IMG/VR virus record: IMGVR_UViG_3300030060_001224
Location: 1 to 44,788 of that record
Origin: a virus
DNA: 44,788 bases
Direction: 5' to 3' (one strand)
Shown here: positions 1 to 44,788 of the stretch, piece after piece
Layout: each line of letters opens with the position of its first letter
Position numbering within the stretch: position 1 is the first letter of the stretch
Notes under the pieces: generated by a model
What the model saw: the letters and a program-made list of their open reading frames with translations, nothing else
Told to the model about the DNA's origin: nothing
The model's database searches: none
Program-made: the position numbers and the translations under genes

Positions 1-1791
1 AAGAGCCTGATACATACGCTTGTATGCCTCATGCAAATTGTGAATCTGCGGATTGGACTGCGCCAACTGTAGCTGTGTTTGCGCTAGCGTAACGCGCTGT
101 GCCATCGAAAAGATGTTCGGGTCCGACACTGGGATGACATCTACGCGCCCATCAAAGTCCTGTGACTTTATCTCTGAGGGTGCTCCGGCTACCTCATACG
201 GATAACTTGAAGGGAGATTTTCCGCGAAGATTCTAGCGAGGAGCCGGAACTCTGTTTTCTGCGCGTAGTGCAAGCGTTTGTGAATGGCCGACATGACCTT
301 CATACCACGCTCAAGCAACGCTACAGTTGTGCCTACAGGCATGTCACCACTCTTCGCACCGTCGCCAAGCTGTTGGTCGGCAATAGATACAAAGCGGCGC
401 CCACCTTCAATCAAAGATGCCAGCAACTGCGCTAACGTGCCGGACGGCTCTTTGAATGGAAGCGGGATGATCGAGTTACGGATGTCACCACCAGGTGCAT
501 CAATGTCCCTGAACTCACCAGGCGACAAAGGCTCGTCATCGTTACGGATGCGTATGCCTCGTGCCTTGAAACCAGACGGCAAGTTCGCCAGCGTACCAGA
601 GTCGATCAACTGACGAAGTATGCTCGTAGCTGCGCGACCAAGTCCGCCAATCATGTGAATCAGGCCGAAGCCATAGAAACCCAGACCGGGTAGAAACTTG
701 TAATGCACAAAGTATTGCCGCTTACGCTTCAACGGATCTTGCTGATCGTAGTTGCGCGTTACGGACAAGATCTCCCCAGATCCATGATCAAGCGTTACGA
801 TGTACGGTAGCTTGATCCCCGTTGGCTCTCCTGACGGACCCATGTCTTCAAAGCCTTCAAGGTCCATCTCAACGTGCATCTCCAAGATGGTATGCACATC
901 GTCTGAATATCCTTTGCTGACGCCCTCAATCTGATCCACCTTGTCATGAACAGGGTTGTCGCTTTCGTCGCTAGTGGACACCTCCACATCGCGATAGATA
1001 CCAGCGACTTGCATCTTGCGAACCTGATTGGCGTCCATCCGCAAAACGTGCGTCACCCGTGGAGCTGTGTTCAGATCGGTAGCCGAATACGGCACCACCA
1101 AGTCTTCTGACGGCACAAACGCCGACACCGCACGGTTCTTGGTAGGGTCAAAGTATACCTTCTTGAACGTAGATCCAGATAGCGGCAGATAGAACAGCAT
1201 CTGATCCGTGTCAGGATCAAACTCCTCCATGATCTCAGTGACCTGATAGTTCATGAAGTTCTTGACGCGACTGGCCTGTGCCTCCTTCTCCATGGTCTTG
1301 GAACCCAAGACTTGCGTCTTGACCGGACCACCGGCAGGCAAAAGTTCTTTATAGGCTTGTGCTTGGAACTGCGTTACGGACTCGGCAATCAATGGATGCG
1401 TTACACCAGTAGCGCCATCAAACGGCTGGGTGCGTTCCTCATACTTGATGCCCAGAAGATCAAGACCCTTGGTGTAGGATTGCTCCCAATCCTGTCTTGA
1501 GTCCATATCCTCTTCGTACATCTCACGAAGTTCGCTGGATATCTCACCCAGCGTGGACTCATCCAAAATCTCAGCAAGGTTGGCGTTGTGATCATACACC
1601 GCCGTCTGTACTTCAATGCCTTCTTCCGCCCCACCCATGAGCGCCTGAACGATAGCACCGCCGTCAACATCTTGCAGAATCTCAGCACCACCGGCAAAAT
1701 CCTCTACCTGAGGTACATCTACTTCAATGCCTTCCGGCGCCTCGATGCCAGAGTCGGTCAAACTGCCCATGGGTCTCGGAGGTAACGCCAT
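1..1791 (-). CDS. Portal protein (C-terminus beyond the window)
   Basis: Forms the dodecameric ring at the head vertex through which DNA is packaged and ejected. The frame is open from an ATG at 1791 to the left edge, giving 597 visible residues and no stop, so the gene is cut by the window. Residues about 70-100 (LGEISSELREMYEEDMDSRQ, then a WEQSY segment), the stretch about 350-390 rich in YGFG and HMIGG, and the segment QLGDGAKSGDMPVGTTVALL resemble long podovirus portals that I know from marine and P22-like phages. The ATG overlaps the stop of the upstream 76-residue gene (TAATG), so translation is coupled. It sits directly downstream of TerL, as usual. The identification rests on sequence pattern and position; the portal subtype is uncertain. 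Confidence 0.87.
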   Translation of the reverse strand, partial: MALPPRPMGSLTDSGIEAPEGIEVDVPQVEDFAGGAEILQDVDGGAIVQALMGGAEEGIEVQTAVYDHNANLAEILDESTLGEISSELREMYEEDMDSRQDWEQSYTKGLDLLGIKYEERTQPFDGATGVTHPLIAESVTQFQAQAYKELLPAGGPVKTQVLGSKTMEKEAQASRVKNFMNYQVTEIMEEFDPDTDQMLFYLPLSGSTFKKVYFDPTKNRAVSAFVPSEDLVVPYSATDLNTAPRVTHVLRMDANQVRKMQVAGIYRDVEVSTSDESDNPVHDKVDQIEGVSKGYSDDVHTILEMHVEMDLEGFEDMGPSGEPTGIKLPYIVTLDHGSGEILSVTRNYDQQDPLKRKRQYFVHYKFLPGLGFYGFGLIHMIGGLGRAATSILRQLIDSGTLANLPSGFKARGIRIRNDDEPLSPGEFRDIDAPGGDIRNSIIPLPFKEPSGTLAQLLASLIEGGRRFVSIADQQLGDGAKSGDMPVGTTVALLERGMKVMSAIHKRLHYAQKTEFRLLARIFAENLPSSYPYEVAGAPSEIKSQDFDGRVDVIPVSDPNIFSMAQRVTLAQTQLQLAQSNPQIHNLHEAYKRMYQAL

Positions 1792-2021
1792 TAAAATATC
1801 CCCTTGAAGGTATCGCGCCGTTCAACATGAACCTCGCCACCCTCTGCATAACTCTTGCCCGGTAACGGTGTCCCAGGATACCGGCCAAGTCCTAAATCAA
1901 ACTCAAAATCAATGATGTCGGCAACCGTATCGTCATCGTATCCAGAACGCTCAAGCTGCCGCTTGCGATTAGACTTCGCCTTCGGGGTCAGAAACTTGGA
2001 ACCGTGATACGTCTTTGTCAC
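1791..2021 (-). CDS. Small hypothetical protein between TerL and portal
   Basis: 76 residues from a GTG start that overlaps the previous stop (TAGTG), ending in TAATG with the portal start. The N-terminus is basic (KSNRKRQ), the middle acidic (DDDTVADIID), followed by a glycine-rich GKSYAEGGEV stretch and a C-terminal DTFKGIF. The last residues match the upstream neighbour, which ends NFKGSF. No family recognised. Position between terminase and portal suggests a small head-assembly or packaging factor, but that is inference only. Confidence 0.7.
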   Translation of the reverse strand: MTKTYHGSKFLTPKAKSNRKRQLERSGYDDDTVADIIDFEFDLGLGRYPGTPLPGKSYAEGGEVHVERRDTFKGIF

Positions 2022-2272
2022 TAAAAGCTACCCTTAAAGTTGTCTAGAGAAACCTTGCCACCGTTACGGAACTCTTGCTTTTTTTCTACACGATCTATGG
2101 CTTCGTTAAGAGACCCGCCTTTCGCTTTGAAGACGATGCCCTTTTCTTTCAACAGCTTTCTAATTTTAGCTGGACTCATACCCTCTGTGTCCATGCCCAA
2201 AATCTCGTCAGCGCCTCGTTTTTCACCGGACTTCAAAAGATCGTCTGCTAACTTATCCATCGCTTTTGACAT
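2021..2272 (-). CDS. Small hypothetical protein downstream of TerL
   Basis: 83 residues. The chosen ATG at 2272 overlaps the TerL stop (TAATG); a longer reading from 2302 would lie inside TerL and is less likely. The product is highly charged and probably helical (SKAMDKLADDLLKSGEKRG, then MSPAKIRKLLKEKGI), followed by a glycine-lysine linker (FRNGGKV) and the C-terminal NFKGSF. The AKIRKLLKEKGI part could be a small helix-turn-helix-like element. It shares the FKGxF terminus with the next gene. Function unknown. Confidence 0.7.
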   Translation of the reverse strand: MSKAMDKLADDLLKSGEKRGADEILGMDTEGMSPAKIRKLLKEKGIVFKAKGGSLNEAIDRVEKKQEFRNGGKVSLDNFKGSF

Positions 2273-3738
2273 TAGTAATACTCCCGTTTCCTTGGATACC
2301 AATCGGAGTTATCGTTCTCACCCTCAAGCTCGATGAACCCACCCTGCCGGAAACGAATCAAAGCCATCGTCATGCTATCGACAAAGTCGTCATGCTCCCC
2401 GTGTGGGAAAGCAAGACACTCCTCAATAACTTCTTCCGAGAACTTTTGTTCCGGTGCCCACACCATCCCCGCCTCAAACAGCGGTGCTACTGTGTGCATA
2501 CGGGTGATCTTATCACGACCCTTGCTTGGTGTATAGTTCATGACCGGAATGCCAGCGGCGCGTAACTCATCCGTCAATGGCTGGCCCGACGCCTTCGCCT
2601 CAATAATGACCATATCAGGTTCCCAATACTCATACTCTTCTCCTGCCACCTCTTTAAGTTCAGGGAAGTTCCAACGACCACGACGAGCATCCATAAGAAG
2701 GATATTATCGGCACCGGTATCTTCATTGATAAAGATCCCCCACGTTGTTATGGCAGAGTAGTCGGCACTCTCTTTCTTGCTAAACGCCGTGTCATACGCC
2801 TGAATGATGTACTTCACGGGTGGGATGTTCTCCTTCTCCCACATCTGCCACCACTCCTTTTTGACGATGGCACCCTCTTCGGCAGTCGGATTTTGCTGCC
2901 ACTGTGCGTTCCACTTGGCTAAAGGCAGTGATGCCTTGACCTTAACAAGGTCATCCTTGTTCCAGAACTCCGGCCAGAGCGGTTTGTCGGACGGAAGTAT
3001 GGCTGGGAACTCCACAACCTCCCATTCGTCCGCCATCTGGTCAGAACCTTGCATTTTTATGACTTGGCCGGTCAAATCCTTCATGCCCCAGCGCGTCATG
3101 ACGATAATTATCGCCCCACCAGGCTGTAAACGCTGTCTTGGACCGGATGTGTACCACTCAAAGGCGTGATCAAAGGCCGTACTGGACAATGCGTCTTGTT
3201 CAGAGTGCGGATCGTCAATAATTAACAGGTCTGCACCGCGTCCGGTCATCGCTGCGCCCACTCCGGCGGCAAAATACTCGCCTCCAGCCGAAGTTCCCCA
3301 CCTTCCGGCGGCTTTATCGTCCGCTTTTAGGCCCGTATCGGGAAAAATGGTGTGAAAATCGGGTGTGTCGATCAAATCACGCACTTTTCTGCCGAATCTG
3401 ACCGCCAATTCGGTGTTATGAGTGGCCTGAATGATCTTTAGCTTCGGATTTCGCCCCAAAAACCACGCTGGCATCAGATATGAGGCAAATTCTGACTTAG
3501 AATGACGCGGCGGCATGTTCACAATGAGCCTTTTTAACTCACCACGCGCTACTTTCTCCAGTTTTTCCGCGATAATTCGGTGATGACGGCCCTCAATGAA
3601 GCCGTCATAGACGTGATGAACAAACGGCATGAACTGATCACGCGCCTTTTCGCGGATCGAAAGCCGTACTTGTTGATTCTGAAGGGCATATATCTCCTTG
3701 AGAACCTCTTCAGGTACTGTATCAAACCTGCCTGCCAA
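2272..3738 (-). CDS. terL: Terminase large subunit
   Basis: ATP-driven DNA packaging motor and headful or end-cutting nuclease. With the start proposed here (TTG at 3738, 488 residues) the Walker A-like loop MPPRHSKSE lies at about 75-83, Walker B LLIIDDPHSEQD follows, and the C-terminal RNase H-fold nuclease shows DTAFSKKESADYSA, an IIEAKASG segment and HDDFVDSMTMALI, giving the expected acidic residues. The start is uncertain: no ATG lies near the upstream stop at 3722, the first in-frame ATG (QFMPF) would delete about 36 residues, and the TTG follows a GGGGGCGG stretch that could act as ribosome binding site. The gene overlaps its upstream neighbour by 17 bases. The small subunit is encoded about 6.4 kb away at 10162-10719. 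Confidence 0.95.
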   Translation of the reverse strand: MAGRFDTVPEEVLKEIYALQNQQVRLSIREKARDQFMPFVHHVYDGFIEGRHHRIIAEKLEKVARGELKRLIVNMPPRHSKSEFASYLMPAWFLGRNPKLKIIQATHNTELAVRFGRKVRDLIDTPDFHTIFPDTGLKADDKAAGRWGTSAGGEYFAAGVGAAMTGRGADLLIIDDPHSEQDALSSTAFDHAFEWYTSGPRQRLQPGGAIIIVMTRWGMKDLTGQVIKMQGSDQMADEWEVVEFPAILPSDKPLWPEFWNKDDLVKVKASLPLAKWNAQWQQNPTAEEGAIVKKEWWQMWEKENIPPVKYIIQAYDTAFSKKESADYSAITTWGIFINEDTGADNILLMDARRGRWNFPELKEVAGEEYEYWEPDMVIIEAKASGQPLTDELRAAGIPVMNYTPSKGRDKITRMHTVAPLFEAGMVWAPEQKFSEEVIEECLAFPHGEHDDFVDSMTMALIRFRQGGFIELEGENDNSDWYPRKREYY

Positions 3739-5506
3739 GTGCCGCCCCCGTTGGAGACAGTGCCTGAATGCCTTGTGCTGGCATCGGTGCCGGTGGATTG
3801 ATCCCAACCGGTGGTGACGGTTGAAGCACAAACGGATTGATCGGACCAACTGGTGTCGCCACCGTCGTCGGTTGGAACACCGTGGGCAGTCCCGTGGTCG
3901 GATTGATCTGGAAATCAGAGCCTGGAGGATCAGGCGGTTGAGTTAAATCATCTACCGGCTGACACACACCATTAACAAGCTGATACCCCGCAGGACATGG
4001 ATCATTCGGTGCCTTTGCAGTCACCGGTTCATCGCTACTGGTGTCCGGCAGAGCGTTGGGGTTGTCCAACCCCGTGTATGTCGAGATCGGCGTCGTGCCG
4101 ACAAAAGGCAAATCTACAAACCGTGTGTTAGTCACACCACGAATACGGAAACCCTCCGGCTTCGATGGATCGTAGTTAGGCACGCCGCCTGCCTCAATTT
4201 GTTCCTTGAGCCGAGGTCCAAGACCAAATGTCGTTCTGTTTTCAAGATTAGCCAGCTCTGATTCAAACTGACCACGCAAGCCTCTCGCTTCTATGTCCCT
4301 ATAGAAGTCACGTTGATCGTTGGTTTGAAAACGCTGACGATCAAAAAACGGAATATCACTTTCATCCGGCGGAGGTGTGGGAACCGAGATGCCACCAACT
4401 TGTGTAGGATCTACCCGCTGCATCGGACCGCTAGTAGCAGCAGGTGCCGTGCCCGTTGTGAGCAAAGGATCGGGAGCCGTGGTTCCGGCACGATTGATCA
4501 GAGCCTGCGTTGCAGGATCTAACGTCTCAAACAACTGCTGTGAAGAAGTGTCATCCCCTGGCCCTGCCTGTCGCGTAATAGTAACAGTGCCTCTGGGAGG
4601 TTGATTGCCTTGCAAAACAGCTCCCGCAGTGGCGGCTTCGGGCAAGGTGGTGATTCCTACCATACGATTGACCGCATCCAGCGCCTGCTGCCGTTGAGCC
4701 GTCTGTCTAGCAAAATCTAGTTCGTTCTGCACTCGTTGAGCCGCTTGAGCCGCTGCCGGATCTAAATCAGCCTCAGTAAAGATATCAAGAAGGTTTGGTC
4801 CTTGTAACTGACCACCAGGAGAAAGAGTCTGGCCCCGCATCGCGGCCTGCGCGGCTACACGCTGCGCTACAGTGATGTTTTCTGCCGCCGCCTCATCAGG
4901 CGTCAGATTCGCAATGCGTGCAGTTTCTGCATCGGCAAAACCGGTGCCTGCCGGTTGCGTTACATCAAGTGGTTGCGTCGCGTCTTCAGCAAAAAAACGA
5001 TCAAACGCCGACTCATCGACGGGTTGCGGCGCCACACCTTCACCGAGATTCGTGGTAAACCCGCCAATAAGATCAGACGCAAATTGTGCACGCTGTTGAT
5101 CCTGAGTTATGCGCTCAAACTCAAGCGCGTCCTGCGCCGCCTCATTAACAAGATTGCGTCCACTGTCCGTCAAGTTGCCCTGACGATTCACGGCACTCGG
5201 ATCGTAACTGTCTAAAATGCCTCTTACAGCTTGCTGTGCCGCCGTGTCGCCGCCACCAGCATTCCGTGCCGCATCAGCCGCCGCTACCGCAGCCGTGGTT
5301 TGCTGGCGCGTGGCACCCTGAAGCGCGTCAAAATTCGCGCCTCTACCACCCTGCCCATCCGTGAAACCAATCTGCTGGTCTTTGGACGTACTGCCAGTCT
5401 TCGATACGCCGTCTACACCAAAGACTTGTGGATCGCCAGGTCTGCGGCCACCATCATCCTGTTGGTTGTCTGATTCGTTGCCGCCGCCGCCAGTGCTTTC
5501 ACCCAT
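3722..5506 (-). CDS. Proline/glutamine-rich hypothetical protein upstream of TerL
   Basis: 594 residues of low-complexity sequence. It opens with MGESTGGGGNESDNQQDDGG, continues with alanine/glutamine-rich helices (residues about 60-290), then a proline/threonine-rich half. Near residue 510 there is a compact cysteine motif, DPCPAGYQLVNGVCQPVDD, a pattern I associate with disordered marine phage proteins near the terminase. The C-terminus is again proline-rich. No enzymatic domain is visible. It is translationally coupled to the acyltransferase-like gene (8-base overlap) and to TerL. A virion or assembly role is plausible but unproven. Confidence 0.8.
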   Translation of the reverse strand: MGESTGGGGNESDNQQDDGGRRPGDPQVFGVDGVSKTGSTSKDQQIGFTDGQGGRGANFDALQGATRQQTTAAVAAADAARNAGGGDTAAQQAVRGILDSYDPSAVNRQGNLTDSGRNLVNEAAQDALEFERITQDQQRAQFASDLIGGFTTNLGEGVAPQPVDESAFDRFFAEDATQPLDVTQPAGTGFADAETARIANLTPDEAAAENITVAQRVAAQAAMRGQTLSPGGQLQGPNLLDIFTEADLDPAAAQAAQRVQNELDFARQTAQRQQALDAVNRMVGITTLPEAATAGAVLQGNQPPRGTVTITRQAGPGDDTSSQQLFETLDPATQALINRAGTTAPDPLLTTGTAPAATSGPMQRVDPTQVGGISVPTPPPDESDIPFFDRQRFQTNDQRDFYRDIEARGLRGQFESELANLENRTTFGLGPRLKEQIEAGGVPNYDPSKPEGFRIRGVTNTRFVDLPFVGTTPISTYTGLDNPNALPDTSSDEPVTAKAPNDPCPAGYQLVNGVCQPVDDLTQPPDPPGSDFQINPTTGLPTVFQPTTVATPVGPINPFVLQPSPPVGINPPAPMPAQGIQALSPTGAALGRQV

Positions 5507-5915
5507 GCTTCAATCTCCAGGCATTGCCCTGCCTGCCGTCAGGACGTTTCCAATACGCCACATCGTGATCCGTGACATCACTCAAGAATCGGCGCATGTC
5601 TCTCGCAATATACAATACACTATCAACCGCAACCATGTCCATGACCCACAACTGATCGCCGCCAGTCCGCGAAAACACATCACGGCCACTATACTTCCGC
5701 GTCTCCGCCTCCTCAAAAGTCATGTAACACCATGTGCAAAAACCAATCAGCGAATCATCCCGCATGTAATACCGAACCCTCCCATGCTCAATGGCAGGAA
5801 TGAACCGAAAGCCAAGATCCCTGATCCGCTGGTCCCTGTACCAAGGCGCACTGTCCAACAACACACACATTCGACCAAACATCTCAAATGAATTTACATC
5901 AGAAATTTTTTTCAC
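5499..5915 (-). CDS. HlyC-like (toxin-activating lysine acyltransferase family) protein
   Basis: 138 residues from a GTG at 5915 with AAGGAG nine bases upstream; a longer TTG start at 5945 would lie upstream of that site. The order of motifs follows the RTX-toxin acyltransferase HlyC: SAPWYRDQRI (HlyC SSPLHRNW), RFIPAIEHGRVRYYMRDD (HlyC LPAIQANQYVLLTRD), IGFCTWCYMTFEEAETRKY (HlyC VAYCSWANLSLENEIKY), and TGGDQLWVMDMVA (HlyC SGDRKWFIDWIA). The Asp of the last motif is kept, but the position of the catalytic His of HlyC appears to be Tyr. No RTX toxin is visible. It is the first gene of the packaging operon. It could be an inactive or re-purposed GNAT-fold protein. Confidence 0.6.
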   Translation of the reverse strand: MKKISDVNSFEMFGRMCVLLDSAPWYRDQRIRDLGFRFIPAIEHGRVRYYMRDDSLIGFCTWCYMTFEEAETRKYSGRDVFSRTGGDQLWVMDMVAVDSVLYIARDMRRFLSDVTDHDVAYWKRPDGRQGNAWRLKHG

Positions 5916-6014
5916 GCCTAGGGACTCCTTTAGGCTTTCGTACAATTAATTTGTGGATCTTGCAACTGGTGCCTAGGTCGAACAGAAAAACATGTGAATA
6001 AATATACCCATCTA

Positions 6015-6029
6015 GGGCGGGTGGGTGGG
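6015..6029 (+). promoter_or_regulatory. Four-tract G-quadruplex motif
   Basis: GGGCGGGTGGGTGGG: four runs of three G with single-base loops, the loop pattern known to give very stable parallel G-quadruplexes. It lies in the divergent control region and is followed at once by the self-complementary GGGCGCGCGCCC. The G-run is on the plus strand, so it would be in the RNA only for rightward transcription. Confidence 0.75.
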
Positions 6030-6038
6030 CGCGCGCCC
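6027..6038. repeat. Perfect 12-base GC palindrome
   Basis: GGGCGCGCGCCC is fully self-complementary, overlaps the last G-tract of the quadruplex motif and is followed by GCGCCC and a run of six A. There is no T-run on the plus side, so it is not a standard rightward terminator. It could cruciform or compete with the quadruplex. Confidence 0.6.
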
Positions 6039-6215
6039 GCGCCCAAAAAATCAAGGGGGTGGGGCGTCAGTAATTTGACATGTTGCCCGATATTGTCCCA
6101 AGTAACCCTAATATTATTACGCCTGGCCTGGGCGACAGGGTAATTTTATTACAAGATTTTTTGTGCTGGTGTCAAATTGATGACAAGTAAAATGTATTTT
6201 ATTTATTGTTTGGTG

Positions 6216-6244
6216 TTGCATGTTGTCTCATTTTAGCTTAATGT
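6216..6244 (+). promoter_or_regulatory. Sigma70-like promoter of the first early gene
   Basis: TTGCAT, 17 bases, TAATGT. The -35 side continues as TTGCATGTTGTCTC, closely matching TTGCATACTGTCTC of the promoter at 11000. The -10 hexamer lies inside the left arm of the inverted repeat 6237-6258. The start codon at 6319 is about 75 bases further on. Confidence 0.55.
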
Positions 6245-6258
6245 CATAAGACATTAAG
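6237..6258. promoter_or_regulatory. Perfect inverted repeat, possible operator
   Basis: CTTAATGTC, four-base spacer ATAA, GACATTAAG: nine-base perfect arms centred on the -10 region of the promoter at 6216. The symmetry and position fit binding of a dimeric repressor or activator. No phage repressor is obvious; the ribbon-helix-helix protein at 14798 and the AlpA-like protein at 21763 are candidates. Confidence 0.5.
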
Positions 6259-6318
6259 GGAAATCGGACGGCAATAGCCAAGCGACCCCAAAGCAACCCT
6301 AGTCTATTGGAGGACTAA

Positions 6319-6612
6319 ATGACTAAATCACAATTTGCTCGTCGCCATACATATGAGGCATTAACAGAAGCGGAACAGATTGCTTTCTGTAAAGAGATGC
6401 TGACGCTATGGCACGAGACATTGGTTGGTCTACATGGCCTAAAGGATCAACACGATTTCGCAAAAAGCCAAGCTAAGTTTTGGAATTTGGAGCGGAAGGA
6501 TGTTGAGAGACACGCCATTGAGGCGGGTCTCGCATATCACGATCCGCAAGAGTTTGAATATGAGGCGAAAGCGGCATACACGCAAATTCGCCAGATGTTC
6601 AAGTGGAAGTGA
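6319..6612 (+). CDS. Early hypothetical protein (97 aa)
   Basis: First early gene, ATG at 6319 preceded by the shared leader TTGGAGGACTAA. The protein is mostly helical and highly charged, with aromatic residues (TLWHETLVGLHGLKDQ; AKFWNLERKDVERHAIEAG; TQIRQMFKWK). No domain recognised. It is its own transcription unit: promoter at 6216 and terminator at 6621. Host-takeover function would be typical for the position but is inference. Confidence 0.75.
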   Translation: MTKSQFARRHTYEALTEAEQIAFCKEMLTLWHETLVGLHGLKDQHDFAKSQAKFWNLERKDVERHAIEAGLAYHDPQEFEYEAKAAYTQIRQMFKWK

Positions 6613-6620
6613 TAAACCTA

Positions 6621-6650
6621 GGCGGCGGCATTGTGCCGCCGCCGCTTTTT
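6621..6650 (+). terminator. Intrinsic terminator after the first early gene
   Basis: GGCGGCGGCA, loop TTG, TGCCGCCGCC, then GCTTTTT. Ten perfect base pairs. The T-run abuts the ribosome binding site of the next gene, leaving no room for a promoter between them, so readthrough must feed the next gene. Confidence 0.85.
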
Positions 6651-6663
6651 GGAGGACTACAAA

Positions 6664-6933
6664 ATGACTGGAAAGAAAAATCCCTTCGGGAAAACTGCCG
6701 ACAAAAACAAGCCATATGCTGTTTACAGCAACGGCGATTTTTTGTGGAAAGTTTTGAAAACCTACAAAGTAGCAGACAATGAACAGAACGATCCTTACGC
6801 GAGATGGTTTTGTTTCGTAACGTCAAGCCTATGTCCTGAAGGCGAATATGGCGATACTTACGCGCTGGACGTAAAGCAATACGGCCAGCTAATGCAATGC
6901 ACGCCAGAATGGCGTGACGCATACAATGCGTAG
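6664..6933 (+). CDS. Early hypothetical protein (89 aa)
   Basis: Start at ATG 6664 behind GGAGGACTAC of the shared leader; an earlier in-frame TTG lies in the terminator loop and is rejected. The protein begins TGKKNPFGKTADKNKPYAVY and has a central WKVLKTYKVADNEQNDPYARWFC segment; it looks like a small single-domain beta-rich protein. No family recognised. Expression seems to depend on readthrough of the terminator just upstream. Confidence 0.75.
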   Translation: MTGKKNPFGKTADKNKPYAVYSNGDFLWKVLKTYKVADNEQNDPYARWFCFVTSSLCPEGEYGDTYALDVKQYGQLMQCTPEWRDAYNA

Positions 6934-7114
6934 TATCAAATATGGCATGGGGCTAGCAGGATTATTCCTGCTAGCGTCTGCCCATCTGATCTTCGGGCTG
7001 GCGGCGCCGCTCGATGATCTAGGCCATCAGGTCATGCGACTAGCCATGATCCTGCACGCTGGCGCAGCCTTCTACTGCGCTATCTTACTCCATATCATGC
7101 GGAGGCGGCGTTAG
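6926..7114 (+). CDS. Small two-helix membrane protein
   Basis: 62 residues from ATG 6926, which overlaps the previous stop by eight bases; a GTG at 6914 would add four residues. Two hydrophobic segments, about GMGLAGLFLLASAHLIFGLA and AMILHAGAAFYCAILLHIM, with a short loop and a basic tail RRRR. The stop codon lies in the loop of the following terminator. Candidates are a holin-like or superinfection-exclusion protein, but it is in the early block far from the lysozyme, so no function is assigned. Confidence 0.65.
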   Translation: MRSIKYGMGLAGLFLLASAHLIFGLAAPLDDLGHQVMRLAMILHAGAAFYCAILLHIMRRRR

Positions 7115-7128
7115 CCGCCTCCCTTTTT
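7101..7128 (+). terminator. Intrinsic terminator overlapping a stop codon
   Basis: GGAGGCGGC, loop GTTA, GCCGCCTCC, then CTTTTT. Nine perfect pairs; the TAG stop of the membrane protein gene is in the loop and first pair, so the last arginine codons form the left arm. Confidence 0.85.
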
Positions 7129-7146
7129 ATTTGCCTGGATTTTGGA

Positions 7147-7170
7147 TGCTATAGTCTTACGCCTATAGCA
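7147..7170. promoter_or_regulatory. Inverted repeat with TATAGT core
   Basis: TGCTATAG, eight-base spacer, CTATAGCA: perfect eight-base arms. The left arm reads as an extended -10 (TGCTATAGT) and may be a weak rightward promoter; the symmetry may instead be an operator. It follows the terminator at 7101. Confidence 0.35.
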
Positions 7171-7204
7171 GAGGCGGCGCCGGCCTAGTCCTTGTCATCA
7201 CCAG

Positions 7205-7249
7205 TCCCGAATCCCGAAACCCGAACCCGACTCGCCTGCCGAACCCGAC
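7205..7249. repeat. CCCGAA repeat array 1
   Basis: Starts CAGTCCCGAATCCCGAA and continues with degenerate CCCGAAC/CCCGACT units (about six). It lies between the terminator at 7101 and the promoter at 7272. The right flank (TTTCGTTTGTTTTTTTCTTGTGCC) closely resembles the right flank of array 2, so array plus promoter look like one duplicated module. The minus strand carries regularly spaced GGG tracts. Confidence 0.75.
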
Positions 7250-7271
7250 TAGGATTTCGTTTGTTTTTTTC

Positions 7272-7299
7272 TTGTGCCCGAAGGTCATGCGTGTATACT
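7272..7299 (+). promoter_or_regulatory. Sigma70-like promoter
   Basis: TTGTGC, 16 bases, TATACT, with a T-rich upstream stretch. Drives the gene at 7380 after an untranslated leader of about 75 bases. Confidence 0.5.
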
Positions 7300-7365
7300 C
7301 AGATTGTGGAGTCGCGATGACCGCCGACCAGTGATGCGAACAGCACTCCACATTTTTCAACCTGT

Positions 7366-7375
7366 CTATGGAGGA
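7366..7375 (+). promoter_or_regulatory. Leader element paired with a complementary trailer at 7651-7660
   Basis: CTATGGAGGA contains the ribosome binding site of the 7380 gene. The exact reverse complement TCCTCCATAG occurs at 7651-7660, directly after that gene's stop and before its terminator. In one mRNA the two could pair over ten bases and hide the ribosome binding site. This is a prediction from sequence only. Confidence 0.45.
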
Positions 7376-7379
7376 CAAA

Positions 7380-7649
7380 ATGGAAGTAACAATAATCGCA
7401 GATAACGGACACGCATGGGGCATCGTATCAGTAGAACAGCTCAAGGCAGCGCGCCTGTCTATTGATGACATTAGCGATTTCTCATACAAGACGCCTAATG
7501 GTGAGATACTAGCATTGGAGGAGGATTGCGATCTTCCAAAGTATCTAAATAAACTGGAGAGTATGGGCACGACGTTTAGTCTTCGTGACAATTACATTCC
7601 AGACGAGGATCATCCAGACAACCCTAGGACATGGCCTAGGATTAGATAG
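7380..7649 (+). CDS. Early hypothetical protein (89 aa)
   Basis: ATG 7380 is preceded by GGAGGACAAA; the upstream ATG at 7368 is part of the ribosome binding site and is rejected. The product (EVTIIADNGHAWGIVSVEQL, DDISDFSYKTPNGE, a C-terminal PDEDHPDNPRTWPR) looks like a small beta-alpha acidic domain. No family recognised. It is a single-gene transcription unit with its own promoter (7272) and terminator (7666). Confidence 0.75.
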   Translation: MEVTIIADNGHAWGIVSVEQLKAARLSIDDISDFSYKTPNGEILALEEDCDLPKYLNKLESMGTTFSLRDNYIPDEDHPDNPRTWPRIR

Positions 7650-7665
7650 TTCCTCCATAGGACGG

Positions 7666-7693
7666 AAAGAGCGGCAGAGATGCCGCTCTTTTT
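7666..7693 (+). terminator. Intrinsic terminator
   Basis: AAAGAGCGGCA, loop GAGA, TGCCGCTCTTT, T-run. Eleven perfect pairs. The anti-leader trailer TCCTCCATAG lies just before it. Confidence 0.9.
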
Positions 7694-7695
7694 GT

Positions 7696-7723
7696 TTGTG
7701 TTTAGTTTGTTATTCGATATAAT
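7696..7723 (+). promoter_or_regulatory. Sigma70-like promoter
   Basis: TTGTGT, 16 bases, consensus TATAAT. It lies immediately after the terminator T-run and about 35 bases before the start at 7757, which carries the full shared leader ATGGAGGACTAAATG. Confidence 0.6.
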
Positions 7724-7756
7724 GAGGACATCAACAACAGTCTAATGGAGGACTAA

Positions 7757-8125
7757 ATGACTATGCTTAAATTTAGAAGCAAAGAGTTTACGCGGATGAT
7801 TCAGCATATGCTGAAGAACGAGCGCAAGATTCCTTATGTGGACAAGACGACAGATGAATATGGTCTGTGGCTTGTTAAGGATGAGGGCATCTATGTGATG
7901 TCGCCATCGCCAGAGCGTGACATTGTCAGTAAGAACAAATGCCATGTTATCTATGCGCGAGGATATTCTCCTCGCGTTAAGGATTTATGGGAAAAGACTC
8001 ACGCTGTGAGCGGAGACGATTTCGCAGAGTTTATCCCATTGTCTGAACAACAGATGAAACGAGTCGCATTGTTCGGTGAATTGGACATTCGTCTCACAGA
8101 AACGGAGGTATCTATCTATGCCTAA
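7757..8125 (+). CDS. DUF3085-like hypothetical protein
   Basis: 122 residues, ATG preceded by TGGAGGACTAA. The segment YGLWLVKDEGIYVMS, followed by HVIYARGYSP and a later SGDDFAEFIPL, is the pattern I associate with DUF3085 (small uncharacterised proteins of phages, plasmids and proteobacteria). First gene of a two-gene unit with the Api92-like gene, which it overlaps by eight bases. Function unknown; the family assignment is from memory of the motif. Confidence 0.6.
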   Translation: MTMLKFRSKEFTRMIQHMLKNERKIPYVDKTTDEYGLWLVKDEGIYVMSPSPERDIVSKNKCHVIYARGYSPRVKDLWEKTHAVSGDDFAEFIPLSEQQMKRVALFGELDIRLTETEVSIYA

Positions 8126-8681
8126 TTGGTGTCAGAATGTAATCTATGTATCCCATGAGGACGAAAACAAGATGATGGCGTTGAAAGACGCCATCCTCAA
8201 TGGCGAGATGTGCGCCCACATCAAACCCATGCCGGATGCGCTGAAGGGCATCACATCTGGCGCGACTACGATTGATGGGGAAACCCATCGCTTGTGGCGC
8301 AACGATGAGGACGGCAATGCCGTCGCCATCCCCCAAGCAGAGTTAGACGAGATGCGCGTCGATTACGGCACAGCATCTTGGTATGATTGGTGCTGTGATA
8401 ATTGGGGCACGAAATGGGATATCTGTTCCCCATGGGATACAGACGATATATATCATGCGGACGATGGGACGGGGACATATGTGTTCAAGTTTGATACCGC
8501 ATGGTCGCCACCAATCCCTGTATATGATGCGATGATTAAACAAGGATTCAATCTGGTCGCGCATTATGTGGAATATGGTTGCGGATACCATGGCGAATAT
8601 TCCAAGGATGGTGACTATTACCATAATGAAATACAGGATGGAGATGAGATAGACGAACATCTCCAATCTGAATACGCCTAA
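8118..8681 (+). CDS. Api92/DUF1281-like protein
   Basis: 187 residues. The start at 8118 gives the classical N-terminus MPNWCQN, follows GGAGGT and overlaps the previous stop. The N-terminal MPNWCxN, a WYDWCCDNWGTKWD core, FDTAWSPPIPVYDAM, and the later HYVEYGCGYHGEY are hallmarks of the Api92-like ferredoxin-fold family (DUF1281) found on phages and conjugative plasmids. The molecular role is not known. The carboxyl end is strongly acidic (DGDEIDEHLQSEYA). Followed by an anti-leader hairpin and a strong terminator. Confidence 0.75.
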   Translation: MPNWCQNVIYVSHEDENKMMALKDAILNGEMCAHIKPMPDALKGITSGATTIDGETHRLWRNDEDGNAVAIPQAELDEMRVDYGTASWYDWCCDNWGTKWDICSPWDTDDIYHADDGTGTYVFKFDTAWSPPIPVYDAMIKQGFNLVAHYVEYGCGYHGEYSKDGDYYHNEIQDGDEIDEHLQSEYA

Positions 8682-8760
8682 CAATGGGGAGCGCGGCAGG
8701 TGTCGCGCTCCTTCCTTCTGACTGGTGACCAGTCTCGAGACCATTCCATTAGTTATTAGT

Positions 8761-8778
8761 CGTAGTCCTCCAACTACG
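8761..8778 (+). promoter_or_regulatory. Hairpin exposing an anti-leader sequence
   Basis: CGTAGT, loop CCTCCA, ACTACG. Bases 8763-8772 (TAGTCCTCCA) are the exact reverse complement of TGGAGGACTA, the leader of the genes at 7757, 6319 and 8960. It lies in the 3-prime untranslated region of the 7757-8681 unit, before the terminator. Could pair with the ribosome binding site of its own or sister mRNAs. Confidence 0.45.
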
Positions 8779-8783
8779 GACGG

Positions 8784-8812
8784 CGCCCTGGGCCATGCCC
8801 AGGGCGTTTTTT
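8784..8812 (+). terminator. Strong intrinsic terminator
   Basis: CGCCCTGGGC, loop CAT, GCCCAGGGCG, six T. Ten perfect GC-rich pairs. Confidence 0.92.
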
Positions 8813-8817
8813 ATCAG

Positions 8818-8898
8818 TCCCGAATCCCGAATCCCGAATCCCGAATCCCGAAAGGCTGCGCCCCGAACCCTGGCGCCTACCTGGTCCCGAACCCGAAT
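8818..8898. repeat. TCCCGAA repeat array 2
   Basis: Five perfect tandem TCCCGAA heptamers (8818-8852), then diverged units up to CCCGAACCCGAATAT. Placed between the terminator at 8784 and the promoter at 8905, like array 1. On the minus strand the core reads GGG separated by four-base ATTC loops, i.e. a quadruplex-capable tract on the template strand. Confidence 0.9.
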
Positions 8899-8904
8899 AT
8901 ATGT

Positions 8905-8933
8905 TTGTTTTTTGCTTGTTCCTGGTGTACAAT
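8905..8933 (+). promoter_or_regulatory. Sigma70-like promoter
   Basis: TTGTTT, 17 bases, TACAAT. The surrounding TTTGTTTTTTGCTTGTTCC resembles the sequence at the promoter 7272. The start codon at 8960 follows with leader ATGGAGGACTAATC. Confidence 0.5.
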
Positions 8934-8959
8934 TTAATTGTTCATATGGAGGACTAATC

Positions 8960-9559
8960 ATGCGTATATCAAATGGGAGCGGAAAACTGCAAGATATCCG
9001 CTCGTTAAACACGAACACGTTAACTAATGAGTTTTGCAAAGCCATGTATAACTCGAGCGCGGATGATATCATCTGTCGCAAATGCTATTCCATGAACATG
9101 TTGAACGGACTCCGCAAGAATTGCGCTCCGTCATGGCAGGAAAACAGCGATATTCTTTCCGGCGGATTGATTCCGCCACACATGTTGCCGACAATCTTGG
9201 ATGCGTTTTTCCGTTTCTCATCTCATGGTGAGCTAATCAACATGACCATGTTGGAAAATTTCCACAATATCACGTTGCACAACCCACATTGCTCTTTTGC
9301 CTTGTGGACAAAGCGCAAGAATTTTATCCGCAAGTTTTACAGCCAACACGAAAAGCCGGCCAATCTGATTCTGATTTACAGCAACCCGCGCATTGACGCG
9401 GTGATGAATCATCCGCCGGAGTTTTTTGATCGGACGTTTAACAATGTATCAAAGGGCAGTGATGTTGCACAAAATTGCACCGGACAAAAATGTCGTGATT
9501 GCTTGCTATGCTACAAGGCAGGTAATGGCGTGACTCAAATTGTGGAGGCAGTGAAATGA
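8960..9559 (+). CDS. Cysteine-rich GP88-like protein
   Basis: 199 residues, ATG at 8960 behind TGGAGGACTA; longer readings run through the repeat array and are rejected. The sequence holds DIICRKCYSMNMLNGLRKNC near residues 35-55, a middle LWTKRKNFIRKFY, LILIYSNPRID, and a C-terminal cluster CTGQKCRDCLLCYK (C-x4-C-x2-C-x2-C). This layout (early Cys pair, R and N rich helix, late Cys cluster) resembles the phage gene-product-88 family, whose function is unknown. The Cys clusters could bind zinc or an iron-sulphur cluster. Coupled (ATGA) to the next 46-residue gene. Confidence 0.6.
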   Translation: MRISNGSGKLQDIRSLNTNTLTNEFCKAMYNSSADDIICRKCYSMNMLNGLRKNCAPSWQENSDILSGGLIPPHMLPTILDAFFRFSSHGELINMTMLENFHNITLHNPHCSFALWTKRKNFIRKFYSQHEKPANLILIYSNPRIDAVMNHPPEFFDRTFNNVSKGSDVAQNCTGQKCRDCLLCYKAGNGVTQIVEAVK

Positions 9560-9696
9560 CCAAAGAAGATATCGTCATGCACATAAAGCATATCGTCGTC
9601 GAACAATGCGAAAAGGAACCAGAGGACCGAGATTGGTTCGCAGCCTTCGGCGCCCTAATCGACAAGATCGAGGACAGCATAAAGGAGGAGGCCTAG
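9556..9696 (+). CDS. Small acidic hypothetical protein (46 aa)
   Basis: ATGA overlap with the previous stop. Begins MTKEDIVMHIKHIVVEQCEK and ends DKIEDSIKEEA: a probably all-helical acidic peptide. Its TAG stop lies in a palindrome that also ends the converging nuclease gene and forms the terminator. Function unknown; could act with the GP88-like protein encoded just before. Confidence 0.6.
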   Translation: MTKEDIVMHIKHIVVEQCEKEPEDRDWFAAFGALIDKIEDSIKEEA

Positions 9697-9706
9697 GCCT
9701 CCTTTT
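9686..9706. terminator. Palindromic terminator shared by converging genes
   Basis: AGGAGGCCTAGGCCTCCT is an 18-base perfect palindrome followed by TTTTC. Its central CCTAGG supplies a TAG stop to both strands (plus stop 9694-9696, minus stop 9695-9693), so both converging genes end inside the terminator. Confidence 0.75.
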
Positions 9707-10217
9707 CTTTTGCCTCGAGCCCAGGTTGCTGTGACCCTGGTACTGGCGCCCCAGTCCCTGGGTGGCCTAGGGCAAGATCCCCGAATCCCGAACCCGAATC
9801 CCGAAGTCCCGATAGCACTGACTCTAAGTGCCGGACCCCCGACTCCCGAACCGCGTCCCATAAATCCCCGAATCCCGAACCCCGAAACTCGGCCCCAGCT
9901 GCCAGTCCCGACTTGGCTACGTCCAAGGCTCTCGCGCCCCGAAACAAAAATAGGTCGCCCGAAGAGAGGTGCTTAACCAAGATGAATGACAAGCCGCCCG
10001 AACGTGAATACGCGGTATTCCACGCAATTTGCTGTGGAGATATTCTGACAGTATTGTTTTTTGTTGTTTTTAATTCCAACCAAAACACAAGTCCGGACCA
10101 TGCTACATGTACGTCAGGCACGCCACCGCCATGGCGGTTTTCGATTCGGGTTGTATAGCAGTTACTCGGCAGGTTCCTGCGGATGGTGTTCCAAAAGTTC
10201 GCCTCCGGTGTCGGCAT
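9693..10217 (-). CDS. VRR-NUC family nuclease with repeat-derived C-terminus
   Basis: 174 residues from ATG 10217 with GGAGGT upstream; overlaps the small terminase gene by 56 bases. Residues 1-100 match the VRR-NUC (PD-(D/E)XK) pattern of phage nucleases: E at the N-terminal helix (EANFWNTIRR), then GGGVPDVHVAW (catalytic D), LVFWLELKTTKNN (E-x-K), QQIAWNTAYSRSGG and FILVK. VRR-NUC proteins are structure-specific nucleases, often Holliday-junction or flap cutters. From about residue 110 the protein is glycine/serine/aspartate-rich (EFRGSGFGDLW, GLRDSGSGFGD) because the reading frame runs through TTCGGGA repeats. That tail is probably not part of the fold. Confidence 0.75.
   Translation of the reverse strand: MPTPEANFWNTIRRNLPSNCYTTRIENRHGGGVPDVHVAWSGLVFWLELKTTKNNTVRISPQQIAWNTAYSRSGGLSFILVKHLSSGDLFLFRGARALDVAKSGLAAGAEFRGSGFGDLWDAVRESGVRHLESVLSGLRDSGSGFGDLALGHPGTGAPVPGSQQPGLEAKEKEA
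9777..9966. repeat. CCCGAA repeat array 3, inside the nuclease gene
   Basis: About a dozen degenerate CCCGAA units (for example ATCCCCGAATCCCGAACCCG at 9776-9795, and ATCCCCGAATCCCGAACCCC near 9864-9883), interspersed with unrelated GC-rich sequence. Unlike arrays 1 and 2 this one lies in a coding region, in the C-terminal third of the VRR-NUC gene. Confidence 0.8.
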
Positions 10218-10719
10218 CAACTACCTCCGTATACTCACCCTCAATGAACGCCTGCGGATACTCACGCCGCAACTGATTCAATCGAGAGGTGATCTCTTCT
10301 CGAGACAGATCGTCTAGCTGATGAATGTTCTCTCGCCTGTCTACAGTCAAGCCACCAAGTGCAGATCGAATCTTCTCGGCATTGATTGCCGCTGAAAACT
10401 GACCTGCCTCCTCGGCGCCAGCCGATAATTCATGAAGACGTTTGAGCTGACCCATTACGGTCACGCCATAACGACGTTCTCGCTCTTCACGAAGTTCTTG
10501 TATGTAGTCGGTGAGGTGAGGAAACTTTTTGCCTGCCAATAAGTGCCCAGCAATAGAGGCTGCTGAGTTAGATGCATACCCTGCCTTTCGGGCGCATTCG
10601 GCGTTGGAATATATACCTTCAACATAGTGCCGAGCGAACTCACGCTGACGCTGGGTCAATTTGCGTCCAGTCTCGGCCTCAATGTCATCTGCAAGAATGT
10701 CTGTCTTCTTGTTACACAT
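10162..10719 (-). CDS. terS: Terminase small subunit
   Basis: 185 residues. The N-terminal part, LTQRQREFARHYVEGIYSNA followed by ECARKAGYASNSAASIAGHL, is the typical Terminase_2 helix-turn-helix that recognises the packaging site; the rest has coiled-coil helices (LREERERRYGVTVMGQLKRL) for oligomerisation and an acidic tail (EGEYTEVVDADTGGELLEHH). It is not next to TerL but about 6.4 kb away, in a two-gene minus-strand unit with the VRR-NUC nuclease. The start ATG lacks a strong ribosome binding site; expression probably comes from the control region 10720-11057. Confidence 0.88.
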   Translation of the reverse strand: MCNKKTDILADDIEAETGRKLTQRQREFARHYVEGIYSNAECARKAGYASNSAASIAGHLLAGKKFPHLTDYIQELREERERRYGVTVMGQLKRLHELSAGAEEAGQFSAAINAEKIRSALGGLTVDRRENIHQLDDLSREEITSRLNQLRREYPQAFIEGEYTEVVDADTGGELLEHHPQEPAE

Positions 10720-10817
10720 GTCACACTACTACCCCATAAAAACGTTGTTTTGAAGCCTTTTTGAATCTAGGCCTTTTACCAGGTTTTTGAGATGTTGTCC
10801 TATAGAGTCCCCATACT

Positions 10818-10917
10818 GTGACAAGTGTGCCAAAAATGCTTAGAAGTGTGCCAAGGAAAAACCCTTACTCCGCCTTGTGTTTTGAGGTTCTTGTCACACT
10901 TGTCACACTTGTCACAC
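10818..10917. repeat. Iteron-like TTGTCACAC repeats
   Basis: Three perfect tandem copies of the nine-mer TTGTCACAC at 10891-10917, and an inverted copy GTGACAAGTGTG at 10818-10829; partial copies follow (AGTGTGCCAA near 10844, TGTCACAC near 10720 and CGTGACAAACGAGAC near 10970). Just downstream is the AT-rich TTTGAAAAATTTTCAAAA. Repeats plus AT-rich tract between diverging genes look like an origin or the binding site of a regulator. Confidence 0.75.
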
Positions 10918-10999
10918 CCCATTTGAAAAATTTTCAAAAACTTTTTTTCAGCAAAAATACTGTACCAAACGTGACAAACGAGACATGGTTCTTATGTTG

Positions 11000-11027
11000 T
11001 TGCATACTGTCTCGCTCTGTGTATAAT
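11000..11027 (+). promoter_or_regulatory. Sigma70 promoter of the 11-15 kb operon
   Basis: TTGCAT, 16 bases, TATAAT. The -35 context TTGCATACTGTCTC parallels the promoter at 6216. The leader TTGGAGGACGTT precedes the ATG at 11058. It appears to drive the whole overlapping gene run to the terminator at 15440. Confidence 0.65.
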
Positions 11028-11057
11028 AACAATTAAATATCAGTCTTGGAGGACGTT

Positions 11058-11234
11058 ATGGAAATACAGCAAAGAATTGAGGTCCAAGGTTCACGGATCG
11101 AATACCTTGTATACTGTGACTGGTGTGCGGGTCATGGGTACGAGCCGACGCCATACGGCGACGTTGTTGACTGTGACAAGTGTCATGGTTCGTGTTTCAA
11201 GTTTCGTCATGTAATGGAGGCGGATGATGAGTGA
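11058..11234 (+). CDS. Small DnaJ-type zinc-finger protein
   Basis: 58 residues, ATG at 11058 behind GGAGG. Two half-motifs CDWCAGHGYEP and CDKCHGSC, spaced 16 residues apart, follow the CxxCxGxG pattern of the DnaJ cysteine-rich domain and should bind one zinc. The rest is short and has no other domain, so it is probably a stand-alone zinc knuckle acting on protein or nucleic acid. Confidence 0.7.
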   Translation: MEIQQRIEVQGSRIEYLVYCDWCAGHGYEPTPYGDVVDCDKCHGSCFKFRHVMEADDE

Positions 11235-11430
11235 GGCATTCACGAATTACGTTCTGAGCTTTTACGGCAAGGGCGGCATTTACGAGTTCGACTGTGATGA
11301 GTCGAACATTCGTAAGGCGTGTGAGTATGTGTCTAAGAGTCCCAAGTTTGAGGGCGACACGTTTGATCGTGAGGAGGTTCGTTGCCTCCTTGAGCATGAA
11401 GGTTTTATGGAGGTTTGTCATGGGAACTAG
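11227..11430 (+). CDS. Hypothetical protein (67 aa)
   Basis: Overlaps the previous gene by eight bases; ATGs at 11224 and 11227 are both possible, with GGAGG just upstream. Sequence features: SFYGKGGIYEFDCDESNIRK, then a charged helix and CLLEHEGFMEVCHGN. No domain recognised. Part of the coupled operon. Confidence 0.65.
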   Translation: MSEAFTNYVLSFYGKGGIYEFDCDESNIRKACEYVSKSPKFEGDTFDREEVRCLLEHEGFMEVCHGN

Positions 11431-11824
11431 AGCGATTTACATCTTTGAGGACGAGCATGAAGAGGTTCATGTTTACAAGCATTATGACAACTATCCGCAG
11501 GGTGCGGTGGATTTCGTTGAGAACGCCAAGGAGTTCGCATGGGAGTTGCCACGCTTTGAGGCTGACGAGTTTGCGGCATCGTTTGTTGCGGCGAACAAAG
11601 ATCGGAGGGGCGGTGGTGTTCGTCTGGTTAACGCGAGGTTCAAGGATCGTGATGAGATGTTGGAGGCCAATGATTGGTGTGACTATCATTATGTGATCTC
11701 AAAGCATAACAGCCAAGATTTGTGGATTGAGATTTGGCAGATGCGTGATGAGTGGGTTCTGATTGATGAGCTTACGCATACTGAAATGAAGGAGAAATAT
11801 TGTGAACGTGCTGTCGCTGTTTGA
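11420..11824 (+). CDS. Hypothetical protein, family seen in marine phages (134 aa)
   Basis: ATG 11420 overlaps the previous stop, with GGAGG upstream; an in-frame upstream extension is out of context. Characteristic stretches are IYIFEDEHEEVHVYKHYDNY, ELPRFEADEFAASFVAANKD, DYHYVISKH and WIEIWQMRDEWV. I associate this pattern (KHxDxYP, ADEFAAxFxAxNK) with uncharacterised phage proteins. It overlaps the methyltransferase start by 23 bases. Function unknown. Confidence 0.75.
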   Translation: MGTRAIYIFEDEHEEVHVYKHYDNYPQGAVDFVENAKEFAWELPRFEADEFAASFVAANKDRRGGGVRLVNARFKDRDEMLEANDWCDYHYVISKHNSQDLWIEIWQMRDEWVLIDELTHTEMKEKYCERAVAV

Positions 11825-12872
11825 CGGAATGTCATGCGGGAGGCTTGCCCTTGAGAGGGCAGGCTTTCCTGTTACCAACTACTTTGCCAGCGAGATCGAC
11901 AAGTATGCGATTGAGGTAGCGAGGGCCAACTATCCTGACACGGTGCATCTGGGTGATGTGACCACAGTGGGCACAAAACATGGCAGTCTTTTTTATGAGG
12001 ATGAAAACGGTATTGGGTGTGGCGCGGACATTGACCTGTTGATCGGCGGCTCACCCTGTCAGGGATTCTCGTGGGCTGGCAAGCGTTTGAACTTTGATGA
12101 TCCGCGCTCGGCGCTGTTCTTTGAGTATGTGCGTTTGCTCCGCGCCTTGAAGCCACGCTGGTTTCTGTTGGAGAACGTCAACATGAAGCAAGAGCATCAG
12201 GACGTTATCACTGAGCATTTGGGCGTGAGGCCGGTTCGCATCAACTCCAACTTAGTGTCGGCGCAGAATCGTGACCGTCTGTATTGGACGAACATTCCAG
12301 TCTGCTCCATGCCGGAGAACAAGCGCGTCTATTTGAAGGACATCTTGGAGAACGGTTTTACGGATCGGGATAAGTCACATTGCATTGACGCGAACTATTT
12401 CAAGGGTGGGAATCTGAAATCCTACTTCCAAAAGAATCGGCGCCAGCTTGTGTTTGATTTTGCCGACGACAACGGATTGCAGTTGGCAGGTGAGGCGGAT
12501 TTGAAAGGTCACGCCTACAACCGGCGCGTCTATCATCCTGACGGCAAGGCGCCGACATTGTGCGCCAACTCCGGCGGGAATCTTGAGCCGAAGATTCTTC
12601 AAGTGCCAAGGGGCAATAACAAAGGCGGCATCAAAGCGGAGGACGGTAAGGTTCCCACGTTGAGCGGTTCGTCATGGGAGCACAACAATTTTGTCACGGA
12701 CGGTATGACATGGCGCAAGTTGACGCCCATCGAATGTGAGCGATTGCAGACCGTGCCGGATGGGTACACGGATCATGTGTCGAACACCCAGCGTTATCGG
12801 ATGTTGGGCAACGGCTGGACGATTGACGTAATCTGTCATTTGCTGGAGGGCATGAAGAATGAAAAAGCCTAA
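11802..12872 (+). CDS. DNA (cytosine-5) methyltransferase
   Basis: 356 residues from GTG 11802, AAGGAG upstream. Methylates cytosine C5 using S-adenosylmethionine, usually to protect phage DNA from restriction. Motif I is LSLFDGMSCGRLALERAG (residues 4-21), motif IV GGSPCQGFS (catalytic Cys about 86), motif VI LLENV (about 122-126), motif VIII SAQNRDRLYW (about 153-162), motif X near LGNGWTIDVI. All catalytic motifs look intact, and the short target-recognition region is reminiscent of the compact DNMT3-like phage enzymes. No cognate restriction gene is nearby, so it is a solitary enzyme. Confidence 0.93.
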   Translation: MNVLSLFDGMSCGRLALERAGFPVTNYFASEIDKYAIEVARANYPDTVHLGDVTTVGTKHGSLFYEDENGIGCGADIDLLIGGSPCQGFSWAGKRLNFDDPRSALFFEYVRLLRALKPRWFLLENVNMKQEHQDVITEHLGVRPVRINSNLVSAQNRDRLYWTNIPVCSMPENKRVYLKDILENGFTDRDKSHCIDANYFKGGNLKSYFQKNRRQLVFDFADDNGLQLAGEADLKGHAYNRRVYHPDGKAPTLCANSGGNLEPKILQVPRGNNKGGIKAEDGKVPTLSGSSWEHNNFVTDGMTWRKLTPIECERLQTVPDGYTDHVSNTQRYRMLGNGWTIDVICHLLEGMKNEKA

Positions 12873-13107
12873 AATAGAAAAAAACATTCCGCTGGATGAG
12901 TCTGAATGGAGTTGGCTGGACGAACTTGAAATAGGGGATAGCTTTGTCGTTCCAAGCAAGTTTCGGAGCAATGTCAGGAATCAAATGTACAAAAGAAAAA
13001 TGATTCCGGTGATGCGGAGGATTGGAGACAGAGCCAGCCGCGAAAATCAAAACTTTGATGATTGGCAACACCGATTTTGGTTTGCTGGGAGATCAGATCA
13101 GTCGTGA
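12859..13107 (+). CDS. Hypothetical DNA-binding-like protein (82 aa)
   Basis: ATG 12859 overlaps the methyltransferase stop by 14 bases, with GGAGGG upstream. Tryptophan- and arginine-rich: SEWSWLDELEIGDSFVVPSK, FRSNVRNQMYKRKMIPVMRR, ending DDWQHRFWFAGRSD. The GDSFVVP and basic helix resemble small phage proteins that follow replication genes. Family unknown. Confidence 0.65.
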   Translation: MKKPKIEKNIPLDESEWSWLDELEIGDSFVVPSKFRSNVRNQMYKRKMIPVMRRIGDRASRENQNFDDWQHRFWFAGRSDQS

Positions 13108-13310
13108 TCTGGGGCGTATCCAAATGCACTAAGTGCGGTAAAAAAGCAGATGCAAAGGACGGTAACGACCTGCTTTGCACAGATTGTTGGTTCAAAATCT
13201 ACGGAGGTAGAAATGGGAAAAGTAAAAGCATGGGTCATGGACATGGAGGAGGATGCCATCGACATGACCGTGGAGGAGTGGACGGCCAAGCATGGCGAGA
13301 GCGTGATTGA
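13104..13310 (+). CDS. Possible small zinc-ribbon protein
   Basis: 68 residues from a GTG at 13104. The front half has CTKCGKKADAKDGNDLLCTDC, a clear two-CxxC zinc ribbon. The back half (GRNGKSKSMGHGHGGGCHRH) overlaps the next gene by 98 bases, where base use is driven by the other frame. The zinc ribbon argues for a real gene; the tail may be incidental. Start and end are both uncertain. Confidence 0.4.
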   Translation: MIWGVSKCTKCGKKADAKDGNDLLCTDCWFKIYGGRNGKSKSMGHGHGGGCHRHDRGGVDGQAWRERD

Positions 13311-13392
13311 CGTTTATTACGAGGCGCGGCGCAAGTTTTCGGGCGAAGCAGATGGCGATCCAGACGGACCACCGGAGGGATATGATGAGTGA
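13213..13392 (+). CDS. Small acidic hypothetical protein (59 aa)
   Basis: ATG 13213 follows ACGGAGGTAGAA. Sequence starts MGKVKAWVMDMEEDAIDMTV and ends in a proline/aspartate-rich tail (GDPDGPPEGYDE). It shares the string DMTVEE with the product at 13888. Coupled to the next gene by an eight-base overlap. Function unknown. Confidence 0.65.
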   Translation: MGKVKAWVMDMEEDAIDMTVEEWTAKHGESVIDVYYEARRKFSGEADGDPDGPPEGYDE

Positions 13393-13687
13393 TAGAGATT
13401 GGACATTGAGTTATCTGTCCTCGGTTGCAGGGCAGATCACCACATCATCAGGTGAGGGTGTGACCACGCGGCATTATGCGTGGGCATCCCCAGAGATGGC
13501 GGATTACTGGTTGCATTACATCGTGGATGACAATGGCAAGCAGGGCGTGTTGATTCGCTCCTTCATTGCGCCAGACACGCAACTGTATTCCGTGATCGGG
13601 TACTGCGAGTACCACGACATCAACTATGAGTTGGACGAGAGTCTGCCGGAGGAGGATCGTGATGAACGCCGTGAAAAAGCACATTGA
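13385..13687 (+). CDS. Hypothetical protein (100 aa)
   Basis: ATGs at 13382 and 13385 follow GGAGGG; 13385 has the better spacing. Probably a small beta-sheet domain: TLSYLSSVAGQITTSSGEGV, MADYWLHYIVDDNGKQGVLI, YSVIGYCEYHDINYEL. Acidic C-terminus EEDRDERREKAH. No family recognised. Confidence 0.65.
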   Translation: MSDRDWTLSYLSSVAGQITTSSGEGVTTRHYAWASPEMADYWLHYIVDDNGKQGVLIRSFIAPDTQLYSVIGYCEYHDINYELDESLPEEDRDERREKAH

Positions 13688-13919
13688 GGCGGTGGCGCCC
13701 ATCTTGGAGATGCAGAACAAGATGGCGCAGCGGTATCACCAGTCCATGTTGGACAAGGGATATGTGTTGTGTCCTGAGTGCGGTGGTCAGGGTGAATGTG
13801 AGTACGAGCGAGCCGTCGTGGATTGGAACCATGGCGGCTACCTTGAGGGCTACCAAGCCGCGTGCCAGGAATGTGAAGGAGAGGGCTATGTGGAAGAGTG
13901 CTGCGGACATGACGGTTGA
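13662..13919 (+). CDS. DnaJ-type zinc-finger protein
   Basis: 85 residues, ATG 13662 behind GGAGGAGG, overlapping the previous stop. CPECGGQGECE and CQECEGEGYVEEC give the paired CxxCxGxG motifs of the DnaJ cysteine-rich domain, about 30 residues apart. An N-terminal helix (AVAPILEMQNKMAQRYHQ) precedes them. This is the second stand-alone DnaJ-like finger in the operon. A role in protein folding or nucleic acid binding is possible; unproven. Confidence 0.72.
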   Translation: MNAVKKHIEAVAPILEMQNKMAQRYHQSMLDKGYVLCPECGGQGECEYERAVVDWNHGGYLEGYQAACQECEGEGYVEECCGHDG

Positions 13920-14055
13920 GGAGTTCGCCAAGGAGCTTGCCCGAATCCGGCATGAGGCTTGGTACATCAAGACCGTTGTCGGTACGCGCCAAGATCGTGC
14001 GTACAAGAATCAGAAGCGCGGTGATTTTTACGGGGGCAAGAAGGATGAGTCTTAA
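13888..14055 (+). CDS. Small hypothetical protein (55 aa)
   Basis: ATG 13888 has AAGGAG six bases upstream; a later ATG at 13909 lacks a good site. Contains DMTVEEFAKELARIRHEAWY, a probable helix, and a basic tail (YKNQKRGDFYGGKKDES). DMTVEE is shared with the 13213 product. Function unknown. Confidence 0.55.
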   Translation: MWKSAADMTVEEFAKELARIRHEAWYIKTVVGTRQDRAYKNQKRGDFYGGKKDES

Positions 14056-14239
14056 ATATATGGCGGTCATGCTTGTGTGCACCGGAGGGGTTTGCGAGTG
14101 GGAGCGTGGTTCTGAGTTGCATGACGAAATGTGGCAATGCTTGTACGAGATCGCTGAAAAGCGCCCGAAGTATTATGAGAACAAGACTCTAAAACTTGTG
14201 GACTGTAAGCTCACAACAACTTATAAACATGAAGAATGA
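14045..14239 (+). CDS. Small hypothetical protein (64 aa)
   Basis: ATG 14045 overlaps the previous stop by 11 bases, with AAGAAGG upstream. Begins MSLKYMAVMLVCTGGVCEWE, moderately hydrophobic at the start, then charged. Four cysteines. No transmembrane helix is convincing. Function unknown. Confidence 0.5.
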   Translation: MSLKYMAVMLVCTGGVCEWERGSELHDEMWQCLYEIAEKRPKYYENKTLKLVDCKLTTTYKHEE

Positions 14240-14678
14240 TAATAAAATCTTAGATTTCACAATTACCCTATATTCTAATAGGTTAAAGATTGTGAAGGAG
14301 GTGGTGTGCAAACCCACCGAACTTGAGGCGGTGATTGACGAACTGGACGAACAAGCCAGCATCCCCAGAAGGGGAGACGGTCACCATGGTTACTACATCG
14401 AGGTCGAAGTAAGGAGATACAAGGATGTATTTAGGGAACCAGACGTTGTTGGTAAACGACGCTCTAAATCTACTGCGCGGAAAGCTAGTGCGGTTCATTC
14501 TGGAGGACGGCGACATGAGGATGATCGCAAACCTCGTAGCAACAGCGGACGAACTAGGTCTGGAGTACGATCAGAAGTCAATGACGTATCGGGATCGAAA
14601 GGCCGAGGAAGCAAGAAGCAAGGGTCGGGCGCAACTAGCAAAGGAACTAGAGCCAGGTCTGAACGCGCTATTCGGTAA
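14229..14678 (+). CDS. Hypothetical protein overlapping the next gene (149 aa)
   Basis: ATG 14229 overlaps the previous stop by 11 bases. The first half looks like a real domain (KILDFTITLYSNRLKIVKEV, ELEAVIDELDEQ, HGYYIEVEVRRYKDVF). From about residue 66 to the end, 254 bases overlap the 14425 gene and the product becomes arginine/serine-rich low complexity (GKRRSKSTARKASAVHSGG). Either the tail is a by-product of overprinting or the true protein works with a disordered basic tail. Confidence 0.5.
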   Translation: MKNDNKILDFTITLYSNRLKIVKEVVCKPTELEAVIDELDEQASIPRRGDGHHGYYIEVEVRRYKDVFREPDVVGKRRSKSTARKASAVHSGGRRHEDDRKPRSNSGRTRSGVRSEVNDVSGSKGRGSKKQGSGATSKGTRARSERAIR

Positions 14679-14877
14679 GGCCTACACTAGGTATGGAGAG
14701 TCGGTCTTTGACGATGACGAAAACCGTGAAGCACAGCGTCAGGAAAGAAATCGCAAGGCGCGAGAGCGGTATCACGCAAAAAAGAAAGGTAAGACCAATG
14801 GCAGCAAAACGCGGAAGACCAACAGTCGAAAAAAAGGCGGCGTTTCGCAACGTGGCCGTGCCGATGGAAATCTATGA
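14425..14877 (+). CDS. Hypothetical basic protein (150 aa)
   Basis: ATG 14425 with AAGGAG upstream. N-terminal MYLGNQTLLVNDALNLLRGK and DMRMIANLVATADELGLEYD look folded; the middle has FGKAYTRYGESVFDDDENRE; the end is a lysine/arginine helix (RQERNRKARERYHAKKKGKT) that may bind nucleic acid. It overlaps both neighbours (254 and 80 bases). No family recognised. Confidence 0.6.
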   Translation: MYLGNQTLLVNDALNLLRGKLVRFILEDGDMRMIANLVATADELGLEYDQKSMTYRDRKAEEARSKGRAQLAKELEPGLNALFGKAYTRYGESVFDDDENREAQRQERNRKARERYHAKKKGKTNGSKTRKTNSRKKGGVSQRGRADGNL

Positions 14878-14980
14878 GATGATCCGCGAGCTGTCGAAGG
14901 AAGAAGACCGGACAATCGCAAGGCAACTAGCGGTCCTGATCAAGGACGCATACCAACAGACAAGGGAGAAGTCTGCATGA
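14798..14980 (+). CDS. Ribbon-helix-helix DNA-binding protein
   Basis: 60 residues. MAAKRGRPTVEKK gives an AT-hook-like RGRP arm, then a short strand (FRNVAVPMEIYEMIRELSK) and a helix (EEDRTIARQLAVLIKDAY) in the Arc/MetJ ribbon-helix-helix order. Such dimers bind inverted or tandem repeats as repressors. Start at ATG 14798 with AAAGG upstream, nested in the previous gene. A candidate binder for the inverted repeats at 6237 or 7147, by inference only. Confidence 0.65.
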   Translation: MAAKRGRPTVEKKAAFRNVAVPMEIYEMIRELSKEEDRTIARQLAVLIKDAYQQTREKSA

Positions 14981-15216
14981 TGAAGAGGTTTTTGAAAACA
15001 TTCTTTCCGATGTTCTACACCGAGTCCGAACCGGAGCGCGCGCGAGATGATCGAGGGCGGCTGGTCGGCGACGACAAGAAGACACCCACCTTCAATGAAG
15101 CCTGGGTCGGGGGTCAAGCACCGGCACCCAAGAAAGCGGCGCCCAAAAAACCCGCCCCGAAGAAGCGGGGCAGACCTAAGGGCAGCAAGAACAAAACTAC
15201 AAGGAGCAAGAAATGA
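14977..15216 (+). CDS. Small protein with basic AT-hook-like tail
   Basis: 79 residues, ATGA overlap with the previous gene. N-terminal FLKTFFPMFYTE is hydrophobic; the C-terminal 30 residues are lysine/proline/alanine repeats (APKKAAPKKPAPKKRGRPKG) ending in SKNKTTRSKK, like histone H1 tails and AT-hooks (RGRP). Likely binds DNA non-specifically. Confidence 0.65.
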   Translation: MMKRFLKTFFPMFYTESEPERARDDRGRLVGDDKKTPTFNEAWVGGQAPAPKKAAPKKPAPKKRGRPKGSKNKTTRSKK

Positions 15217-15434
15217 GTGACGCTAGTTTCACCAAGGAAGAAGAATTGCAAGCGTATGGCGGAACATTTGAATACGATGTTTCGATTCCACTCAAAGTGG
15301 TTGTGGATTTTTCCGAGGCTGATACGCACTGGAAAAATGCATTAAGGGAGGAGGTTCGCAAGAAGGTCATTGAGCATATTGATAGTGTCGATGACTTTGC
15401 GTTTGAATTTACCGGGCCTAACTTCTCTGAATAA
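15213..15434 (+). CDS. Small hypothetical protein (73 aa)
   Basis: Last gene of the operon, ATGA overlap, AAGGAG upstream. EEELQAYGGTFEYDVSIPLK, VVVDFSEADTHWK, then a helix (ALREEVRKKVIEHIDSVDDF). A small alpha-beta acidic domain. No family recognised. Followed by a terminator. Confidence 0.65.
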   Translation: MSDASFTKEEELQAYGGTFEYDVSIPLKVVVDFSEADTHWKNALREEVRKKVIEHIDSVDDFAFEFTGPNFSE

Positions 15435-15439
15435 GAATC

Positions 15440-15461
15440 GGGCGGCGTGAGCCGCCCTTTT
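15440..15461 (+). terminator. Intrinsic terminator of the 11-15 kb operon
   Basis: GGGCGGC, loop GTGA, GCCGCCC, TTTT. Lies between converging genes; only the plus side has a T-run. Confidence 0.82.
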
Positions 15462-15463
15462 CA

Positions 15464-16246
15464 TTAAAACAAACTCAGCTGCTCCGGTTCACGCATGATC
15501 TCGTCTATGTCCTTATGCATGATCTCGGTAAACTCAATGTCACAGAAGTTGCCGCAGTCAGGCATGATGAACTTCTGCCGAGCGCCCTCGTTAGACTTTA
15601 ATTCATCCAAATAAACTCCGCGAATACAGGAGTTGCCGACTTGCCGCTCGGCCTCGGCCATGCGTTCAAAGTAGTCTGGGAAGTCTCGCCTGATCTTGTT
15701 CCAGTATCCCTTGCCGCCTTTGACACAGCCAATGCAGTTGTTGTTGCCGTAGCCCAGCTTGTACATGGCAGGTCGTTCTATGCCGGCCTGTTCTAAGTAG
15801 TACAGGCACTCTGGCTTGGTTAGCTTCTTTTCAATCAGCGGGAAGATCGGCTTGGCATCTGGGTATTGTTCTTGGAATCGGATGGCGCGGTTGACTTCCT
15901 TCTTGGAATACTCAAACCCAAAGACCTGTGCCTCGTACTCCATCTCTTTTTCGATTCGCTGCCGGACTCGTTTCTTGAGCACCAGCGTGCATCGAGCACC
16001 GCCAGGTCCGTTGACGTACTTGTCTTTGGTGATGACATCAAACTGATTGCTATGCTTGTGAGACTTGGTCACCATGATGTCCCGACCATACCAATCCTCG
16101 CACTCCCGAATGAACCGCTCGTTGTCAGGGTGCGCCGTATCAATGTGGAAGTAGATCGGGAGCACCCGATCCTTGCCATACTTGTCTATCGCCAGCTTGG
16201 TTGCCACCGCACTGGTGACGCCAGCCGACCACCATGAAATGATCAT
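15464..16246 (-). CDS. PAPS-reductase-like (ATP pyrophosphatase) enzyme
   Basis: 260 residues from ATG 16246 with GGGAGG upstream; coupled by ATGA to the preceding gene. The N-terminal SWWSAGVTSAVATKLAI is the PP-loop of the adenine-nucleotide alpha hydrolase fold (S-G-x-x-S type), followed by IYFHIDTAHPDNERFI and GARCTLVLKKRV. Conserved cysteines lie in NNNCIGCVKGG, NSCIRG and MPDCGNFCD. Phage members of this family are annotated as PAPS reductase or DndC-like; substrates are usually unknown. It could activate sulphur for DNA or tRNA modification, but no dnd gene set is present. Confidence 0.8.
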   Translation of the reverse strand: MIISWWSAGVTSAVATKLAIDKYGKDRVLPIYFHIDTAHPDNERFIRECEDWYGRDIMVTKSHKHSNQFDVITKDKYVNGPGGARCTLVLKKRVRQRIEKEMEYEAQVFGFEYSKKEVNRAIRFQEQYPDAKPIFPLIEKKLTKPECLYYLEQAGIERPAMYKLGYGNNNCIGCVKGGKGYWNKIRRDFPDYFERMAEAERQVGNSCIRGVYLDELKSNEGARQKFIMPDCGNFCDIEFTEIMHKDIDEIMREPEQLSLF

Positions 16247-16695
16247 GCCTCCCACCTGAACTTCAGCTGCCCGTAGATCGGTTGCCACTCCCGATTCCGA
16301 TTCTTGCGATCCCAGCCCTGCGAGGTGGGCTTGACCTCCCCGACGATCTTCCAACCGGCGCCCCGAAGCGAGGAGCCAGACTCTTCTTGCAGGGTATATG
16401 TGACCATGCGCTTGCCGCCCATTTGCTGCCAGATCCGCCAGCACCGCCCGTAAAGAAAACTGCACGAGTTTTTGGGTGCGTGATCCACGACACAAACTCT
16501 GGTAACCTCGGCTGTCAGGCCGTCGTCTAGCAATCGAGCCACCGGTCTGCCTACAATAGCTACCCCGACAAGTTCACTGCCGTAGCTCGCCCCGATAGCA
16601 AATTTACCGCCACCGGTAGGCTTATTGTGCCGATGAAAGTTTTCGACAAACTCATTCGCCTCTCGAATGCTCACGGGTGTAACTTCCAGTTTCAC
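16243..16695 (-). CDS. XF1762 family protein (GNAT-like)
   Basis: 150 residues. Features EANEFVENFHRHNKPTGGGK, VGVAIVGRPVARLLDDGLTA, EVTRVCVVDHAPKNSCSFLY and LQEESGSSLRGAGWKIVGEV match the XF1762 family, small phage proteins with a GNAT-like fold. These often sit beside PAPS-reductase-like genes in phages, as here (ATGA overlap). Biochemical role unknown; an acetyltransferase-like modification is plausible. Confidence 0.8.
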   Translation of the reverse strand: MKLEVTPVSIREANEFVENFHRHNKPTGGGKFAIGASYGSELVGVAIVGRPVARLLDDGLTAEVTRVCVVDHAPKNSCSFLYGRCWRIWQQMGGKRMVTYTLQEESGSSLRGAGWKIVGEVKPTSQGWDRKNRNREWQPIYGQLKFRWEA

Positions 16696-16883
16696 GACAA
16701 CGACCCCGTCTCGTTGGTGGTGTCGAAGTCATAGTCTTCTTTGTCTCGTGATCCCCCGATAACAAGACCACAGATACGGCATCGAAGATCAAACCGGCGC
16801 TCTTCTAAACTACGAGACGAGCAATGAGGACACATTCCTGCATCCAACCGTTTTTGAATGATGTCGTCATCATCTACGATCAC
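16692..16883 (-). CDS. Small zinc-ribbon protein (63 aa)
   Basis: GTG start at 16883 behind CGGAG; ATGA overlap with the next gene. CPHCSSRSLEERRFDLRCRIC provides a two-CxxC zinc ribbon. N-terminus acidic (IVDDDDII), C-terminus acidic (KEDYDFDTTNE). Function unknown, nucleic acid or protein contact likely. Confidence 0.65.
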   Translation of the reverse strand: MIVDDDDIIQKRLDAGMCPHCSSRSLEERRFDLRCRICGLVIGGSRDKEDYDFDTTNETGSLS

Positions 16884-17052
16884 GTTTTGTCTCCGTCCTG
16901 ACGCACACCGCTTCCTGATTCATTGGCATGTTCTCCCAAAGAATCTGAGTCGCTGCTGAGTGACAATCCTGTATCGTTGGGAACCCCGACAGAATCTTTG
17001 TCTCGACCTTGTCGGTTTCCACAGCGATCACTAGGACGAGGAGCCATATCAT
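16870..17052 (-). CDS. Small protein with N-terminal hydrophobic segment (60 aa)
   Basis: ATGA overlap with the preceding gene. Begins MIWLLVLVIAV, a short signal-anchor-like segment, followed by a soluble part with two cysteines (TIQDCHSAATQ and EAVCVRTE) and a basic tail. The pair of cysteines after a signal-like segment suggests a periplasmic or membrane-anchored peptide with a disulphide. Function unknown. Confidence 0.55.
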   Translation of the reverse strand: MIWLLVLVIAVETDKVETKILSGFPTIQDCHSAATQILWENMPMNQEAVCVRTETKRDRR

Positions 17053-17267
17053 TCCGCCGCCGACTCTGACTCAAGAACTGATTTCTTTGCCGAAAGCGAA
17101 ACGACATTGTCTCTACCTAACCCCCGTAAAAACTTTTCAGCGATGTCTGGTGTCAAGCCGGTCAGTTTCCTGAAACGGTCAACGGCCTGTTCTAATGTCA
17201 GGCCACCTTTCTTGTAGTCGATCAAAACGTCTATACTGCCTGCGATTTTGGGGTCAGCTTCAGCCAT
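17049..17267 (-). CDS. Hypothetical protein (72 aa)
   Basis: Overlaps the end of the helicase gene by 37 bases. Helical: AGSIDVLIDYKKGGLTLEQA, VDRFRKLTGLTPDIAEKFLR. Common as a short gene after SNF2-like helicases in phages, but without a family that I can name. Could be an accessory factor of the helicase, by position. Confidence 0.65.
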   Translation of the reverse strand: MAEADPKIAGSIDVLIDYKKGGLTLEQAVDRFRKLTGLTPDIAEKFLRGLGRDNVVSLSAKKSVLESESAAE

Positions 17268-18718
17268 TCTCTAGCCTCCTCTCCTAATACTCGTGCACCT
17301 ATATCAATCTTATCACGAAGGGCTTTGACGATCTTCTCGTCAATCGTCCCGTCTGCGATCAAGTCAATGTAGGTGACAGGGTTTTTCTGACCAATACGAT
17401 GACAGCGATCCTCGGACTGGATCCGAGTTTCAAGGTTGAAGTCATTAGCATAGTAGATCACTGTGTTGGCCTCGGTCAGCGTGAGGCCATAACCAGCCGT
17501 GGCTGGATTCGCTACGAAGAATCTTGCGTTGCCACCTTGGAATCTGTCGATGGCGATCTGCCGGTCCTGATCAGATGTGTCGCCGTAATAAGAGACCACC
17601 GAGTCCGAGCCGTGTACGTTAGCCAGTTCATTACGAATGTTGACGATGTCATATCGAAAGCGTGACCAGATAATAATCTTACCGGACACTTCTTCAATAC
17701 AATCCATGAGCGCGGACAGACGTTGAGTGGGCAACTGAAGCAGTTCACCATCATCTGTTTTGACATGACCCGACAACACCTGTTGTAAGCGCAGCATCTG
17801 CGTAATCATCTGCGGTGTACTGACGAGCTTGTCGTCTTGTAACAATGTGATGGCAAACTCCTGCAACTCTTTATACATGCGGATTTGTTCCATGGTCAGA
17901 GTCACATGACGCACGGTGTAGGTTTTTTCCGGCAGGTCAAGACAGTCTTTCTTCAAGACTCGATATGTGTGTGGGTCAATACGCATGGTCAGCTCCTCCA
18001 GATTTTTGTAGCCAAGAATTTGTTGAAAGCTGTGTGCGCCCATGGTGCGCTTTTGCAGAACAGCGAAGCGCCCTTGAAACGCATAGTAGGAGTCGTACCC
18101 CAAGATGCTGGGGTCAAGAAACTGAAACTGTGAGTACAGGTCCATTGGTGACTTTGTAACGGGCGACCCTGTCAACAGTCTTCTGTACTTGAACTTCTCC
18201 GCAATCTTGAGTAAGGACTTGGTGCGCTTGGCCTTATGGTTCTTGATGGTTGTTGATTCATCAATGGCTATGAGGCCAAAGCGCCCGAACTTCTGAGCCA
18301 TCCACTCCCCCGCCTTCTTGCCTTTGGCTGACGAGAAAGCCTCCACATTCATAACGAATATCTTTACGCCAAGGTCTCGGCTATTGAAGAACGCCCGAAC
18401 CTTATCGCGGTACGTCTTGGTGTGATTTGCCTGCCAATGGCACACGGTATGCGCGATCTCATCTGAGAAATGTTCTGGAATCTCCTTGTTGATCCAGTTG
18501 CGGTACACGCCCTTGGGTGCAATGATCAAAGCAAACTCAACCCGATCTAACGGGTTGATTGCCTGCGACCCAAGGTAGGCAATGCTGTCGATCAAGACCT
18601 TTGATTTACCAGTACCCATCTCCATAAAGAACCCGAAGGATTCCTTGTCAACGCTACGATCCAACGCCTCAACCTGGTGTGCATATGGTTTCGTTTTGAT
18701 TTTGTAGTTGACTTGCAT
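17231..18718 (-). CDS. SNF2-like superfamily 2 helicase
   Basis: 495 residues from ATG 18718, behind GGGAGGACATGG (a version of the early leader); longer readings start upstream in the promoter. Walker A MEMGTGKS at about 32-39, motif Ia IIAPKGV, motif II LIAIDEST (DEST instead of DEAH), motif III LLTGSPV, then GKIIIWSRF, VANPATAGYGLTLTEANTVI and motif VI QSEDRCHRIGQ. This is the SWI2/SNF2 layout. Phage copies probably act as DNA translocases during replication or repair. It heads a minus-strand operon of six genes ending at 15464. Confidence 0.92.
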   Translation of the reverse strand: MQVNYKIKTKPYAHQVEALDRSVDKESFGFFMEMGTGKSKVLIDSIAYLGSQAINPLDRVEFALIIAPKGVYRNWINKEIPEHFSDEIAHTVCHWQANHTKTYRDKVRAFFNSRDLGVKIFVMNVEAFSSAKGKKAGEWMAQKFGRFGLIAIDESTTIKNHKAKRTKSLLKIAEKFKYRRLLTGSPVTKSPMDLYSQFQFLDPSILGYDSYYAFQGRFAVLQKRTMGAHSFQQILGYKNLEELTMRIDPHTYRVLKKDCLDLPEKTYTVRHVTLTMEQIRMYKELQEFAITLLQDDKLVSTPQMITQMLRLQQVLSGHVKTDDGELLQLPTQRLSALMDCIEEVSGKIIIWSRFRYDIVNIRNELANVHGSDSVVSYYGDTSDQDRQIAIDRFQGGNARFFVANPATAGYGLTLTEANTVIYYANDFNLETRIQSEDRCHRIGQKNPVTYIDLIADGTIDEKIVKALRDKIDIGARVLGEEAREWLKLTPKSQAV

Positions 18719-18740
18719 CCATGTCCTCCCATATTGTCTA

Positions 18741-18769
18741 AACATAGGCTTACGGTTTAGTTCCGTCAA
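18741..18769 (-). promoter_or_regulatory. Sigma70-like promoter of the helicase operon
   Basis: On the minus strand TTGACG, 17 bases, TATGTT, about 23 bases before the ATG at 18718. The -35 is near consensus. Confidence 0.55.
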
Positions 18770-18799
18770 GCCATCAAACCTGAAGAGGATGTACTTGGT

Positions 18800-19378
18800 A
18801 TGAGTAATGAAATAGATATCTTCGCTGAAGAAGATAAAACCTTCGATGCTAGCACGCTGGAGGGCGTGCAGGCTGAGAACGGCAAACAGTTATCCGGTCT
18901 GGTTCGCCGGCTTAACGAGAAACAAGAACAAATCGACGAGACTGAAAAGTATCTCAAAGAACTAAAAGCAGAAAAACAGCGGATTGCGTTTGAACACATT
19001 CCTATGCTCATGGATGAGATGGGGATGGAGCGTATTGATGTTGACGGTCTAACCGTCAAGCTCAAACCATTTGTGACGGCGTCGATCCCTGCTGACCGGA
19101 AGCAGGATGCTTTTAATTGGCTCCGTGAACATGGTCTGGATGACATCATTAAGAACGACATCATCGTGTCGTTTGGTCGTGGGCAGGATAATAAAGCTGG
19201 GGACGTAATGTACGACCTTGAGCAAAAGGGATTCCACCCAGAACAGAAGACTCATATCCACAGCATGACCTTGAAGGCGTTTGTTCGTGAACGTGTCGAG
19301 AAAGGTCTGCCTATCGACTTGGATATGTTTGGAGCGTTTGTAGCAAGAACTGCTGAGATAAAGAGGAACTCGAAATGA
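18800..19378 (+). CDS. Coiled-coil replication-block protein (192 aa)
   Basis: First gene of the replication block; ATG 18800 with GAAGAGG upstream. An acidic N-terminus (EIDIFAEEDKTFDASTLEG) is followed by a coiled coil at about 30-65 (LVRRLNEKQEQIDETEKYLK) and a globular part (DVDGLTVKLKPFVTASIPAD, FNWLREHGLDDIIKND). Overall layout resembles phage proteins placed before the SSB gene, sometimes called Gam-like, but I cannot confirm a nuclease-inhibitor role. ATGA-coupled to the SSB-like gene. Confidence 0.7.
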   Translation: MSNEIDIFAEEDKTFDASTLEGVQAENGKQLSGLVRRLNEKQEQIDETEKYLKELKAEKQRIAFEHIPMLMDEMGMERIDVDGLTVKLKPFVTASIPADRKQDAFNWLREHGLDDIIKNDIIVSFGRGQDNKAGDVMYDLEQKGFHPEQKTHIHSMTLKAFVRERVEKGLPIDLDMFGAFVARTAEIKRNSK

Positions 19379-20193
19379 GTACAGAAGTAGCAAAGAAAAA
19401 GGAGACCGCTGTCTCCACCGATCTGCTTGATCAGATGATGTCTGATGAAGGCGCTGGAGTGAACTTTGACGTTAACGACATGGAGATTCCATTTGTCCGT
19501 CTAGCGCATCCGATGTCTGATGTAATGAACAAGACTAAGCGTGTGTTTATGAAAGAACTGCGTGCCGGTGAAATCTACAACACGATCAGCAAGCAGATCT
19601 GGGATCCAGAGAAAGGCATCACCGTTATCCCAGTGCATCAGGAAACCATCTACACGCATAAGCTCAAAGATCAGTTCAAACGATACAGCTTGGCCGATCC
19701 TGAGTTGGATGCGTTGTTGAAGCGTGTAACACGGGAAGGTGCCAAGGAATACATCAAGGACGCCGAGGGCAAGATCGAAAGTGAGTTGGTTAAGTCTGAC
19801 AACTATTACTGTGTGATCATAGACGAAGATGGCAGCACACAGAAAGCTATCATCGACTTTCGGTCTACCGGTTTGACAGTCAGCCGCCGCTGGAAGACAC
19901 AGATCTCCATGCAGAAGGTTCAAGATTCCAAGGGCAACTTTCGGACTCCGCCACTGTATGGTGTGATGTGGAAATTCACAGGCGTTGATCAGTCCAACGA
20001 TTACGGCGCATGGTCCTCGTGGTCGATCTCCAAGATAGGGATCGTGGATCGTGCAGATGTATTCGCAGAAGTGAAGACGTTCCGCGAACAGATTTTGAAG
20101 GGTGAGGTCAAGCCCCAGCAAGAGGACGAGCCTGTGCAGGACTCGGCTCCGGTTGGCAACGACATTCCGTCTGACGACGACATCCCCTTCTAA
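19375..20193 (+). CDS. Single-stranded DNA-binding-like protein
   Basis: 272 residues. The C-terminus SDDDIPF, after a disordered acidic stretch (QQEDEPVQDSAPVGNDIPSD), is the same type as the E. coli SSB tip (DDDIPF), which recruits partner proteins. The body has aromatic residues spread over beta strands (KQIWDPEKGITVIPVHQE, LYGVMWKFTGVDQ, YGAWSSWSISKIG), as in phage ssDNA-binding proteins. Its position at the head of the replication genes fits. The OB fold itself cannot be shown by eye. Confidence 0.72.
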   Translation: MSTEVAKKKETAVSTDLLDQMMSDEGAGVNFDVNDMEIPFVRLAHPMSDVMNKTKRVFMKELRAGEIYNTISKQIWDPEKGITVIPVHQETIYTHKLKDQFKRYSLADPELDALLKRVTREGAKEYIKDAEGKIESELVKSDNYYCVIIDEDGSTQKAIIDFRSTGLTVSRRWKTQISMQKVQDSKGNFRTPPLYGVMWKFTGVDQSNDYGAWSSWSISKIGIVDRADVFAEVKTFREQILKGEVKPQQEDEPVQDSAPVGNDIPSDDDIPF

Positions 20194-20198
20194 TCGTT

Positions 20199-20233
20199 GG
20201 GGCGGCAGGTAGCACGGCCTGTCGCCCCTTTTT
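20199..20233 (+). terminator. Hairpin terminator or attenuator before the primase
   Basis: GGGGCGGCAGG, eight-base loop, CCTGTCGCCCC (one G-U pair), five T. It separates the SSB-like gene from the primase, whose GGAG and start follow within 20 bases, so it may set the ratio of the highly needed SSB to the downstream enzymes. Confidence 0.8.
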
Positions 20234-20246
20234 CGCGGAGTAAGTG

Positions 20247-21779
20247 ATGACATTAGTTGACCGGTTCGCTGCGGCCTTTGAAGGCTCCAGCGTTGCACAT
20301 GGTCAAACAACAGTAGGTGACGTTAGGAAGAACGGGAAGACAGAGGCAAAGAGTTTCATCGTCCGAGAGCCGTTGACCAAGCATTTGATCAACAGCCATT
20401 TGCAGGGCGAACATGGGGTTGGTGCGATTCCGATCAACAGTCAGAACATGTGCAAGTTTGGTGCATTAGACATTGATACATATCCGGTTGACCACCTAGC
20501 CATCTTGAAGAAGTGCCGCCGTTTTAAGCTACCACTCGTTGTTTGCCGTTCTAAATCAGGCGGGGCACATCTGTTCTTGTTCATGCAAGATTGGATCAGT
20601 GCAACAGATATGCGTGACCATCTGATGGAGTTCGCTGCCGTACTCGGTTACGGCGGTTGTGAAGTGTTTCCAAAACAAAACAAGATTCTTGCCGAGCGTG
20701 GTGATGTCGGCAACTTCATTAATCTGCCGTACTTCTCGGCGGATAACACATTACGTTATGCGATAAATCAGAAGGGGGATGAGCTATCACTTGAGTCATT
20801 TCTTAAAGAAATCGAGCGTAGAAAGGTCACGTTAGAGGATCTTCGTAAGTTAGATTTTTCAACCGATGATGATGAGCTTCGTGAAATGCCGCCGTGCTTG
20901 CGGATCATGTTCGCTACCTCTGTGCCAGACGGCACCAGAAACAAAGTCATGTTTCATGCGGCGGTGGCCGCGAAAATGATGAACCCAGATTCATGGGAAC
21001 GCACCCTTGAATCGTGGAACCAGAAGTATTGCAAACCATCATTGCCTGCCAGTGAGATCGTCACGATCCAGAACCAGCACAAGAAGAAGGACTATGGGTA
21101 TCTTTGCAAGGACGAACCTATGGGCAGTCATTGTGATAAGACGGCCTGCCGGCAAGCCAAGTATGGCATAGGCAAGAACGGCTCGATGCCTGGTATCACC
21201 GGACTCACGATACAAAAGTCGGAGCCGCGCCTGTACTTTCTGGATGTTGATGGCAAGCGACTGGAGTTGTCCACCGAACAGTTACAAATGCCTTTGCAGT
21301 TTCAACGTGCGTGTATGGAGCAGCTGGATGTCATGCCGCCAATTATGAAGGCGCCGGACTGGCAGGAGTATGTGAACCGGATGCTTGAGACGGCTACTCA
21401 CATTGAGGTGCCCAAAGAACTGACGATCAAAGGTCAGTTTGAAGAACTGGTCGAGGTTTACTGTACCGGCAGGATTCGGGCGCGGTCACCGCAAGAGATG
21501 ACGATTGGCAAGCCGTGGACAGAGAATGACATGACGATGTTCACGATCAAAGGATTGATGGAGTTTCTACGCAATCGCGGATTCCGCGAACTGAAGCGTC
21601 CACAAATCCAGCAGCGCCTAAAGGATATGAACGGTGGGCATGACTGCAATACCACCTACAAGTTTAAAGACGAAGATACCGGTCAATGGAAGAATCTTCG
21701 CGTCTGGTTTGTACCAGAGTTTGACAACACCGAAATCGACCTACCAACAGAGGAGATAGAAAATGACATACCCTTCTGA
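20247..21779 (+). CDS. Archaeo-eukaryotic primase of TOTE type
   Basis: 510 residues, ATG 20247 after GCGGAG (a GTG lies just before). The N-terminal domain has the AEP catalytic signature: KFGALDIDTYP with Asp75 and Asp77, SKSGGAHLFLF with His108, and the family-typical EVFPKQNKI plus GNFINLPYF. This is the layout of the TOTE-conflict-system primase clade, which is common in phages. The middle part has a CxxxC-type cluster near DEPMGSHCDKTACRQ. The C-terminal half probably contacts helicase or DNA. It ends ENDIPF, an SSB-type tip. No replicative DnaB helicase is seen; the SNF2-like or UvrD-like helicase may serve. Confidence 0.82.
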   Translation: MTLVDRFAAAFEGSSVAHGQTTVGDVRKNGKTEAKSFIVREPLTKHLINSHLQGEHGVGAIPINSQNMCKFGALDIDTYPVDHLAILKKCRRFKLPLVVCRSKSGGAHLFLFMQDWISATDMRDHLMEFAAVLGYGGCEVFPKQNKILAERGDVGNFINLPYFSADNTLRYAINQKGDELSLESFLKEIERRKVTLEDLRKLDFSTDDDELREMPPCLRIMFATSVPDGTRNKVMFHAAVAAKMMNPDSWERTLESWNQKYCKPSLPASEIVTIQNQHKKKDYGYLCKDEPMGSHCDKTACRQAKYGIGKNGSMPGITGLTIQKSEPRLYFLDVDGKRLELSTEQLQMPLQFQRACMEQLDVMPPIMKAPDWQEYVNRMLETATHIEVPKELTIKGQFEELVEVYCTGRIRARSPQEMTIGKPWTENDMTMFTIKGLMEFLRNRGFRELKRPQIQQRLKDMNGGHDCNTTYKFKDEDTGQWKNLRVWFVPEFDNTEIDLPTEEIENDIPF

Positions 21780-21981
21780 TGAACGGTATCTCAAAGTGGG
21801 CGATGTAGTCGAATGGCTTGGTGTGGCGCGTTCAACGATCTACCGGTGGGTAGACGAGGGACACTTCCCCAAACCAGTTGTGCTTGGCCCTGAGAACGAG
21901 AAGAACAGTACAACTCGCTGGCTACGGACAGAAGTAGAGCATTGGCTTGAGTCTCGTCCACGCGACAGAGAAGACGGATGA
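21763..21981 (+). CDS. AlpA/MerR-like helix-turn-helix protein
   Basis: 72 residues, overlaps the primase end by 17 bases; GAGGAG upstream. YLKVGDVVEWLGVARSTIYR, WVDEGHFPKPVVLG and WLRTEVEHWLESRPRDRE are the winged helix-turn-helix of AlpA/excisionase-type proteins. In prophages such proteins regulate excision; in this replication operon it may be a regulator of phage genes. No integrase is present in the window. Confidence 0.8.
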   Translation: MTYPSDERYLKVGDVVEWLGVARSTIYRWVDEGHFPKPVVLGPENEKNSTTRWLRTEVEHWLESRPRDREDG

Positions 21982-23498
21982 CTGAAGAGACACTCATCTT
22001 CGGGCCACCAGGGTGCGGTAAGACACACATGATGATTGAGATCGTGCGTCAGGAACTTGCCAACGGTACGCCCCCTGATCGCATCGGATTCGTGTCTTTC
22101 TCTCGCAAGTCTATCCAAGAAGCGAGAGAGCGAGTAAGCACCGCACTACAGCTTACCGAGAAGGATGTGCCGTGGTTCAAGACGCTACATTCAATCGGCT
22201 TCAACTGGTTGGGTATGGACAAGTCCGAGACGATACAATCGCCTGACTTTCACAAGCTGGGTGACATCTTAGGTATGCCCTTTGACCGCAGCACTGCACA
22301 GGTCATGGAGGAGGGACTGGTGCCACTGTCCATGAAAGAGGGCAACCGGTATCTGGAGCTTATCAACCGTGCCAAGATGCGCTGTGTGAGTCTTGAGTAT
22401 GAGTACAATGATCGAGCTGACTATGACTTGCACTGGAGCATGGTCAAGCGCGTGGATCAGGTCTACGCAAAGTATAAGTCAGACATGGGCAAGTATGACT
22501 TCGTGGACATGGTGGATCTGTTCGTTCAGCAAGGCACCGGCCCTGCCTTGGAGATTCTGATCGTTGATGAGGCGCAGGATCTGACACCGCTACAGTGGAA
22601 GCAAGTTGCCATACTCAAGGAGAGGGCGGCAAAGGTCTGGTACGCCGGAGATGATGACCAGTGCATCCACCGCTGGAACGGTGTGGATTTGCACAGTTTC
22701 ATGAACGCTTGTGACAACAAGATTATCTTGAACAAAAGCTACCGTGTGCCGAGGGAAGTGTTTGGTCTGGCAAACGAATTGGTTAACCGTATTCATGTCA
22801 GACAAGAGAAGGACTGGAGTCCGCGTGACGCCGAGGGTTCCGTCAACTTTCACATGAATTGGTACGATGTGAATATTGATGAAGGTTCGTGGACAATCAT
22901 GGCGCGAACCAACAAATCCTTGAACCATATTCACCAAATTTTACGAGACGACGGTTACTTGTTTGAGCGGTTTGGTAATTCCATGATCTCGCTTGCACTG
23001 CTTGAGGCCATGAACATCTGGGAGCGGTTAGCCAAGGGCGAGACCGCCAGTGTCGGTGAGATCAAGAAGCTCTACAGCTACATGCCAAAGCAAGGCGACA
23101 AGGCGCTGTTGAAGCGTGCAGCGACTAAGACCTTTGACGCGGTAGACCCGCAAGGCTCCCACAACTACGACAATCTGGTGGCAGAGCATGGGTTGTTAGC
23201 GCCTCGAGAGATGCGGCCAGAAGTCGTGGTCAACATGTCTCGCGAAGATCGCCGGTACATGGCGGCTGTACGACGTAGGGGCGAGGATCTAACCAAGCCG
23301 AGGATCAGTCTGTCTACCATCCACCGCATGAAGGGCGGTGAGGATGACAATGTCCTGTTGCTAACGGACTCGTCATATCCTGCGGTCAACGCACCAGATC
23401 AGGACGATGAGCACCGCGTGTTCTACACCGCCGTTACTAGGGCAAGGGAGAATCTGCATGTCGTGGATTCGCGATCACAGTACAGGTACACGATATGA
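21978..23498 (+). CDS. UvrD/Rep-like superfamily 1 helicase
   Basis: 506 residues, ATGA-coupled. Walker A FGPPGCGKTH at about 8-17, motif Ia FVSFSRKSIQEA, motif II ILIVDEAQDLTPLQW, motif III YAGDDDQCIHRWNG, motif IV LNKSYRVP, motif V TIHRMKGGEDDNV and motif VI YTAVTRARENL. All SF1A motifs are present in compact form. It unwinds DNA during replication, recombination or repair. Neighbours are the primase and the polymerase. Confidence 0.93.
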   Translation: MTEETLIFGPPGCGKTHMMIEIVRQELANGTPPDRIGFVSFSRKSIQEARERVSTALQLTEKDVPWFKTLHSIGFNWLGMDKSETIQSPDFHKLGDILGMPFDRSTAQVMEEGLVPLSMKEGNRYLELINRAKMRCVSLEYEYNDRADYDLHWSMVKRVDQVYAKYKSDMGKYDFVDMVDLFVQQGTGPALEILIVDEAQDLTPLQWKQVAILKERAAKVWYAGDDDQCIHRWNGVDLHSFMNACDNKIILNKSYRVPREVFGLANELVNRIHVRQEKDWSPRDAEGSVNFHMNWYDVNIDEGSWTIMARTNKSLNHIHQILRDDGYLFERFGNSMISLALLEAMNIWERLAKGETASVGEIKKLYSYMPKQGDKALLKRAATKTFDAVDPQGSHNYDNLVAEHGLLAPREMRPEVVVNMSREDRRYMAAVRRRGEDLTKPRISLSTIHRMKGGEDDNVLLLTDSSYPAVNAPDQDDEHRVFYTAVTRARENLHVVDSRSQYRYTI

Positions 23499-23683
23499 AA
23501 TATGAGGCTTTCTTCTTGTGTGATACCTGTGGGCACAAGTGGAAGACTTATTATGGCCGTCTAAAGTTACTAGAGCAGGGAGATGTGTGCGAGAACTGTT
23601 TGCATCGCCCTCCGTATCGTGAGAACTACCGAGGTTGCGTGGCGGAACCTTACTTTTACAGAAAGTTAAAGGAAGAAGAATGA
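23495..23683 (+). CDS. Small zinc-ribbon protein (62 aa)
   Basis: ATGA overlap with the helicase stop. FLCDTCGHKWKTYYG and GDVCENCLHRPPY form a two-CxxC zinc ribbon, with one extra Cys later (YRGCVAEP). Possibly a nucleic-acid-binding accessory of the replication operon. Confidence 0.7.
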   Translation: MKYEAFFLCDTCGHKWKTYYGRLKLLEQGDVCENCLHRPPYRENYRGCVAEPYFYRKLKEEE

Positions 23684-23943
23684 AACGTGACAAGCTACTT
23701 GATACCGCCAAGGACTTGGTCAATGGGCCGAGAGCCAGAGATTATGGCGATGCCTACGAAAACCATGAGCGCGTGGCGCAACTCTGGTCTGTCATACTAG
23801 ATAAGGACGTTACGGTTTCTCAAGTTTATCAGTGTCTTACGGCACTAAAACTTGCTAGACTGATTGTCACGCCAACGCATCAGGATTCGTGGATCGACAT
23901 TGCTGGTTATGCCAGCCTTGGAGGAGAAATAAAAGATGACTAG
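23680..23943 (+). CDS. DUF6378-like protein
   Basis: 87 residues, ATGA overlap with the preceding gene. The sequence LLDTAKDLVNGPRARDYGDA, with YENHERVAQLWSVIL, YQCLTALKLARLI and HQDSWIDIAGYASLG, matches a short phage family I know as DUF6378. The motif set (RxxDYGD, NxxxxA.LW, DxWxDxAGYxxL) resembles all-alpha NTP pyrophosphohydrolase helices, so a MazG-like house-cleaning role is conceivable but unproven. Confidence 0.75.
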   Translation: MKRDKLLDTAKDLVNGPRARDYGDAYENHERVAQLWSVILDKDVTVSQVYQCLTALKLARLIVTPTHQDSWIDIAGYASLGGEIKDD

Positions 23944-24259
23944 CAAGTCTTACAGCACAGATGGCAACTTTGAACTTCCTTGGTCGTTTCGCGTGCGGGG
24001 CAAATACATCGATCAGATGGACCGCCTGCAACCTTTTAATGTTTACCTCTGTTGTTCTCGTGATCGATTGATAGAAGAAACAGAAAGACAGTTATCGTCG
24101 GGAAGAAGAACATGGAAAAGGGGCGTGATTCGGGGGAGTGAGTTCAAAAAGTGGACTGAGGATATGTTCGAGTATCAAGAGAACACCAACAGATGTTCAA
24201 GTACCGCGACGGACATCCTTAATTATTCAACAGGAGACTACGATGGCAAAGGAAAGTAG
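23936..24259 (+). CDS. Hypothetical protein (107 aa)
   Basis: ATG 23936 with GGAGGAG upstream, overlapping the previous gene. ELPWSFRVRGKYIDQMDRLQ, FNVYLCCSRDRLIEE, WTEDMFEYQENTNRC. Arginine-rich and aromatic. The last 17 bases overlap the polymerase gene. No family recognised. Confidence 0.55.
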   Translation: MTSKSYSTDGNFELPWSFRVRGKYIDQMDRLQPFNVYLCCSRDRLIEETERQLSSGRRTWKRGVIRGSEFKKWTEDMFEYQENTNRCSSTATDILNYSTGDYDGKGK

Positions 24260-26141
24260 TCAGATCAGCTTCCTGCACCGCATGGACTTGGACACCATCG
24301 AGAAGGACTGGGTGCCGCCGGAGGTGTTTCCTGATTTGCGGAACAGCAAGTTCATTGCTATCGACCTTGAGACTAATGATCCGAACCTGATGTCCTTGGG
24401 ACCAGGGTGGGCGCGTGGTGACGGCTTCATCGTAGGTGTAGCGGTAGCGGCTGGTGACTTCGTAGGCTACTACCCTATCGCCCATGAGGGCGGGGGCAAC
24501 ATCCCGCAGAATAAGGTCATGAAGTGGTTGGCTGATCAGCTTGCTACGCCTGATATCCCCAAGGTTATGCACAACGCTACCTACGACGCCGGTTGGCTCC
24601 GGTGGGCAGGGGTCAAGATCCAAGGCACGATCATCGACACGATGGTAGCGGCGCCACTACTGAACGAGAACCGGTTCAGTTACAGCCTCAACAGTCTGGC
24701 TAAAGATTATCTAGACGAGCGCAAGGATGAGAAGACACTCCGCGCTGCGGCGGCGGACCACGGCTTTGATCCCAAGGGTGAGATGTGGCGGCTCAACTCA
24801 CGATTCGTGGGGGCGTATGCTGAGAAGGATGTAGAGCTGACTCTTAAGCTGTGGAACATGATGCATGTCGGACTCAAAGAACAGAGTCTTATGGATGTGT
24901 TCAATCTAGAGACTTCACTGTTACCCGTCTTGTTGGACATGCGTGAAAAGGGCGTGAAGGTAAACATTGACGGTGCCGAGGCGGCAAAGAAAAAGCTGAT
25001 TGGCCTAAAGCAGAATCTGATTGCAGACATCAAGCATGAGACAGGCGTGAGCGTGGAACCGTGGGTAGCCAAAAGCGTGGCGTCCGTCTTCGATCATCAC
25101 AACCTGTACTATGAGCGGACAGAGAACAACGGCCAGCCATCCTTTACCAAGGCATTCCTGCAAGCCTGTTCGCATCCAGTTGCGGCTAAGATACTTAGGC
25201 TTCGCGAACTAGATAAGGCCAGCAATACATTCATTGATAACATTCTGAAGTTCGCCCACAAGGGGCGCATCCACTGCGAGTTTCATCAGCTACGGTCTGA
25301 CGACGGCGGGACTGTTACAGGGCGATTCTCTTCAAGCAACCCCAACCTCCAACAGATTCCGGCGCGGGATCCAGAGATCAAGGCCATGATCCGTGGTCTG
25401 TTCATTCCTGACGAAGACTGCAAGTGGGGCAGCTTTGACTACTCAAGCCAAGAGCCAAGGCTCCTTGTCCACTACTGTGCAAGCATGGGCGCCAAGTACA
25501 AGAGTCCGATGATCGACAGCGTCGTGGACGAGTATCACAAGGGCGATGCCGACTTCCACCAGATGGTGGCCGACATGGCAAACATCAGCCGCAAGCAGGC
25601 CAAGACCGTGAATCTGGGCATCATGTATGGCATGGGCGTAGGCAAGCTGTCCCACACCATGGACATATCCAAGGACGAGGCCAAGGCACTGTTGGCGCAG
25701 TACCATGAGAAGGTGCCGTTTGTGAAAGGCTTGGCGGATCTGGTGTCGGCACAAGCAAGTGCTCACGGCAAGATTCGTACTATGTCAGGTCGTCTGTGCC
25801 GGTTTGATATGTGGGAGCCGAAGACATTTGGCTATAGCAAGCCTATGAAGCTCGAGCAGGCGCAGAAGGAGTACGGACCTATACTGAGACGCGCGTTCAC
25901 TTACAAGGCGCTCAACAGGCTTATACAAGGCTCTGCGGCGGATCAGACCAAGGTTGCTATGGCAGAGTGCTACAAGGAAGGTCTGGTGCCTCTTTTGACC
26001 GTGCATGACGAACTGTGCTTCAATGTCGAGTCCGAGAAGCAAGCCGCAAGAATCACGGAGATCATGGAGATCAGCACACCGCTGAAGGTGCCGAGCAAGG
26101 TCGATCAGGAACTAGGTGACAATTGGGGAGAAGTAGGATGA
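24243..26141 (+). CDS. Family A DNA polymerase with 3-prime to 5-prime exonuclease
   Basis: 632 residues from ATG 24243, with CAGGAGA upstream. Proofreading domain: FIAIDLETNDP (Asp41, Glu43), VMHNATYDAGW (Asp115), YAEKDVELT (Tyr192, Asp196). Polymerase: TGRFSSSNPNLQQIPAR, motif A FDYSSQEPR (Asp399), motif B ISRKQAKTVNLGIMYGMG, motif C LLTVHDELCF. No 5-prime nuclease domain. The residue matching E. coli Pol I Phe762 is Leu458 (spacing R450, K454, L458, Y462), i.e. the Leu762 type. Replicates the phage genome with the primase, helicases and SSB-like protein encoded just upstream. Confidence 0.96.
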   Translation: MAKESSQISFLHRMDLDTIEKDWVPPEVFPDLRNSKFIAIDLETNDPNLMSLGPGWARGDGFIVGVAVAAGDFVGYYPIAHEGGGNIPQNKVMKWLADQLATPDIPKVMHNATYDAGWLRWAGVKIQGTIIDTMVAAPLLNENRFSYSLNSLAKDYLDERKDEKTLRAAAADHGFDPKGEMWRLNSRFVGAYAEKDVELTLKLWNMMHVGLKEQSLMDVFNLETSLLPVLLDMREKGVKVNIDGAEAAKKKLIGLKQNLIADIKHETGVSVEPWVAKSVASVFDHHNLYYERTENNGQPSFTKAFLQACSHPVAAKILRLRELDKASNTFIDNILKFAHKGRIHCEFHQLRSDDGGTVTGRFSSSNPNLQQIPARDPEIKAMIRGLFIPDEDCKWGSFDYSSQEPRLLVHYCASMGAKYKSPMIDSVVDEYHKGDADFHQMVADMANISRKQAKTVNLGIMYGMGVGKLSHTMDISKDEAKALLAQYHEKVPFVKGLADLVSAQASAHGKIRTMSGRLCRFDMWEPKTFGYSKPMKLEQAQKEYGPILRRAFTYKALNRLIQGSAADQTKVAMAECYKEGLVPLLTVHDELCFNVESEKQAARITEIMEISTPLKVPSKVDQELGDNWGEVG

Positions 26142-26203
26142 TTAAGGACATAGTTCTACTTCTTTGGTGCATCAGCTTTTGGTGCGGCCTAGCTTTCGGC
26201 TAA
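26138..26203 (+). CDS. Possible 21-residue membrane peptide
   Basis: ATGA overlap with the polymerase stop, GGGGAG upstream. MIKDIVLLLWCISFWCGLAF is a single hydrophobic helix with two cysteines. Very short, so coding is uncertain; the coupling and ribosome binding site argue for it. It faces the lysozyme gene and overlaps its 3-prime end by 15 bases. Confidence 0.4.
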   Translation: MIKDIVLLLWCISFWCGLAFG

Positions 26204-26638
26204 TGCTCTCATACGCGCTACCAAACGCTTGGCGCGATTGGTGACCTGGTCATACCAGCGGCTGTCTACCATCTCGTCAGCTGCACGATTCCAGTCCCGT
26301 GCATCGACGCCAGCCTTCATGCCCTTGAATTTAGAGAGGCGAGGACGCCCCATGTTGAACATCATGTTGGCGATGATCAACTGGCACTCTTCCGGCAGAT
26401 CGTCAAAGTCTGGGTACAGGACTTTGCACTCGTCCAGCGTGGACGCGATGTCTAAGCTAAACACCTGACGCACGCGCTCCTCATCGACGGGCGTGCCAAC
26501 GGCCTGACCGTGTTCTGGATCATCCTCAATCACAAGGTGGCCGATCCCAAAAGTAGGTAGGCCGAGGTGATCTAAGTAGATTTCAAACTTGCAGCCTTCA
26601 TCCTCTGCAAGCTCTTCACGAAGCTGATCTTTGTTCAT
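26189..26638 (-). CDS. Phage lysozyme (GH24, T4 type)
   Basis: 149 residues. Cuts the peptidoglycan glycan chain for lysis. The catalytic triad of T4 lysozyme is kept with exact spacing: Glu14 in AEDEGCK, Asp23 in IYLDHLG, Thr29 in LPTFGIGHL. Further matches are IIANMMFNMGRPRLSKFKGM and SRWYDQVTNRAKRLV. No signal peptide, so a holin or pinholin should be needed; none is adjacent on this strand. Last gene of the late operon, ATGA overlap with the 1026-residue gene. Confidence 0.95.
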   Translation of the reverse strand: MNKDQLREELAEDEGCKFEIYLDHLGLPTFGIGHLVIEDDPEHGQAVGTPVDEERVRQVFSLDIASTLDECKVLYPDFDDLPEECQLIIANMMFNMGRPRLSKFKGMKAGVDARDWNRAADEMVDSRWYDQVTNRAKRLVARMRALAES

Positions 26639-29600
26639 GGATTCATTCCAAATGTTGCTCTAGTTACTGGGTCAGGAACCAAGAGCGGAGACACTTGCCC
26701 CGCTGTTCCTGTCGCGGCAGGCGCGACCTGTGGTGCTCGTGTCATGGTTATAGGCTGGAAAACATTTGGTCCTTGTTGCGCTTGTTGCGCCTCCTGTGCC
26801 TGTGCTTGCGCTTGTTGTTGCGCTTCTTCTGATTGCACGGTAGGCGTGACCCCGGGTAGAGCGCGGTCACTTCTTGGAGCCGTCTGCCCAATGCCTTCAT
26901 ACATAATCTCAAACGCTCGACCAATACGGTCATATTCCTCACCAGTGCCCGGCCTGACGCCCTTTGGTCTGGAGATTGTTTTCAAAAATCTCTCCATCCG
27001 TAATGCACGAGACATGATGAACAGTCCGCCAGCGGTGCTAATGACTCCCATCGGGCCGGATAAAAACGCTGCTAGGCTCAAAGATCCTGCGATTGTAGCA
27101 GGAGCAAGACCGCCTAATCCTTTGATTGGCTTGTTAGAAACAATCTCTGACTCTTTTGCTAATTTACGCAACAACGGTCCAGCTTCACCAAACATGGCAT
27201 CAATGGTCTCATCACCATAATCGGCAAGTTGCTTTGACAACTGCGTTGAGAAAGAACCGTCAAGCACAGATTCCGTAAGCTCTTTGGCCGTCATCCCTGC
27301 TTCGCCCAAGTTGCCAACTATACGTTCCATGGCAATTTGTCTAACGGCATCCATTGTTTCAGGACTCAGTTTTTCAGTCGCCTCCTTGATGGCGTCCCCT
27401 TGTCCCTTTCTAAAGATCAGACTTACAATTCTTTCTGGATCTTGATCAGCAAGTGCCCTACTCAAACCTCTTGTTAAAGTAGTGTCCGCCGCCGCGTTTG
27501 TAGTTTGTGTAAGACGGTTGATTGCTCTGACTTGATCTGCAATTGGCTGTCCAGCCACTAGCGCAAGTTCACGATCCGTGACTTTGGCTCCACTAGAACC
27601 GAGATCTCTAAGTGCTGTCATCAACGGTTTATATTGTTTTCCGAACAAAACTTCGCCCGTGCTGCCTAACTTGTTTATTTCTTCTGCGATAGCGGCAGGA
27701 TTAGGTGTGCCAAACACATTTTTATTTTGAACAGCCACACGCTCAAGGAAGTTGCGCGCCATTGAGTTTCTTACAGCCTCAGAGATTTCAACCCCAGCGC
27801 CTCTAGCACCAGCGACCTCTTGAGCAAACCGCCTGGTCTCCTCAAACTTACGCATGAGTCCAGATTTCAATGGGTCGTCATCAGGCAAGCCTTTGACAAG
27901 TTGAGCATCTTGAGCGTTCATGCCGCGTGCCAAAAACTCATCAAAAGTCCTCGGTGCGTCTATAGCGGCTCGACCACCCGGCACCACTGACTTGAAGAAC
28001 TTTCTTAACGTGTCGCCTCTGTTGGGTGCCAACAAGACCCCGCCTGGATCAAACAACTCTTCAACATCAAGCTCACCGTCTTTGTACTTGCGGAAGATTT
28101 CAGATGTCTTGGCATCCCTGAAACGGCCAACACCCTTGCCGTAGAACTTGTTCGCCTTTTCAAGCAAATCCAAACCATCTTTTGCTTGAACATCTGCTTT
28201 ACCAGTAAATCTCCCGTCTGGCCGTCGTCCTTGTCCTATGTTTCTACGAATCTGTAACGCGGCATCCGTATATGAGCGATCTATTGCACCTAACAATTCA
28301 CCAATGAACTTACGATTTTGCGTGCCAACAAGACTAGGATCATAACCAGCCTCACGAAGAGCGGTGCGTATACCGTTCATCTCTGACACGGTGGCATTAC
28401 GAAAACCATTACCCTCTTTAAACTTCAAAATAAATTTACCGAGGCCAGATCCAGCAAGGTCAAAGGCTGGGTTGTCTTTCTGTAACCGTTCAAAGGCTTG
28501 CACAAGTTTGGCTGTAGGCAAGACTTTAGCATCGCCTAACAACTGGCTTGCCTTGCTGTACAACATGTCTGTGTCTTCATCGAAAATGCGTTTGGCAATC
28601 TCTATCTGACGAGCGATCTTTGATCCGTTTAACGGCTTGGTGTCGCCAAACATGCCGATGATGTCGTCAATGCCTTGATCAACAAGATTAACTAGATCGG
28701 CTTCAGCTTGCTTTAAAACATCATCTGGATTGCCGTAGATCTTAATCAAATCACGGTCTATAAGTTCCAAAATCTTTTCTTTGTCTGTGGCTTTGCCCTG
28801 ATAGCCTGCCGCCTTCATGTTTGAAGCAAGTTTTTCCGCTACAAAATCTGCATTTGCTCGAGCCGCTTTCTGGTTTGGAAAGACACCTTCGTAAATAGCT
28901 TGCAGACGCCCCAAGATAGGTGACTCATTCACCGCACGCACGGTGGGTTTACCGCCTTGACTAATGACCTCACGAGTCATCCTTCTAGCTTCATTGGCGG
29001 ATTGAGATCCGCTACCTTTGGCGAGATAGCCGAACAGTGATGTCAGACCCCTAGCACCAGCTTCACCAAGACCGCCAGTGATGAACTCTCTTTTCATTCC
29101 GCTATAAAGGTCATCTACGTTTTCACGACGCAGTCCTTCCTGATCTTCCTGATACTCATCAAACAAGTATCCTATTGTTGATGCGGTGCCGGTAGCTAGT
29201 GCAGCGCCCACCCAACCTAGTGGACTGGCAAGCACGGAAGCTGCGGTAGCCGCAAGCAACGGGCCGCGAGTTTCACCGTAAAAGTCAACGAAGTCATTCT
29301 TTGTAAAGCCACGCTTTTCATCAATCGCAAGAAGCCCCTCGCCCTTGATGTCGTAGCGTTCTTTAATTTCTTCGGGCAACAAGTCTCGATCCAGAAGAAA
29401 CTCGCCCTCTGCGTCAATCTGCACAGCCTCATCAGGTATGCCGAGACGCTGGAGACGAGCACGCCGTTCCGCCTCGTTGTCACCTTTGGCAAACTCAAGA
29501 CGAAAACCAACGTCCTGAACACCAGTGTCGTAATCAATTTTACGCGCTGGAAGTTCTGGTTCCACAGGGCCGGTATCCTGATCAGCGGCTTGAGCGGCAG

Positions 29601-29715
29601 GCTGTCCAGAAAAAAACGTGTTAATGATCGCCTGTTGTTCTTCGTCAGTGGGATTGTCGCCTGCAATACGAACCTGTTGCACACCATTTGGAGTTCTTAT
29701 TTTTATAACGCCCAT
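26635..29715 (-). CDS. Large internal virion (ejection-type) protein
   Basis: 1026 residues. The N-terminus IKIRTPNGVQQVRIAGDNPT with DEEQQAII is a pattern I know from marine podovirus internal virion proteins. A hydrophobic segment near residue 160 (LLAATAASVLASPLGWVGAA) is followed by long helical stretches; the C-terminus is glutamine/alanine-rich (QAQAQEAQQAQQGPNVFQPI). Another hydrophobic region lies near residue 900 (APATIAGSLSLAAFLSGPMG). Such proteins are packed in the head and ejected with the DNA to form a trans-envelope channel. No lytic transglycosylase motif seen. Confidence 0.75.
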   Translation of the reverse strand: MGVIKIRTPNGVQQVRIAGDNPTDEEQQAIINTFFSGQPAAQAADQDTGPVEPELPARKIDYDTGVQDVGFRLEFAKGDNEAERRARLQRLGIPDEAVQIDAEGEFLLDRDLLPEEIKERYDIKGEGLLAIDEKRGFTKNDFVDFYGETRGPLLAATAASVLASPLGWVGAALATGTASTIGYLFDEYQEDQEGLRRENVDDLYSGMKREFITGGLGEAGARGLTSLFGYLAKGSGSQSANEARRMTREVISQGGKPTVRAVNESPILGRLQAIYEGVFPNQKAARANADFVAEKLASNMKAAGYQGKATDKEKILELIDRDLIKIYGNPDDVLKQAEADLVNLVDQGIDDIIGMFGDTKPLNGSKIARQIEIAKRIFDEDTDMLYSKASQLLGDAKVLPTAKLVQAFERLQKDNPAFDLAGSGLGKFILKFKEGNGFRNATVSEMNGIRTALREAGYDPSLVGTQNRKFIGELLGAIDRSYTDAALQIRRNIGQGRRPDGRFTGKADVQAKDGLDLLEKANKFYGKGVGRFRDAKTSEIFRKYKDGELDVEELFDPGGVLLAPNRGDTLRKFFKSVVPGGRAAIDAPRTFDEFLARGMNAQDAQLVKGLPDDDPLKSGLMRKFEETRRFAQEVAGARGAGVEISEAVRNSMARNFLERVAVQNKNVFGTPNPAAIAEEINKLGSTGEVLFGKQYKPLMTALRDLGSSGAKVTDRELALVAGQPIADQVRAINRLTQTTNAAADTTLTRGLSRALADQDPERIVSLIFRKGQGDAIKEATEKLSPETMDAVRQIAMERIVGNLGEAGMTAKELTESVLDGSFSTQLSKQLADYGDETIDAMFGEAGPLLRKLAKESEIVSNKPIKGLGGLAPATIAGSLSLAAFLSGPMGVISTAGGLFIMSRALRMERFLKTISRPKGVRPGTGEEYDRIGRAFEIMYEGIGQTAPRSDRALPGVTPTVQSEEAQQQAQAQAQEAQQAQQGPNVFQPITMTRAPQVAPAATGTAGQVSPLLVPDPVTRATFGMNP

Positions 29716-32160
29716 TTATGAACCTCCTGATGACACTACGTCCCAAATACCATCATCAGCCTTTTGCAACCGTGAACCAGGAGCGGTGGCTTTTGCTTCT
29801 TTTAAACCACCAATCTCGTAACCGACTTCTGAACCTATTCTAGCGTAGTTCTTGGAGGCTTCCTCCGCTCGATTGCGAATGATTGTTTGAACTCTTTTTA
29901 GCGCGTCAATGGCTTGTTCTTTGTTGGTAAACACATTTTTCCAACTGCCTAGATTCATGGTGTCTGTGGTGTTGTCATATGTCGCATCAGCAAAACCCAA
30001 GGATCTAGCGACTTGTTCACGTTCTTGGTTTGAAATCATCTTGCCGCCCTCATTCAAAATGATTCGAGCTGACTGCAATGCAATGATTCTGTTTAAGTTT
30101 TCAAACTCGCTTGCGGCACTGACAACGCCGTACTCAAGTCCTGCAGCTTTAAGAATAGGTTCTACAGGTGTGCCTTCAGACCAACCTCTTGCCGAGTCAG
30201 CGAGTTTTCCAAGAAGACCCGGTGTGCCTAAAGCACCGTCCTCTGCAAGTTGTATGGCGTCTTCAAGTGCATTGTCTGTAAAAGCCATGGCCTCAAGATC
30301 TTGCACATATCCAGCCGTTGCGGCTGTCCACTCACTGTCTCCACCAGCTAATTGTGGTTTGAGGCCAAGTGCAAGACCTTCACGAGTGGGGTATATGATG
30401 CTGACACTAACATTTTGATTAAGATCTTTTTTAACGGGGCTTTTCATATAATAGTCGTCAAGACCCTTCTTACCTTTACCGGCTGCCGTTATTTTAGCTT
30501 TCGCCAACTCATTGGCATCATCAATCATTTGTCTGTATGTTGCTCCATCAACCAAGGGTGCGCCACCCATGGCTTCAAACGCATTGTCGTTCAGACGAAG
30601 ATGCGTGCCTTTGACAATCTTTCTACCATCAGGCGCAGTAAAGTCTTCAGCGGCATAGTAAGAGTTCTTTGAAAACCCTCTAGTGCGATCTGCCTCTTTT
30701 CTTTGAATCACATACTTTGAAGCAAGAAGATCTGTTTCTCTCTCAAACGCTTTCTTTGCTTGTGCATCCTTTATGAAATTTGGAATCGTTTTCTTCATTC
30801 CTTCCGAAAAGTTTTCAAGCGCATCTGGACTTTTGCCACTAGCGATAGTGAACCCCATTAAAGCGACGTTAAGTCCCATGATTGATGGATCCGCTTCGTA
30901 CTTTGGAAGAAGTGCAAGAAACTCAGCTTTTAAATCTTCTGCGGAGCCGGTGCCTTTTTCAACCGCTGTTTGAATCTCAGACTTGGCTGAATCCTGTTCA
31001 GGCACACCCTGTGCCGCATTAGCGGCCTTGGCTTGTGCTACAATCTCAGGGAAATTCTCTGGCTTGGGTTGCGGCACTGTTATGTCAGCAGCAGGATCTG
31101 TGTCAGTGCGTTCTTCAGCGGTAGATCCCGTAGGACTCGTAGTGGTCTCAGTTTCTGTAGTGGTAGTGGTCTCAGTCTCAGTCTCAGTCTCAGGAAACGC
31201 ACCTTCAGCAGTGCCGTCATCATATCGAGAACCAACAAGAAGCTCACTGTCAGGAACAGCAGGACCAGTGCGAGCGGTTCCGAGATCGTCTCCATCGTAT
31301 TGACCGTCTGGGCCAAGTCGAGCGGCATCAATCAACTCTTGAATTTCTCCAGCTGGGTTTCGTGCACGAATCTCCCCCGTCACTTCATCAACATCAACCG
31401 TGCCGCCTGCTGCGGTTATTGCTCGAGCGCGTTCTATCTCTCTTTCACGAGCAGCGCGCTCACCATCAGGAATAGGTCCAACATCCGGTCTTGGGCCTTG
31501 AAATACACCACGAGGAGCAGGTTTCGGTACAACTGGAACTTGTGAGGCTCTTTGCTGTCGTAATATTGCATCATCATAGTTCTTCGGAACCGGATTAATA
31601 CCTAAAGTTGCTAAGAACTCATCTGTTGGCTCTATAGATCCTAAACGACCACCAACGGTGCTTGTGTCTCCACTGTCAGACATAAACGGAGACAATGCCA
31701 AAGAGCTTAACAATCCTTGCCCCGTGCCTAGGAAACTTGCTCCAGTTCTAACCGCATCAGAGGCAAGAGTATCTCCAAGATAGTCTTCTACACCCTGTGT
31801 CGCGTCCAGAGCCGATTGCCCACCAGCTACAGCCTGAAGTTGCGCTCTCTCACGAACATTTAAACTACCAATGCCACCTTCTTTGGCTCTTCTTGCAATG
31901 TCTATGAGTCCCGCTGTGTATGGGTTTGAGGCAGTGCCTGGAGAAAAATATTGTCTGCCACTTCTACTGGTAAAAGTCTGTATGCCCGTAGGACGAACTA
32001 TCTGTCCGCTTGGCATTATATTCCTAGGACCGGTTGGACGATGCGAATGCCCCACTGCTCCACCAGCGTGAAACTTTTGTACAGGCGCGATACCCGCCGT
32101 CCGATTCAGGGCGTTACGGGCGTTACGCGGCTTGAACATTTTGCGATTGTATACGCTCAT
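29716..32160 (-). CDS. Large internal virion or structural protein (814 aa)
   Basis: Starts MSVYNRKMFKPRNARNALNR, then FHAGGAVGHSHRPTGPRN, a glycine-rich region. Around residue 320-345 there is a threonine/glutamate repeat (TETETETTTTTETETTTS) encoded by a simple TCTCAG-type DNA repeat near 31145-31195. The C-terminal half is helical (ENLNRIIALQSARIILNEGG). Position between the 1026-residue protein and tail genes suggests an internal virion protein. No catalytic motif recognised. Confidence 0.7.
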   Translation of the reverse strand: MSVYNRKMFKPRNARNALNRTAGIAPVQKFHAGGAVGHSHRPTGPRNIMPSGQIVRPTGIQTFTSRSGRQYFSPGTASNPYTAGLIDIARRAKEGGIGSLNVRERAQLQAVAGGQSALDATQGVEDYLGDTLASDAVRTGASFLGTGQGLLSSLALSPFMSDSGDTSTVGGRLGSIEPTDEFLATLGINPVPKNYDDAILRQQRASQVPVVPKPAPRGVFQGPRPDVGPIPDGERAAREREIERARAITAAGGTVDVDEVTGEIRARNPAGEIQELIDAARLGPDGQYDGDDLGTARTGPAVPDSELLVGSRYDDGTAEGAFPETETETETTTTTETETTTSPTGSTAEERTDTDPAADITVPQPKPENFPEIVAQAKAANAAQGVPEQDSAKSEIQTAVEKGTGSAEDLKAEFLALLPKYEADPSIMGLNVALMGFTIASGKSPDALENFSEGMKKTIPNFIKDAQAKKAFERETDLLASKYVIQRKEADRTRGFSKNSYYAAEDFTAPDGRKIVKGTHLRLNDNAFEAMGGAPLVDGATYRQMIDDANELAKAKITAAGKGKKGLDDYYMKSPVKKDLNQNVSVSIIYPTREGLALGLKPQLAGGDSEWTAATAGYVQDLEAMAFTDNALEDAIQLAEDGALGTPGLLGKLADSARGWSEGTPVEPILKAAGLEYGVVSAASEFENLNRIIALQSARIILNEGGKMISNQEREQVARSLGFADATYDNTTDTMNLGSWKNVFTNKEQAIDALKRVQTIIRNRAEEASKNYARIGSEVGYEIGGLKEAKATAPGSRLQKADDGIWDVVSSGGS

Positions 32161-33053
32161 TATTTCTGACCACCCATACCAAGGAAGCTACCCAACCCGC
32201 CAAAGATGCCGCCCTCACCAAAGGCGCCAGCTTGTTGAAGTCCAGCCACACCCATGCCCAGACCAGCGATTTGAGACAAGGTGCTAGGTGAAGGAGCCGT
32301 GCGACTGGTCAACGTACTAGTTGTGGTTGGTACGCCACGGAAGATGTCAGACATGAAGCCAATGCGTTGATATGGTTCAAACTGCCGTTCAAGGCTCGTG
32401 GCTCGTTGCGCCTCAAGCTCGGCTTGCTGTTGCGCTTGTTCCTGACCGCCAAGCTGTGACAAGATTCCAACATCTCGTGCTTGTGCCGCTTGTGCCGACT
32501 CGCCCATGGCCGCTTGCTGTAGACCCAGCTTGCCAAACAGTTCGGCTCCCTGTTGTGCTCGATCTTGCGCCGATTCAAAGGCTTGTGCGCGTAGTTGCGC
32601 CGACTGCCTAGCAAAGGCGTCCGCTGTATTCCGCTGTAACTCTTGTTCGGCTATCGCTTGACGGGATCCGCCGAAGGCTCCGGCTTGCACAGCCGCAGAA
32701 CCGATACGCTGCCGCTCCATGTCTGCTTGACGCTGAAGATCGGCAAGGCTCTGATCAATAACTTGATCTGTAAACGGTGACATGTACTGCTGAAAGGCAC
32801 CAGGTTGCAGTGCCGCCACACCCTGACCCAGAGTCGTGGCGCCAGCTTGCATCATCGGTTGATAGGCACCCACACCAGAGACGCCAAGCTGGATTGCCTG
32901 CTGTTGTGCTGGTGTCAAACCAGCGACTTGATACTCAGGAATGGCAGTGGCTTGATTGGCAAGAGTCGAGGTGCTAGCAAGAAGATCCTTGAGGAAGGTT
33001 TCTTGATACTCTGGCAGAACCTGTAACTGTTCGGTGCGGACTGTCTGACTCAT
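32160..33053 (-). CDS. Glutamine/alanine-rich structural protein (297 aa)
   Basis: Nearly all helical and Q/A-rich: GLTPAQQQAIQLGVSGVGAY, DQSLADLQRQADMERQRIG, then a glycine-rich C-terminus (GGIFGGLGSFLGMGGQK). The motif SAAVQAGAFGGSRQAIAEQE is a hallmark of a structural protein frequent in marine phages. TAATG overlap with the upstream gene. Probably an internal or connector-associated protein; exact role unknown. Confidence 0.75.
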   Translation of the reverse strand: MSQTVRTEQLQVLPEYQETFLKDLLASTSTLANQATAIPEYQVAGLTPAQQQAIQLGVSGVGAYQPMMQAGATTLGQGVAALQPGAFQQYMSPFTDQVIDQSLADLQRQADMERQRIGSAAVQAGAFGGSRQAIAEQELQRNTADAFARQSAQLRAQAFESAQDRAQQGAELFGKLGLQQAAMGESAQAAQARDVGILSQLGGQEQAQQQAELEAQRATSLERQFEPYQRIGFMSDIFRGVPTTTSTLTSRTAPSPSTLSQIAGLGMGVAGLQQAGAFGEGGIFGGLGSFLGMGGQK

Positions 33054-33850
33054 TACGCCATCCTCTCAAACTTATCCATCATGGCATACATACGTTTGGC
33101 GCCCAATTTGGTGTCGCCATTACCCGCACCCGCGACGGCTTTTTTCGTCATAACAAACTCTTCGTCCGAAAGCCTAGCCTCCTGAACCTTTTTACCATTC
33201 TGATATATGCCAGCTTTGATGCTATCTGATGTGCCGGTGCCTGGTCCTTCAATCAAACCACCAGCGTTTAGTGACACAATGCCGCCCAAAGCCATGGCAG
33301 TAACTTGTTGCTGACGTTTTTTGATCGCCTCTTCCAGCTCTTCTGCCGTGTCATACGAAATGTCAGTGACTGGATCCTTAAACAACCCCTTGATCGGTGT
33401 ACCTTTGTAATCTGGACGAGACTCAAGTTCACGAGGGCCGTCATCTGTGATGTCCTCGTCACCGACGCCCAACATTCCAAGCAAGCTACTGCCCACAACA
33501 ACATCACCAACCGAGATGCCAGAGCCGAGAATCCCGCCTTTTGCCGCCTCGCTAGCAATCGCTTGCTTGGTTGCCTCTTCGGTTATGGCTTGCTGTGCCG
33601 CCGCTTCAGTGGCCGCTTTACCAGCCGCAGACTGTGCGGCGCCTGGACCCACACCCATGGCACCAAGACCGGCAGTTGCGCCGCCGCCGATAATCGCGTT
33701 CTTGATTGCGTCTTTAGCATCGCCACCTGCCACAAGCGTGCCGATTCCAGATCCAAGAGCCGAGTTTAGGGCAGCACTACCAGCGGGGCCAAAGTAAGCA
33801 CCGGCTATCCCGCCTATAACTGGTAGTAATGATTTTAAACTAAGACCCAT
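33053..33850 (-). CDS. Structural protein with GG-rich C-terminal virion motif (265 aa)
   Basis: N-terminus glycine/alanine-rich and hydrophobic (LLPVIGGIAGAYFGPAGSAA), helical middle (AAQQAITEEATKQAIASEAA), and the C-terminal pattern LNAGGLIEGPGTGTSDSI, LSDEEFVMTKKAVAGAGNGD seen in many marine phage virion proteins. The hydrophobic start could help cross a membrane during DNA ejection. Function not established. Confidence 0.72.
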   Translation of the reverse strand: MGLSLKSLLPVIGGIAGAYFGPAGSAALNSALGSGIGTLVAGGDAKDAIKNAIIGGGATAGLGAMGVGPGAAQSAAGKAATEAAAQQAITEEATKQAIASEAAKGGILGSGISVGDVVVGSSLLGMLGVGDEDITDDGPRELESRPDYKGTPIKGLFKDPVTDISYDTAEELEEAIKKRQQQVTAMALGGIVSLNAGGLIEGPGTGTSDSIKAGIYQNGKKVQEARLSDEEFVMTKKAVAGAGNGDTKLGAKRMYAMMDKFERMA

Positions 33851-33859
33851 AATACACCT

Positions 33860-34147
33860 TTAAGACACTGACACTGTAACAGAACCCAAGGATATTGTCG
33901 CCACATTAGTCGGAGCGAACACCTCCCCTGCTCTTACGATCTTCAAGAACCCTGCGTCAGCTATATACATGTCTCCTACATCCAGAGATGTCGCGCTACC
34001 CATCTCACCGATTCCTTGGAAGTTCACATCAGCGTCTCTGACCTCATCAATCAAAGTCTCCAGCGCCCGTGCCAATTGATTGATGTACACCGGATCGTAT
34101 TGATCTGGCGCAATCGGCAGAATCGGGCGCACAACCTTCTTTGTCAT
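33860..34147 (-). CDS. Small structural protein (95 aa)
   Basis: A helical N-terminal part (QYDPVYINQLARALETLIDE) and beta-strand C-terminal part (GDMYIADAGFLKIVRAGEVF). The pattern (N-terminal YxNQLxRALE, then GDxYxD.GxLKIV) recurs next to tail-hub genes in marine phages. ATGA overlap with the hub gene, implying co-assembly. Confidence 0.65.
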   Translation of the reverse strand: MTKKVVRPILPIAPDQYDPVYINQLARALETLIDEVRDADVNFQGIGEMGSATSLDVGDMYIADAGFLKIVRAGEVFAPTNVATISLGSVTVSVS

Positions 34148-36012
34148 CTTCTGCCATCCGGTCTCACATCTATTCTAGGTGCACCAAGACGCCACTTTAC
34201 CTCTGTCGCAGTATTTTCGACGCGAATTGACATCTGTCTGCCTCGAGCACGCAAATCAATTTTGTCCGTGTATTGCTCTACAGGCGATGTGGCTGTGCGG
34301 ATTGCCGAGTCCGAGGGCGACTCTGTGAAGTTGTCGCCGCCAAAGTCTCTGCTACGGATCGTGAACAAGGCCGCTGGGTTTGCTGCTGTAGATCCATTGA
34401 AGCTCAAGTCAGGCAAAATACGGTTAAGCAACATGAATTGTTGCCCGTCGCCGATGTCAAAATCAGATGACTCAACAAAGGCATTTATGGCTACTCGGCT
34501 TCCTGTGCTAAAATCATCAAGGCCGTTTTCGTGATCATACAGATAAAAATCTGTACCGGTAGCCTGTGGGAAACTACGCAGGCCGGACGCTCTGTCATTC
34601 CAAGTCGTACGAACTAGAGTCCCGTAATACCAAACTTGTTGACCGTAATTGTACACCACATAACGGTCAATTTCAGTGGCAGAAGAAGAACAATAAAACC
34701 ACCAGATCTCAGTCTGACTGCCAATAGATCCAGCATGAAACTTGAACGACTGCTGGTTGTTCATGTCATTAAAAACATAGTCCCGCACGCTACACGGTAT
34801 GGCCTGCGTGCGCCCGTCATAGAGATAGAAGTTCTCCTGCCCCATCCAGAAGACAACATCATTCACGGCAATAGCTGTGTTAGGACCAGCGATACGAATG
34901 TTGTCTGCAAGCATGGACACGCCAAAAGTAAACGGCGGTCCTAAGAACTGCATCGAGTATAGCGACTGATCGGTAAACACCAGTATCTGACGGCTTGTCT
35001 GCACTGCCGTAATGATCTCACTGCCTTTCGACAGGCGGAGATCACCAGCCGTATTCGTTGCCGTAGGTGTGAAGTCGGTCAGAGATTCCTGACTACCGAA
35101 GCGTATAAGCAAAGGGTCTTGTGTGCTGGTTCCGAGGATGTTTGCACCAAAGGCAATCACATGACGGTCAACGTCAGATACTAAAACTTTACGAGCAATG
35201 GTCGGTGTGTCACTTGCACCTGTCAAAGAAGACAGTTCTACCGCCCGGGTGCTTGTGCCGTTGGTGGCGTCCCAATAGTAGATTGACCCGTTCATGACGT
35301 TGAAGATCAGATCTTCGCCAAAATTATCTGCCGCCCATAATCGCAATGTTATGCCTGATAACGCTCCAGATGCGGAACCCCACTCAAAGCGACCCCATGT
35401 GCCTGCGCCCCAACCGGTGCCAAGAACCGTGGTTGTAATACCAATGTTGATTTGAAATGCGGCAGTGCCAGATGACCCACCACCAGCGGTGCTACCAGAA
35501 GAAGCAGACCCTGCGGTGGTAATCGTAAACGTCGTGTCACTAGGCACGGCAGTGATTTTGTGCTCTGTGTTTAGTTGCGCGGCGGTAATGCCGTCAGTGG
35601 CTGTGAGACTCGCAAGCGTGACAAAGTCACCGGTAATCGCGCCATGTGCAGCTTGTGTAGTGACGGTGACCACGCCGCTACCAGCTCCGCCCGTAGTGGT
35701 GATCGGGTTTGTCCCAAGCGTGACGGTAGATCGGATCGGAGTGATGTCGTTAAATGTGCCGGAATCTTCAAGAAAGACTTTTTGCTCTGTGCCTATAAAC
35801 AGCAAATTAGCAGAAGCCAGAGTAACAAAATCAAATATCTTACGAGCTATGCCGGTGAACTTGTTGTTGGATACACGAACCCAACCGCCTATGCGCTCAA
35901 CATAGCCGTTACGATAACGAATTTTGTCACCGTTAAACCAGCCACCTTCATTAGAGTAGTTTGTGCCCTCTCTGTTGATGCCTGGTCTGAATTGCAGTTT
36001 GCTTAGTGGCAT
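34144..36012 (-). CDS. P22 gp10-like packaged-DNA stabilisation / tail hub protein
   Basis: 622 residues. The opening LSKLQFRPGINREGTNYSNE and GGWFNGDKIRYRNGYVERIG match the start of podovirus tail-hub proteins of the P22 gp10 group, beta-propeller proteins that close the portal after packaging and carry the tail. Later DNIRIAGPNTAIAVNDVVFW and MGQENFYLYDGRT are also typical. Residues about 105-190 hold a threonine/glycine-rich insert (GAGSGVVTVTTQAAHGAITG) like a fibronectin or IG-like loop. This is the main argument for podovirus morphology. Confidence 0.85.
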   Translation of the reverse strand: MPLSKLQFRPGINREGTNYSNEGGWFNGDKIRYRNGYVERIGGWVRVSNNKFTGIARKIFDFVTLASANLLFIGTEQKVFLEDSGTFNDITPIRSTVTLGTNPITTTGGAGSGVVTVTTQAAHGAITGDFVTLASLTATDGITAAQLNTEHKITAVPSDTTFTITTAGSASSGSTAGGGSSGTAAFQINIGITTTVLGTGWGAGTWGRFEWGSASGALSGITLRLWAADNFGEDLIFNVMNGSIYYWDATNGTSTRAVELSSLTGASDTPTIARKVLVSDVDRHVIAFGANILGTSTQDPLLIRFGSQESLTDFTPTATNTAGDLRLSKGSEIITAVQTSRQILVFTDQSLYSMQFLGPPFTFGVSMLADNIRIAGPNTAIAVNDVVFWMGQENFYLYDGRTQAIPCSVRDYVFNDMNNQQSFKFHAGSIGSQTEIWWFYCSSSATEIDRYVVYNYGQQVWYYGTLVRTTWNDRASGLRSFPQATGTDFYLYDHENGLDDFSTGSRVAINAFVESSDFDIGDGQQFMLLNRILPDLSFNGSTAANPAALFTIRSRDFGGDNFTESPSDSAIRTATSPVEQYTDKIDLRARGRQMSIRVENTATEVKWRLGAPRIDVRPDGRR

Positions 36013-36015
36013 TCA

Positions 36016-36195
36016 TCAATCCGCATCTTGTATAGTTAAGTCACCGGCTGCGACCTGTTTCTGGATTTCGGCGTAAAAGCGATTGGCTGGGTCAAGTGGC
36101 ACAGACCAAACGACGCCATCAATCGTGGCTTTGATGCTTTGATTTTGTCCATCTGTTGCATAATACTTTGCTGATGAAATATTCATTTTATCCAT
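36016..36195 (-). CDS. Small conserved tail-region protein (59 aa)
   Basis: ATG 36195, three bases before the hub gene is reached (stop 36016). Contains SSAKYYATDGQNQSIKATID, GVVWSVPLDPANRFYAEIQK and ends GDLTIQDAD. The VPLDPANRxYAEI motif is common in small proteins near phage fibre genes; it may be an assembly chaperone. The ATG has only GTTGTAGG upstream. Confidence 0.7.
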   Translation of the reverse strand: MDKMNISSAKYYATDGQNQSIKATIDGVVWSVPLDPANRFYAEIQKQVAAGDLTIQDAD

Positions 36196-36197
36196 GC

Positions 36198-37289
36198 CTA
36201 CAACTCCGCATCAAAAATGTAGCCGCCGTCACCCAAGTCGATGACTCCGGGGTCGTTCTGCGAACCGCCAGATGCTGTGGTTGCATCAAAACTACCGCAC
36301 AAAGTATTTGCACCTGATGTATTAATGCTTGATACATTCTGTGCAGCAGCACCCGTCTCAAAGCGGGGGGTTCCAGTAACACTTTGGGCTGGTGTGGCTC
36401 TCATTGGCGTGTTAAAGGGAAGAATACATCTCGCATTAGTGGCACTGGTTTTGGTGCCAAATCCTACACGGCCATTGCTCACATCTGTAAATCTTTGATG
36501 GTAGCGTTGACATCTAATAAACTCATCCGCAAATGACCGATGCTCAAACGGCGTGGCCTGTTCGCCGACCTCAAGCTGGACTTGCGTCAGGTAAAAATTG
36601 TTTGATGTGCTGTCCATCCAGTTTACTTGATTGGATGTTGCGTAATGATTGGTGTTGCTCGACCAAGCATTGCTTGTTCCACCGTTGTAGGTAGAACCAA
36701 AAGCAAGATTAAAATTTATCTGTAAACCTTGCCCATTGTCATTAGCTATCGCACCACCAGATGATGTTATGAATGTTGTGCTGCCAGCGGTGGGAGATAT
36801 TGTAATTGTCTTTTTCTCCCAAGTATTGGCACTGTTAATTGTGTACTCATGCACAAAATGATATGCGGTAGTGTCCACTTTTCGCAGAACAATAGTGTAA
36901 ATCCCTGTTTTGCTGGACTTTACAAAAAATGATAAAGTAAGAGACTTTGCTGTTGATGTGCCATACTCTAGTGACTGACAGTTTTGTGCCTCTATAGTTT
37001 GTTGAATCAAGGCAAACTGACTTGCCGCAATACTGGTATCTGCGGTTGTTACTTGAGCCTTGAGGGAAAACCCCGAACCTGTGGGCGTGTCTGTAGATTG
37101 TTCAGTCGTATAAGCACCGTCTGTTGACTCATCCGGCCTAAACCTATCAACAGTGGTAAAGGTATTGTTGGCCGCAGTAGCTGCGGTAGCCCTTTGCCAA
37201 CACTGCATCGCACCGTTGATGACAAGGTTCCTGTTCGACAACGCCGTCTGCGAACCAATCAGTGCGGCGAGTTCTGCTGCCTTACTCAT
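36198..37289 (-). CDS. Tail fibre-like protein with carbohydrate-binding-type domain (363 aa)
   Basis: Begins SKAAELAALIGSQTALSNRN and LVINGAMQCWQR, then FTTVDRFRPDE: a pattern of phage tail proteins with a galactose-binding-like beta sandwich (residues about 25-250, e.g. LTLSFFVKSSKTGIYTIVLR, FYLTQVQLEVGEQATPFEHR). The C-terminal part (FIRCQRYHQRF to DLGDGGYIFDAEL) is typical of the end of this family. Likely a receptor-contacting fibre or tip. ATGA-coupled to the GDLA gene before it. Confidence 0.75.
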   Translation of the reverse strand: MSKAAELAALIGSQTALSNRNLVINGAMQCWQRATAATAANNTFTTVDRFRPDESTDGAYTTEQSTDTPTGSGFSLKAQVTTADTSIAASQFALIQQTIEAQNCQSLEYGTSTAKSLTLSFFVKSSKTGIYTIVLRKVDTTAYHFVHEYTINSANTWEKKTITISPTAGSTTFITSSGGAIANDNGQGLQINFNLAFGSTYNGGTSNAWSSNTNHYATSNQVNWMDSTSNNFYLTQVQLEVGEQATPFEHRSFADEFIRCQRYHQRFTDVSNGRVGFGTKTSATNARCILPFNTPMRATPAQSVTGTPRFETGAAAQNVSSINTSGANTLCGSFDATTASGGSQNDPGVIDLGDGGYIFDAEL

Positions 37290-37663
37290 GCTAAGTCTCC
37301 GTGCGTTGCAATCATAACTGTGTCAGAATCAGCGTTTGCTTGGTCACTGTGTTGAATGTTAAAAACTCTTACAAATGAGGTCTGGTTGTCGCCATGAAAG
37401 GTAGATGCGAAGGTCACATTAGAACGAGATGTGCTTGTCATAGCGTAATCATTGTTTCCATAATTTGAACTAAAGGTTACGTTATAATTCCCTGTGCCAT
37501 TATCTGTGAAAGATGCAACATTTAAACTGTCTCTAGCAGTTAATGTTCCTGAACTGTCAAAGTGTGTCCAAGCCTTTGCACTCCCCCCTGCAACAAAGCT
37601 GGTGGCAATGCTATTGTTCCCGCTGGCATCCTTCAGGGTGTTTACTCTGAGTTCACTAGCCAT
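37286..37663 (-). CDS. GDLA-family short tail protein, copy F (125 aa)
   Basis: Paralogue of the genes at 37663, 38073, 40229, 40618 and 41034. Features: MASELRVNTLKDASG, FVAGGSAKAWTHFDSSGTLT, ARDSLNVASFTDNGTGNYNV, then a variable beta-rich part and final HGDLA. The core (AKAWxxF...DSLNxxSxTDxGTGxY) is found in phage tail-fibre domains. The GGAGACTTAGC codons for GDLA contain the ribosome binding site for the fibre gene that follows. Confidence 0.78.
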   Translation of the reverse strand: MASELRVNTLKDASGNNSIATSFVAGGSAKAWTHFDSSGTLTARDSLNVASFTDNGTGNYNVTFSSNYGNNDYAMTSTSRSNVTFASTFHGDNQTSFVRVFNIQHSDQANADSDTVMIATHGDLA

Positions 37664-37676
37664 TATGCGAGGTCTC
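37660..37676 (-). repeat. GDLA junction repeat (also at about 38070, 40615, 41033, 40228 and 37285)
   Basis: Minus-strand GGAGACCTCGCATAATG occurs at this position and again at 38070-38086 and 40615-40631; GGAGACCTCGCATGA at 40229-40243 and 41034-41048; GGAGACTTAGCATGA at 37286-37300. It encodes GDLA-stop, contains the GGAG ribosome binding site and the next start codon. The conserved block of up to 17 bases marks six of the gene borders in the tail array. Confidence 0.85.
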
Positions 37677-38073
37677 CCAGCAACGAAAGGTTATTGCGAG
37701 TGCTATCTTGTGCAGAGTTATTCTCAGCATAAAAAATTTCGATGCGACTTGCGTTTGTATCAGAAGCAGCATTTCTTACATCAAGTGCCTGTCCGACATG
37801 GCTGCTGATCACTGTTGCATTAAAGTGACAAACGTAATTCGTTGAACCCATAGCGTTCGTCACATTCATATCAAAAAATCCAGTTGAGCTATCCGTCATA
37901 GAACTGTTATTCAAGCTATCTAAAACCTGTGGGCTGGCTTGATTAAACAAGACCCATGACTTCGCCAGACCCTGCTGCAAATTCGTTGTGGTCGAGTTGC
38001 CCTCGCCGGTAATCGCAATAGACCCAGCCGTGGCTACCCCTGTGATTGTATCGACTTTGAGTATGCTTGCCAT
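37663..38073 (-). CDS. GDLA-family short tail protein, copy E (136 aa)
   Basis: Begins MASILKVDTITG, continues ATAGSIAITGEGNSTTTNLQ and QGLAKSWVLFNQ, then VLDSLNNSSMTDSSTGFFDM, ends LSLLGDLA. The N-terminal 40 residues are nearly identical to copy B at 40618, and their DNA is also similar, which points to recent duplication or exchange. TAATG overlap with the next copy. Confidence 0.78.
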   Translation of the reverse strand: MASILKVDTITGVATAGSIAITGEGNSTTTNLQQGLAKSWVLFNQASPQVLDSLNNSSMTDSSTGFFDMNVTNAMGSTNYVCHFNATVISSHVGQALDVRNAASDTNASRIEIFYAENNSAQDSTRNNLSLLGDLA

Positions 38074-38441
38074 TATGCGAGGTCTCCAAATGCTGCGCCA
38101 TTACATTCTCTATCTACTTTAGTGCCGCCGCTATCATGCGCACGAATACTAAAAACAGTAGTAGTTGTATCGGTTCCAGCGTAACGTCCGAAGGCCGTAC
38201 CACTACCCGCCACCAAAGCTAATCCAGAATCATCCATTTGATTAGCAAAAGCGTTAGTTACAGTTATGTCATAGTCTCCTGTGCCATCGTCTGTCGTGCT
38301 AGAAACATTCAGACTTTGTTTGATTGCTGCATCTGACCCGCTAATTCCAAAGTGCATTTTTGCCGCCTGTTGCTTCGTCAGCCCTACCGGCCCCGTACCC
38401 GCCTTGTCAGCAATCGTGTCTACATTCAATACGCTGGTCAT
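38073..38441 (-). CDS. GDLA-family short tail protein, copy D (122 aa)
   Basis: ATG 38441 overlaps the stop of the preceding gene (ATGA), with GGAG upstream; a TTG start four codons earlier is less likely. MTSVLNVDTIADKAG, GLTKQQAAKMHFG, IKQSLNVSSTTDDGTGDYDI, end AAFGDLA. Its N-terminal TKQQAAK segment pairs it with copy A (TNQQAAK). Confidence 0.76.
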   Translation of the reverse strand: MTSVLNVDTIADKAGTGPVGLTKQQAAKMHFGISGSDAAIKQSLNVSSTTDDGTGDYDITVTNAFANQMDDSGLALVAGSGTAFGRYAGTDTTTTVFSIRAHDSGGTKVDRECNGAAFGDLA

Positions 38442-38896
38442 ACGATGCTCCAATATCCATTAACAGTGACGGTAGCACTCTGCGTAATCGGCCCTGCCGA
38501 CACACCGTTCTCGTCGCTGTCAATCGTGATGTCTGCGCTGATGGTCTGACCGTTCAAGCGGATGATGCTGTTGTTGCCCTTGAAGGGGTAGCGTGTGTCG
38601 GACTCAGACTTGGTGTAGCTGTTAGCCACAGTGAAAGAGTCATACACCACCATCTCGACAACGTCGTTCAATGACGCCGCTGTGACCAGCACCACTGTCG
38701 TGCCGGTGGTGGCGGTGTAGTCCGTTCCCGGCTTCAGCAGCACACCGTTCTGGTAAACATCCATATACAGGCTGTCAGAGTACGTCAGCACCAGAGAGTC
38801 AGAGTCTGATCCGCTGAAGCTCGTCTGCCCCGCAGTCGCCTGATACACGAAGCGGTTGCGGACGCCAAACTCTGGGGATTTACCTATGTATGGCAT
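38438..38896 (-). CDS. Tail fibre-region protein, MPYIGKSP type (152 aa)
   Basis: MPYIGKSPEFGVRNRFVYQA, TSFSGSDSDSLVLTYSDSLY, MDVYQNGVLLKPGTDYTATT, then VVEMVVYDSFTVANS. This order of motifs is widespread in marine phage tail-fibre proteins, where the segment serves as an N-terminal attachment domain. Here it stands alone, followed by a collagen-free tip (NGQTISADITIDSDENGVSA). Structurally related to the product at 41384. Confidence 0.78.
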   Translation of the reverse strand: MPYIGKSPEFGVRNRFVYQATAGQTSFSGSDSDSLVLTYSDSLYMDVYQNGVLLKPGTDYTATTGTTVVLVTAASLNDVVEMVVYDSFTVANSYTKSESDTRYPFKGNNSIIRLNGQTISADITIDSDENGVSAGPITQSATVTVNGYWSIV

Positions 38897-39375
38897 TATC
38901 CATCAATCTCCATGACAACTATGTGTGTGGGTATGGGATTAGAGGTACCTTCCAGATGTCTTCCCAATCTCGTAGTAAGAGAACTGTCGCTATCAGCATT
39001 ATAGTTCCTAAATTGAAGCCCATATGTAATTGCTGACGCAGTCGCAGGGCTATCTAAAACAGTCATTGAAAACGGAAAGAAGTTTGCCGAAACATTCGGA
39101 ACAGAATTACCATGTGCTAGACCGTTTGCACTATCACCTAAATTAGTGCTGTCTCTGAAAATAGTTGCGTACCAACCATCATTTCCATCGTCAGTGCTGA
39201 TTACCCCATTGCAGGTTATAAGAAACTTAGAAGTCGATGAGAATGGCGTTATAGAAACTTGTGCTGTGTTACTTGCCACTTCAAATGTTTGACTAGTGGA
39301 TGTTCTAAGCGAAGTGTCTACGGCAGTTTTAACCTGCAAAACAGTTCCCGGTACTGTAACTCTTGTTAACGCCAT
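38896..39375 (-). CDS. Tail fibre-region protein (159 aa)
   Basis: MALTRVTVPGTVLQVKTAVD, TSQTFEVASNTAQVSITPFS, KFLITCNGVISTDDGNDGWY and a C-terminal PTHIVVMEIDG. The layout (VLQVK..., S.KFLI...., HIVVMEI.G) is of a small beta-sandwich phage protein family, likely receptor-binding tip. TAATG overlap with the next gene. Confidence 0.68.
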   Translation of the reverse strand: MALTRVTVPGTVLQVKTAVDTSLRTSTSQTFEVASNTAQVSITPFSSTSKFLITCNGVISTDDGNDGWYATIFRDSTNLGDSANGLAHGNSVPNVSANFFPFSMTVLDSPATASAITYGLQFRNYNADSDSSLTTRLGRHLEGTSNPIPTHIVVMEIDG

Positions 39376-39387
39376 ATCTACGTTTCC

Positions 39388-39759
39388 TTATGCGTAAGGC
39401 GAGTCGCCCAGCAAGTCAGAATCCCAAGCGGCTTTCAGTTCAGCAATCGTGGTTGCGTTAGTAATCGCTGCCGCTGCGGGTGCGCCACGGAGTTCATTCT
39501 TCGTGGCTACCGACTTCGATTTAGCTGTCGAATCGTCAGCCTCAAGCGCCTTCATGTAGGTTACGTCTTCTGCCTCAAGCAGCGGGGCGCGAACTTCACG
39601 GATTTTATCCTTGAAGATCTCCTTGGCCTTTGCCAGATCCTCACTAATGACGCTGCCATCCAGAGACCATGCACCGCGAAAGTGACGGTCAGAAGGAACG
39701 GTAGCCGTGGAAGCGTCAATCTGGTTCCCGTCCTTGTCTACGATATAGGTTGTCGGCAT
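39388..39759 (-). CDS. Tail fibre assembly-like protein (123 aa)
   Basis: PTTYIVDKDGNQIDASTATV, FRGAWSLDGSVISEDLAKAK, then EIFKDKIREVRAPLLEAEDV: a beta start and long helix, as in phage tail-assembly chaperones (DUF4376-like). C-terminus WDSDLLGDSPYA. Probably helps fold or trim the neighbouring fibres; function inferred from pattern and place. Confidence 0.65.
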   Translation of the reverse strand: MPTTYIVDKDGNQIDASTATVPSDRHFRGAWSLDGSVISEDLAKAKEIFKDKIREVRAPLLEAEDVTYMKALEADDSTAKSKSVATKNELRGAPAAAAITNATTIAELKAAWDSDLLGDSPYA

Positions 39760-39770
39760 TTTCTGCTCCT

Positions 39771-40232
39771 CTAAGCTGCCAGTTCATCAGAGATACGCCA
39801 TGCGTTTCTCCACTCGCGTGTCCCCGGAAGCTGCTGCTTCCGACAGATCACCATCTTCGGGCGGTTGCCCTCGTCCCACGACTGCCATACAGACTGTGGT
39901 ACGTCCTTCTGGATGAGGTATTCGATAGCCTCTTCTTCGGTCATCGGCCCCATCGGTTCTGTGTCATGCAGCAAGTAGCCGCGTGTGTGTTTCTTGAAGT
40001 CGGGCTGCGCCTCGTCCTTCGCTAATTCCCAGTATACCCAAACCGGCGGCAATATCCCACCCTGCAACGCACAGGCCATCCAGTTGGGGTCCGGCACCAA
40101 TATCTTGGCGCACTCGTCTAGGCTGTCTTCGTATACGACACGATAGTCTGACTGCACACCGTCAAGGTTTTCTTTGGCCCAACAGAGCCTATCCCATAGA
40201 TGTGTGCCTTGAAACTCTGGGGTCACTGTCAT
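39771..40232 (-). CDS. Hypothetical tail-region protein (153 aa)
   Basis: Begins MTVTPEFQGTHLWDRLCWAK, with a helical, tryptophan-rich, more soluble-looking composition than its neighbours (YRVVYEDSLDECAKILVPDP, VYWELAKDEAQPDFKKHTRG, REWRNAWRISDELAA). I associate this pattern with uncharacterised marine phage proteins beside fibre genes. Non-fibre composition suggests an assembly or enzyme role. ATGA-coupled to copy C through the GDLA junction. Confidence 0.65.
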   Translation of the reverse strand: MTVTPEFQGTHLWDRLCWAKENLDGVQSDYRVVYEDSLDECAKILVPDPNWMACALQGGILPPVWVYWELAKDEAQPDFKKHTRGYLLHDTEPMGPMTEEEAIEYLIQKDVPQSVWQSWDEGNRPKMVICRKQQLPGTREWRNAWRISDELAA

Positions 40233-40618
40233 GCGAGGTCTCCTAATATACTACAAGAAAAACTATTGGCATCACCCAAAGTTATAGTAGTAGTCGACGT
40301 TAACTTTGTAGAAATACTCATGGTTGATGATGTTCTTGAAGGTGTTTCAATGGTAAAAATAAAGGTATTGTTAGTGCTACCGTTTCGTGATGCAGTGTAA
40401 GTGTAATTAGCATTCGTGAAAGAATTAGTTACTGCAAGGGTAGCCAATCCACTGCCATCATCAGTTGTGCTAGAATTATTGAGACTATCAAGAACAGAAT
40501 GGTCTGACCCATTAAGATGGAGATGGTGTTTCGCACCACCCTTCACAACAAAATTCGTAGCCAGCGAACCCGCAGTCGAGTGCGTCAGGGTATCTGCTTT
40601 GAGTGTACCGAATGCCAT
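40229..40618 (-). CDS. GDLA-family short tail protein, copy C (129 aa)
   Basis: MAFGTLKADTLTHSTAG, ATNFVVKGGAKHHLHLNGSD, VLDSLNNSSTTDDGSGLATL, threonine/serine-rich variable part, end SILGDLA. Lacks the AKxWV tryptophan (AKHHLHL). Its GDLA codons read GGAGACCTCGCA and overlap the start of the 39771 gene. Confidence 0.77.
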   Translation of the reverse strand: MAFGTLKADTLTHSTAGSLATNFVVKGGAKHHLHLNGSDHSVLDSLNNSSTTDDGSGLATLAVTNSFTNANYTYTASRNGSTNNTFIFTIETPSRTSSTMSISTKLTSTTTITLGDANSFSCSILGDLA

Positions 40619-41037
40619 TATGCGAGGTCTCCTATAATTACAGTATAGTTATTGGCACTATCTGTATCATTGCTTGACCCAAAAGCATAATTACCAAAGG
40701 AGCCTGTGGCAAAAGTACCAAAGCCACCTACATATTGATTTGAAAAATTTGTATAGGCTGTACCTGCGGCTGAGTTTTGAAAGTAAGAACCAGCGTAATC
40801 ATCATTTCCCATATTGTTAGTAAAGCTAATAGGATACGTCTGTCCAGTACCTGCATCTGTCAAACTACTAATGTTAAACGAATCCCTAGCCGCAGTGGTT
40901 GTTATCCCTGTATAATTTACCCAAGCCTTCGTCAGCCCCTGCTGCAAGTTTGTGGTCGTCGAGTTGCCTTCACCCGTGACTGCAATAGAGCCAGCAGTGC
41001 TAGTACCCGTCAGCGTGTTTACAAGAATGGTACTCAT
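40618..41037 (-). CDS. GDLA-family short tail protein, copy B (139 aa)
   Basis: MSTILVNTLTGTSTAGSIAV, TGEGNSTTTNLQQGLTKAWV, AARDSFNISSLTDAGTGQTY, SFTNNMGNDDYAGSYF, end VIIGDLA. N-terminal region nearly identical to copy E. TAATG junction with copy C. Confidence 0.78.
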   Translation of the reverse strand: MSTILVNTLTGTSTAGSIAVTGEGNSTTTNLQQGLTKAWVNYTGITTTAARDSFNISSLTDAGTGQTYPISFTNNMGNDDYAGSYFQNSAAGTAYTNFSNQYVGGFGTFATGSFGNYAFGSSNDTDSANNYTVIIGDLA

Positions 41038-41387
41038 GCGAGGTCTCCGTGAACGGTGCTACTAACAGGTTTATCTTGCAAAGAGCCGGCATGCCCCGCA
41101 CTGTCCACTCTATGAGATGATGTCGTGGTAGAAAGAATGTAAGTAAAGCCGATGGTGCTAGTGCCAAACCTAGTGCTTGAATATACGTTAATAGCGGCAG
41201 AAAAGTTATTTGTGTAGTTTGTATCAAAAGTGCCTGTGCCTTGATCAGTAATACTGCTTACGTTAAAACCGCTGTCTAGTACGGCATCAGTGCCGTGTGC
41301 AGAGCCACACTTTGCAGCCTGTTGATTAGTCAGCGTAGCCGCACCGCCGCCTGTACTCTGAATGGTATCTGCCTTTAACGTACTCAT
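41034..41387 (-). CDS. GDLA-family short tail protein, copy A (117 aa)
   Basis: MSTLKADTIQSTGGGAATLT, NQQAAKCGSAHGTDAVLDSG, FNVSSITDQGTGTFDTNYTN, end VHGDLA. First of the six copies in transcription order. ATGA overlaps on both sides. Confidence 0.77.
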   Translation of the reverse strand: MSTLKADTIQSTGGGAATLTNQQAAKCGSAHGTDAVLDSGFNVSSITDQGTGTFDTNYTNNFSAAINVYSSTRFGTSTIGFTYILSTTTSSHRVDSAGHAGSLQDKPVSSTVHGDLA

Positions 41388-41833
41388 AGCGTCACCAATG
41401 TCCCGCCGCTTTCAACGGTCAGGGTCACGCCACTGGCTACAGTGAACGGGCCTGTCACGTTTGCGTTCTCGGTTGCAAGAATGGTTGTGTCGGCAGTCAA
41501 TGACTGTGCGTTGGTGCGGAACAAACCACCGGCCTTGAAGTTGCCCTTGTTCTGTGCGGCAGGAGTAACAGACCCCACAGAAGTGCCAAGATATATGACG
41601 AAGATGTTGCCAGTGCCGCTGGATGGGGCGGCAGTAAAGGTTAGCGTCGTGCCGTTAGGGACAGTGTAAGCATCAACGCTTTCTTGTACGACACCATCTA
41701 CAGATACAACGATGTCCTCTTGAGTAACCGTTTGGTTCAGCGTAAACGTCGTAGTTGAACCATCTCCATTGAACTCTTGCGTGGCAGGCCGAGCCTGAAA
41801 GCTGGTTGACGGTGGGTTACCTATAAAGGGCAT
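41384..41833 (-). CDS. Tail fibre-region protein, MPFIGNPP type (149 aa)
   Basis: PFIGNPPSTSFQARPATQEF, NGDGSTTTFTLNQTV, EDIVVSVDGVVQESVDAYTV, LFRTNAQSLTADTTILATEN and TGPFTVASGVTLTVESGGTL: typical phage tail-fibre segments with a short beta tip. Related in plan to the 38438 product. TGATG overlap with the upstream gene. Confidence 0.78.
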   Translation of the reverse strand: MPFIGNPPSTSFQARPATQEFNGDGSTTTFTLNQTVTQEDIVVSVDGVVQESVDAYTVPNGTTLTFTAAPSSGTGNIFVIYLGTSVGSVTPAAQNKGNFKAGGLFRTNAQSLTADTTILATENANVTGPFTVASGVTLTVESGGTLVTL

Positions 41834-42162
41834 CAGGTGATCTCCATGATACTCGCCACGGTGTCGAGGCTGTTTGCCGTATTAGACTGCACGATCAGGC
41901 TGTGACCCGTTTCCATCACGATCTTGTTACCAGCCATGTATTCAAAGCTGGATGCCGCAGGAATAGGTATGTCCTTCGCCAGGAACACCATGTCACCCGC
42001 GTTGAGCTTGATGTCAGCGGTGATTTGAGAAGATGAGGTGTTCGCCAGCGTCAGACCAATTACAACCGTAGTGGTAGAACTTGGCACGGTATAGACAGCC
42101 ATGTCAGAGTTGGCACTGCTGCTATCACCGTTAAACACCTTGTTTTTGAAGGTATTAGCCAT
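41833..42162 (-). CDS. Small tail or virion protein (109 aa)
   Basis: ANTFKNKVFNGDSSSANSDM, AVYTVPSSTTTVVIGLTLAN, ITADIKLNAGDMVFLAKDIP, then a VMETGHSLIVQSNTANSLD segment. All-beta, resembles phage proteins described as tail or decoration-like in marine phages. Function unassigned. Confidence 0.7.
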   Translation of the reverse strand: MANTFKNKVFNGDSSSANSDMAVYTVPSSTTTVVIGLTLANTSSSQITADIKLNAGDMVFLAKDIPIPAASSFEYMAGNKIVMETGHSLIVQSNTANSLDTVASIMEIT

Positions 42163-42171
42163 GATCTACCC

Positions 42172-42624
42172 CTATCCTACATCGTCAAGCAAAGCACATA
42201 CGATGACCTCTGCGGTGGATGCAGACGAAATAGCGTGAATGTCGGCAACTGTCGTGTTTGGCAGTCTAGCTGCAAAAGCCTCGCTTGGGCCGATGGTGAT
42301 GCCATCAGTTGCGCTAGAAGATGCAGTCCCTGCGTCTAAGACGACGTAGATGCTACGACTGTTCGTATCAACATTCTTGATGAATAAGAACTTAACCTTG
42401 TCACCAGTTGCCACAGCCGTTGGCGCAGTGTCGTCGTCCACAGCCGTATAGTCTGTATAGTTACCAGCGATAAGATCAGTGCTTGAATTAGATACACTGG
42501 TCTTTTTGTAATACCACTTATCGTTAGCGTCTTCTGGGGTGACAGTCATACTCGCCGAGAAAGTTTTGGCAATCTCGTCTGGCAAAACTGTCGCCTGTAT
42601 CGTTACGGAAGCATCATTTGCCAT
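42172..42624 (-). CDS. Beta-rich structural protein (150 aa)
   Basis: ANDASVTIQATVLPDEIAKT, WYYKKTSVSNSSTDLIAGNY, VKFLFIKNVDTNSRSIYVVL, DGITIGPSEAFAARLPNT. A common marine phage structural family by pattern. Possible minor virion protein. Confidence 0.7.
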   Translation of the reverse strand: MANDASVTIQATVLPDEIAKTFSASMTVTPEDANDKWYYKKTSVSNSSTDLIAGNYTDYTAVDDDTAPTAVATGDKVKFLFIKNVDTNSRSIYVVLDAGTASSSATDGITIGPSEAFAARLPNTTVADIHAISSASTAEVIVCALLDDVG

Positions 42625-42636
42625 GCTGTACTCCTA

Positions 42637-43149
42637 TCATCCAAGGGCGATTGCTAAAGCGGTGGCCTGCCCTGCCACCTCTGTATTGTCGGCTACATTG
42701 AACGAAGAACCAACTGCCGTAACCGCTGCACCTGATCCAGCACCATCGCAAAACACGATATCCGTTGTGCCATTTGGAATAGAAACCGTAGCTCCACTGC
42801 CTTGCTGAATGGTCGCGCTACGACTTCCAGAAAGAGAGTTTTTGATTACAAAGAACTTGGTAGCCGTATTCGGCGCGATAGTCACCACGTTGGTGCCGCC
42901 CAAATCTGAACCACTGTCTTTAAGGTTGATGACCGAGAACATGCCGACTTGTACGTTGCTCTGACCAGATGTTGGCGATGCGGCACGGATGGTGAGATCT
43001 GTTGTCAGATCGGACGCCGTCAAATCAGTGGCGCCCGTGACTCTATCAAAAATGTCGAAGTTAAAATTTGTAACATCACCCCAAGAACCTGACAGTTCTC
43101 CTGTAGCAGGTTTTTCAATGCCCAAATTTGTACTAAACGAACTAGCCAT
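42637..43149 (-). CDS. Structural protein, tail fibre N-terminal type (170 aa)
   Basis: ASSFSTNLGIEKPATGELSG, SWGDVTNFNFDIFDRVTGAT, KFFVIKNSLSGSRSATIQQG and a C-terminal SSFNVADNTEVAGQATA. The LGIEKPATGExSGxWGDxxNxN motif is frequent in phage tail-fibre anchors. Here it is a short separate gene. Confidence 0.75.
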   Translation of the reverse strand: MASSFSTNLGIEKPATGELSGSWGDVTNFNFDIFDRVTGATDLTASDLTTDLTIRAASPTSGQSNVQVGMFSVINLKDSGSDLGGTNVVTIAPNTATKFFVIKNSLSGSRSATIQQGSGATVSIPNGTTDIVFCDGAGSGAAVTAVGSSFNVADNTEVAGQATALAIALG

Positions 43150-43158
43150 GTATTGCTC

Positions 43159-43848
43159 CTACGCCGCTATCTCTGTCCAATCAGGATTCTGCGAGGGTGT
43201 CTCATCAGACCAGGATGGAGATGCTGTCGTTATATCCGTCCAATTAGGAGTCTGGCTAGGCACAATACTCGTATAGACGAGAACTATACCAGCATTTGCT
43301 GTTGCTGTAACCCCTGTTACTAAATACTTGGATTCTAAGGTAACTGTACCTGTTGCGCCAGTAGCCGCTTGCCCCGTAAGGGAAAGCACCGAAGTGCCGG
43401 TGACAGTCTCGGAACCCAATGCGCTTGTGCCAGCAACACCGGTGACAGTAACCAACGCCCCTGCGGTAACAGATTCGTCACCAAAGCTGACCGTTGCAGT
43501 GACACCCACACCGGTGAGATTTGCAGAACAATTCGTTTGCTCTTCACCTAGAGCGGTAGTGCCTACAACATTTGTGGGAGAAACAAGAGCGGTGCCTGTT
43601 ACAGTCTCTGAACCAACGGCACTCGTTGCAAATACGCCTGTAGCACTAACTAAGGCAGAGGCAGTAACTGTTTCAGAGCCTAGCGTAGTAGTGGCAGCTA
43701 AACCCGTTACAGGAATAGAAACAGATATAACAACTGATTCGTTGCCTAACGCGGTAGTAGCGGCAACTCCAGTGACAACGACGGGTATGGCTTGGTTCCA
43801 AGCACCCTGACCCCAAGTACCTCGACCCCAACCCGTAATGTTTGCCAA
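43159..43848 (-). CDS. Repeat-rich structural protein (229 aa)
   Basis: Begins WGRGTWGQGAWNQ, then about six or seven repeats of 22 residues with the form VTGVAATTALGSETVTASAL, diverging towards the end, and a C-terminal part with repeated PxWxD units (PNWTDITTASPSWSDET, NPDWTEIAA). The repeats are beta-rich and could build a fibre shaft or surface spike. DNA of the repeats is degenerate. Confidence 0.75.
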   Translation of the reverse strand: MANITGWGRGTWGQGAWNQAIPVVVTGVAATTALGNESVVISVSIPVTGLAATTTLGSETVTASALVSATGVFATSAVGSETVTGTALVSPTNVVGTTALGEEQTNCSANLTGVGVTATVSFGDESVTAGALVTVTGVAGTSALGSETVTGTSVLSLTGQAATGATGTVTLESKYLVTGVTATANAGIVLVYTSIVPSQTPNWTDITTASPSWSDETPSQNPDWTEIAA

Positions 43849-43860
43849 TGAACTACTCCA

Positions 43861-44313
43861 TTACGCTATACGGATAATGGCGTTACTGGCATCTGCTGTT
43901 GGGAACTGAACGGTGAAAGTGCCTGACGTTGATGTTTTGTTAGACGTAAAGTCCAACACAGCAACAGCCTTATTGCTGTTCGTACTGTTGTAGATCAACG
44001 CTCCCATCGCAGTGATGGTTGCCGTAGTAAAGCTAAGATCCGCAAAATCAGTAAATGCAGTCGTTCCAGAGGTGGTGGGAGCAACCTTTGTAAGAGTGCC
44101 ACCTCCAGTGGCGTATGTGCCACTTGATGCTACTTCACCAGTGGTTGTAAACGCCGTGGTTGTCGCGCCTAGTGTAGCTGTAGTGCTAGACTTACCGCCG
44201 CTACTTTCCGCGTAGAGAGCCAGCTTAAAAGCGTTTCCATTTGTCGCAAAATTATGCGTGCCCAGCATCAGCTCTTGTTTAAACGCTGTGCACATTGCTT
44301 GTGTTATCGCCAT
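43861..44313 (-). CDS. Structural protein, MAITQAMCT family (150 aa)
   Basis: AITQAMCTAFKQELMLGTHN, AFKLALYAESSGGKSSTTAT, YATGGGTLTKVAPTTSGTTA, TATITAMGALIYNSTNSNKA and TVQFPTADASNAIIRIA. This is a very frequent marine phage virion protein pattern. Exact position in the particle is not known to me. TAATG overlap with the upstream gene. Confidence 0.8.
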   Translation of the reverse strand: MAITQAMCTAFKQELMLGTHNFATNGNAFKLALYAESSGGKSSTTATLGATTTAFTTTGEVASSGTYATGGGTLTKVAPTTSGTTAFTDFADLSFTTATITAMGALIYNSTNSNKAVAVLDFTSNKTSTSGTFTVQFPTADASNAIIRIA

Positions 44314-44600
44314 TACAGCCTCCCTATAGCATCAGCCAACTCATGTTGACCGGCTTCACGAACTTTCGCGCAAATTGTAGCACGTTCCTCCTTTCTAGCC
44401 AACTCCACATAGTATTGGACTAAATTTCGGACTCGATCCTTAAAGGCTTCAGCTTGGAGACGAATGGGTTCTGGTGCTTCGTTAGAAACATACATGATCT
44501 TGTTTGCTGCCATGTCGGCAATCTGATCATTTGATAACCCACCATTATCAGATGTAACAACATCCACCGCACCAATTGACGCCACATTCACTTCAAACAT
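44313..44600 (-). CDS. Small helical hypothetical protein (95 aa)
   Basis: Two start codons (44606 and 44600); the second has GGGAGG at better spacing. MFEVNVASIGAVDVVTSDNG, a helix region IADMAANKIMYVSNEAPEPI, then coiled coil-like NLVQYYVELARKEERATICA. This pattern is common upstream of structural genes in marine phages. Function unknown. Confidence 0.7.
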   Translation of the reverse strand: MFEVNVASIGAVDVVTSDNGGLSNDQIADMAANKIMYVSNEAPEPIRLQAEAFKDRVRNLVQYYVELARKEERATICAKVREAGQHELADAIGRL

Positions 44601-44788
44601 TGTCATGCCTCCCAAAAATGATCGGATCTGATTCAACAGGCTCTGGCGGATCTATCTCTGACTGCTTCGTTATCAACAGATTGCCGTCTTGAACTGTCTG
44701 AACCAACGGATCATCCAGTCTGTGATACCCATACAGCTTCTCGTTGTCGGGTACATTTGTGTCCAACAAACTAGATCGGCTCGCCACC
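44593..44788 (-). CDS. C-terminal part of a gene entering from the right edge
   Basis: Open to the right edge; no convincing start is visible (an in-frame GTG lies at 44787). Visible residues include SSLLDTNVPDNEKLYGYHRL, DDPLVQTVQDGNLLITKQSE and EPVESDPIIFGRHDNV. The 3-prime end overlaps the next gene by eight bases. Product unknown, position suggests a virion protein. Confidence 0.5.
   Translation of the reverse strand, partial: VASRSSLLDTNVPDNEKLYGYHRLDDPLVQTVQDGNLLITKQSEIDPPEPVESDPIIFGRHDNV

Follow-up and report, generated by a model that had tools for sequence, protein, structure and literature searches.

The window analysed here, a stretch of 44,788 nucleotides of viral DNA, carries three arrays of CCCGA(A) units, all on one strand, at 7205-7249, 8818-8898 and 9779-9949. 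Searches for TCCCGAATCCCGAA with up to two mismatches returned 11 matches in the window against 0.25 expected, a count that no shuffled sequence attained; all 11 were located on the + strand (7205-7225, 8818-8852 and 9779-9886), and the arrays were also called by TRF as an independent method. A chance origin of the arrays is excluded. The single heptamer TCCCGAA occurs 14 times in the window (4.7 expected), and all copies but two, at 6685 (-) and 16104 (+), fall within the arrays, in agreement with the initial annotation, which had seen no such repeats elsewhere in the window; the remainder of the 56,358-base record contains zero additional exact two-copy matches. Its description of the unit as a heptamer holds for five perfect TCCCGAA copies in array 2, but the arrays are better described as CCCGA(A) cores joined by short linkers of variable length; similarly, the third array is present where it had been placed (9777-9966), but begins at 9779 and ends near 9949. 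No Rfam family matched positions 6000-11000 above its gathering score. Three tandem copies of TCCCGAA were also observed in six other viral contigs (L006, L008, L010, L013, L016 and L018), with which the window has nothing but the repeat in common at the DNA level.

Terminator-like sites are frequent in this region (13 versus 4.1 expected), and on the + strand a hairpin terminator lies upstream of each of the three arrays, extending an arrangement initially described for the first two. At site 1, a hairpin plus T-run (7101-7122) precedes array 1, for which homologous arrays exist in relatives, and the array is followed by a T-rich promoter-like segment (7260-7299) conserved in relatives, with a -10 element, TATACT, at 7294-7299 and one further CCCGAA core in its spacer (7277-7282). 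The distance from the end of array 1 to this -10 is ~45 bp, above the mode of the family, and downstream lies a small early gene, o93 (7380-7649, +), taken from the list of open reading frames and possessing homologues in relatives. At site 2, a 12-bp hairpin plus T-run (8782-8808) directly precedes array 2, in which spaced cores follow the five perfect units; a second T-rich promoter-like segment (8903-8933) places its -10, TACAAT (8928-8933), 31 bp past the last core, and leads into a GP88-like gene, o199 (8960-9559, +; PF17338 just below cutoff, E 1.3e-4), whose homologues in relatives are also flanked by arrays. The right flank TTTGTTTTTT...CTTGT is visibly common to arrays 1 and 2. A strict sigma-70 scan called neither promoter, and we assign promoters at both sites because the -10 is conserved in relatives, being present in 25 of 26 distinct upstream regions homologous to site 2.

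Array 3, which comprises degenerate CCCGA units downstream of a terminator found by scanning (9683-9706, +), has no + strand promoter. It lies over the 3' portion of a gene on the minus strand (9696-10217), which alignment and weak Hjc/RecU/VRR_NUC profile hits predict to encode a Holliday-junction-resolvase-like PD-(D/E)XK protein, the predicted model of which resembles Hjc and RecU. Here the word is imposed on the codons of the opposite strand, such that a nucleotide word overrides protein sequence at the end of a gene, and SGFG/RESG-type peptides, which call for caution in annotation, sit in a real reading frame. Close by, on the same strand, lies the gene for the terminase small subunit (TerS; 10162-10719, phrog_51), which served as an anchor for homologous places in other genomes.

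Based on phages sharing this TerS, the array carriers constitute a large, mostly uncultured phage family with up to three early-gene sites. Array loci in these relatives were spelled in CCCGA (n=113) or in another word (n=83; CGCAGG, CGCAGAG or CGCAAAG), counts which are not independent, since the loci share ancestry. Sites and layout are kept while the spelling differs, different phage lineages carrying different words, and the word is switched at all sites of a genome together; for example, one relative (L064) with a TerL 97% identical to that of the window has the same layout but a different word. Arrays are therefore kept at homologous places, some with another word, rather than being lost from close relatives. 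Clustered neighbouring units are strictly polar (+ versus -: 1309 versus 3 for CCCGA, 472 versus 7 for CGCAR), mostly spaced by 5-8 nt (range 5-9), and their cores are substituted less than the linkers in two comparisons (6.2% versus 17.7% and 2.4% versus 8.8%), while unit number varies among close relatives. The distance between the last core and the -10 at sites 1 and 2 often takes a preferred value, 31-33 bp for CCCGA and 42 bp for CGCAR, differing by roughly one helical turn; array and promoter thus behave as one module across the family, as had been suggested from the duplicated flank. A limited search of the open-licence literature found no description of arrays like these from phages.

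The initial annotation had offered binding of a regulator, insulation of transcription units and invasion by selfish repeats as possible roles. Regulator binding best explains the polarity, conserved cores, joint switching and -10 spacing, and judged from these sequence patterns, the arrays are probably read by some sequence-specific DNA-binding protein of phage or host. Neutral or selfish short repeats, expanding wherever tolerated in terminator-promoter gaps and gene ends, would account for the shifting unit numbers, and similar heptamers do expand in many bacterial intergenic regions; such expansion would not be expected to respect one strand, spare cores among variable linkers at conserved sites, keep a preferred promoter distance, or use one word per genome that switches jointly, and we consider it unlikely. 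Structural or RNA-level elements, i.e. G-quadruplexes or C-rich, rut-like insulators against read-through between transcription units, are more doubtful still. Strict hairpin terminators lie upstream of 70/210 and 32/111 arrays (0 in shuffles), and minus-strand quadruplex motifs do exist in the arrays, as had been predicted: 7 of the 8 such motifs in the genome fall on the minus strand of arrays, and 100 of 109 CCCGA loci carry one. As a function, however, the quadruplex breaks down in the CGCAR classes, where 0 of 82 loci have a motif on either strand, and the GA of the CCCGA core, irrelevant to quadruplex formation, is still kept. A Rho-dependent role was likewise rejected, as CGCAR words lack the C-rich, G-poor make-up of a rut site, and the coding strand of CGCAGG arrays is rich in G.

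If a protein reads the arrays, it may be encoded by the host or by the phage. Docking of a host activator, nucleoid or insulator protein, with words switching upon host shifts, would suit the host-type look of the promoters and the difference in words between lineages, and the phage-encoded binder is itself a candidate only; yet L064 and the window use different words although their TerL identity suggests the same or a close host, and we consider a host protein rather improbable. Among phage proteins, TerS was attractive at first, since terS is no more than about 3.4 kb from the arrays and the TerS recognition helix is its most variable stretch (22% identity between L045 and L062, against 87% elsewhere), as might be expected if the arrays were pac-like packaging sites. 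This is contradicted by L458 (CCCGA) and L364 (CGCAG), whose helices differ by a D/E exchange only, by the pair L445/L062, and by G005, where TerS has been relocated (to about 45 kb) but the resolvase-like gene has kept a degenerate array. TerS helices also vary widely inside the CCCGA class, and in a sliding-window contrast between classes the helix did not stand out. From these comparisons TerS is an unlikely array binder, and packaging sites a very improbable reading of the arrays.

The leading candidate is a predicted ribbon-helix-helix (RHH) protein (14798-14980, +), which scores above the PF07878 cutoff and yields an Arc-like model. The RHH family is present in 15/15 large array-bearing genomes or contigs examined, and searches found no member in G005, which retains only its one degenerate array, both of which speak for the RHH protein. 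Against it, a 21.9-kb array-bearing contig (G031) yielded no member, and array-less phages also encode RHH relatives. Every CGCAG-class sequence opens helix 2 with Met, whereas CCCGA-class sequences have Ile, Phe, Pro or Ala at that position (Ile in the window), a split that persists where CCCGA rows nest in a CGCAG clade of the RHH tree; CGCAAAG phages have Ile, as do CCCGA phages. A residue tracking the array word fits the RHH protein as binder, and this co-variation is suggestive. The beta-strand residues, expected to read bases, show no separation between the CCCGA and CGCAGG classes, being alike in both, and class-discriminating columns (1/49 in RHH, 2/101 in the nuclease, 8/489 in UvrD) occur at rates similar to some other proteins. 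A search of PDB sequences with the RHH profile gave no significant match, and in the window genome no CCCGA array lies near the RHH gene.

We favour, with a probability of roughly 0.4, a reading of the arrays as promoter-linked operators of an oligomerising phage DNA-binding protein, with the RHH protein, by analogy with omega/ParB of pSM19035, as its leading candidate. Each unit, CCCGA or CGCA[G/A], would be one weak site within a tandem binding strip, several neighbours allowing cooperative occupancy. Strips 1 and 2 stop just upstream of an early promoter, at a preferred distance from the -10 at which a protein bound there would contact RNA polymerase or shut it out; we infer such binding, and with it the sign of regulation. 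Array 3, promoterless and between converging transcripts, may be a further loading place for this protein, e.g. for looping, bridging or road-blocking, and drift in the specificity of the protein would replace all arrays of a genome together. More speculatively, and on balance improbably, these elements could form a self-contained operator code in a widespread phage family, in which short-word arrays at fixed sites are read by a phage RHH protein, repeated word switches rewrite every array including the resolvase coding tail, and the channels of related phages, for regulation (or else segregation or exclusion), stay apart and blind to one another. If true, matched pairs of protein and array would occur as a natural series in abundant uncultured phages, making it possible to trace how a tandem-array-binding protein changes specificity and to test this by exchanging arrays and proteins.

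GGGNATC heptamer repeats have been published for Xanthomonas and Nostoc (PMC4692102). The initial annotation had mentioned similar repeats in Xanthomonadaceae, and four tandem TCCCGAA copies are indeed common there, as well as scattered in other phyla. Like the phage arrays, these bacterial repeats are G/C-rich short tandem units, mostly intergenic and quadruplex-capable, a capacity that among the phages is limited to the CCCGA class and absent in CGCAR classes. Bacterial TCCCGAA arrays, however, keep a strict period of 7, are dispersed and occur on both strands, whereas the phage arrays are few and one-stranded, with variable linkers and a word that changes between relatives. The proposed Xanthomonadaceae host was rejected on this difference in build, and the nearest named TerL relatives are marine or lake phages, including the SAR11 phages HTVC027P and HTVC023P; a tail-fibre segment is also common to HMO-2011 and the window. 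TerS-bound pac sites similarly comprise repeated sites close to the small terminase gene, but TerS recognition residues do not track the array word across the relatives. The Arc repressor of phage P22 has the RHH fold predicted for the candidate protein, but binds a single palindromic operator rather than many-copy arrays. In pSM19035, the RHH protein omega/ParB acts on arrays of 7-bp repeats (parS heptads) at promoters (PMC9499535). The phage arrays differ in their variable linkers, less regular spacing and single orientation, in that one is promoterless and none lies at the RHH promoter, and in that no ParA partner was noticed among the proteins scanned, a part of the proteome. As in pSM19035, the promoters of sites 1 and 2 are accompanied by multiple short direct repeats that are not palindromic, the RHH protein is encoded on the same element and, by analogy, single sites would be weak and arrays strong.

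Inspection of the window identified three plus-strand arrays of CCCGA(A) units, at 7205-7249 (array 1), 8818-8898 (array 2) and 9779-9949 (array 3), with no further exact two-copy match of the unit elsewhere in the 56,358-base viral record containing it, the ends of which overlap by ~72 bases. The arrays described in the initial annotation were confirmed, chance being excluded for them, and we regard them as real, conserved and functional-looking. Based on the large terminase (TerL), the closest named relatives of the window are phage 023Pt_psg01 (61%) and the SAR11 phages HTVC027P (58%) and HTVC023P (57%), while a tail-fibre segment shares 77% DNA identity with HMO-2011 of SAR116. Almost every genome with arrays that was examined encodes an AEP-TOTE primase-like protein (20244-21779 in the window) and a SNF2-family helicase (17231-18769).

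Relatives were collected using the terminase small subunit gene (TerS; 10162-10719, minus strand) as anchor, the initial search yielding 363, of which 80 were kept, and diverged TerS queries adding more. At loci with enough flank, CCCGA arrays typically lie near -3000, -1400 and -400 to -260 from the TerS 3' end and never change strand; three large genomes of this class (55-58 kb) carry them in the early region alone. Relatives without CCCGA arrays carry CGCAGG, CGCAGAG or CGCAAAG (the CGCAR class) at equivalent places. Automatic calling of these words assigned 113 loci to CCCGA, 83 to CGCAR and 32 to neither, with 42 too short; several loci called as having none hold composite repeats still containing CCGCAGGGC. 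All words match C-S-C-R-R-R or nearly so, a description that is no proof of common descent, and they interleave on the TerS tree. The related locus L064 retains the gene and array order of the window and is similar in TerL (97%), the adjoining ORF (96%), the GP88-like gene (78%) and TerS (77%), yet has CGCAGG in every array. Across L064 and L224, TerL is 97-98% and TerS 77% identical to the window, and sequence comparison places a putative recombination border between the TerL gene and the early region. Also identified were five loci with near-identical TerS (L096, L306, L308, L312 and L318) in which array 3, on the 3' side of TerS, has given way to two longer units (GCGCGTGGGGCCGCAGGGCAA...) together with CCTCGCT...CTCGG-type palindromes.

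Array 3 overlaps the 3' part of a minus-strand resolvase-like gene (9696-10217), whose product is modelled confidently up to residue ~140 and as disordered thereafter, the predicted structure resembling Hjc/RecU Holliday junction resolvases. The C-terminus encoded across the array is SGFGDLW..RESG-like in CCCGA phages and ..ALRP..- or LRAC-like in CGCAG phages, whereas the nuclease core is conserved between them, which argues that the array 3 word is kept at the nucleic-acid level. Among related pairs, array 3 differences amount to 6.2% at cores, 17.7% at linkers and 15.1% at remaining positions in the CCCGA class, and to 2.4%, 8.8% and 14.3% in the CGCAR class, a contrast between cores and linkers that is supporting evidence only, because pairs are non-independent and aligners favour matching cores.

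Terminators lie upstream of arrays in the window, and among the arrays of relatives, strict hairpin terminators precede 70 of 210 and 32 of 111 (0 in shuffles). Sites 1 and 2 show a preferred spacing between the final core and a -10 element, with peaks at 31-33 bp for CCCGA arrays and 42 bp for CGCAR arrays, which are approximately one helical turn apart. A -10 element falls within the scanned range for about half of arrays; at array 3, CCCGA loci have none, save for a single case in 81. The GP88-like gene that follows array 2 (8960-9559, plus strand) has a -10 in 25 of 26 distinct upstream regions (14.7 in shuffles). Promoters of the window were not called by a strict sigma-70 scan, and its site 1 is atypical, with ~45 bp to the -10 and an extra core within the promoter spacer. 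Since a rightward terminator and promoter-like segment at 7660-7697 is without an array, such junctions do not invariably include one. Between the site 1 promoter and its gene lies a GGAGT...ACTCC stem-loop-like leader (7306-7350), nearly identical in several relatives, even before different first genes; it matched no Rfam family at gathering score.

A reading in which the arrays act solely through G-quadruplexes was not supported. The leading candidate binder is an Arc-like ribbon-helix-helix (RHH) protein (14798-14980, plus strand), encoded in each of the 15 large genomes or contigs with arrays that were examined; it was not found in the related genome G005. At one position at the start of RHH helix 2, every CGCAG-class sequence has Met, CGCAAAG phages have Ile, and CCCGA-class sequences have Ile, Phe, Pro or Ala. 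With this column masked, an RHH tree places three CCCGA loci bearing Ile or Phe there (L065, L068 and L070) within a CGCAG clade (containing group 99/99), and this tree, of 37 columns only, suggests at least two matched changes of residue and array word. Loci L521-L531 have CGCAG arrays wherever the region is covered, this group being Met-enriched by the search itself, as it was found with a Met-type RHH query. Counting against a role for the RHH protein, other proteins have class-discriminating columns at comparable rates, the main classes are alike in their RHH beta-strand residues, array-less phages also carry RHH relatives, and a search of the array-bearing contig G031 yielded no RHH protein. 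TerS is an unlikely binder, near-identical recognition helices being found with different words; in G005, TerS lies ~25 kb off and a degenerate array is still at the resolvase gene. The TerS recognition helix (residues ~49-66) is hypervariable, unlike the conserved remainder of the protein, and does not track the array word; this variability may follow another packaging site. How the arrays work is inferred with moderate confidence.

By sequence type, the repeats of Xanthomonas and Nostoc (PMC4692102) are nearest to the phage arrays. They differ from them in build and distribution, and the xanthomonad host proposed in the initial annotation is not supported. Bacterial TCCCGAA arrays (L103, L110, L130 and L154) occur in unrelated phyla, some adjoining other period-7 repeats, e.g. 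ATCCCCA or TCTCGCT. The closest functional analogue is plasmid pSM19035, whose RHH protein omega/ParB acts at promoters carrying arrays of 7-10 consecutive 7-bp repeats, four contiguous repeats being required for full activity (PMC9499535).
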